A stretch of DNA of 48,453 nucleotides from a bacterium. GTDB lineage: Bacteria > Patescibacteriota > Minisyncoccia > Phycocordibacterales > UBA9973. The stretch lies in contig JAKAKW010000007.1 of NCBI GenBank assembly GCA_021824345.1, forward strand, positions 1 through 48,453, written 5' to 3'. A model generated the notes under the pieces. That model was not told the DNA's origin, searched no databases, and saw only the letters and a program-made list of their open reading frames with translations. The translations under genes and the position numbers were made by a program. Shown in pieces: positions 1 to 48,453 of the stretch; position 1 is the stretch's first letter; every line of letters begins with the position of its first letter.

Positions 1-18
1 GTACTTAACCCGAGTGGC

Positions 19-51
19 CCGCCAAGAGAATTAAGTATCGGAGTGACCTAA
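19..51 (+). repeat. 33-bp direct repeat, copy 1 (ccgccaagagaattaagtatcggagtgacctaa)
   Basis: Exact match to 846-878, read directly. Confidence 0.95.
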
Positions 52-77
52 TTACATACGATAGTAGCACGACCCGA

Positions 78-736
78 GTGCCTAATTTTATGGATAAAAA
101 AGAAATAGATAAGTTGGCAAAAGTAATTTGGGACTACCACCATATGAATCAGAAGCTGGAAAAAGCAGATTGCATTCTGGTTCTAGGGAGCCATGATTTA
201 CGAGTGGCCGAATACGGGGTAAGACTTTTTATGGATGGATGGGCTCCCTTTGTTATATTTTCCGGAGGTCTTGGACACCTTACCAAAGAGATTTGGAGTG
301 AAGCGGAGGCAAATAAATTTGCCCGGGTGGCGATTAAGCTGGGAGTGCCAAAAAAAAAATTCTTATCGAGAACAAATCAAGCAACACGGGAGAGAATATT
401 CAATTTACTAAAGAATTGTTGAAGGCAAAAGGTATTAATCCTAAAAAATTCATAGTTGTCCAGAAACCTTATATGGAACGGCGCGCCTATGCTACTTTCA
501 AGAAGGTTTGGCCGGAGAAAGAATGCATAGTGACTTCTCTGCCTATTTCCTTTGAAGATTATCCTGATGAATTACATTCCAAAGAAGATGTTATCGGAAT
601 TATGGCAGGGGACTTGCAGCGTATCAAGCTGTACGCCGAGAAAGGATTTCAAATTCCACAGGAAATTCCAGTGGAAGTCTGGGATGCATATAAAAAACTA
701 ATTGCAGCGGGATACACCAAGCATTTAGTGAGGTGA
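78..736 (+). pseudogene. DUF218/YdcF-SanA-like protein split by a frameshift at an A10 tract
   Basis: ORF 78-422 carries ADCILVLGSHDLRVAEYGVRLF...FSGG. Moving to the 416-736 frame within A10 (350-359) restores ...KILIENKSSNTGENIQFTKELLKAKGINPKKFIVVQKPYMERRAYATF, typical of DUF218. Confidence 0.75.
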
Positions 737-805
737 TTCCAATTTGATCAGTTTGAATCCCACGATAGCTGTGGATAAATATAAATAATGAAGTAAAATA
801 AGGAT

Positions 806-2248
806 ATGAGAGAGGGGCGACCCACTGGGTTCGAATCCACCGTCTCCGCCAAGAGAATTAAGTATCGGAGTGACCTAAGTATTCTAAAGCAGTTTATGTC
901 CAGTCAGAATAATTTTGGAACAATGGTAAAGGATTATACTTCTGGTAGGAGAGGATATCCTACGGAGGTTTTCCAGTATTTGAAATCTCTTGTAAAAAGT
1001 AAAGTTCCTTTGACCTTGGATTTGGGCTGTGGGACAGGTATTTCCACTCGCCAGCTGAAAGAAAATGGTTTTGGAGTTTATGGAGCGGATAAAGACCTTG
1101 TCATGTTGGAGGCCGCCCACCGGGAAGATACATCCATAAGTTATTTTCATGTAGCAGCGGATAAATTGCCATTTGGATCAGGATATTTTGACATAGTAGC
1201 AGCTTTTACCGCCTTTCATTGGTTTAATGATGAAGGATCTTTAATTGAAATTAAAAGAGTGCTGAAACAGGACGGAATCTTCTTTGCCGCCCTGGTGAAA
1301 GGCGCGGATTGGCTTATTGAAAGCGCGGAAAAGATAGGCCTGGCGGCGGGCATGTCTCCTTTTATAGTGGGAGCGGTAATCGTGGGGGCGGGCACTTCCT
1401 TTCCTGAACTTGTTTCTTCCATGGTTGCGGTGTTCGGGGGAGTGCCGGACGTGCCGGTGGCAAACGCCATCGGTTCCAACATCGCCAATATCCTTCTTAT
1501 AGTCGGCATAACCGCCATCGTAAGCAGGAAGCTTTTTGTGAACAAGAACCTTATAGACCTTGATCTTCCTCTTTTATCCATCTGCACCGCCATTTTTATC
1601 GGCGTTGCCTGGGACGGCAAAGTGACTTTGGGCGAATCGATAATTCTTTTGATTTCGTACGGAGTGTATCTCCTATATACGGTCATGCATAAAAACGAGG
1701 CGGAGGAAGAAGAGAACAGGGAATGGAAGGAGATACTGCCTTCTCGCAGGGAGAGAAGAAGAAAAAACATCGGTACCGGCGACGCGTCTTCGCGCCCCAA
1801 GCTTTTATTCAAAGACTTTGTGTTTCTTGTTGTCGGCATTCTGGCCTTGGTTTTGGGCGCGGAGTATATGATTGAGTCGCTGGTGCATCTTTCCGTTGCG
1901 TTGAATGTGGCCACGGGAGTGATTGCCGCGAGCGCGGTGGCCGTCGGAACTTCTTTGCCGGAGCTGACTGTGTCTATCAAGGCGGCCATGCGCAACAAAT
2001 CGGAAGTGGCCATTGGAAATATATTCGGCTCCAATGTGTTCAACGCTTTGGTGGTGGTGGGCCTGCCGGGGCTTTTCCGAACCCTTCCGATCGATCAGCG
2101 CACGTTCGCCATCGGTATACCGGCTCTTGCCATTGCCACTTTGATTTTCGTCATTTCCGGGATTTCCAGAAAAATATACGCGTGGGAAGGAGCTTTGTAT
2201 ATTGTTTTGTACGTTCTGTTCATAGCCAAACTTTTCGGCTGGTTCTGA
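806..2248 (+). CDS. Chimeric ORF: truncated class I SAM methyltransferase joined to a CaCA-family Na+/Ca2+ antiporter lacking its first helix
   Basis: N-terminal LDLGCGTGISTRQL, FTAFHWF, LKQDGIFF. C-terminal part has two alpha repeats (GAGTSFPELVSS...GSNIANILLIVG and VGTSLPELTVS...GSNVFNALVVVG). Confidence 0.8.
   Translation: MREGRPTGFESTVSAKRIKYRSDLSILKQFMSSQNNFGTMVKDYTSGRRGYPTEVFQYLKSLVKSKVPLTLDLGCGTGISTRQLKENGFGVYGADKDLVMLEAAHREDTSISYFHVAADKLPFGSGYFDIVAAFTAFHWFNDEGSLIEIKRVLKQDGIFFAALVKGADWLIESAEKIGLAAGMSPFIVGAVIVGAGTSFPELVSSMVAVFGGVPDVPVANAIGSNIANILLIVGITAIVSRKLFVNKNLIDLDLPLLSICTAIFIGVAWDGKVTLGESIILLISYGVYLLYTVMHKNEAEEEENREWKEILPSRRERRRKNIGTGDASSRPKLLFKDFVFLVVGILALVLGAEYMIESLVHLSVALNVATGVIAASAVAVGTSLPELTVSIKAAMRNKSEVAIGNIFGSNVFNALVVVGLPGLFRTLPIDQRTFAIGIPALAIATLIFVISGISRKIYAWEGALYIVLYVLFIAKLFGWF
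815..851 (+). pseudogene. 3'-end remnant of a tRNA-Ser or tmRNA (T-loop plus acceptor plus CCA), no 5' half
   Basis: gggttcgaatcc T-loop followed by cgtctcc-g-CCA. T-stem is poorly paired and no matching 5' acceptor lies upstream. Confidence 0.6.
846..878 (+). repeat. 33-bp direct repeat, copy 2
   Basis: Identical to 19-51. Overlaps the CCA end of the tRNA/tmRNA remnant. Confidence 0.95.
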
Positions 2249-2306
2249 ACGTTTTGGGTTTGCGGATTTGCCAAAAGCGCCGCTTGGAATTAAAGTATCT
2301 AAATAT

Positions 2307-2377
2307 CGGGCTGTAGTATACCGGTAGTACGCGTCCATGGGGTGGATGTAGACTGGGTTCGATTCCCAGCAGCCCGA
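2307..2377 (+). tRNA. tRNA-Pro(GGG)
   Basis: cgggctg/cagcccg acceptor, D arm gtat/gtac, anticodon arm cgtcc-ATGGGGT-ggatg, T arm ctggg-TTCGATT-cccag. CCA not encoded. Confidence 0.92.
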
Positions 2378-2380
2378 CAG

Positions 2381-5368
2381 ATGAAAAACGACTTTGAGAA
2401 GAAGTTCAATGAGGAATATGCCAAGCTGAATGACCGCCAGAAAGAAGCGGTGGAAGCTTTGGACGGTCCGGTGATGGTTATAGCCGGGCCGGGCACGGGA
2501 AAAACTCAGATACTGGCGCTTCGCATAGGGAACATATTGAAGAAAACCGATACGGCTCCGGAGAGCGTCCTTGCTCTTACCTTCACCAACGCCGGAGTAA
2601 TTTCAATGCGCAAGAGGCTTCTGGAAATTATCGGCGATACGGCCTACAGAGTGAACATTTTCACCTTTCACGCTTTCTGCGAGCATGTGATCCGCGAGTT
2701 CCCGTTTTATTTCGACTATCTTGAGGGAGGAAAAGTCATAAGCGATCTGGAAAGGGTGGAGATAATAGAATCGATCATACAGGGAAACGAATTCAAGCAT
2801 CTGGTTTCCTTCCATGACGAGTTTTCTTTTCTGAAAAAAATCACCGAAGGGATTCTGGCAATAAAGAAGGAGGGCCTCTCTCCCGAAGAATTTTCCGCCG
2901 GGATCCCCGAATGGGAGAAGGAGCTTCTGTCTGATCCCGAGCTGTATTACAAAAAAGGATTTGGAAAGTACAGAAAAGGGGATATTAAGCCGGCGGAGAA
3001 AGAAAAGATAGAAAAGAAGATGGGCAAGGCGCGCGAGCTCGGCGAAATATTCGACTTGTATCAAAAGGAAATAAAAAATCGCGGACTGTATGATTTTTCC
3101 GACATGGTGCTTTATGTGCTTGAAGAGCTCGGCAGAAACAAAGACCTGAAAGCCGATTTGCAGGAAAGGTATCAGCAAATTCTGGTAGATGAACATCAGG
3201 ACACGAACCAGGGGCAGAACGCCATCATGGAGCTTCTCTCCGACGCTCCGCATCAAAACGGCCGGCCCAACATTTTCATGGTCGGGGATGAAAAGCAGTC
3301 AATTTACCGCTTCCAAGGGGCCAGCGCCGAAACATTCTCCAGGTTTAAGAAGCTGTATAAGGATATATTGTCCGTTACCCTGGTGGAAAACTATCGTTCC
3401 ACCGCGGATATTTTGAACGGCGCCAGGAGCATGATACAAAAATCCGAAGAGTTTAAAAATACCGTAAAGCTGAATTCAAATGTTTCGGAAAATGAAAAGA
3501 TAGCCGTGCGCGAGTTTTCCAACTACAAGTTTGAACTTCTTTTCTTGGCGGAGGATATCAAGAGAAAAATCGAGAACGGAACCAAGGCGGAAGAAATCGC
3601 CGTACTTTATCGGGAAAACAAAAACGTTTCCGAAATAAAAACCGTTTTTGATTTTTATCGCATCCCTTACACTATTTTTTCAAAAGAAAAGATATTGGAA
3701 GACCCGAATATCCGGAATCTTATACGCATTCTCCGGGCGGTAAATGATTTTGACGACGATCACCACTTGGGCCAGGCGCTTTTTGCCAGATTCTTGAATC
3801 TTGACCCGTACGATATCGTGCGCGTCCTGGATAAATACAAGTCCATGCGGAAAGGGGAAAGGAAGCATATTTTCGCCGTCCTTGAAAGCAAAAAGATTCT
3901 GCGGGAAATAGGGGCGGAAAACGGGGAAAATTTGTCGGACCTTTCCAAGACGCTTAAAGAACTGAAAACCGATTCCATGAGCGCGGATTTCCAGGATTTT
4001 TTCAAAGGTTTTTTGTACAAAATCGGATACATAAAATATATGCTTTCCTCTGCGGACAGCCGGCTCCAGCTTATAAAAATAGACAAGCTCTTCGACGAGA
4101 TAAAACGGCAGAGCGCCCGCAAAAAAGATTACGGCCTGCGCGATTTTTTGCATTTCGTGAGCGCGTGTGAAAAATATGATTTAGATGTTGAATCCTCCGG
4201 TACGGAAATAGAGGAAGGCGTATGCCTTTTGACCGCGCACGGTTCGAAGGGGAAAGAATTCGAAAGCGTGTATATAGCGAATGCGGTGCGAAAATCATGG
4301 GAAACCAGGAAAAGGGGCGGAGGGGGTATAAGCCTGCCTGTCTACCAATATGACGGAGATTTGGAAGACGAGCGGAGGCTTTTTTATGTGGCCATGACGA
4401 GGGCCAAGCGGCATCTTTCAATATCATTTTCACGTACGGATAATGACGGGAGGGAGCACGAGGTTTCCGAATTCGTGAAGGAAATAGGGCCGGATTTCAA
4501 GGCTGAAACGGACATGAAAGAGTTTGAGAGTAAAAAAGCGGACCGTCTGGACGCTTTTCTGTCCGCCGAGCGCAGATCTGCGTCGCTCTTTGAACCGCGG
4601 TATATTCGGGAGCTCTTTTTTGAGAGGGGCTTGAATGTTACCGCTCTGAACAATTATCTGGACTGTCCCAAGAAATATTTGTATAAGAATTTGCTTCGCA
4701 TTCCCGACGCATATTCTTCCACTTTGCAATTCGGCAGCATAATCCATAAAGCCCTTGAATCATTTTTTGTAAATTCAGGGCAAGCGAAGAAAATACTGCC
4801 TCTTAAAAAACTGCTCTCGTTTTTTGAGGCGGAGCTTCGCAGAATAAGCGTGCCGGAAAGAGAAGAAAAAAAATTCAGGGAAAACGGAAAAAAATTGCTG
4901 GAGGAATATTACGGCGAATATTCCGGTTCATGGACTTTCAAAGCGGAAACCGAATTCAAACCCAAGAGGGATTTTGAACTGAAAGGGGGAGAAAAATTGA
5001 AGCTTACCGGATCCATCGACAAGCTTGAGCGCAATGAGGACTCCAGCGTGAATCTTATTGATTATAAAACGGGCCGAAGCTTTTCCGAGAAGAGCAAGAG
5101 CGAGAAAGAAAATTATGAGAGGCAGATAGTTTTCTACCATCTTCTTCTTGAAAACCATGAAGACATGGAGATCAGGGAAAGCGTCCTGGATTTCGTGAAG
5201 AAAAACAAGAAGGGAGAATTTGAGCGGTATTCTTTGGAGGTAACTCCGGACAGGCTGGAAAAACTTCGGGCGGAAATCAATATCTTCGCCAAAGAGGTCT
5301 TGTCAATGGACTTCTTGAGAAAAGGGTGCAATAAGAGTGACTGCCAATGGTGTCAGCTCGAAAAATGA
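2381..5368 (+). CDS. UvrD/PcrA-like ATP-dependent helicase with C-terminal PD-(D/E)XK nuclease domain
   Basis: LNDRQKEAVEALDGPVMVIAGPGTGKTQ, VDEHQDTNQ, VGDEKQSIYRFQGA, LTAHGSKGKEFE, VAMTRAKRHL. C-terminus has LIDYKTGRSF and a Cys cluster CNKSDCQWC. Start set at the ATG after tRNA-Pro. Confidence 0.9.
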   Translation: MKNDFEKKFNEEYAKLNDRQKEAVEALDGPVMVIAGPGTGKTQILALRIGNILKKTDTAPESVLALTFTNAGVISMRKRLLEIIGDTAYRVNIFTFHAFCEHVIREFPFYFDYLEGGKVISDLERVEIIESIIQGNEFKHLVSFHDEFSFLKKITEGILAIKKEGLSPEEFSAGIPEWEKELLSDPELYYKKGFGKYRKGDIKPAEKEKIEKKMGKARELGEIFDLYQKEIKNRGLYDFSDMVLYVLEELGRNKDLKADLQERYQQILVDEHQDTNQGQNAIMELLSDAPHQNGRPNIFMVGDEKQSIYRFQGASAETFSRFKKLYKDILSVTLVENYRSTADILNGARSMIQKSEEFKNTVKLNSNVSENEKIAVREFSNYKFELLFLAEDIKRKIENGTKAEEIAVLYRENKNVSEIKTVFDFYRIPYTIFSKEKILEDPNIRNLIRILRAVNDFDDDHHLGQALFARFLNLDPYDIVRVLDKYKSMRKGERKHIFAVLESKKILREIGAENGENLSDLSKTLKELKTDSMSADFQDFFKGFLYKIGYIKYMLSSADSRLQLIKIDKLFDEIKRQSARKKDYGLRDFLHFVSACEKYDLDVESSGTEIEEGVCLLTAHGSKGKEFESVYIANAVRKSWETRKRGGGGISLPVYQYDGDLEDERRLFYVAMTRAKRHLSISFSRTDNDGREHEVSEFVKEIGPDFKAETDMKEFESKKADRLDAFLSAERRSASLFEPRYIRELFFERGLNVTALNNYLDCPKKYLYKNLLRIPDAYSSTLQFGSIIHKALESFFVNSGQAKKILPLKKLLSFFEAELRRISVPEREEKKFRENGKKLLEEYYGEYSGSWTFKAETEFKPKRDFELKGGEKLKLTGSIDKLERNEDSSVNLIDYKTGRSFSEKSKSEKENYERQIVFYHLLLENHEDMEIRESVLDFVKKNKKGEFERYSLEVTPDRLEKLRAEINIFAKEVLSMDFLRKGCNKSDCQWCQLEK

Positions 5369-5386
5369 GGTAGTATAATATAGTTC

Positions 5387-5626
5387 ATGTCCGACGCCAT
5401 TATCCACCATATTAATATTTCATACGACGAGTCCGACCCTCGGGTGGTGAATTTTATCGCTCATCTCAAGCGCTCGAATGAAGAACTGGAAGAATATTAC
5501 GAGCAATCGCTAAAAGAACCCGGAGGCAGGCTTTATGTTTCAGACAAGGAAGGCAATGAATTTACGCTCGTCTGCAATTCCGGACACAACTGCATGCTTA
5601 CCCTGCGGGGCATGGAAAATATATGA
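5387..5626 (+). CDS. Hypothetical 79-aa protein, 4-nt overlap with pheS
   Basis: Complete ORF between helicase and pheS with an ATGA overlap. Confidence 0.6.
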   Translation: MSDAIIHHINISYDESDPRVVNFIAHLKRSNEELEEYYEQSLKEPGGRLYVSDKEGNEFTLVCNSGHNCMLTLRGMENI

Positions 5627-6378
5627 AGGAAACCGGAGAAAAAGAAAAATCCGCCCGGCGCGGAACGGAGCATCCCCTCCGGCTTCTGGCCGGCCAGGCG
5701 TATGAAATTTTTTCAGATCTGGGTTTTGAAATCGCGGACGGTCCGGAGATTGAAAGCGAGTGGTACAACTTTGACGTTTTAAACGTTCCCAAGGACCATC
5801 CCGCCCGGGACATGCAGGACACTTTTTGGCTGAAAAAGCCGGTGAATTCCGGAGAAAAAACCGGCAGGGAAGTTTTGCGCACTCACGATACCTGCGTTTC
5901 CGCCCGGGAAATTGAGAAAGCGGGCAAGGCGGGCAGATTGCCTGCCGCTTTCGTTTCCATCGGAAAAGTTTTTAGGAACGAAGCTACCGACGCAACCCAT
6001 GAAATGCAATTCTTCCAGATAGACGGCGCGATGGTGGGGAAAATTGAAGACGGAGTTTCTATGGGCGATTTGAAAGGAGTGCTTACGAAGTTCTACAAGG
6101 AAATTCTCGGCGAGGAAACGGAAGTGGAGTTCCGGCCGAGCTTCTTTCCCTTCACCGAGCCTTCCATAGAAGTGCACGCGCGCTGGAAAGGCAAGTGGCT
6201 GGAAATGATGGGAGCCGGAATGATCCATCCGAACGTTCTTCGCAATGTCGGACTAGATCCGGAAAAGTACCAAGGCTTCGCTTTCGGCGGAGGCCTGGAC
6301 CGCATCGCCGTAATCAAATGGGGAGTGCCGGATATCCGCCTGTTTTACCAGGGAGACCTTCGGCTTAATCAATTTTAA
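5623..6378 (+). CDS. pheS: Phenylalanine--tRNA ligase alpha subunit (short form)
   Basis: HPLRLLAGQAYEIFSDLGFEIADGPEIE, FRNEATDATHEMQFFQIDG, GAGMIHPNVL, FAFGGGLDRIA. Confidence 0.95.
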   Translation: MKETGEKEKSARRGTEHPLRLLAGQAYEIFSDLGFEIADGPEIESEWYNFDVLNVPKDHPARDMQDTFWLKKPVNSGEKTGREVLRTHDTCVSAREIEKAGKAGRLPAAFVSIGKVFRNEATDATHEMQFFQIDGAMVGKIEDGVSMGDLKGVLTKFYKEILGEETEVEFRPSFFPFTEPSIEVHARWKGKWLEMMGAGMIHPNVLRNVGLDPEKYQGFAFGGGLDRIAVIKWGVPDIRLFYQGDLRLNQF

Positions 6379-6380
6379 TC

Positions 6381-8261
6381 ATGAAAGTATCATACGACTG
6401 GCTAAAATGGTATGTGCCCAAAATTCCGACGCCGGAAGAGCTGGCGGATGTTTTTACCTATCATCTTTGCGAAGTGGAGGGAATTGAAAAAATCGGTTCT
6501 GGAAAAGATGCCGATACCGTATTTGACGTCAACATCCTGCCGAATCGGGCGCACGACCTTCTCTCTCATATGGGAGTGGGAAAGGAAATTTCTTCGCTTC
6601 TGGGTATCAAATATAACGATCCCGCGCCGGCTTACAAGATTCCGGAAAGCTTCCCAACCAAGCTTGAGATAAAGATTGATACGGACAAGTGCAGAAGATA
6701 TATGGGCAGGATTGTCCGTAATGTGAAAGTCGGCCCTTCTCCCGAGTGGGTGGTAAAACATTTGGAAGCCATCGGCCAGCGCTCCATAAACAACATCGTG
6801 GATGCGGCCAACATTGTGATGTACGACTCTGGCCAGCCAGTGCACGCTTTTGATCTTGGAAAACTGGCCGGGGAAAAAATCATAATCCGCCAGGCGAAAG
6901 AAGGGGAGGCTATGACCACCCTGGACGACAAAGAAGTGAAATTTACCGGAAAAGATATGGTTATTGCGGACGACGCCCGCGTGCTGGCCGTTGCCGGAGT
7001 GAAAGGGGGTAAGGACAGCGGAGTGACGGAGGAAACGGAGAATATCGTGCTGGAAGTGGCCAATTTCAATCCGACCAGCGTGCGCAAGACCGCCCAGTCC
7101 ATGAACCTGTTTACCGACGCGCGCAAGCGGTTTGAGAACGACCTGTCGCCGGAGCTTGGATCATACGCCATGCGCGAACTTTCCGCGCTGATTTTGGAAA
7201 TGTGTCCGGAAGCGCAGTTCGAGGAAATCGCGGATATTTATCCGCAAAAGCAGAAAGAGCGTTCCGTTTCTTTTTCCGCGAAGAGAATTTCTGAGATTCT
7301 CGGCCTGGAGGTTTCAGCCGATGAAATTGAAAAAATTCTGGAAAGATACGATTTTTCATACGAAAAAAGCGGAGGAACTTTCAATATGAAAGTTCCTCCG
7401 CTCCGTCTGGATTTGGAAAACGAAGAAGATATGGCCGAGGAAATCGGCCGGATTCTGGGATACGACAAAGTGAAGCCGAGAATTCCGAAAATAAGTTTCA
7501 AGCCGAGGCCGAATGAAAATTATCGCAAAATCCGCTGGGCCAGGGAAAAACTCCTTTCCGAAGGATATTCGGAAGTGATGACGTACATCTTCGCCGAAAA
7601 AGGGGAAGTGGAAGTGCTGGAGAGCGCCTCAGACAAGAAATTCATGCGGACAAATCTTTCCGACGGGCTCAAAGCGAGCGCTGAATTGAATCAGCTGAAC
7701 ACGCCATTCCTTGAACTGGACAAAGCGATGGTTTTTGAAATAGGAACAGTATTTGGCGGGAGCGGAGAAGTGATCCACGTGGCTTACGGAGACAAGAAAA
7801 AGATAACTGAAACGACTTTGGAAGAGTTCTGCGCAGGGTTGCCGGCAGAATTTTCGGCATGGTCTGGCCGAGCTTCCAGTTCTGGAAGAGCGACTTTAGG
7901 CGAGGGGCTGAAACCTGCCGGGTGTCAGATTTCAGAAGGACCTGCTGAAAATTCTGCCGGCAACCCTGCGCACTTCAAGATGTGGTCTCTTTATCCATTT
8001 ATTTCCCGAGACATCGCCGTGTGGATGCCTGAGGAGGATGACCCAAAGAAACTTTTTGAACTACTAAAAGAAAACGGCACGGAACTTCTAACAAAAAAGC
8101 CGTATCTGTTTGATTCATTTTCCAAAGATGGCCGAAAGTCCTATGCATACAGGCTTGTTTTTCAATCCTATGACCGCACCCTGACCGACGAGGAGGTGAA
8201 CTCCGTAATGGAAAAAATCACCGCTAAAATTGGCGAAAACAAGAATTGGCAGATAAGATAA
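6381..8261 (+). CDS. pheT: Phenylalanine--tRNA ligase beta subunit (short, no EMAP-like domain)
   Basis: MKVSYDWLKWYVPK, NRAHDLLSHMGVGKEI, GQPVHAFDLGKL, and C-terminal YPFISRDIAVW anticodon-binding-like fold. Confidence 0.93.
   Translation: MKVSYDWLKWYVPKIPTPEELADVFTYHLCEVEGIEKIGSGKDADTVFDVNILPNRAHDLLSHMGVGKEISSLLGIKYNDPAPAYKIPESFPTKLEIKIDTDKCRRYMGRIVRNVKVGPSPEWVVKHLEAIGQRSINNIVDAANIVMYDSGQPVHAFDLGKLAGEKIIIRQAKEGEAMTTLDDKEVKFTGKDMVIADDARVLAVAGVKGGKDSGVTEETENIVLEVANFNPTSVRKTAQSMNLFTDARKRFENDLSPELGSYAMRELSALILEMCPEAQFEEIADIYPQKQKERSVSFSAKRISEILGLEVSADEIEKILERYDFSYEKSGGTFNMKVPPLRLDLENEEDMAEEIGRILGYDKVKPRIPKISFKPRPNENYRKIRWAREKLLSEGYSEVMTYIFAEKGEVEVLESASDKKFMRTNLSDGLKASAELNQLNTPFLELDKAMVFEIGTVFGGSGEVIHVAYGDKKKITETTLEEFCAGLPAEFSAWSGRASSSGRATLGEGLKPAGCQISEGPAENSAGNPAHFKMWSLYPFISRDIAVWMPEEDDPKKLFELLKENGTELLTKKPYLFDSFSKDGRKSYAYRLVFQSYDRTLTDEEVNSVMEKITAKIGENKNWQIR
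7368..7402. repeat. Perfect 15-bp hairpin (5-nt loop) inside pheT
   Basis: agcggaggaactttc-aatat-gaaagttcctccgct. Confidence 0.95.
7830..7972. repeat. In-frame palindromic insert in pheT with 26-bp perfect terminal inverted repeats
   Basis: tgcgcagggttgccggcagaattttc (7830-7855) is the exact reverse complement of 7947-7972. Internal hairpins include cttcca-gttc-tggaag and ctgaaa/tttcag. Confidence 0.93.
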
Positions 8262-8301
8262 TCCGACCTTGTTTTATATGCCTAAAATGCCCAAAATGCG
8301 C

Positions 8302-10462
<2,161 letters not shown>

Positions 10463-10512
10463 GTGTGGATTGTATGTTTGTGTGTCGGCCCTGGATTTAT
10501 TATGATTAAATC

Positions 10513-11022
10513 ATGAAAAAGGGTTTCACTCTCATTGAGCTTTTGGTGGTTGTGGCAATTATCGGCATATTGGCCAGTATTGTGCTTACTTCTCTCGGCT
10601 CGGCAAAAAGCAAGGGGATGGACGGCCGCCGAATACAGGACATTCACCAGATACAGAACGCATTGGAACTTTATTATTCCGACCACGGTTCTTATCCCAT
10701 TTCCGGCGGAGCATCCGCTCCAAATGGCGGTTGGAGCAACAGCGCCGATTCAAGTTGGACGACCCTGCAGACGTCTTTGGCGCCGTATCTGTCCCAACTG
10801 CCGAAAGATCCCAGGCAGACTGGCAGCGGCTGGCCCCCCGATTACGGTTACACTTATTACTCCCAAGGATACGGATGCCCCGGCCAGTGGTATATGATCG
10901 TGTATCAGCTTGAAGTGGCAAATGGTCCGGACGAAGGAGTGAAGGCATGCGACGGAACCGTCTTCCAGTACGGAGGAACCGGATCGAATACCCAGATAAA
11001 AACAGTCGGCATGAGCCGATAG
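10513..11022 (+). CDS. Type IV pilin / type II secretion pseudopilin-like protein
   Basis: MKKGFTLIELLVVVAIIGILASIVL class III signal; ALELYYSDHGSYP. Confidence 0.9.
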   Translation: MKKGFTLIELLVVVAIIGILASIVLTSLGSAKSKGMDGRRIQDIHQIQNALELYYSDHGSYPISGGASAPNGGWSNSADSSWTTLQTSLAPYLSQLPKDPRQTGSGWPPDYGYTYYSQGYGCPGQWYMIVYQLEVANGPDEGVKACDGTVFQYGGTGSNTQIKTVGMSR

Positions 11023-11027
11023 AGATT

Positions 11028-11066
11028 CCAAAAGAAAAGCCTCCCTATTGGAGGCTTTTCTTTTGG
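11028..11066. terminator. Bidirectional terminator between pseudopilin gene and thrS
   Basis: 17-bp perfect stem ccaaaagaaaagcctcc-ctatt-ggaggcttttcttttgg. The thrS stop codon lies in the loop. Confidence 0.85.
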
Positions 11067-12805
11067 ATCATATCCTTCAGCTTCTCCAGAAATTCTTCTT
11101 TGGAAATATTTTCCAATTTCTCCCCGTTTCTGCCTTCCACGGTCAGCTTCTTGGATTCTTTTTCTTTGTCTCCGATTACCACGAGGTAGGGGATCTTTTG
11201 AGTTTTCGCTTCGCGGATTTTTTTGCCTAGAGTCTCGCCGGAATCGTCCAATTCCGCCCGGATGCCGGCCGCTTTCAGATATTCAAATATCTCCTCGGCA
11301 TAGGCCATATGTTTTTCGGTGGAAATGGGAAGCATCCGCGCCTGCACGGGGGAGAGCCACAAGGGAAATGCGCCGACATAATGCTCAATCAATATGCCCA
11401 TGAATCTGTCGGGAGAACCCACTAGCGCTCGGTGTATCATAACCGGTGTCTTTTCCTTGCCATCTTTATCTGTATAGGTTAGGCCGAATCTGTTCGGCTG
11501 GTTGAAGTCGAGCTGTATGGTGGATATTTGCCATTCGCGCTTAAGCGCGTCCACAGCCATGATGTCCATTTTAGGACCGTAAAAAGCCGCCTCTCCCAGC
11601 GCCTCTTTATATTTGATTTTTTTCCCATCCAAAAGTTTTTTCATTATTGCCTGAGATTCTTCCCATATTTCATCCGTACCCAGGTATTTTGCCTTGTTTT
11701 CGGGGTCCCGGAAAGACAAACGAATCCAATAATCAATATTGTAAGTTTTAAGCGCTTCCTTGATTGCCTCCAGTATATTTGATACTTCTTCCTCTATTTG
11801 ATCCTTTCGGCAAAACACATGTCCGTCATCCTGAGCGAAGGAGCGCAGGCGTACCAGCCCTGAAAGTTCTCCTGGCCGCTCATCCCTGTAAAGATTGGCA
11901 AAATCCGCGTAACGTATCGGCAGGTCGCGATAGCTTCTTGGGCGGGAAGCGTATATCTGGGTATGTTGAGGACAATTCATCGGTTTCAAGAAAAAATCGT
12001 CTTCGCTGTATTGAGAGCGTACCGTCAGCATATCTTCTTTGTATTTGTCGTAATGACCGGAAATTTTGAAAAGCTCGGCTTTATTAATGTTCGGCGTATG
12101 AACTTCTTCGAAACCCAGTTTTCTGTTGAGCTCGCGCGAATAGTTTACTATCGCTTCGCGAATAATGTTTCCCTTTGGAGTAAACATGGGCATCCCTCCT
12201 CCGATCAGTTCCGAAAACACTAGCAAATCCTGTTCCTTTGATATTTTTCGGTGGTCTCTTTTCTTCGCTTCCTCTCTCTGCTTCACATATTCCTCCAATT
12301 CTTCTTTGGAGCCGAAGGCCAGGCCGTAGATGCGGGTAAGCATTTTGTTGTTCTCATCTCCCCTCCAGTAGGCGCCGGCCACCCGGTCCAGTTTGAAGCA
12401 TCCTTCCGGGATCTCTTTGCTCGGATTTTCCAAATGCCCGCCCCGGCAAAGGTCGGTGAAATCGCCGCATGTATAAAAAGTGATTTTTTCTCCTTTTCCC
12501 GCTATCTCGTATATTAATTCCAATTTATAAGAATTGTCCTTGAAGTATTCCTTCGCTTCCTCGGCGCTTTTTTCTTCATGAACGAATTCCTTCCACTTCG
12601 GAAGAATTTCCTTCATCTTCTTCTCTATTTTTGCCAAATCCTTGTCCGAAACGGGGGAACTAAACTCAAAGTCATAATAAAAGCCGTCCTCTATGACGGG
12701 ACCGATGGTGTTCTTTGAATCCGGATAAAGTTTCAACACGGCGGCCGCCATAAGGTGAGCCAGGGAATGCCGCAGATTGCTCAGTTGTTCGTTATTATTG
12801 TCCAT
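11045..12805 (-). CDS. thrS: Threonine--tRNA ligase lacking the TGS domain
   Basis: LRHSLAHLMAAAVLKLYP, CRGGH, FLKPMNCPQHTQIYASRPRSYRDLPIRYADFANLYRDE. Start placed at MDNNNEQL because the longer ORF runs into the T-box terminator. Confidence 0.93.
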   Translation of the reverse strand: MDNNNEQLSNLRHSLAHLMAAAVLKLYPDSKNTIGPVIEDGFYYDFEFSSPVSDKDLAKIEKKMKEILPKWKEFVHEEKSAEEAKEYFKDNSYKLELIYEIAGKGEKITFYTCGDFTDLCRGGHLENPSKEIPEGCFKLDRVAGAYWRGDENNKMLTRIYGLAFGSKEELEEYVKQREEAKKRDHRKISKEQDLLVFSELIGGGMPMFTPKGNIIREAIVNYSRELNRKLGFEEVHTPNINKAELFKISGHYDKYKEDMLTVRSQYSEDDFFLKPMNCPQHTQIYASRPRSYRDLPIRYADFANLYRDERPGELSGLVRLRSFAQDDGHVFCRKDQIEEEVSNILEAIKEALKTYNIDYWIRLSFRDPENKAKYLGTDEIWEESQAIMKKLLDGKKIKYKEALGEAAFYGPKMDIMAVDALKREWQISTIQLDFNQPNRFGLTYTDKDGKEKTPVMIHRALVGSPDRFMGILIEHYVGAFPLWLSPVQARMLPISTEKHMAYAEEIFEYLKAAGIRAELDDSGETLGKKIREAKTQKIPYLVVIGDKEKESKKLTVEGRNGEKLENISKEEFLEKLKDMIQKKSLQ

Positions 12806-12837
12806 ATTAATTATTCTGTTATTGTTAATCAAAAACA

Positions 12838-12988
12838 AAACTCGCCCCGACAAGAATGAAATAACCTTTCATTCGTGTCGGGGCGATTTTACTTCGCGGT
12901 TCCACCCGGCTTTGTTCTCTTTAATTGCGGATTAGCCCAATGAGGTTCCTGTGAGGATCATGGTCGGTAGCCATGACAATCTCCGCTT
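12838..12988 (-). promoter_or_regulatory. T-box leader of thrS (transcription attenuation)
   Basis: Minus strand: specifier-like hairpin TCATGG-CTACCGA-CCATGA, T-box GCCGGGTGGAACCGCG, then terminator hairpin CGCCCCGACACGAATGAAA...TTTCATTCTTGTCGGGGCG followed by a T-rich run. Confidence 0.9.
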
Positions 12989-12994
12989 GCCTAT

Positions 12995-13022
12995 ATGATA
13001 GCACCATCGGCGAATATTACAA
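12995..13022 (-). promoter_or_regulatory. thrS promoter (TTGTAA-N16-TATCAT on minus strand)
   Basis: Boxes just upstream of the T-box leader. Confidence 0.55.
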
Positions 13023-13065
13023 GGATTTTGCTTTTCGCGCTTAATATGCTAGTATATGTGGCATT

Positions 13066-13296
13066 ATGGTTGTAAGAATGAGACATACCAGATCGCACAC
13101 CCGTAACCGGCGCTCCCATCACGCGCTCAAAGGTACCGGTTTCTTTGTGTGTGAGAACTGCAAGACACCCAAGCGCGGACACACCGTCTGCCCGGTCTGC
13201 GGGTATTATCGCGGAAAGAAAGTGATAGACATGGTAAAGAAGACGGAAAAGAAGCAGAAAAAGGAAAAGGCCAAGAAAGCGGCGGAAGGGAAATAA
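13066..13296 (+). CDS. rpmF: 50S ribosomal protein L32
   Basis: RMRHTRSHTRNRRSHHAL...CENCKTPKRGHTVCPVCGYYRGKKVID; two CxxC pairs. Confidence 0.92.
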   Translation: MVVRMRHTRSHTRNRRSHHALKGTGFFVCENCKTPKRGHTVCPVCGYYRGKKVIDMVKKTEKKQKKEKAKKAAEGK

Positions 13297-13328
13297 ATAC
13301 ACCGCCTTTGGCCCGAAGCAATTGAAAA

Positions 13329-14309
13329 ATGGCTAACAGGCATCTTTCCAGATCAATAGTTCTTCAGACTCTTTTTGAGTGGGACTTTATGCGCAGCTCC
13401 GGCGCTCCGGCGGACGGGAAGCCCGCAGCGGAATGGCCCCAAGAAAAGATTAAAAAGGCTCTTTCCCGCAATTTGGAGGAATTTGCCCCGGGTTTGAAAG
13501 ATGACGCTTTTGTTTCTTCTCTTTTTAACAGCGTAATAAAGAAGCGGAGCGTGGTGGACGAGATAATAGAAAAAGCCGCTCCCGACTGGCCCATAGACAA
13601 AATTTCAGCCGTGGACCGGAACATTTTGCGCATCGGACTGACGGAACTACTGTTCGGCGACCGGTCGGAAGTGCCTCCGAAGGTGGCTATCAACGAGGCC
13701 ATAGAGCTCGCCAAGACTTTCGGCGGGGAAAATTCCAGCAAGTTTGTAAACGGCGTGCTGGGGGCGGTGTACAAGGAAATCGGCGAGCCGGGCAAGGAGG
13801 AGACCAGCAAGCGCAAAAAACAGGAAGAGCCGGTGGATATTTCCAAGCTCCCCGTAGAGAGGCTTGGCGGAGCCCTGGTATATTGCCAACATGAAGGCCA
13901 TACGCTTTTTGCCCTGGTGCATGACGTGTTCGGATATTGGACTCTTTCCAAAGGATCGGTGGCTGAAAACGAAGACATAAAAGACGGCACCGTGCGGGAG
14001 ATAAAAAAAGAAATCGGCCTGGACATAACCATCAAGGAGAAGCTTGGAGAAAACGAATATGTGGCCAATCATCCTGAAAAAGGGAAGACCCTGAAAAAGG
14101 TCGCCTACTTTCTGGCGGAAAGCGAGTATAAAGAACTTCAACTGGAAAGTTCCGGAGGTTTGGATGAAGCAAAGTGGTTCAAGCTCTCGGAAATACCGGA
14201 GCTTCGCATTTACAACGACATCATACCGCTTATAGGGGAAGCGATTGAAATTATAAGTTCCGACCTAAGTCGGAATCCCGACAAGGGTCGGGATAAAAAA
14301 CGGCCTTAG
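13329..14309 (+). CDS. nusB: NusB antitermination factor fused to a Nudix-like domain
   Basis: N-terminal NusB (VDRNILRIGLTELLF..PPKVAINEAIELAKTFGGENSSKFVNGVLGAV), then GGALVYCQHEGHTLFALVHDVFGYWTLSKGSVAENEDIKDGTVREIKKEIGL (Nudix-box-like). Confidence 0.88.
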   Translation: MANRHLSRSIVLQTLFEWDFMRSSGAPADGKPAAEWPQEKIKKALSRNLEEFAPGLKDDAFVSSLFNSVIKKRSVVDEIIEKAAPDWPIDKISAVDRNILRIGLTELLFGDRSEVPPKVAINEAIELAKTFGGENSSKFVNGVLGAVYKEIGEPGKEETSKRKKQEEPVDISKLPVERLGGALVYCQHEGHTLFALVHDVFGYWTLSKGSVAENEDIKDGTVREIKKEIGLDITIKEKLGENEYVANHPEKGKTLKKVAYFLAESEYKELQLESSGGLDEAKWFKLSEIPELRIYNDIIPLIGEAIEIISSDLSRNPDKGRDKKRP

Positions 14310-14367
14310 GCTTGTCCGCTCAATTCTGCGGAACGCGCGGAAGACGGAAGCGGCCAAGCCTAGAGCC
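14258..14367. repeat. Cluster of palindromes at the 3' end of nusB
   Basis: ttccgac-ctaa-gtcggaa; atcccgac-aagg-gtcgggat; and an imperfect 18-nt inverted repeat (14302-14319 / 14350-14367, 15/18 matched). Confidence 0.8.
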
Positions 14368-14379
14368 TGTGATAACAAA

Positions 14380-15075
14380 ATGGTAGATTTTTCAAGTTTT
14401 GAGGAGAAGACGGGAATAGTATTTAAAGACAAGGAGCTGCTCAAGCAGGCGTTTATTCATCGTTCATACATAAACGAAAATCCCCATTCCGACCTTTCGC
14501 ACAACGAACGGCTGGAATTTTTGGGCGACGCGGTGCTGGAACTTATCGTCACCGATTATCTGTACCGCAAATATCCCTCTTTCACCGAAGGAGAGCTGAC
14601 CGCCATCCGGAGCGCCCTGGTGAATGCGGTGATAATTTCCGGCATTGCCGCGGAACTTGGCATGAATGATTATCTTTTGCTTTCAAAAGGAGAAGCGAAG
14701 GACAATGGCAAGGCCCGGCAGTATATTTTGGCGAATACATATGAGGCGTATATGGGAGCGGTATATATGGATCAGGGATACGAGGCGGCCAAGAAATTCG
14801 TGGCCGACACCATCCTTCCGCACACCGATGAAATAGTTTCCAAAAAGCTCTGGCGGGATCCGAAAAGCTTGGTACAGGAAAAAGCGCAGGAAAAAGTGGG
14901 CACCACCCCTTTTTACAAAGTGTTGTATGAATCGGGCCCCGACCACGACAAGCATTTTACCGTCGGGATATTTTTCGGAGCGGACATAATAGCCGAAGGC
15001 AAGGGAAAATCCAAGCAGGAAGCCGAACAAAAAGCGGCCGAAAACGCCCTGAAAAAGAAAAAATGGCTGGATTAA
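14380..15075 (+). CDS. rnc: Ribonuclease III
   Basis: HNERLEFLGDAVLELIVTDYLYRKYP signature and C-terminal dsRBD. Confidence 0.95.
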   Translation: MVDFSSFEEKTGIVFKDKELLKQAFIHRSYINENPHSDLSHNERLEFLGDAVLELIVTDYLYRKYPSFTEGELTAIRSALVNAVIISGIAAELGMNDYLLLSKGEAKDNGKARQYILANTYEAYMGAVYMDQGYEAAKKFVADTILPHTDEIVSKKLWRDPKSLVQEKAQEKVGTTPFYKVLYESGPDHDKHFTVGIFFGADIIAEGKGKSKQEAEQKAAENALKKKKWLD

Positions 15076-15076
15076 C

Positions 15077-15113
15077 CCGTCTGGGACGGAGGGTGGCCCT
15101 CCGCCCCAGACGG
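15077..15113. repeat. CGGAGGG palindrome family, copy A (rnc-smc intergenic)
   Basis: ccgtctggg-a-cggaggg-tgg-ccctccg-c-cccagacgg. Confidence 0.93.
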
Positions 15114-15128
15114 TAAAAGAAATATTAA

Positions 15129-17363
15129 ATGAAACGCTTAAAGACGCTTGAAATAAACGGGTTCAAGTCTTTTCAGAAAAAGACCGTTTTGGACTTTCAA
15201 GTTCCGATCGTGTGCATCGTGGGGCCAAACGGCAGCGGAAAATCAAATGTGGTGGAGGCCGTGCGCTTCGTGCTCGGAGAGCAATCCATGAAATCCATGC
15301 GCGGAAAGCAAGGAGCGGATTTAATTTTCAAAGGTTCCAAAAATCTGCCCAAAAGTTCCCGCGCCTATGTTTCCATATATTTCAACAATTCCGACAAGGT
15401 GTTCAAACTGCCGGATGAAGAAGGCAAAAATGCTTCTCTCGGATACGATACCGTTTCCATCTCCAGAGAAGTGTATCCGGACGGAGTAAACAAATATATT
15501 TTGAATGGAGGCGAAGCGAGGCTCAAAGACGTGAACAGCCTTTTGTCTTCAGTGAACATCGGATCCTCCGGCCACCACATCATCTCCCAGGGAGAAGCCG
15601 ATCGGATACTTTCCGTAAACCCGAAGGAAAGGAAGGAAATGGTGGAGGATGCTCTCGGCTTGAAGATTTACCAGTACAAAATCCGCGAAACGGAGCGGAA
15701 GCTTGAAAGAACCGGCGAGAACATGAAAGAAGTGGCGATGCTCCGCAAGGAAAACGCCCCTCATTTGCGATTTTTGCAAAAGCAGATGGAAAAGGCGGAA
15801 AAAGCCAGGGACATGAGAGTGGAGCTTCTGTCTCTTTACAAGGAATATCTGAAAAAAGAAAGCGCATATCTTGAAAAGGAATCGGGGGAGTTGACCGCGG
15901 AAAAAAGAAGGATCTCTTCAGAACTGGAAGTTCTTCGGAAAAAAATTGCCGGGACCGAGGAGAAAAATATTTCCGAAGAGGAAAACATGAAGGAGCTCGG
16001 AGCGCTGGAAAGGCGTTCCGCCGAGCTGCGCAAGGCCAAAGGAGAACTGGAAAGGAAACTCGGCCGGCTGGAAGGCATACTTGAGATGGAAAAAGAGAGG
16101 GCAAAAACCGCGGGAGAATCTCGAGTTTTGTCCCCGGAAGCGGCTGAAGAGGCGATCAGGGAAATTGATTTCCTTCTTGAAGAAGCGGACGGCTTGGAAA
16201 CGCTGTCGGAAATAAGGGCGGTGCTGGAAAGAATGAGAAGCGTAATGGACGATCTCCGCCGGCAAAGCGGGCCGGAACAAAAGCCGGATGACGGAAAAAT
16301 GGAAGAACTGGAAAAGAGCAGAAAGGAAATATCCGAAGAAATAGAGAAAATGGCGGAGGAGGAGGAAGAAGCGGCGAACAAGGCGGAAGAATTGCGCAAA
16401 GAAAACAGGGAAAAGCTGGAAAAGCTGCGGGAAGCGGAAAAGGAAAGATTCGGCCTGCGCATGAAGGAGCAGGAGCTTTCTTCCGCTCTTGAGCTCTTAT
16501 CGGTGCGGGAAGAAAATCTTGTTCGGGAGAAGGGGGATTTTGAAAACGAAATCAGGGAAGGAGCGCCGCTTGTCGGGCAGGAAATCATGTCTTACAAACA
16601 TTCTTCCGCAGACGGAGAGGACGGCAGAGAATATCGCGAAGAAATGCGCAAAAAAATAGAAAGGATAAAAATCAAGCTGGAAGACGCCGGAGCGGGCGGA
16701 GCGGAAATAGAAAAAGAATTCAAGGAGGCCACCGAGCGGGATCAGTTTCTGGAAAAAGAAATGGAAGACCTGTCTGAAAGCATCAAATCGCTTGAAGCGC
16801 TTATGGCGGATCTGAAAAATAAGATCGATCTTGAGTTCAAAGAGGGAATAAAAAAAATAAACGCGGAATTCCAGAAATTCTTCGAGCTGATGTTCGGAGG
16901 AGGAACGGCATCTTTGAAAGTGGTTGTGGAAAATCGAAACAAAAATCGCCGAAACGCGGAAGAGGAAGAAGAAGAAATTGCGGAAGAAGAGGAAGAATCC
17001 GAACCGGAACAGGGGATAGAAATCAGCGTTTCCTTGCCTCATAAGAAAGTTAGGGAATTACACGCTCTCTCCGGCGGAGAACGCTCGCTTACTTCCATCG
17101 CACTCTTGTTCGCCATGTCCCAGGTGAATCCTCCGCCGTTCTTGATACTGGACGAAACCGACGCGGCGCTGGACGAGGCGAATTCCCGCAAATACGGAGA
17201 CATGCTGGAAAAGCTCTCCAGCCGGTCCCAGCTTATTGTGGTGACGCATAACCGCGAAACCATGTCTCGAGCGGGCATTCTCTACGGCGTCACAATCGGA
17301 GGGGACGGCGGTTCCAAGCTTCTTTCCGTAAAGTTCGACGAAGCGGTGGCAATCGCAAAATAG
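15129..17363 (+). CDS. smc: SMC-like ATPase, short form (744 aa) with no recognisable hinge
   Basis: GPNGSGKSNVVEAVRFVLGEQS, coiled coil, LSGGERSLTSIALLFAMSQVNPPPFLILDETDAALDEAN. Confidence 0.9.
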   Translation: MKRLKTLEINGFKSFQKKTVLDFQVPIVCIVGPNGSGKSNVVEAVRFVLGEQSMKSMRGKQGADLIFKGSKNLPKSSRAYVSIYFNNSDKVFKLPDEEGKNASLGYDTVSISREVYPDGVNKYILNGGEARLKDVNSLLSSVNIGSSGHHIISQGEADRILSVNPKERKEMVEDALGLKIYQYKIRETERKLERTGENMKEVAMLRKENAPHLRFLQKQMEKAEKARDMRVELLSLYKEYLKKESAYLEKESGELTAEKRRISSELEVLRKKIAGTEEKNISEEENMKELGALERRSAELRKAKGELERKLGRLEGILEMEKERAKTAGESRVLSPEAAEEAIREIDFLLEEADGLETLSEIRAVLERMRSVMDDLRRQSGPEQKPDDGKMEELEKSRKEISEEIEKMAEEEEEAANKAEELRKENREKLEKLREAEKERFGLRMKEQELSSALELLSVREENLVREKGDFENEIREGAPLVGQEIMSYKHSSADGEDGREYREEMRKKIERIKIKLEDAGAGGAEIEKEFKEATERDQFLEKEMEDLSESIKSLEALMADLKNKIDLEFKEGIKKINAEFQKFFELMFGGGTASLKVVVENRNKNRRNAEEEEEEIAEEEEESEPEQGIEISVSLPHKKVRELHALSGGERSLTSIALLFAMSQVNPPPFLILDETDAALDEANSRKYGDMLEKLSSRSQLIVVTHNRETMSRAGILYGVTIGGDGGSKLLSVKFDEAVAIAK

Positions 17364-17373
17364 CAAGTGGCAC

Positions 17374-17488
17374 AGGCGGAAAGGATGTTCTCTTTTCCGG
17401 GTACGGGATTTTTTCTGCTGAAAAAATCCCTGAAGTTCTCGCGCCGCCGCGCTCGAAACCCCCTCCAAATAGAACATCCTTTCCGCCT
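17374..17488. repeat. Composite palindromic element between convergent smc and S11-CapA genes
   Basis: 18-bp perfect outer inverted repeat aggcggaaaggatgttct/agaacatcctttccgcct, plus inner hairpin gggattttttc-tgct-gaaaaaatccc (17405-17430). Confidence 0.92.
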
Positions 17489-17489
17489 A

Positions 17490-19397
17490 TTATTCCGCTT
17501 TTATATTTTCCTCTTTTCCTTGCACCGGTTTTTGCGGCTGGAACTGGCTGTTTAGAGTGACGGTGTCTGGGCGCACGGAGAAACTGCCGTCGCGATTTAC
17601 GGTTGCCTCAAGAAGCATGCCCTGCATGGTATCTTTTGAGAATGATTGGTCAAAGATCAGATTGCCGAGAGAATACGCGATGTATCCGTTCTTGTATTTT
17701 TCCGTATCTTCAATGACGTGCGGACCGCTGCCGACCACCAGCCTGGCGCCTGAATCAATGGCCAAATGCGCCAGGTCCGTCTGCCGGGAATCGTGCTTTT
17801 TCTGATATTCTTTTCCGAATTGGAAGTATACGACCAAAAAGTCCGCCTGTTTTGCAGCGTCTTGAACAATTTTGGAAAAGTCATAATACTCGGTAGAAAG
17901 AACCCCCGGCTTGCCGTCCGCGGCCGCCATGGAAGCGGGCGCATAGTCGGAAAACGGCAGAAATCCTATTTTTATTCCGTACTTGTCTATAATCACCGGC
18001 TGTCCGGCCGTTTGCTTGTCTATGCCGGCACCAGCATAGCCGATTCCGTGCCTTTTCAAATTTTGAAGAGTGTCCAAGAAAGCGTCACGGCCCCAGTCGT
18101 ACATGTGATCGTTGGCCACCGACAGGGCGCTAAGTCCGGAGCTTTCCAAAGCGGGAAGGACCGCCGGACTCATTCTGAAAGGATTCAAGTAACCCTGGTC
18201 TTCTCCTTGATAAGATATCGGGCCGAGAATTTCCGCGAAGGCGGCGTCCGCTTCTTTGAATATGCCGAGATTGTTAAAAAGTTTTGAATAATCTCCGCCG
18301 AAATTTTTATTTACGGAATTTTTTACTCCCCGGTCCAGCATAATGTCTCCACCGAGCACCAGGGAAAGATGATCCGGCCAGCTTATGTCCGGAGAACCGG
18401 GTTTTAGGAATACCCAGTTGGAAGTTTGTCCCGAGGGACCGTCGTAGCGGATATTATCCTTTACATATTTAAGAATTGTTTCCACGTCTTTGTGCCGGTC
18501 ATTGCTTTGCAGAACAGTGATGGCGATATTCCTGGTGTCGCCGCCGGCCAGCTTGACGGAATACAGGGCCGTCGCCGTTTCCAGGGCGGGATCGGTATAA
18601 CCGTTTTTCCCGCCCAAATATCCCTGGTCGTTAAGGAACTGGCTGTTGTTCCTCCAGCTGTGGGAGTAGGCGGTGTAATTTTTCACGGTGGTAATTTTCA
18701 AAATGCTTTCCGCGTTTTTGTATATGAATCCCGCCAGCCGGAACATGTCGGAAACACTCGTCTTATTTTCCCTGGAAAGTCCGCTCGGATCCTTATAGAA
18801 GGTGCTGTCTAATCCCAAGTATTCCGACAGCCGATTCATTTTGTCCATAAAAACGCTCCGGCCGAAATATTCCGCAATCGCTTCCGCCACGTCGTTGCTT
18901 GATTCCAAGAGCAGGGGATAAAAGAGGGCGGATACCTTTATTTTTTCTCCCTGGCGCAGTCCGGCGCTCGGCCCTTCCGTGGAAAGAGCGGTTTTGGAGA
19001 TTACGGCGGTATCGTCGTTTTTGTTCAATACAAGGGCCAAATACGCGGTCATTAGCTTGGAAACGGAGGCTTGGGGATATTTGGCGTCTTTTCCCTGGGA
19101 AAGTATCACCTCGCCGGTGTCCAGATCGCCCACAAGATATGCCCTGGCCGAAACATTCGGTCCATAAGGATGATTTTTTGTCACATAAGAATAATTGCTG
19201 CCGGTCTGTCCGGGTTCCGTCCGGGCGGAATCATTCGTCTGCGCCGCTATTGCCGCCGCCATTCTTGTTTCCGGCTCAATCCTGTTTAAAGAATTCTGTT
19301 TCGAAGTCTGAAATAAAAAAGGGAGCAAAAAAACGGCAAAAAAGAGGGCCAGACCGCTCATCACAAAGTATTTCTTTTTTGATCGCGCTTTTTTCAT
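17490..19397 (-). CDS. D-Ala-D-Ala carboxypeptidase-like (S11) domain fused to a CapA/PGA-synthesis-like domain
   Basis: S11: ASVSKLMTAYLAL (SxxK), SSNDVAEAIAEYFG (SxN), GGKNGYTD. CapA: LVLGGDIMLDRGV, VANDHMYDWG, VGSGPHVIEDTEKYKNGYIAYSLGNLIFDQ. Confidence 0.88.
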   Translation of the reverse strand: MKKARSKKKYFVMSGLALFFAVFLLPFLFQTSKQNSLNRIEPETRMAAAIAAQTNDSARTEPGQTGSNYSYVTKNHPYGPNVSARAYLVGDLDTGEVILSQGKDAKYPQASVSKLMTAYLALVLNKNDDTAVISKTALSTEGPSAGLRQGEKIKVSALFYPLLLESSNDVAEAIAEYFGRSVFMDKMNRLSEYLGLDSTFYKDPSGLSRENKTSVSDMFRLAGFIYKNAESILKITTVKNYTAYSHSWRNNSQFLNDQGYLGGKNGYTDPALETATALYSVKLAGGDTRNIAITVLQSNDRHKDVETILKYVKDNIRYDGPSGQTSNWVFLKPGSPDISWPDHLSLVLGGDIMLDRGVKNSVNKNFGGDYSKLFNNLGIFKEADAAFAEILGPISYQGEDQGYLNPFRMSPAVLPALESSGLSALSVANDHMYDWGRDAFLDTLQNLKRHGIGYAGAGIDKQTAGQPVIIDKYGIKIGFLPFSDYAPASMAAADGKPGVLSTEYYDFSKIVQDAAKQADFLVVYFQFGKEYQKKHDSRQTDLAHLAIDSGARLVVGSGPHVIEDTEKYKNGYIAYSLGNLIFDQSFSKDTMQGMLLEATVNRDGSFSVRPDTVTLNSQFQPQKPVQGKEENIKAE

Positions 19398-21347
19398 TTA
19401 TTTCGCCAGGACATAGTCTATGGTTCTTCTTTCCATATCCACCGCCTTTACTTGTATCCTTACTTTATCTCCGAGCCGATATCTCTTTTTCTTCCTTTCT
19501 CCCACGAGTTCCATCTTCTTCTCGTTGAAAACGTAAAAGTCTCCGTCCAGGTCCCGCACCCTCACCAGCCCTTCGCATTTTGTTTCTTTCTCTTCCACAT
19601 ACAAGCCCCATTCTTTCAATCCGCTGATTATTCCCTCAAATTTTCCGCCCACTCGAGAGGACATGTATTCCGCCTGCTTGTATTTTACCGATGCCCGTTC
19701 CGCGTCGGATGCGCGCTTTTCCATTTCCGAAGACCTTTCGGAAATTTTTTCGTACATTTTCAATTTTTCGGGGCCTATTTTTTTCCCCGCCAAATGATCC
19801 AAAAGCAGGCGATGTACCACAATGTCCGGGTATCTTCGGATAGGGGAAGTAAAATGGGTGTAATGGCTGAAAGCCAGGCCGTAATGGCCGATATTTTTGG
19901 TGGAATACACCGCCTTGGCCATGGAGCGGATCACCGCTCGGTGCACCGCATCTTTTTCCTCTTTGCCGGAAAGGTCTTCCAGAATGTCGTTTATTTCCTT
20001 GCTGGGAATTATTCCGTTTTTCAGCTTTATTTTGTATCCGATACCGGAAAGAAATACGGCCAAATCCGCCATTTTTTCCGGATCGGGCAGATTATGTACG
20101 CGGTACACGGAAATATTTCCGGCCTGCCCCTTTTCCTTTTTGGAAAAATCTCCGGAGATTGCTTCCGCCACCTTGCGGTTTGCCAGAAGCATAAATTCCT
20201 CAATCAGCCGGTTTGAATCTCCGCGCTCCTTTTTCACCACCTTTATCGGCGTTCCTTTTTCATCCAGCACGAATTTTACTTCTTCCTGGTCCAGGGACAC
20301 CGCCCCGTGCGCGAACCTTCGTTTTCCGAGTTTTTTGGCGAGCGTGTTCAATATTGAAAGTTCCTTATGGAATTGGGATCCGGGCGCGTGGATCGCCTTT
20401 TCCGCTTCTTCGTAGGTGAATCTTTTATGAGAATGTATTATTGTCCGCCCGAACCATTCTTTGATTATTTTCGCTTCCGAATCAAGGGTAAACACCGCGC
20501 TCACGGTCAGGCGGTCCTTGCCGGGGAGCAGGGAACACAGGTCGTTGGAAAGGGATTCCGGCAGCATCGGTATCACTCTGTCCACCAAGTATACGGAGGT
20601 TCCTCGCTTGAAAGCTTCGCGGTCCAATTCGCTTCCCGGGCGGACATAATGCGATACGTCGGCAATGTGAATGCCGATCTCATATTCCTTTTTTCCTCCA
20701 TGCGAGGGAAGTTCTTTGAATGAGATGGCGTCGTCAAAATCCTTGGCGTCCGATGGGTCAATGGTGAAGGTGGGAGTTTTTCTGAAATCCTTCCGGCCGG
20801 CGGAATCTTTCGCGCTTATGCCGGCCTTCTTTATCTGTACGGCTTCCCGTTCGGATTCAGAAGAAAGCGACAGGCCGAATCCTTTCTCCAGGGAAATGCC
20901 CTCCATCTCCGCTTCGTTTTCTCCCGGCCGGCCCAGCACTTTTTCTATTTTGCCCTCCGGAAAACCGCGCGGGTCTTTCCAAGAGGTTATTTTCACAAAA
21001 ACTTTGTCGCCGTCCCGGGCTTCGCATTTGGGTATCAGAATGTCCGCGTACATCTTGCCATCGTCGGGCAGAAAGTAATATTCCCGGCCTCTTTTCTCCA
21101 AAACTCCCGCAAAGCCGTTTTTTGCGCGGGAGATTATGCGCGCCACCTTTCCGGCAGGCATTCCGTTGCCCGAGGAGCGCAGAGCCACCGTTACAGTGTC
21201 TCCATTCAAAGCCGTATTCAAGCCCTCCGGAGCTATTTCTATTTCTTTTCCGCTTTCCGGGTCCTTAAAGCGGCCGACTCCTTTTCCGGTTACGTATATA
21301 ATTCCTTCCAGTATTTTTCCGCCCGCTTTCTTGTTTTTCTTTCTCAT
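19398..21347 (-). CDS. rnr: Ribonuclease R / RNase II family exoribonuclease
   Basis: FTIDPSDAKDFDDAIS, HIADVSHYVRPGSELDREAFKRGTSVYLVDRVIPMLPESLSNDLCSL, HFTSPIRRYPDIVVHRLL, C-terminal S1. Confidence 0.93.
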   Translation of the reverse strand: MRKKNKKAGGKILEGIIYVTGKGVGRFKDPESGKEIEIAPEGLNTALNGDTVTVALRSSGNGMPAGKVARIISRAKNGFAGVLEKRGREYYFLPDDGKMYADILIPKCEARDGDKVFVKITSWKDPRGFPEGKIEKVLGRPGENEAEMEGISLEKGFGLSLSSESEREAVQIKKAGISAKDSAGRKDFRKTPTFTIDPSDAKDFDDAISFKELPSHGGKKEYEIGIHIADVSHYVRPGSELDREAFKRGTSVYLVDRVIPMLPESLSNDLCSLLPGKDRLTVSAVFTLDSEAKIIKEWFGRTIIHSHKRFTYEEAEKAIHAPGSQFHKELSILNTLAKKLGKRRFAHGAVSLDQEEVKFVLDEKGTPIKVVKKERGDSNRLIEEFMLLANRKVAEAISGDFSKKEKGQAGNISVYRVHNLPDPEKMADLAVFLSGIGYKIKLKNGIIPSKEINDILEDLSGKEEKDAVHRAVIRSMAKAVYSTKNIGHYGLAFSHYTHFTSPIRRYPDIVVHRLLLDHLAGKKIGPEKLKMYEKISERSSEMEKRASDAERASVKYKQAEYMSSRVGGKFEGIISGLKEWGLYVEEKETKCEGLVRVRDLDGDFYVFNEKKMELVGERKKKRYRLGDKVRIQVKAVDMERRTIDYVLAK

Positions 21348-21439
21348 TTCTCTATAGATAATACCACATGATTTACATTGTTACCCTTTATTGATATTCT
21401 TTTAGTGTTACAAGTAACAACTCATAAAGAGCTAAAAAT

Positions 21440-21961
21440 ATGGGGAATAACAGAGGTTTCATCGGAATCGGAGCAATCCTTGCCGTCGTAGCGGTTCTTG
21501 CCGTCGGCGGAATCGTGTATTACGCCGGCACAAAGAACGCTTCCTTGCCCGGCGCTATTGAAAGTAGCGGCCGGCAAAACGCAATCCAAAGCAATAACGG
21601 CCAATTATCCGCTCAGTCAACATATGAATATGCTAACCATGGTTTCAGCATTGAACTGCCCAAAGGATTTGTTCCCAAAGAAGAGCAAGCGGAAGGCGGT
21701 CCCGCAATCGTAATCTCAATGCCAGTGGGAAGTTTGTCATACGTAACGGATTCCGCATTTTGGGAAAAATATAATATACCTAGTTATACATATCTTGGGG
21801 ACAAAAAAATAGGCCAAAATACTTTTAAAATATATAAGTATCTCGGAGCTTTCTTTTATTGGTTTAAACAGGGAAATGTAGGATATGAATTCGGCGGAAC
21901 TGACAGCATTGGAATTGAGAAACTGCTCAAGACTTTCAAGTTTACAGGTTGGCCGCAATAA
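21440..21961 (+). CDS. Hypothetical protein with N-terminal membrane anchor
   Basis: GIGAILAVVAVLAVGGIVYYA transmembrane segment and a soluble C-terminal domain. Confidence 0.65.
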   Translation: MGNNRGFIGIGAILAVVAVLAVGGIVYYAGTKNASLPGAIESSGRQNAIQSNNGQLSAQSTYEYANHGFSIELPKGFVPKEEQAEGGPAIVISMPVGSLSYVTDSAFWEKYNIPSYTYLGDKKIGQNTFKIYKYLGAFFYWFKQGNVGYEFGGTDSIGIEKLLKTFKFTGWPQ

Positions 21962-22003
21962 TTGCTTGTTTGCCTTTTTGGGAAGTTATGCTAGTATTGG
22001 CTC

Positions 22004-22315
22004 ATGCTAAAAATCAGATTACAGAGAATAGGCAGAAAAAACGACCCGTCTTTCCGGGCGGTCTTGACCGATTCCAGGAACAGCACCAAAAGCGGAAAAT
22101 TTCTGGAGATAGTTGGCACCTACAATCCGAAGAGCGGGGAAACTGTTTTCAAAGAAGAAAGAATGAAATACTGGATTGGGAAGGGGGCGAAGGTTTCCGA
22201 TACCATGCATAATTTCCTTGTGGATAAGAAGATAATAGAAGGCAAGAAAGTGAACGTGCTTTCCAAGAAAAAGCCCACAAAAAAGCGGAAGGAACTGAAG
22301 GCGGCGGCAAAATAG
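22004..22315 (+). CDS. rpsP: 30S ribosomal protein S16
   Basis: MLKIRLQRIGRKNDPSFRAVLTDSRNSTKSGKFLEIVGTYNPK. Confidence 0.95.
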   Translation: MLKIRLQRIGRKNDPSFRAVLTDSRNSTKSGKFLEIVGTYNPKSGETVFKEERMKYWIGKGAKVSDTMHNFLVDKKIIEGKKVNVLSKKKPTKKRKELKAAAK

Positions 22316-22431
22316 AATGCCTCGCCCGAATATAGTCAATTTGCCTTATCAAGTGTATAATACAACAAGCGGAGCTCTAATAATTTTTGGTCGTAAGCCC
22401 GCTTTCTTTAAAAAGTAAAAATCGCTTTGAC

Positions 22432-22767
22432 ATGCAAGAAAACGACAAGGAATTTCTGGAATACGTGGTAAAGGCGCTGGTGGACAATCCCAGCGACGTG
22501 AAGATTGACCGCACGGTGGACGAAATGGGCGTGCTTATCACCCTTTCCGTCAATCCCGCCGACATGGGCAAGATCATCGGCCGGCAGGGAAATACCGCCA
22601 AGGCCATTCGGACTCTTCTGCGGATCATCGGCATGAAGAACAATGCCCGGGTGAATCTGAAGATCAACGAGCCCGAGGGCGGAATGAGGCCGGAGCATTC
22701 AACACCGGCTGCGTCTCCGACCATGAAGACCGTAGACCAGGCGATGGAAGATCTGAAAGGAATCTAA
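22432..22767 (+). CDS. khpA: KH-domain RNA-binding protein KhpA
   Basis: FLEYVVKALVDNPSDV...NPADMGKIIGRQGNTAKAIRTLL. Located after rpsP. Confidence 0.88.
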   Translation: MQENDKEFLEYVVKALVDNPSDVKIDRTVDEMGVLITLSVNPADMGKIIGRQGNTAKAIRTLLRIIGMKNNARVNLKINEPEGGMRPEHSTPAASPTMKTVDQAMEDLKGI

Positions 22768-22785
22768 AAACGCGAAATTTTAGCG

Positions 22786-22809
22786 AAAAACCGCCTCGGG
22801 CGGTTTTTT
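22786..22809 (+). terminator. Rho-independent terminator after khpA
   Basis: aaaaaccgcc-tcgg-gcggtttttt. Confidence 0.88.
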
Positions 22810-22825
22810 GTTTTTATCGCGTGTT

Positions 22826-22849
22826 TTGCTATATGAGTACATATAGCAA
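22826..22849. repeat. 10-bp inverted repeat (ttgctatatg-agta-catatagcaa), possible operator
   Basis: Perfect palindrome just upstream of the promoter of the BRO/DinD-like gene. Confidence 0.6.
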
Positions 22850-22878
22850 TGGCGCTCGGAAAATACAAAAACAAGCTT

Positions 22879-22907
22879 TTGTATTCTTCCTCGCTTGTTG
22901 CTATAAT
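22879..22907 (+). promoter_or_regulatory. Promoter (TTGTAT-N17-TATAAT) of the BRO/DinD-like gene and trmD
   Basis: Near-consensus -10 with 17-nt spacer. Confidence 0.65.
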
Positions 22908-22960
22908 AGGCCAGTCACAAGGCCTCCGAGTCTCATTTTAAGAGTAATGAGATAAAACAT

Positions 22961-23764
22961 ATGGACAAAGAAACGAAAATCGTGCTGTTCCAAAATAAAG
23001 GCGTGCGAAAGACTATTCATGGCAACGAATGGTGGTTTTCCATAATAGATATCATTGCAATTTTGACTGATAGCGTAAACCCTAATGATTATTGGTATAA
23101 GATGAAAATAAGGGTTAGAAATGAAGACGGAATTGAGTTATCGACAATTTGTCGACAACTGAAACTGGAATCTTCTGATGGTAAAAAGTATGAGACGGAT
23201 TGCGTAAATACCGAAAATGCTTTCCGCATCATTCAGTCTATCCCTTCTCCCAAAGCCGAACCGTTCAAGCGCTGGCTGGCTAAGGTCGGGTACGAGAGAG
23301 TGCGGGAGATAGAAGATCCTGAGCTGGCTACGAAGCGCACTCGGATGCTCTACAAGCTGAAGGGGTACAGCGACAGCTGGATCGAGAAGCGCATGCGCGG
23401 GATCGCCATCCGCGAGGATCTCACGGATGAATGGAAAAATCGCGGAGCGGAAAAAGACGTAGATTACGGAATACTAACAGCGGAAATTTCAAAAGCGGCC
23501 TTCGGTGTCACGCCGGGCGAATATAAAAAGATCAAAGGGTTGAACAGACAAAACCTTCGGGATCATATGGATGATCTTGAGCTTATTTTCACGATGCTCG
23601 GTGAAAGCGCTACTACCGAAATTCATCGAGCGGACGATTCTAAAGGCGTAAAAAAGCTCAAAGCTGATGCCAAAGCTGGCGGAAATATAGCCGGCGGGGC
23701 GCGGAAGAAACTTGAAAAAAGGATAGGCCATTCAATCGTGTCCAAGAAGAATTTTTTACAATGA
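22961..23764 (+). CDS. BRO-N / DinD-like (phage antirepressor-type) protein
   Basis: WWFSIIDIIAILTDSVNPNDYWYKMK..., C-terminal DAKAGGNIAGGARKKLEKRIGHSIVSKKNFL typical of DinD-like proteins. Confidence 0.85.
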   Translation: MDKETKIVLFQNKGVRKTIHGNEWWFSIIDIIAILTDSVNPNDYWYKMKIRVRNEDGIELSTICRQLKLESSDGKKYETDCVNTENAFRIIQSIPSPKAEPFKRWLAKVGYERVREIEDPELATKRTRMLYKLKGYSDSWIEKRMRGIAIREDLTDEWKNRGAEKDVDYGILTAEISKAAFGVTPGEYKKIKGLNRQNLRDHMDDLELIFTMLGESATTEIHRADDSKGVKKLKADAKAGGNIAGGARKKLEKRIGHSIVSKKNFLQ

Positions 23765-24423
23765 ATTTCCACGTAATAACAATTTTTCCTGAAGCCCTCG
23801 ATTCATATATGAATGAGTCCATAATCGGGCGAGCCTCGAAAAAAAAGCTGATCAAAGTCAGCTTTTACAACCCCCGCGATTTCGTAAAGCCGAAGAACAA
23901 GACGAACTACCGTCCAGTAGATGACCGTCCGTACGGCGGAGGTCCGGGCATGGTGATGCGGCCGGAGCCGATTCTCTCGGCGGTGCGGAAAGTAAAAGCG
24001 AAAAAGCCCCTGATAGTTAATTTTATTCCCAGCGCGCCGAAATTCACCACGGCGGAAGCAAAGAAGATAGCGAAGAAACACAAAGACGTAATTTTAATCT
24101 GCGGACGGTATGAAGGCATAGATGCCCGGGTGGACAAGATACTTAAAACGAAAAAATATTCCATAGGGGACTATGTGGTGACCGGCGGAGAGCTTCCGGC
24201 AATGGTCTTGATTGATTCCGTGTCTCGCCAGATTCCCGGGGTGCTCGGCAAGTACGAATCCCTGGAAGAAGAGCGCGTTTCTTCAAGCATTGTTTACACC
24301 CGTCCGGAAGTTTTGAAATACAAAGGAAAAAATTACAAAGTTCCCAAAGTGCTGCTTTCCGGCAATCATGCGGAGATAGAGAAGTGGAAGAAAAAAAGTT
24401 TACGCGACTCAGCCGATAGTTGA
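23761..24423 (+). CDS. trmD: tRNA (guanine37-N1)-methyltransferase
   Basis: MNFHVITIFPEALDSYMNESIIGRA, DDRPYGGGPGMVMRPEPI, CGRYEGIDARV, SIGDYVVTGGELPAMVLIDSVSRQIPGVLG. Confidence 0.96.
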   Translation: MNFHVITIFPEALDSYMNESIIGRASKKKLIKVSFYNPRDFVKPKNKTNYRPVDDRPYGGGPGMVMRPEPILSAVRKVKAKKPLIVNFIPSAPKFTTAEAKKIAKKHKDVILICGRYEGIDARVDKILKTKKYSIGDYVVTGGELPAMVLIDSVSRQIPGVLGKYESLEEERVSSSIVYTRPEVLKYKGKNYKVPKVLLSGNHAEIEKWKKKSLRDSADS

Positions 24424-24447
24424 CAAAAGTTTTCATATAAGTATACT
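24420..24447 (+). promoter_or_regulatory. Putative rpoB promoter (TTGACA-N16-TATACT) overlapping the trmD stop codon
   Basis: Consensus -35 TTGACA at 24420-24425, TATACT at 24442-24447. Confidence 0.7.
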
Positions 24448-24560
24448 GGATTGACTGATTGAGTTTCGGTTGCTTACCTATTTATTAACTTAAAGAATTC
24501 GAAAATTCAGGGTTTAAAAGCCCTTTTTTGCGTTCTGTTTTTTAACATATATAAATCGTC

Positions 24561-27500
24561 ATGCATACCGAGACCAAGCGTCCCAAGAAGTATTTCAGCC
24601 GGTACAAAAAGCCCCTAGTCCACTTTCCCAATCTGATAGAGTCTCAGATTAATTCTTTCAAGTGGCTCTTGGGGAAAGGAATTACCGAAGCCCTGAAGGA
24701 GTTTTCTCCCATCTCCGACTATTCCGGAAAGAAATTCCAGCTGGAGTTCCTTTCTTATTCCCTTTCCGAGCCCAAGTACGACGAAAACTACGCCAAGGTT
24801 AACAAGCTTTCCTACCAGGGCCTTCTGAAGATGCAGGTGAGGCTTACCAATAAGATTTTGGGAAGCGTGAAGGAGCAGGAAATATTCATGTCCGAACTTC
24901 CGCTCATGACCAACCACGGCACTTTTATAATCAACGGGGTGGAGCGGGTGATCGTTCCGCAGCTTGCCCGGTCTTTCGGCGTGTTCTTCACCGAGAGTTA
25001 TATCAAAGGGCGCAGGTTTTTCGGAGCCAAAATAATTCCCGCTCGCGGAGTTTGGATAGAAATAGAATCGGAAGCGGACGGGGCGGTATACGTGCGCATA
25101 GACAAGAAAAGAAAATTCCCCGCCAGCATGCTTCTGCGAGTGCTCGGATATGACACCGACGAAGCCATGCTCGAAGCCTACAAAAACGACGCCTTATGGC
25201 AGGAAGGGGTGAAGAATTGCCTTTCCAAGGACCCCTCCAAGACCGCGCAAGAAGCGTATGTGGAAATATACAAGCGTCTGCGGGACGGAGACATGGCCGC
25301 GGCGGAGAACGCCAAGGAATTCATAGATTCTCTTTTTTCAGCCGAACGGTACGATCTTTCTCCGGTCGGCCGATATCGTTTCAATCAGCGCTTTGACAAG
25401 TCCATGGAAAACAAGGAGCTTGAGCGCAAGACCCTTTCCAGGGAAGACGTCGCCTCATGCGTGATGAATATTTTCAATTTGAATTCTTCTCCGGATTCAA
25501 GGCCGGACGACATAGACCACCTGGGCCAGCGCAGAGTGCGATTCATCGGAGAAATGCTTCAGCAAAAGATCCGCACCGGCATGATGCAGATAAAGAGAAA
25601 CATCCAGGACCGCATGTCCATTATTGACGCGGATACCGCCATGCCCATTGCCGTCATAAACCAGAGGCCCCTGCAGGCGCGCATCAAGGAATTTTTCACT
25701 ACCAACCAGCTTTCCCAATTTATGAACCAGGAAAACGTGCTGTCGGAGATGGAACATATCCGCCAGCTTTCGGCCTTGGGACCCGGAGGCTTGACCCGGG
25801 AACGGGCCGGTCTTGAAGTGCGCGACGTGCATCCTTCCCACTACGGACGAGTATGCCCGATTCACACTCCGGAAGGCCCGAACATCGGATTGATTCTGCA
25901 CCTTTCCACCTACGCGAAGATAAACGAGTTCGGAATCATTGAAACTCCGTACATAAAAGTGAAGGATGGAAGAATCACCGGCGAGGTGGTTTACATGAAC
26001 GCGCTGGAAGAAGAAAAATACAACATCGCCCACGCGGGAGTGCCTTACGACGAGAACGGAAAAATAACCAAAGACAAAGTGGCCGCCCGGGCCAAGACCC
26101 AGCCGGGCATGATCTCTCCAAAAGAGGTTGATTTCATAGACGTGGCCGCCAACCAGGCGTTTTCCATCGCCACTTCCATGATTCCGTTTTTGGAGCACGA
26201 CGACGCCAATCGCGCGCTGATGGGATCAAACATGCAGAAACAGGCGGTGCCTTGCGTGCTGCCCGAAGCCCCGCTCGTGGGCACCGGCGTGGAGGAACAT
26301 GCTTCCCGCGATTCCGGACGCCTTATCATTGCGGAGGAAGAAGGCACGGTATCCTATCTCGACGCCAGAAAAGTGGTGGTCAGCGGCAAAAGCGGCGAGA
26401 AAACATATTCTCTTGTGAACTTCCTGCGGAACAACAATTTCTCCGCCTTTCATCAGCGGCCGATAGTAAATGTCGGAGACAAGGTGAAAAAGGGAAGCGT
26501 GCTGGCTGATACCACCAGCACCGTAGACGGGCAGATTTCTCTCGGACAGAACGTGTTCGTGGCTTTCCTTTCCTGGTCCGGCGCAAACTACGAAGACGCG
26601 ATCATAATTTCAGAACGCCTGGTGAAGAAAAGCAAATTCACTTCCGTATACGTGGAAGAATTCATTTCCACCGTGCGCGACACAAAGCTTGGCCCGGAGG
26701 TTACCACCAGAGACATCCCGAATGTGGGTGAAATGAAGCTGAAAGATTTGGACGAGGACGGAATCGTGCGCATCGGCGCGGAAGTCCGGGAGAATGACAT
26801 CCTGGTGGGAAAGATTACTCCCAAAGGGGAAACGGAACTTACTCCCGAAGAGCGCCTGCTCCGTTCCATCTTCGCTGAAAAAGCCAGAGACGTGAAAGAC
26901 ACTTCCTTGCGCATGGAACACGGCAAGCGCGGCAGGATCATCGGAGTAAAAATATTTTCCAGAGATCTGGGACATACTTTGGAAGCCGGAATCATTAAAA
27001 AAATAGTTATAGAAGTCGCCCAGATTCGCAACATATCCGTAGGGGACAAGCTTTCCGGACGGCACGGGAACAAAGGAGTCATTTCCATAATCCTTCCCGA
27101 AGAAGACATGCCATACATGGCGGACGGCACCCCCGTTGATATCATTCTTTCCCCGCTGGGCGTTCCTTCCCGCATGAACTTGGGGCAAATATTGGAAATG
27201 CATTTGGGAATGGCGGCCAACACTCTCGGCTATCAGGCCATTGTGCCTCCGTTCCTTGGAGCCGGAAACGACGAGATTCGCGAGGAGCTTGTAAAAGCCG
27301 GACTGCCGGAAAACGGCAGGGTGACGCTTTATGACGGCCGGACCGGAGACCCGTTCGAACAGGACGTGGCCGTGGGATATATGTACATGCTCAAGCTCCA
27401 TCACATGGTGGAAGACAAGATTCATATGCGAAGCATCGGTCCATACTCTCTTATTACCCAGCAGCCGCTCGGCGGAAAGGCCCAGGGCGGAGGCCAGCGT

Positions 27501-27755
27501 TTCGGAGAAATGGAAGTGTGGGCTCTTGAAGGATACGGCGCCGCTTACACCTTGCGCGAAATGCTCACTATCAAATCCGACGATATCGGAGGAAGGTCGC
27601 AAACCTTCGATTCCATTATCAAAAACGAGCCGATCAAGCCGCCTCAATCTCCGGCCTCTTTCAACGTGCTTTTGAATTACCTGCGAGGCTTGGCTATGGA
27701 CGTAGATCTTAGAAAATCCCGTTCTTCGGTCCGGACGGAAGAAAATAAAGAATAA
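24561..27755 (+). CDS. rpoB: RNA polymerase subunit beta
   Basis: Full-length RpoB with RPLQARIKEFFTTNQLSQFMNQENVLSEMEHIRQLSALGPGGLTRERAGLEVRDVHPSHYGRVCPIHTPEGPNIGL. Confidence 0.98.
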   Translation: MHTETKRPKKYFSRYKKPLVHFPNLIESQINSFKWLLGKGITEALKEFSPISDYSGKKFQLEFLSYSLSEPKYDENYAKVNKLSYQGLLKMQVRLTNKILGSVKEQEIFMSELPLMTNHGTFIINGVERVIVPQLARSFGVFFTESYIKGRRFFGAKIIPARGVWIEIESEADGAVYVRIDKKRKFPASMLLRVLGYDTDEAMLEAYKNDALWQEGVKNCLSKDPSKTAQEAYVEIYKRLRDGDMAAAENAKEFIDSLFSAERYDLSPVGRYRFNQRFDKSMENKELERKTLSREDVASCVMNIFNLNSSPDSRPDDIDHLGQRRVRFIGEMLQQKIRTGMMQIKRNIQDRMSIIDADTAMPIAVINQRPLQARIKEFFTTNQLSQFMNQENVLSEMEHIRQLSALGPGGLTRERAGLEVRDVHPSHYGRVCPIHTPEGPNIGLILHLSTYAKINEFGIIETPYIKVKDGRITGEVVYMNALEEEKYNIAHAGVPYDENGKITKDKVAARAKTQPGMISPKEVDFIDVAANQAFSIATSMIPFLEHDDANRALMGSNMQKQAVPCVLPEAPLVGTGVEEHASRDSGRLIIAEEEGTVSYLDARKVVVSGKSGEKTYSLVNFLRNNNFSAFHQRPIVNVGDKVKKGSVLADTTSTVDGQISLGQNVFVAFLSWSGANYEDAIIISERLVKKSKFTSVYVEEFISTVRDTKLGPEVTTRDIPNVGEMKLKDLDEDGIVRIGAEVRENDILVGKITPKGETELTPEERLLRSIFAEKARDVKDTSLRMEHGKRGRIIGVKIFSRDLGHTLEAGIIKKIVIEVAQIRNISVGDKLSGRHGNKGVISIILPEEDMPYMADGTPVDIILSPLGVPSRMNLGQILEMHLGMAANTLGYQAIVPPFLGAGNDEIREELVKAGLPENGRVTLYDGRTGDPFEQDVAVGYMYMLKLHHMVEDKIHMRSIGPYSLITQQPLGGKAQGGGQRFGEMEVWALEGYGAAYTLREMLTIKSDDIGGRSQTFDSIIKNEPIKPPQSPASFNVLLNYLRGLAMDVDLRKSRSSVRTEENKE

Positions 27756-27760
27756 AAGCG

Positions 27761-30700
27761 ATGAAAACCCTAAACATAACCGATTTTGACGAAATTACCC
27801 TGAAGCTCGCAAGCCCCGAGCAGATTAAGGAATGGTCTTATGGGGAAGTGACCAAGCCCGAGACCATCAATTACCGCACCGGCCGATCCGAGCGCGGAGG
27901 CCTTTTCGACGAAAAGATTTTCGGACCGGAAAAGGACTACGAATGCTACTGCGGAAAATACCGCCGCATCCGCTATAAAGATATCATCTGCGAAAAATGC
28001 GGAGTGGAAGTGACTCGTTCCATCGTCCGACGCGAGCGCATGGGGCATATTGAGCTCGCCACTCCCGTGGCCCACATATGGTTCCTGCGCGGAGTGCCTT
28101 CCCGCATGAGCATCCTGCTCAATATTTCTGTGACCGATCTTGAAAAGGTTATCTACTTTGCCGGATACATCATCACCAAGGTGCACGAGGAGGAAAAGGG
28201 AACCATCATAGAAAGCCTGGAAAGAGAATACAAAGCGAAGCTTAAAACTTCCGCCGACGAAAAGACCCGGGAAAAGCTGAAGGAGCTGTTTTCCGCCGCC
28301 AAGAAAGAGGTGGGGGAAATTTATGAAGGAAAAGTGCTGAATGAAATATCTTTCCATCATTTTTCTCTCAAGTACGGCACCTGTTTTGAAGCCAGCATCG
28401 GAGCGGAAGCCATTTACTCCATTTTCAAAAATTTGGATTTGAACAAGCTGAAAAGCCATACCGAAACTATGCTGGAAAAAGCGAGCGCCGCGGAAAGGGA
28501 AAAACTGCAGAAGCGCCTCTCGCTGATCCGAGCCATGCTCTACGCCGGCATCCGTCCGGAGTGGATGTTTCTGACTGTCATTCCGGTGATTCCGCCGGTG
28601 CTTCGCCCCATGGTGGCGCTTGACGGCGGCCGCCATGCGACCAGCGACTTGAACGATCTGTATCGCAGGGTGATAAATCGCAACAACCGCTTGAAGAAGC
28701 TGAAGGAGATTAACGCGCCGGACGTGATTCTGCGCAACGAGAAGCGCATCATCCAAGAAGCGGTGGACGCTCTGATAGACAATTCCATTGCCAAACAGTC
28801 AGACTCCGCGGCCATGAGCCAGTCTCAAAAGCGCCCGCTCAAGTCCCTTTCCGACAATTTGAAATCCAAGCAAGGACTCTTCCGCCAAAACCTTCTCGGA
28901 AAGCGGGTGGACTATTCCGGCCGAAGCGTGATAGTGGTGGGCCCTTCTCTTCACTTAAACCAGTGCGGATTGCCCAAGCACATGGCTTTGGAACTTTTCC
29001 GGCCCTTCATTATTTCAAAAATCCTGGAAGCGGAACTCGCATTTAATATCCGCGGGGCAAACAAGCTGATTGAAGAGCGCACCCCGGAAGTATGGGCCAT
29101 GCTTGAAGAAGTGATCAAAGGAAAGTATGTAATGCTAAACCGCGCTCCGACTCTGCATCGCTTGGGCATTCAAGCATTCAATCCGGTGCTTATTGAAGGA
29201 AATGCCGTGCAAGTGCACCCCTTGGTATGCGCCGCCTTTAACGCGGACTTCGACGGAGACCAAATGGCCGTGTACGTTCCGCTTCTTGAAGAAGCCCAGT
29301 CCGAAGCTCGCGAGCTTATGGCCGCCAACAAAAACCTCCTGAAGCCTCAAAGCGGAGACCCTATCGTGCATCCGTCCAGGGACATTGTGTTGGGCGCCTA
29401 CTGGATGACCAAATCGGTGGACGGGGAAAAAGGAGAAGGAAAATATTTCCCGAATCCGAATACCGCCATTACTGCTTACGATTACGGCGTTGTCTCTCTA
29501 CGGGCAAAGATAAAAGTTCTGGCCACCGAAACGGAAAAGTACAAGCGTTTTGAAGGAAAGGTGTTTGAAACTTCCGTAGGGCGCCTGCTGTTCAACAGTA
29601 TTTTGCCGAATGATTTCGATTATGTGAATGAAGAAATGGGAGTGAAGCGCCTTTCCGCCCTGGTGGATGAGACCATCGCCAAGTACGGGGTGGATAAGAC
29701 TCCTCCGTTGCTGGACAAAATAAAGAATTTCGGATTCAAGTACGCAACCGTTTCCGGAGTCACTTGGGCGCTGGACAGCGTGAATGTTCCGGCGGAAAAA
29801 GCCGTTATCGTGGAGGAAGGAAGAAAGAAGGAACAAAAAATCATTTCGGAATGGAGCGACGGCTTGCTTTCCGAAGAGGAAAAATACCAGAAGATAATCG
29901 AAATTTGGACCCAAGTCAAGAAAGAGCTGGAAAAAATATTGCCGAGCACCTTGGAAAGGAACGGCTCCGCTTTTGACCTGCTCACTTCCGGCGCCAGAGG
30001 CTCCATGGGGCAGCTGGTGCAGATGACGGGAATGAAGGGTCTCATTCAGAACAACCAGGGAAAAACGTTGGAATTCCCGATAATACCGTGCTATCAAGAA
30101 GGCCTTTCGCCGATAGAATATTTCGTAACCACTCACGGAGCCAGAAAAGGCGCATCTGACACAGCTCTAAATACCGCCAAAGCGGGGTATCTGACCCGCC
30201 GATTGGTGGATGTGGCCCAGGACGTAGTGGTTACCGAGGCGGATTGCGGAACGAAAGATGGAGTAATAGCCCGGAAAGAAAATATTTCGGGAATGGAAAT
30301 ACCTCTATCAAAGAATATTCGAGGAAGAGTGCTGGCGGCCGATTTGAAAGACAAGGACGGGAAGGTCGTATATAAGCGCGGATTTTTGGTTACCAAAGAA
30401 GAAGCGGTAAATATAGAAAAACAAGGCTTTACCGAAATAATGGTGCGATCTCCTTTGACCTGTAAGACTGCCCACGGCCTTTGTCAGCTTTGCTACGGCC
30501 TGGATCTTGGACGGAATCACCTTGTAAACCAGGGCGAGGCGGTGGGAATCATCGCGGCCCAAGCCATCGGCGAACCGGGCACTCAGCTTACTCTGCGCAC
30601 CTTCCATGCCGGAGGAGTAGCCGGAACGGACATCACCACCGGTCTTCCGAGAGTGGAAGAAATATTTGAGCGTCGCACTCCGAAGAATCCGGCCGTGATT

Positions 30701-31378
30701 TCGCAAACCGACGGAGAAGTGTCGGAGATATCCGAAAAAGGGGAAAAGGAAAAAATAATCAAGGTGCTTTCCGACGCGGATGAAAAAACAAAAAATGGAA
30801 AGAAAGAAATCGAATATGTGGCTCCTTTCCGCCGCATACCCATAGTGAAGAAGGGGGACAGAGTGAAGAAAGGGGAGCTTTTGACCGACGGCTCCGCCGA
30901 CGTGGTGGAAATGTTCAAGTACGGAGGAAAAGAGGCGGTGGAAGAATACATAATTCGTGAAATAAACAAGGTATATGAACTGCAGAGCGCTTCCATTTCC
31001 CGGAAGCATACGGAGATCATCGTGCGCCAGATGTTTTCCCGCCGAAAGATAAAGGACGCCGGCGAGACGAATTTCTCCGTGGGAGATATCGTGGAAAATA
31101 TCGCGCTGATCGAAGAGAACGAAAGAGTGGAAAAGGCGGGGAACAAGCCCGCCAAGGGGGAAATCATAGTGCTCGGCATCACCGAAGTGTCTCTGCGCAC
31201 CAAGAGCTGGCTGTCCGCTGCGTCTTTCCAGAATACGAACCGGGTGCTTATAGAAAACGCCATAAAAGGAGGAACGGATACTCTGCGCGGACTGAAAGAG
31301 AACGTCATCATCGGACGCTTGATTCCCGCAGGGACGGGTTTTGTGAGCACGGACAAGGAGATCGCGGAAACGAAATAG
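27761..31378 (+). CDS. rpoC: RNA polymerase subunit beta'
   Basis: [75 protein letters not shown]. Confidence 0.98.
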
Positions 31379-31396
31379 TTCTTTCCCCGGACCGAT

Positions 31397-31422
31397 AGGG
31401 CGGAGGGTTACCCTCCGCCCTA
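31397..31422. repeat. CGGAGGG palindrome family, copy B (rpoC-dnaG intergenic)
   Basis: tagggcggaggg-tta-ccctccgcccta, followed by gacg. Confidence 0.93.
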
Positions 31423-31439
31423 GACGCCTAAAAAATTGT

Positions 31440-33263
31440 ATGGCAATTTCAAGCGGGGCGAATTCGCCCGTACAAGCGATAAAAGAGCGGCTGGGCATCG
31501 AAGAGGTGGTTTCTTCGTACTTGAAACTAGAAAAAGCCGGAGCCAATCTGAAAGCCAAATGTCCTTTTCACAACGAGAAGACGCCGTCGTTCTTCGTATC
31601 TCCTTCCCGGGACAGCTACTATTGCTTCGGCTGCGGAGCCAAAGGAGATATTTTTACCTTCGTGGAAGAATTTGAGGGCCTTGATTTCAAAGGCGCTCTG
31701 AAGCTTCTGGCCGATCGCGCCGGAGTGGAGCTTCCGAAATGGAGCGGAGAATCAAAGCGGGATCTTTCCGAAAAGGAACGGCTGTATGAAATAATAGAGA
31801 AAGCTGCGGAGTATTACCGAGAGAACCTTAAAAAAGAAAAAGATGCGATGGAATATTTGAAATCGCGCGGGCTTGCGGACAAGACCGTTGCGGATTTTGA
31901 AATAGGTTTTGCCGTCCCGGCATGGAGCGGCCTGTATGACAGATTCAAAAAGACATATTCCGATGCCGAACTGGAAAAAGCCGGACTGGTCAAAAAAGGA
32001 GAGAGGGGATATTACGACCGCTTCCGAGGAAGAATAATGTTCCCGGTTTCAGATTCGAGCGGAAGGGTAGTAGCCTTTTCCGGCCGGATTTTTCCTCCCG
32101 AAGCCGGAAAAGACGGAGGGGCACCCTCCGCCCCAGACAAAACGGCTGCAAAGTATCTGAACAGCCCGGAGACGCCCATTTTCAAAAAATCGGCCGTTCT
32201 GTACGGAATTGACAAGGCAAAGGATTCCATACGAAAAAACGATTTCTCCATAATCGTAGAAGGTCAGTTTGATCTTCTCATGTCGCATCAGGCGGGTTTC
32301 CGCAACACTCTCGCCACTCTCGGCACCGCCTTGGCGGATTCGGACAGGGGAGAAGACGGCACGGTGAACAATCTTGGCGTCGTAAAGCGCCTGTCCCAGA
32401 ACATCGTCTTCGTTTTTGATCCGGACAAAGCCGGATTCGCCGCGGCCCTGCGGGCAGCGGCCACCGCCCTTTCCATGGATATGAACGTAAAAGGCGCGGC
32501 CACCGAAGAAGGATATGACCCGGCCGATCTTGTGTTGAAAAAAGGGCCGGACGCCTGGCGGGCGGTGATCAGGAATTCCAAGCACATAATAGAATTTCTG
32601 CTGGATAGATTTCTTGCTTCGGGAGAAAAGGATCCCCTTAAAACCAAGCTCCTGGTGGAAGAGAAAATCATCCCTTATCTGTCTTATATTCAAAGTCCGG
32701 TGAAAAAATCGCATTTCGTATCAGTCATATCCGAGAAGACCGGGATCAGGGAAGAGGATATAAGGCAGAGCTTGGAAAAAAAAGAGAAGGAAAAGGCGGA
32801 TGATTCCTCCACCGGAAAATCAATTGAAGGATCAGGGCAGGGCAAAGAACCTGCGAAAAACATTCTTCGGAAAGATTATATTCTCCGCCGGCTTCTGGGC
32901 ATAGCTTTGTGGCAAAAAGGGCTGGAGAAACCCATTATGGAATCGGACATATTGCTTGGCAAAATCGCCGGCATAATGAACGCCTCGGAAGAGGAAATGC
33001 TTTCTCTGGCTGAAGCTTCCGGCCCCGATTTGGTTTTTGAAGCGGAAGTTTTTTACGGAGCGGATTCATTGGACGCGGAGAAGGACGCGGCGGAAATGCT
33101 TCTGAATCTTGAAGAAGAATATTTAAAAGCGGAACTTGCCACAGAAATGAGAAACTTGCGGGACACGGAAAGCTCGGCAGACCGCAAGGATGTTCCGGAA
33201 ATTTTGAAAAAAATAGATAAAATAAACAAGCGGATACAAATTATTAAAAGCGGTCGTTTTTAA
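31440..33263 (+). CDS. dnaG: DNA primase
   Basis: CPFHNEKTPSFFVSPSRDSYYCFGCGAKGDIFTFVEEFEGLDFKGALKLLADRAGV, RIMFPVSDSSGRVVAFSGR, FVFDPDKAGFAAALRA. Confidence 0.96.
   Translation: MAISSGANSPVQAIKERLGIEEVVSSYLKLEKAGANLKAKCPFHNEKTPSFFVSPSRDSYYCFGCGAKGDIFTFVEEFEGLDFKGALKLLADRAGVELPKWSGESKRDLSEKERLYEIIEKAAEYYRENLKKEKDAMEYLKSRGLADKTVADFEIGFAVPAWSGLYDRFKKTYSDAELEKAGLVKKGERGYYDRFRGRIMFPVSDSSGRVVAFSGRIFPPEAGKDGGAPSAPDKTAAKYLNSPETPIFKKSAVLYGIDKAKDSIRKNDFSIIVEGQFDLLMSHQAGFRNTLATLGTALADSDRGEDGTVNNLGVVKRLSQNIVFVFDPDKAGFAAALRAAATALSMDMNVKGAATEEGYDPADLVLKKGPDAWRAVIRNSKHIIEFLLDRFLASGEKDPLKTKLLVEEKIIPYLSYIQSPVKKSHFVSVISEKTGIREEDIRQSLEKKEKEKADDSSTGKSIEGSGQGKEPAKNILRKDYILRRLLGIALWQKGLEKPIMESDILLGKIAGIMNASEEEMLSLAEASGPDLVFEAEVFYGADSLDAEKDAAEMLLNLEEEYLKAELATEMRNLRDTESSADRKDVPEILKKIDKINKRIQIIKSGRF
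32114..32130. repeat. CGGAGGG palindrome family, copy C (in frame inside dnaG)
   Basis: cggaggg-gca-ccctccg followed by ccccagac as in copy A. Confidence 0.85.
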
Positions 33264-33272
33264 AAAAAATTC

Positions 33273-34529
33273 ATGAAGCAAAAAAAGAAAAGTCCCGCCA
33301 AGACGGGAAAGAAAAAAACGAATAAAAAGAAGGCACCCGGGAAGAGGGCGAAAAGCTCCGCTTCCAAGAAAAAGGCGCCGATGCGGAAGGCGAAGAAGAA
33401 GCCGATTTCCCCGGCCAAGGGAAAGGCCAAATCCGGCAAAAAAGTGACGGTCTCGGAAAAGAAGGCGGAAGAGCTGAATCGCCTGTCCGAAGCGCTGATT
33501 GAAAAGGGGAGAAAGCGCGGGTTTGTCACCTATGATGAAATTCTTAAATCTTTTCCGGATATTGAAAACAATATCCTGTTTCTGGATGAGCTTTATGAAA
33601 AATTATCTGTAGCCGGCATTGACGTTTTGGAAGGAGGCAATTTGCTGGATTTGGACAATGATCTGGATGTGGGCAGGGATCTTGGAAAATCGTCAATGCA
33701 CGATTCAATCCAGATGTATCTGAAGGAAATAGGGCAATACTCCCTGATTTATGCCGCGGACGAGCGGGAGCTCGCCAAGCGCATAGAGCAAGGCGACGAA
33801 GAGGCAAAAAACCTGCTGGCCAGAGCGAACCTGCGTTTGGTGGTTTCCATAGCCAAAAAATATGTCGGCCGCAGCGCGAATTTGTCCCTTTTGGACCTGA
33901 TTCAGGAAGGGAATTTGGGCCTTTTCAAAGCGGTGGAGAAATTTGACTGGACTAAGGGATACAAATTTTCCACTTATGCCACTTGGTGGATCCGCCAATC
34001 CATTACTCGCGCCTTGGCCGACCAGTCCCGCACTATCCGCATTCCGGTGCACATGGTGGAAACCATTTCAAAATACAAGCAGACTCACCGAAAACTTTCC
34101 CAGGATCTCGGGCGGGAGCCTTTGGCGGAAGAAATTGCCACGGAAATGGGAGTGCCGGTGGAAAAGATTCACGTGATAGAAAACATTTCCCAGGAAACCA
34201 TATCTCTTGAACAGCCGGTGGGAGATGACGACGAGAAATCCACTTTGGAAAATTTCATTCCGGACGACAAGATTCTGCGTCCCGACCAGGAATCCTCTCG
34301 GCGCATACTGGCTGATCAAGTGCGGGAAGTGCTGTCCGAACTGAACGAAAAAGAGCGGAAGATTCTAGAGATGCGTTACGGCTTAAAGGACGGCATCCAG
34401 CATACTTTGGAGAAAGTGGGGGAGGAGTTCGGCGTTACCCGCGAACGCATCCGCCAGATTGAGGCGAAGGTGCATGAAAAGCTCCGCCAAAACGAAAAGA
34501 TCGCTCGTCTGAAAAACTTTTACGACTAG
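33273..34529 (+). CDS. rpoD: RNA polymerase primary sigma factor (sigma70 family)
   Basis: [75 protein letters not shown]-terminal [19 protein letters not shown]. Confidence 0.96.
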
Positions 34530-34545
34530 CCGGTTTTACGAAACG

Positions 34546-34585
34546 AAAACACCCGGCCGGGCCCAAAGGCCCGGCCGGGTGTTTT
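34546..34585. terminator. Bidirectional terminator between convergent rpoD and dsbA-like gene
   Basis: aaaacacccggccgggcc-caaa-ggcccggccgggtgttttt. Confidence 0.92.
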
Positions 34586-34599
34586 TCTTTCCGTCTTCG

Positions 34600-35343
34600 C
34601 TATTTAAGAACAGCGTCTATTTGGGCGGAGATAGTGGCCGAAGGCTGGGCGCCCTGAATGATGTCCGCCAGCTTCCCGTCCTTCAAGATGAATCCTTTCG
34701 GGGTAAAGCGGTCGGAAGCGGTCGGCATCGCTTTGTTTCCGCTTTGGAATTCGTCCGTGATTCTCTGCTCGTATTTGTTTGAATCAAAACACTTGTTAAA
34801 GGCCGCAGTGTCCAGTCCGAGGTCCTTTGCGAAACCTTTCAAGTTGGCGTCGCTGAAGGTTCCGCCATTTTCCTGCCCTTGATGATCAAACAAGTAATCG
34901 TGATACTGCCAGAATTTTCCCTGGTCCCCGGCGCAATGTGCGGCCTCCGCGGCTCGAGTGGATTCGGGGCCGATGATTGTGTAATCTCTGTATACGAACT
35001 GCACCTTTCCGTCCGGTACGTACTTGGAGCGGATGGTTTTCTCTCCGTCTCGGTAGAAATGCTCGCAGAACGGACATTGGTAATCTTCGTACATTACCAC
35101 GGTAACCGGCGCATCCGCGTTTCCAAGCGTTTCGTCCGCGGAAGTGACCGGATCTACCGTCGGCTGGGCGGATTGCGCGGAGTTTTGGGATTGATCGCTT
35201 GTACCGGCTGCAGCTCCGGCATTATCCGCCGGCGGCTTGCTGCCGGCCAGAAGTATCGCTCCGGCCACGATTACGCCCGCCACCAGGATCGCCTCGGCTA
35301 TTAATTTTGTGTTGTATTTAAAGGATTTTTTGACCTCTTCCAT
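34600..35343 (-). CDS. Membrane-anchored DsbA-like thioredoxin-fold protein
   Basis: N-terminal TM, DAPVTVVMYEDYQCPFCEHFYRDGEKTIRSKY, GLDTAAFNKCFDSNKY, TPKGFILKDGK. Confidence 0.9.
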   Translation of the reverse strand: MEEVKKSFKYNTKLIAEAILVAGVIVAGAILLAGSKPPADNAGAAAGTSDQSQNSAQSAQPTVDPVTSADETLGNADAPVTVVMYEDYQCPFCEHFYRDGEKTIRSKYVPDGKVQFVYRDYTIIGPESTRAAEAAHCAGDQGKFWQYHDYLFDHQGQENGGTFSDANLKGFAKDLGLDTAAFNKCFDSNKYEQRITDEFQSGNKAMPTASDRFTPKGFILKDGKLADIIQGAQPSATISAQIDAVLK

Positions 35344-35517
35344 TGTTTTTTACTTCTGATTATTATTAACATGTATCATTGTAGCATTATTTTTCGCTAT
35401 GGTATAATTTTAGTGTTGAAACAATTGTCTCCGCGGGTCGTACGAGGGGCAAAAATATTAGCACATTCCGGCGAAGCCGGAAGTAGTCTTCCCTGAGAAT
35501 TCGGGGATAAGAAAATT

Positions 35518-35796
35518 ATGAATAATCACAAAAGTGGCTGGCATATGCTTTGGTTCGTGCTCTTGATTATCGGCGGCCTGAACTGGGGCCTGGTTGGCTT
35601 GGGCATGATTTTCGGCGGTACCGCCGACAGCTGGAATGTCGTCCATATGATTTTGGGCGGCGCGCCCATCGTTGAGGCCATAGTCTACCTTTTGGTCGGC
35701 ATCGCGGCAGTATGCAAGCTTTTCTGCCACGGCCACAAGAAGCCAAAGATGGAAGCCTCCGCATCCGGCGATCAGAAAGAAGGGCAGGGGATGTAA
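35518..35796 (+). CDS. DUF378 family small membrane protein
   Basis: LLIIGGLNWGLVGLGMIFGG...GGAPIVEAIVYLLVGIAAV. Confidence 0.85.
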   Translation: MNNHKSGWHMLWFVLLIIGGLNWGLVGLGMIFGGTADSWNVVHMILGGAPIVEAIVYLLVGIAAVCKLFCHGHKKPKMEASASGDQKEGQGM

Positions 35797-35816
35797 TTCA
35801 TCTATTTTAAGCATTT

Positions 35817-35851
35817 TAAAAGGCCTTCCGGCCCTTGGCCGGAAGGCCTTT
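35817..35851 (+). terminator. Rho-independent terminator after DUF378 gene
   Basis: aggccttccggcc-ctt-ggccggaaggcctt with flanking A/T tracts. Confidence 0.85.
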
Positions 35852-35931
35852 CGGCTGCTTTTTGGCGCATTTCCTCCTTATCCGTCCGGCTTTGTTTTTT
35901 GCGGGTAAAGTGCTAATATTAGTGTGTTTAT

Positions 35932-37176
35932 ATGGCTTCCGTGTCCGACGTTATCTTTTATGTGCTTGCTTTCATGGCGGCTTACGCCCAGCTCTTTTTG
36001 CTTATTACATTTTTTGAGAACCGCAAGACCTTGTCCGCAAAAGAAGACGCCGTCGAACTCAGCCGATATCCGTCCGTAACAGTCATCGTTCCCTGCTGGA
36101 ACGAAGAGCGCACGGTCAGCCGGACAGTGCACTCTCTTTTTAATTTGAATTACCCGAAGAATAAAGTGAAGATAATCCTGGTGGACGACGGTTCCACCGA
36201 CAATACTTGGCGGATAATTTCCAGTTATGCAAAATTTCCGAACGTGAAGGTATTTCGAAAGGGGAACGGAGGGAAGCACACCGCCTTGAATCTTGGATTG
36301 GAACATACCGATACCGAATTCATCGGATGCCTGGACGCCGATTCAGAAGCGGACCCCGAGTCGCTTGTACGCTTGATGAGTTTTTTTGAAAAGAAGCCGG
36401 AGCTTATGGCCGTCACTCCTTCCATCGTGGTAAGGCGCGCCGGAAACGCCGTGGAACGGGCGCAAAAGGCGGAGTACTACATGTCCAATGTGTTTGTGAA
36501 AAAAATGCAGGCGTTTCTCGGAGCCATTCACGTGACTCCCGGACCCTTGACCATTTTCCGCAAAAAAGTGTTTGAGGATCTGGGACCCTACCGTTACGCC
36601 CACAATACCGAAGACATGGAAATTGCCTACCGCATGCAACAGAATCATTACCCGATCGAGCAATGCCACAATGCCTTTGTTTTTACCGGCACTCCTCCTT
36701 CCATCAAAAAATTGTATAAACAGCGCCTGCGCTGGATATACGGCTTCATAAACAACACCATAGACTATCGCAAAACCCTTTTCCGCAGGAAATACGGGAA
36801 TTTCGCCCTTTTTACGGTTCCGTCCGGAATTTTGGCCCTGGTGGCTTCAAGCTATATATTTGGCAGGATGATTTGGGCGATGGCCGAAATGGTTTCTTCC
36901 AAGCTTATGGAATACCAAACAGTGGGATTGAAACTGGCTCCTCAGCCCATTGATCTGTTTTTCTTCAACACCCAATCCACTCTTTTTATAGGCGTTTTCA
37001 TCACGGTCCTGGTTTTTGTCACGGTTTTTCTCGGGTATAAAATGGCGGAGGGAAAGGGAGTCGTCTTTTCCATGGATGTGGTGTATTTCTTCCTGATATT
37101 CAGCTTTATTGCGCCATTCTGGCTCCTGCAAGCTCTTTTAAACACGGCCATGGCTCGCAAGCCGTCCTGGAGATAA
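35932..37176 (+). CDS. Family 2 glycosyltransferase, membrane-embedded (BcsA/HAS-like)
   Basis: VTVIVPCWNEERTVSRTVHSLFNLNYP, LVDDGSTDNTW, CLDADSEADPESL, TEDMEIAYRMQ, QRLRWIYG, C-terminal TMs. Confidence 0.92.
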   Translation: MASVSDVIFYVLAFMAAYAQLFLLITFFENRKTLSAKEDAVELSRYPSVTVIVPCWNEERTVSRTVHSLFNLNYPKNKVKIILVDDGSTDNTWRIISSYAKFPNVKVFRKGNGGKHTALNLGLEHTDTEFIGCLDADSEADPESLVRLMSFFEKKPELMAVTPSIVVRRAGNAVERAQKAEYYMSNVFVKKMQAFLGAIHVTPGPLTIFRKKVFEDLGPYRYAHNTEDMEIAYRMQQNHYPIEQCHNAFVFTGTPPSIKKLYKQRLRWIYGFINNTIDYRKTLFRRKYGNFALFTVPSGILALVASSYIFGRMIWAMAEMVSSKLMEYQTVGLKLAPQPIDLFFFNTQSTLFIGVFITVLVFVTVFLGYKMAEGKGVVFSMDVVYFFLIFSFIAPFWLLQALLNTAMARKPSWR

Positions 37177-37182
37177 GAAACG

Positions 37183-37890
37183 ATGAACGCACCGATTGAC
37201 TGGAAAAAATATTTGATCGTCTTTTTTTTGACTGCCGGGCTTTTTGCGGTGGCCGCCTGGCTGTCCAGTTATTTCGGCAGCCAAAAAATAAGCGAGCTCA
37301 AGTCCATCCAAGACAACATTGCTCTGGACATTCTTTCTTCAGAAACGCAGTTTTCTCTGCTGTCAGACTTGTCGTGCAAGAACATTACCGACTCGGTGCT
37401 TTCCGGCCAGCTGGGGGAAATGGGGCAGAAGCTGGAATGGGGAGAGAAAAATCTGGGCAATACCGCCGAAGTGCTCTATCTGCGCAAGTACTACTCTCTT
37501 CTGGAAATAAAGGATTATCTGTTGATGAAAAATATTTCCGCGAGGTGCGGAACGAAATACGCCTTCATCCTGTATTTCTATACGAATGCGGACAATTGCA
37601 GCGAGTGCCAGCGGGAAGGCCTGGTGCTCTCCGATCTGCGGGACAAGTATCCTTCCTTGCGGGTGTATTCCTTTGATTACAGCACCGATCTTTCCGCGGT
37701 GAAATCCATGCTGGACATTTACAAGATCAAGGATACGGTTCTGCCGGCGGTGGTGCTGCAGGACGAAGTATTGACGGGTTTCCATCCGGAAAGCGAGTTT
37801 GAAGAAAAAATCAAGAAATTCTTCGGGTTGGAACAGGGAACAGGAAAGAGCGCTTCTGGCACCGCCACGGGTATAAAATCAGGCCATTAA
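37183..37890 (+). CDS. Membrane-anchored thioredoxin-like protein (CSEC motif)
   Basis: N-terminal TM, AFILYFYTNADNCSECQREGLVLSDL. Confidence 0.65.
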   Translation: MNAPIDWKKYLIVFFLTAGLFAVAAWLSSYFGSQKISELKSIQDNIALDILSSETQFSLLSDLSCKNITDSVLSGQLGEMGQKLEWGEKNLGNTAEVLYLRKYYSLLEIKDYLLMKNISARCGTKYAFILYFYTNADNCSECQREGLVLSDLRDKYPSLRVYSFDYSTDLSAVKSMLDIYKIKDTVLPAVVLQDEVLTGFHPESEFEEKIKKFFGLEQGTGKSASGTATGIKSGH

Positions 37891-37960
37891 GCATTTATTT
37901 ATTTTTTAAGGCAAATTTGCTATGCTAGGCGGTAGCGGCTCTTTTCAATTTGCCATATTT

Positions 37961-38036
37961 GCCGGTGTAGCTCAGTCGGTAGAGCGCCACTTTTGTAAAG
38001 TGTTGAGGTCGTTGGGTTCGAATCCCACCACCGGCT
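37961..38036 (+). tRNA. tRNA-Thr(TGT)
   Basis: gccggtg/caccggc acceptor, D arm gctcagtcggtagagc, anticodon loop TTTGTAA, T arm ttggg-ttcgaat-cccac. U discriminator, CCA not encoded. Confidence 0.93.
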
Positions 38037-38037
38037 C

Positions 38038-38826
38038 ATGAAAAAAGGCTTTTATTCTTCAGAAGAATACAAGATTAAGCAAAGCAATTTAACGGCTCGC
38101 AATTGGGAAAAAGGTGTTTTTGATTTTCATAAGAAAAAGATAAAAAAATACTGTGGAAACAAAAAATGTAATAAAATATTTTATACCATACCCTCCAATC
38201 CTAAAATATTTTGTTCGCACAGCTGTTCCGCTAAAATAAATAATCACTGCCGTACTGTTTCAGATGCCACAAGGAAAAAGATTTCCTCAACACTAAAGGG
38301 TAAAGAAGTGTGGAGCAGGTTTCATTACCCAAAAGGAACAATACTGGTGCCGAGAGATAGAAGAACATGTGGAAATCCCGAGTGCCGAAAAGAATTTTTT
38401 GTGGAGCGATGGAGACCTAAGAAATTTTGCGGAAGAACGTGTTCTATCAAGTTTACCGGAAGCAAACCAACTTCTCCTCGTGCGGCACGGGCAAAAGCGG
38501 GGACAAGGAAAGATCTAGGCAACTTTTATTTTTATAGCAGATGGGAGGCGAATTTTGCCAGGGTGTTGAATTTTTTGAATATAGAGTGGAAATTTCAGCC
38601 CAAAACTTTTGATTTAAGAGGCAAAAAATATACTCCGGATTTTTATCTGCCGGAATACGGCCTTTATATAGAGATAAAAAATTATTTGTCTGAATTCTCA
38701 GAGGAGCGTGATAGGAGGTTTCGGAAAATATACCCGGAAGAGAACTTATCTTTATTGCTTAAAAAAGATTATATAAAAATGCAGGAGGTTTTCGCTCCCA
38801 GAATTATAGAATGGGAATATAGTTAG
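38038..38826 (+). CDS. Homing-endonuclease-like protein: Zn-finger repeats, NUMOD3-like motif, Vsr/PD-(D/E)XK-like C-terminus
   Basis: Two Cys clusters (YCGNKKCNKIF..KIFCSHSC; TCGNPECRKEFF..KKFCGRTC), SDATRKKISSTLKGK, YTPDFYLPEYGLYIEIKNY. Confidence 0.65.
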   Translation: MKKGFYSSEEYKIKQSNLTARNWEKGVFDFHKKKIKKYCGNKKCNKIFYTIPSNPKIFCSHSCSAKINNHCRTVSDATRKKISSTLKGKEVWSRFHYPKGTILVPRDRRTCGNPECRKEFFVERWRPKKFCGRTCSIKFTGSKPTSPRAARAKAGTRKDLGNFYFYSRWEANFARVLNFLNIEWKFQPKTFDLRGKKYTPDFYLPEYGLYIEIKNYLSEFSEERDRRFRKIYPEENLSLLLKKDYIKMQEVFAPRIIEWEYS

Positions 38827-39248
38827 TTATCTTCCAAACTTTCTTCTTCCCGGATTTTTTCCTTCATTTTCCGGATCTTCCGCTGATATTCGGAAATCAT
38901 TTTCAAGTACCGGCTGGCTTCGCGCTTCTCGCCGTTTTCCGCCGATACCCCGGCCCTGTTTTTTAAAAGGCGCCGTTCAATTTTATAGGCGAGCGCTAGG
39001 CTTTTCCTTTTCAGGAAATTGGCCGAGCGGATGTAAAGGCGCAGGACGGCGAAGAGCGTGGCGTAAGCGTAGCGCTTGGCGCTTTTGCGCGAAAGGTATC
39101 TCAGCTTTGTCAGGTCTTCCAAAAATGGATTGGCAAGAGGGCCGAAAATTATTTCTATATGTCCCTTTTTTACCAGAAATATTTTCCTTCCAACCATTCC
39201 CAGAATGCCCAGGAAGGAAGCTATTAGCAATATTGCGGCAATTTGCAT
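38823..39248 (-). CDS. Hypothetical protein with N-terminal TM
   Basis: Complete ORF upstream of nothing on its strand except tsf; hydrophobic N-terminus and basic coiled C-terminus. Confidence 0.6.
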   Translation of the reverse strand: MQIAAILLIASFLGILGMVGRKIFLVKKGHIEIIFGPLANPFLEDLTKLRYLSRKSAKRYAYATLFAVLRLYIRSANFLKRKSLALAYKIERRLLKNRAGVSAENGEKREASRYLKMISEYQRKIRKMKEKIREEESLEDN

Positions 39249-39261
39249 GATACTGGCCTAA

Positions 39262-40038
39262 TTATATCGCGGAACGCGCCATTTCCAAGATCTCCGCCCC
39301 GTTTTTTTCCAACAGCGCTCCGACTGTCAGTTCCGGATCCTTGATGAAAGCTTGGCTCACAAGGGTTTTTTCCTTGAAGTAGGAAGACATTTTCCCTTCC
39401 AGCATTTTTTTCTTTATCTCCTCGGGCTTGTTTATTTCGGCGATTTCCTTTTCAAAAATCTCCCGCATGGTGTTTTGGGCCGATTCGTCCACTTCCGCTT
39501 CTGTTACATATTCCGGCTTCATGGCCGCCGCGTGCATGGCCACATCCCGGGCCAGTTCAGGCGTGCCGCCCTTGAGCGATACGATTACTCCGATCTTGCC
39601 GTTGGTGTGCACATAGCTTCCCAGCGTTCCGTTTTTTGCTTCTTTGCATTCTCCGAGCTCTATCTTTTCTCCCGTCTTTTGGATTATGAGATCGATCATG
39701 TCCTTGGCCTCCGCTTTCATTTTTTCCACGCCTTCTTTCAAGGCGAAGGATGACAGCTTCTCAAGCAGGGAAAGGAAGTCGGCGTTCTTGGCCACGAAGT
39801 CGGTTTCGCAATGCAGGGTGACCAATACCGCCTTGCCTCCCTCCTCTTTTATCGCCACCGCTCCGTCTTTGGCTTCGCGCCCCGCCTTCTTTTCGGCGAT
39901 GTCAGCGCTGGTCTTCTTTAGAATTGCCACCGCTTTTTCCATGTCGCCCCCGGCTTCTTCCAGGGCGCGCTTGCATTGCATGACCGAAATACCGGTCTTT
40001 TCTCTGAGATCTTTTACTTGTTCAGTAGTTACCGCCAT
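39262..40038 (-). CDS. tsf: Elongation factor Ts
   Basis: VKDLREKTGISVMQCKRALEEAGGDMEKAVAILKK; LHCETDFVAKNADFLSL; VAMHAAAMKPEYV. Confidence 0.96.
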   Translation of the reverse strand: MAVTTEQVKDLREKTGISVMQCKRALEEAGGDMEKAVAILKKTSADIAEKKAGREAKDGAVAIKEEGGKAVLVTLHCETDFVAKNADFLSLLEKLSSFALKEGVEKMKAEAKDMIDLIIQKTGEKIELGECKEAKNGTLGSYVHTNGKIGVIVSLKGGTPELARDVAMHAAAMKPEYVTEAEVDESAQNTMREIFEKEIAEINKPEEIKKKMLEGKMSSYFKEKTLVSQAFIKDPELTVGALLEKNGAEILEMARSAI

Positions 40039-40761
40039 TTATTCTTCTTTTCCTCCGGCTGTCTCAGCGGGAGCGGAGCTCTTTCCTTTTTTGTACGAAT
40101 CGGAAATAATGCGGGTGAAATATCTGACCGAAGGGATGACCGCGTCATTGCCCAGTATCGGATAATCCAGGCCGGAAATGTTGGAATCGGAATTGGCCAG
40201 GGCGATTATCGGAATGCCGGCAGTTCTGGCTTCGGCGCTGGCCGTGCGTTCCGCTTTCGGGTCAATGATAAACAAGGCGTCCGGAAGTTTTTTTGTTCCT
40301 ACCAGTCCGGAATAATAAAGAGCCAGGCGCTCCATTTTCTTGGCAAGCACCGCGCGCTCCTTCTTGGTGTACTTTTCCAATCCTCCTTCAGCCAAATCTT
40401 TCTGATAATTTTCCAGTTCGGTTATCCTCTTTTTTATTTCCGGGAAATTGGTAATGGTTCCGCCGATCCAGCGCTCCGCCACATAAGGCAGGGAAAGGGA
40501 TTCGGCCGCGCTTTTGACCGTTTCCTTCGCTTCAGGCTTGGTCCCGACAAAAAGCAGGGTCTTGTTTTCCCGTCCGAGCTTTTCGGCGAACTCAGCGGCC
40601 GCGGCAAGCATTTCCGCGGTCTTTTCAAGATTGATGATGTCTCCGCTCTGTTTGGTAGTGTAAATATATGAAGAAACAGAAGGATGCCGCCGGGACTTGG
40701 AATATCCGTACTGCGCTCCCGACTGGAACAATTCTTCTATTACTTTGTCGTTGTTTTCCAT
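40039..40761 (-). CDS. rpsB: 30S ribosomal protein S2
   Basis: IINLEKTAEMLAAAAEFAEKLGRENKTLLFVGTK, RWIGGTITNF, PDALFIIDPKAERTASAEARTAGIPIIALANSDSN. Confidence 0.95.
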   Translation of the reverse strand: MENNDKVIEELFQSGAQYGYSKSRRHPSVSSYIYTTKQSGDIINLEKTAEMLAAAAEFAEKLGRENKTLLFVGTKPEAKETVKSAAESLSLPYVAERWIGGTITNFPEIKKRITELENYQKDLAEGGLEKYTKKERAVLAKKMERLALYYSGLVGTKKLPDALFIIDPKAERTASAEARTAGIPIIALANSDSNISGLDYPILGNDAVIPSVRYFTRIISDSYKKGKSSAPAETAGGKEE

Positions 40762-40876
40762 AATTAAAAATTAAAGCGCTATGCGCGCTCGCTAAGTAAT
40801 ATAGCAGAAATCCGCCCGGGCCGCAAGGCATCTTTGCGCCTTTGCCAAAAGCGCTTTTTTCGGGTAAGATGGCGGT

Positions 40877-42148
40877 ATGAAGAACGCCATACGCCAATCC
40901 GAGCTTTTTACCAAAACCAGGAAAGAAATTCCCGCGGACGAAGTGTCAAAAAATGCCGAGCTCTTGATCAGGGGAGGATTCATTCACAAGGAAATGGCGG
41001 GCGTTTACAGCTTTCTGCCTCTCGGCTTGCGGGTGCTCAAAAAAATAGAGAATATCATTCGGGAAGAAATGGACGCAATCGGCGGTACGGAAATGAAAAC
41101 CGCCGTCCTGCAGAACAAGGAAATTTGGGAAAAGTCCGGCCGGTGGAGCGACGAGGTGGTGGATACTTGGTTTAAGACAAAATTGAAGAGCGGGGGAGAG
41201 ACGGGCCTGTCTTTCACCAACGAGGAAGCGTATTCGAACATTCTGAAGCAATACGTAAATTCTTACAAAGACCTGCCAGTATATCCGTACGATTTTAAAG
41301 AGATTTTTCGGAACGAAACCAGAAGCAAATCCGGCATCATGCGGGGAAGGGAATTTTATTGGAAGGCGCTGTATTCCTTTTCCCGGAACGAAAAAGAGCA
41401 CAATGAGTTTTATGAAAAGATAAAAACGGCGTACCAGAATATTTTCCGCAGAGCAGGCATCGGCCATCTCACTTATGTCACTTTCGCTTCCGGCGGCAGC
41501 TTTTCAAAATTTTCTCATGAATTCCAGACCCTTACGTCCGCCGGCGAAGACACCATTTACCTTGATGAAAATTCCGGCGTGGCGGTAAACAAGGAAGTTT
41601 ACACCGATGAGGTGCTGGCCGACCTGAAATTGGAAAAGGATAAGCTGGTGGAAAAAAGAGCGGTGGAAGTGGGCAATATATTTTCCCTTGGCGCTAAATT
41701 CTCCGTGCCGTTCGACTTAAAGTACAAAGATGAATCCGGAGAAGAAAAGCCGGTTATCATGGGAAGTTACGGCATCGGCCTCGGGCGCCTGATGGGTACG
41801 GTGGTGGAAACGCTCTCTGACGACTCCGGCATTATTTGGCCCGAATCTATCGCGCCCTTTTCCGTACACTTGCTTTCCCTCGGGGAAAGCGGCGCGGTGG
41901 CGAAAGAAGCGGATGATGTTTTCAAACTTCTTTCCGAAGCGGGCATGGAAACGCTTTACGACGACCGTCCGGGAATATCTGCCGGAGAAAAATTCGCCGA
42001 CGCCGATCTTCTGGGAATGCCGTATCGCGCGGTGATTTCCGAGCGGAGCATGAAAGAAGGCGGAGTGGAGCTCAAAAAACGAACCGAAGAAAAAGGCAAA
42101 ATAGTTTCCAAGGAAGAATTATTGAAAGCGCTTTCCGGCAAGGATTAA
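40877..42148 (+). CDS. proS: Proline--tRNA ligase, short form without INS editing domain
   Basis: LLIRGGFIHKEMAGVYSFLPLGLRVLKKIENIIREEMDAIGGTEM, FRNETRSKSGIMRGREFYWKALYSF, MGSYGIGLGRLMGTVVE. Confidence 0.95.
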   Translation: MKNAIRQSELFTKTRKEIPADEVSKNAELLIRGGFIHKEMAGVYSFLPLGLRVLKKIENIIREEMDAIGGTEMKTAVLQNKEIWEKSGRWSDEVVDTWFKTKLKSGGETGLSFTNEEAYSNILKQYVNSYKDLPVYPYDFKEIFRNETRSKSGIMRGREFYWKALYSFSRNEKEHNEFYEKIKTAYQNIFRRAGIGHLTYVTFASGGSFSKFSHEFQTLTSAGEDTIYLDENSGVAVNKEVYTDEVLADLKLEKDKLVEKRAVEVGNIFSLGAKFSVPFDLKYKDESGEEKPVIMGSYGIGLGRLMGTVVETLSDDSGIIWPESIAPFSVHLLSLGESGAVAKEADDVFKLLSEAGMETLYDDRPGISAGEKFADADLLGMPYRAVISERSMKEGGVELKKRTEEKGKIVSKEELLKALSGKD

Positions 42149-42158
42149 AAAGCAACTT

Positions 42159-43185
42159 ATGCTTGATAAATTTCACAAACTCATATCAAACGACATCGGA
42201 ATAGACCTGGGCACTTCCAACACCCTGGTGTATTTGAAGGGGCACGGCATCGTGATCACCGAGCCTTCGGTGGTGGCGGTGAACATGAAGACCAATCAGA
42301 TCCTGGCAGTGGGGGAGAAGGCGAAGGAAATGCTCGGCCGCACCCCGGGACATATCCGCGCCGTGCGCCCCCTGGTGGACGGAGTAATTTCGGATTTTGA
42401 AGTGACGGAAGAAATGCTTTCATATTTGATCAACAAGGCGGACAAAATGTACAAAAAGATCGGCCGTCCGCGGGTGGTGGTGGGGGTTCCCACCGGCACC
42501 ACAAACGTGGAAACTCGCGCCGTATATGACGCCGCCAGGAGCGCGGGAGCCAGAGAAGTGCATTTGGTGGAGGAACCGATGGCGGCCGCCATCGGCATTC
42601 GATTGCCCATCAAGGATCCCGTGGGTTCCATGATCATAGACATCGGAGGAGGCACCACGGACGTGGCGGTCATATCGCTCGGCGGAATCGTAAAATCAAA
42701 AAATTTGAAAATCGCCGGAGACCGCCTGAACAGCGACATCATCGGATACATGCGGGACGAATTCAAGATTCTGATAGGGGAAACCACCGCCGAGCAGGTG
42801 AAGATAAACATCGGCTCGGTCATTCCGGGAAATTACATGGAGACGGAAGTGAGAGGGCGGGATCTCCTGACCGGCCTGCCCCGGGAAGTGGCTGTTACCG
42901 ATTCGGACATCCGGGAAGCGATCATGTCTTCCATCCGGGAACTCATAGAGGGGGTCAAGGACGTTCTGGAAACAACCCCGCCGGAAGTGCTTTCGGACAT
43001 AATGAAAAGCGGAATAACCCTATCCGGAGGGGGAGCGCTTCTCGGGGGCATACAGGAGCTCTTGGAGCGGGCCTTGAAGATTCCGGTATATGCCGTGGAT
43101 GATCCGCTTTCGGCCGTGGCCCGCGGAACGGGAGTAATTCTTGACAGCCTTCCCGAGTACAAGGAGATTTTGATACCCGTTCAAG

Positions 43186-43205
<20 letters not shown>
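42159..43205 (+). CDS. mreB: Rod shape-determining protein MreB
   Basis: IGIDLGTSNTLVYLKGHGIVITEPSVVAVN, VEEPMAAAIGIRLPI, SMIIDIGGGTTDVAVISLGGIV, LSGGGALLGGIQELL. Confidence 0.97.
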
Positions 43206-45515
<2,310 letters not shown>

Positions 45516-45570
45516 CAGTTTTTTCTTTACATTTCCGCAGGGCTTGTTATACTTTTTGCCGTTATAGAAA

Positions 45571-46983
45571 ATGCCTAAAAAACGGGTAAAAAAAACTGCA
45601 AGAAAGAAGAACTGGAGAAAGTTCTGGCGGCTGGGGATGGAAGAATTCAACACGCAGTATTTTGACGTGAATGAGAGCGGAGAGCTCGTGGTCAAGGAGG
45701 GATACTACCAATACAATATTATGGACATCGTGCGGAAATACGGCACGGTGACGGAAGTTTTTTTCCCTTTTATTCTGGAAAACCGGGTACGCGACCTGAT
45801 AGAGCTTTTCAACGCCTACATAAAGATTTTGAATTACCGGGGAAAGTTTTATTACCACTACGTAATGAAATCCAACCAGAACCGGGATTTTGTCCTTCCG
45901 GCCATAGCGGAAGGGGCGCATATTGAGGTTTCCTCCGCCAACGAGCTTTTCCTTGTGAAGCGGATGCTGGAAAAAGATCAGTTCAATCATAAGATTCGCG
46001 TTACCTGTAACGGTCCGAAAACGGAACAGTACATAAGCCTGATCGAGGAGCTGCGCGGCAAAGGGCTGATCGTGGTTCCGATAATAGAGAATTATCAAGA
46101 ATTGCATCGGCTCGGAAAATTCAAAGGGGAAGTGGGGGTGAGAATAAATTTGGACCTGAAAGTGGATGCGCACTGGGACAAAAAATACAACCATTTCGGC
46201 TTTGACGAGGAGGAGGTGGAAAAAATCGGCCGAATCAGAAATCTGTCCATTCTGCATTATCATATTTCCACTCAGAATGAAAGAATCGAAGGATTCATTA
46301 GGCCGCTCAAGCGGGCTATCGGCCTATATGCCAAGCTGAAACCGCATAATCCGAATTTGGATACCATAAACTTCGGCGGGGGAATGGCAGTTCCTTATGA
46401 GAAGAAAAAAAAGCTTTTCTCCACAAAAAGCCTGGTCAGCCAGATGATAAAAGTCGCCAAGAAAGAGAGCGACAAGCTGGGAGTAAAACATCCGAACCTC
46501 GTCTGCGAATGGGGCAGCTATTTCACCGCTCCTTCCCAAATAACCATTTTTAAAATTTTGTGCGAGAAGGCCATATTCAAGAAACCGGACACAAAATGGT
46601 ATTTTATCGATGGATCCTTCATTGCCCATTTGACGGACACCTGGTCCGTGGTGCGGCATAAATGGCATTTCACTCCCGCCAACCACATGAACACCCGGCG
46701 CCTGCAGAAAGTCTGGCTGGCCGGATCAACTTGCGACGCAGACGATCGCTATACCGCTTCCGGAAATTATGTGCTTTTGCCGAAAATCACCGAAGACGTG
46801 CCGGATTTGTATTTGGTAACGTACGATACCGGTTCCTACCAGGATACTTTTGCCAATAACCATTGCTTGGTTTCCAAACCGGCGGTGGTGATTTGCCAGA
46901 ACGGGGAAGTTAAACTTTCCCGCAAAAGGCAATCGCCGGAGGAGCTTGGAAAAATCTTCGGCTGGAACGGAGATCATAAATGA
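45571..46983 (+). CDS. PLP-dependent group IV decarboxylase, arginine decarboxylase (SpeA)-like
   Basis: FYYHYVMKSNQNRDFVLPAIAEGAHIEVSSANELFLVKRML, INFGGGMAVPYE, CEWGSYFTAPSQ, WLAGSTCDADDRY, YDTGSYQD. Confidence 0.85.
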   Translation: MPKKRVKKTARKKNWRKFWRLGMEEFNTQYFDVNESGELVVKEGYYQYNIMDIVRKYGTVTEVFFPFILENRVRDLIELFNAYIKILNYRGKFYYHYVMKSNQNRDFVLPAIAEGAHIEVSSANELFLVKRMLEKDQFNHKIRVTCNGPKTEQYISLIEELRGKGLIVVPIIENYQELHRLGKFKGEVGVRINLDLKVDAHWDKKYNHFGFDEEEVEKIGRIRNLSILHYHISTQNERIEGFIRPLKRAIGLYAKLKPHNPNLDTINFGGGMAVPYEKKKKLFSTKSLVSQMIKVAKKESDKLGVKHPNLVCEWGSYFTAPSQITIFKILCEKAIFKKPDTKWYFIDGSFIAHLTDTWSVVRHKWHFTPANHMNTRRLQKVWLAGSTCDADDRYTASGNYVLLPKITEDVPDLYLVTYDTGSYQDTFANNHCLVSKPAVVICQNGEVKLSRKRQSPEELGKIFGWNGDHK

Positions 46984-47498
46984 AAGCTCTTAAACTCTTA
47001 CTTTGGATAATACTTGCGGTTGTGATTCTTTCCATGGCTGTGGCTCTCATGGAAACCGGACCTCTGAAGCAAGGCGGTTCGGCTGTGTCTTCCTCCGATA
47101 ATTCGAGTTCAACAGCCGTTTTTTCGGCTCGTCCCGGAGAAATCGGACATATGAAAATCGGCGGCCGGGTCATAAGCGTTGAGCTGGCAAAAACTATGGC
47201 AGAGCAGATTCTCGGCCTCTCCGGACGGGAAAGCTTGGCGCCCGACACGGGAATGCTTTTTGTTTTTGCCGCCCCGGGCAAATACGGTTTCTGGATGAAA
47301 GATATGAAATTTCCCATAGACATGATCTGGCTTGCTCCGGATTTGTCCGTCGTGTACATAAAAGAAAACGCAACTCCGAGTTCCTATCCCGAAACTTTTT
47401 CTCCCGGAGCTGATGCGAAATACGTGCTTGAGGTAAACTCTGGATTTTCCGCGCAGGCCGGTATAAAAATAGGGGACAAAGCGGAGCTTCTGCCCTAG
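46980..47498 (+). CDS. DUF192 family protein, membrane anchored
   Basis: TMAEQILGLSGRESLAPDTGMLFVFAAPGKYGFWMKDMKFPIDMIWLAPDLSVVYI. Confidence 0.9.
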   Translation: MKALKLLLWIILAVVILSMAVALMETGPLKQGGSAVSSSDNSSSTAVFSARPGEIGHMKIGGRVISVELAKTMAEQILGLSGRESLAPDTGMLFVFAAPGKYGFWMKDMKFPIDMIWLAPDLSVVYIKENATPSSYPETFSPGADAKYVLEVNSGFSAQAGIKIGDKAELLP

Positions 47499-47548
47499 CC
47501 CCCGCCTTTTTCGTTTACTTTTTATCAAATCGGTGATATTATGGCGCA

Positions 47549-47857
47549 GTCTTGCATCGGATAGCCGCGCTTTGTCCGCAAGGTCAAAGTGAGGAAAGTC
47601 CGAACACGCAGTCCGCCCTTGGCGGATTAAACGTAGCAGGTAACGCCTGCCGCTCGCAAGAGTAGAGGTGCGAACAGAGACGAGCCTTCCGGCTTCGGCC
47701 AGAAGGGTGAAACGGCAAAATCCTTACGCGCGTGCAAGATCGTGCCCCGATGCGAATCGGGGAGAATCGCTAGAGCTCGACGGCGACGCCGGGCCAAGAT
47801 AAATGGCTATCGCTCAGGCACAGCCTGAGTACAGAATTCGGCTTATAGATGCAAGAC
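47549..47857 (+). ncRNA. rnpB: RNase P RNA
   Basis: gaggaaagtccgaaca (CR I), acagaattcggcttata (CR V), P1 stem gtcttgcatc/gatgcaagac. Confidence 0.95.
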
Positions 47858-47867
47858 GCACGATATG

Positions 47868-47895
47868 AAAAATCCCCTCCTTGGAGGGGATTTTC
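47868..47895 (+). terminator. Terminator after rnpB
   Basis: aaaaatcccctcc-tt-ggaggggattttcc. Confidence 0.85.
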
Positions 47896-47899
47896 CTTT

Positions 47900-47934
47900 G
47901 GGGCAGGGCGGAGGGTTACCCTCCGCCCTGCCCC
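47900..47934. repeat. CGGAGGG palindrome family, copy E (downstream of rnpB)
   Basis: ggggcagggcggaggg-tta-ccctccgccctgcccc, 16-bp perfect stem. Confidence 0.95.
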
Positions 47935-47949
47935 GCTCCAGTCTCCGAC

Positions 47950-47978
47950 TTGCATTTTATTTTTAAATATGCTATACT
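47950..47978 (+). promoter_or_regulatory. Promoter (TTGCAT-N17-TATACT)
   Basis: Sigma70-type boxes with 17-nt spacer; no plausible CDS downstream before a terminator. Confidence 0.7.
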
Positions 47979-47984
47979 CTTTTC

Positions 47985-48064
47985 GTGAGTGTGAGGTAAG
48001 ACTCACTTAATCGAACTACATATGTGCCGCAAAAGCCCCCTGACAGCGTCGGAGGGTTTTTGCG
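47985..48064 (+). ncRNA. Candidate small RNA, about 80 nt, ending in a terminator-like hairpin
   Basis: Promoter upstream; gtgagt/actcac hairpin; terminal hairpin cgcaaaagccccctga..tcggagggtttttgcg. Confidence 0.45.
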
Positions 48065-48101
48065 TTATTGTGCGGAATCAGGTAGTATAGGAATGTTTTT
48101 C

Positions 48102-48177
48102 GGGCCCATAGCTCATCTGGTAGAGCGCCTCATTTGCAATGAGGAGGTAAGGAGTTCGAGTCTCCTTGGGTCCACCA
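48102..48177 (+). tRNA. tRNA-Ala(TGC), CCA encoded
   Basis: gggccca..gctcatctggtagagc..cctca-TTTGCAA-tgagg..ggagttcgagtctcc..gggtcc-A-CCA. Confidence 0.95.
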
Positions 48178-48296
48178 ATCGCAACTTTCGCCGTTTTGGG
48201 AAAGGGTTGCCTCGCGGCTTCGCCGCTCGGCATTCGGGCTTTGCGCCTTGCGCAAAGCCATAAAATCCCACGGCGGGCAAAAAGAAATGGAAACAG

Positions 48297-48340
48297 ATTT
48301 GTCCAAAAGTAAGGGGTTCGTTCCAATCTTTTGGACAAAT
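48297..48340. repeat. 13-bp perfect inverted repeat (atttgtccaaaag/cttttggacaaat), 18-nt loop
   Basis: Read directly; non-coding region after tRNA-Ala. Confidence 0.85.
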
Positions 48341-48354
48341 GCCTTGATTTCAGG

Positions 48355-48380
48355 AAAACTGTCGCTCGCCGACAGTTTTT
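48355..48380. terminator. Terminator-like hairpin
   Basis: aaaactgtcg-ctcgc-cgacagtttt followed by T. Confidence 0.65.
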
Positions 48381-48453
48381 CGGCTTTATTCGCGTCTAAA
48401 ATCCACGCCCGCAAGGGTTGGAGCCAATTCTTTCCCGTTCGTCCAAAATCCTC

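Follow-up and report, generated by a model that had tools for sequence, protein, structure and literature searches.

REP/BIME sequences with their RAYT (Y1) transposases are short palindromes acting as single-stranded hairpins, and MITEs have ends that are their conserved part and match a transposase. Copies of Rickettsia palindromic elements (RPE) are alike along the whole element, arms included. RPE are palindromes of about 150 nt, present as several families per genome and often inserted in frame in unrelated housekeeping genes of reduced genomes (PMC10969869, PMC2694212), and they are reported to lose arm identity over time (PMC6649704). In the mitochondria of Nematomorpha, inverted repeats lie in protein-coding genes and their arms evolve in concert, for which template switching has been proposed (PMC6649704).

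The window analysed here is a 48,453-nt stretch of bacterial DNA. Its top stem in a stem scan (score 27) is a palindrome in pheT, and no stem scoring 13 or more was found in three codon-shuffled windows. A sequence-only reading had claimed here a 143-nt palindrome, inserted in frame just ahead of the conserved YPFISRDIA block with perfect 26-nt arms. The palindrome is borne out by an inverted-repeat call, with 30-nt arms (7830-7859 / 7943-7972) that are 97% complementary and 83 nt apart, by a frame that stays open with no stop across the insert, and by a very stable fold, as the 143 nt reach -90.1 kcal/mol compared with -51.3 ± 3.9 for shuffled sequences (z = -9.9; 0/200 shuffles). The outer 26 nt of the arms are indeed perfect, but the arms extend to 30 nt with one mismatch coming next. 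The insert peptide takes up residues ~484-531, just ahead of the FDX-ACB domain, which begins at residue 536 and runs to 626 (Pfam). An AlphaFold model of PheT made with 8 sequences leaves insert residues 490-539 unstructured, but the model is poor (pLDDT 53.6) and is given little weight. The Rfam 15 covariance models gave zero matches up to E = 1 across 7500-8300. A second, small hairpin in pheT belongs to a set of near-perfect ones (7368-7402, 15077-15113, 31396-31422, 43867-43910, 47900-47934) that mostly have common GGCGGAGGGT/ACCCTCCGCC-like arms and are perhaps a further short repeat family.

Coordinates of the palindromic elements in the window and of the pheT host gene
Feature	Position	Strand	Description
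pheT host gene	6381..8261	+	Phe-tRNA ligase beta subunit, 626 aa; B3_4, B5, FDX-ACB domains
Left arm, pheT copy	7830..7858 (inverted-repeat call to 7859)	+	copy-specific; pairs with right arm
Family A core, pheT copy	7859..7943	+	conserved; GA strand on +; ATGGTCTGGCCGAG ... GGCGAGGGG ... GAAGGACCT
Extra ~22 nt in pheT core	7908..7935 (approximate bounds)	+	missing from sister copies; from alignment
Right arm, pheT copy	7944..7972 (inverted-repeat call from 7943)	+	complementary to left arm
Family B element	17374..17488	+	intergenic; 22-nt arms; core also at 8 other own-genome loci
Family C element	44808..44952	+	in frame, Tgt-like gene (503-aa frame); 23-nt arms; core at 6 other loci

The pheT insert is foreign to PheT, being neither native sequence nor a singleton. 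Relatives differ at the site, which is not ordinary conserved PheT sequence, although every relative read has some linker insert and none is bare. Homologous copies are present elsewhere in the same genome, as found by a genome search, by a sequence pattern and by R1, a covariance model based on five copies. This family, termed A, has 6 clear and 1-2 weaker copies by the pattern and R1, a lower bound like all own-genome counts here since they come from sequence searches, and its sites are ileS, uvrC, ligA and pheT, all in frame, and two intergenic ones. The pheT core was aligned with 5 other own-genome copies and matches R1 at E = 2.8e-8, its length being 85 nt compared with 61-63 nt in the sister copies. 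The left arm of the pheT copy has no counterpart at other family A copies. The multi-copy element proposed earlier thus exists, but the part in common is the core, with the arms excluded.

Instead of the single element implied by the sequence-only reading, at least three palindromic families occupy the genome, family B with 9 and family C with 7 own-genome copies. Over 69-77 nt, several family B cores match one another at about 97%, and every copy has its own arms, suggesting that the arms were not amplified with the cores unless only the cores were homogenised later. The family B core is also found in the pheT inserts of three relatives. As with RPE, palindromic inserts of 100-150 nt lie here in frame in open reading frames, and homologous copies are scattered through a single genome, both in spacers and in genes unrelated to one another.

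Family A is concentrated in one genus. Of 100 relatives, 37 gave R1 matches, with 1-13 copies each, and almost all of these 37 are congeneric; about 36 of the 60 same-genus genomes carry the family and ~24 have no R1 match. In a phylum-wide sample, 4 of 287 genomes matched, own genome counted, and a search of 84,980 species genomes with the exact core pattern gave 40 matches, all in MAGs, those with names being Nomurabacteria/Patescibacteria. Viral contigs gave none, and spread by viruses was set aside on this ground. No report of such elements in Patescibacteria was found among open-licence papers, making family A, as far as searchable, a previously unreported family of palindromic insertions. 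Our main reading, with a probability of roughly 0.6, is that the pheT insert is a copy of a small non-coding mobile palindromic DNA family that has spread through one Nomurabacteria-type genus. One locus (L014, G000:C3:79234) is a solo half of family A, with an arm and the 5′ core and the second half missing.

The 97 copies collected across 33 genomes include about 56 in-frame insertions within long open reading frames, with CT as the sense strand in 40 and GA in 16. The hosts confirmed with Pfam are PheT, UvrC, an IleS-type synthetase, LigA, a UvrD-type helicase, a KsgA-type methylase, DNA polymerase I, UvrB, a class-V aminotransferase and a CCA-adding-type enzyme, and the hosts PheS, Tgt, GatA and RecJ were assigned from sequence motifs only. 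Because coding copies use several frames and both orientations, the insert peptide is not a conserved feature. Outside the genus, L296 and L297 are again in frame, L297 in an IleS-like frame, and the PolA insertion site of L296 looks like that of L039. In L024, the ileS frame contains a histidine-phosphatase domain as well (PF00300, residues 550-710), either nested in the synthetase or fused to it. Intergenic copies often fill short spacers and stand a few nucleotides from either gene.

The LigA linker allows filled and uninserted forms to be compared. It is short and uninserted, with no palindrome, in G010, G022, G023 and G005, is filled by family A in several genomes, with an opposite-orientation copy in G008, and holds quite different palindromes in others. 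The pheT linker, likewise, is a hotspot for several palindromic families among relatives. Across congeners, the LigA (L189-L218) and PheT (L099-L128) linkers were seen to contain several unrelated palindromic or direct-repeat inserts, and pheT of six genomes has CTAGAACCTAGAAGCTATAACCTAG-like units in the linker. Nearest relatives are only 60-80% alike in DNA, too diverged to provide clean empty sites with legible junctions or target-site duplications. Reading their sites as empty was rejected: the flanks align, but between them lie short hairpins of other kinds, terminators or linker sequence that has diverged.

The arms are copy-specific, of fixed length and co-varying. Over 75 copies, arm positions are 60-80% complementary up to nt 25-26 and fall to chance by nt 28, and nt 15-26 have nearly zero sequence conservation despite their complementarity. 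Distal arms score 10.9 on average when paired with their own partner vs -1.6 when re-paired, exceeding all 200 re-pairings. Comparison of the LigA site across seven species shows that both sides have changed in 14 of 24 arm pairs with 95.8% of cells still paired, the changes being 32 double vs 4 single, and an intergenic site in four species displays the same double-sided pattern. Few wobble intermediates are found, and from this scarcity we infer that the co-variation is due to templated correction, since step-wise compensation under selection would leave more wobbles; the concerted arms of nematomorph coding palindromes are the precedent. Some arm sets occur at more than one locus, namely the 'SPDAF' arms of coding copies and the arms of all three G063 copies, suggesting either that arms can sometimes travel with the element or that these loci share a site preference. 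Those three copies (L075-L077) come from another family of the order and have identical ~22-nt arms, unlike the window's genus.

The earlier likening to RPE holds in part. The elements here work like RPE but, in our analysis, should not be filed as RPE, as membership or homology is unsupported; compared with RPE by description, the arms here are private and co-evolving around a conserved core rather than decaying, and the phylum is another one. In LigA, one and the same site keeps its copies in several species, and their core remains conserved; a decaying selfish element would not behave in this way unless the copies are converted or functional. The coding palindromes of nematomorphs are similar in that their arms change in concert inside protein-coding genes. 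To our knowledge these mitochondrial palindromes have no conserved multi-copy core, whereas the dispersed families described here are defined by one.

The element shows a strand asymmetry. On the GA strand the consensus of the core comprises a GGUCU/GGACC stem, a GG/CC step and a CC-GA-GC/GC-GA-GG tandem G.A motif. Distal-arm mismatches on this strand are G.T or purine-purine in 62 cases vs 23 after de-duplication (p = 3e-5, an optimistic value since copies are related), and the trend extends to genes in which the opposite strand is the mRNA. This points to a folded GA DNA strand, or an RNA from the GA strand, rather than host mRNA, and host mRNA structure was rejected as the selected feature because the mismatches that remain show no preference for the mRNA strand. 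The same observation, together with the occurrence of both orientations and the lack of an Rfam match, makes it highly improbable that the element acts at the mRNA level, being excised from the transcript or bypassed by ribosomes (intron- or byp-like); the hairpin would be very stable in mRNA, but all coding copies preserve an open frame, a feature that neither bypassing nor splicing would require.

The core type of family A is genome-specific, with 131 same-type pairs vs 82 expected (0/10,000 shuffles). Carriers of the 'GAG' type do not make one clade in a PheT tree, and vertical inheritance alone was rejected for this type. The genome-specific type could result from conversion, from re-homing or from a co-evolving factor. 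A structured element under selection at each site, such as a protein-binding DNA hairpin in chromosome organisation, replication or repair, is favoured by a core type that shifts genome-wide as though tracking a trans factor, by the preserved structure of one strand, by the snug fit in short spacers, and by cores that stay conserved at orthologous sites where the arms drift in concert. We nevertheless consider such a non-parasitic function quite unlikely, as the family is patchy among congeners (the ~24 of 60 without match), LigA has uninserted forms, several unrelated families occupy the same linkers, and double changes far exceed one-sided ones, favouring templated correction over step-wise selection.

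The arms may arise by inverted target duplication, from pre-existing hairpins or by drift from an ancestral arm, given that some sets such as 'SPDAF' occur at several loci. If only the core were mobile, entering or replacing the loop of existing palindromes, the arms would be old local hairpins. Such core swapping would fit arms that are private although cores are nearly identical, LigA and PheT linkers in which the hairpin core differs from genome to genome, the abundance of small hairpins in the own genome, and LigA proximal arms that are common to genomes whose core types differ while core type follows genome. It seems unlikely to us all the same, as the uninserted LigA linkers are free of palindromes, and a common arm end at ~25 nt is unexpected for arbitrary pre-existing hairpins. 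A tentative and somewhat doubtful alternative is that the core enters a site, where it produces or picks up as its arms an inverted copy of local sequence with a fixed length of ~25 nt, and then keeps the symmetry; we know of no described transposon family that inserts with inverted target duplication.

Returning to the mobile palindromic family, a family A element consists of a conserved 40-63-nt core and two ~25-nt arms. The core would form an irregular one-strand DNA hairpin, possibly a single-stranded intermediate of movement, and is probably recognised by a putative trans-acting mobilising factor. The arms are locus-specific and would not be faithfully carried, their complementarity probably being kept by hairpin-templated (template-switch) correction, so that the corrected arms may drift in concert. 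The copies that persist are mostly found in short spacers between genes and within protein linkers encoded by housekeeping genes, where an in-frame insert may be translated as ~35-48 extra residues that would be tolerated.

No mobilising gene was found for family A. Y1 genes are present in most genomes of the genus, but are missing from two copy-rich ones, G021 and the own genome with its 6-8 copies, and none of 20 Y1 loci examined has a family A core, leading us to reject a Y1/RAYT transposase as partner. Unlike REP/RAYT, the own genome thus lacks Y1 (PF01797) and many copies are intragenic. The elements resemble MITEs in being small, non-coding and dispersed with terminal inverted repeats, but the ends are the variable part here, with almost no sequence information at distal arm positions.

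In-frame palindromic insertions have so far been a peculiarity of Rickettsiales, and they are found here in a far-removed reduced lineage. They hit essential genes of repair and translation, and their sites are re-used by several families. With many congeneric genomes available, the movement of the element, the upkeep of arm complementarity and the reshaping of proteins by insert peptides become testable questions.
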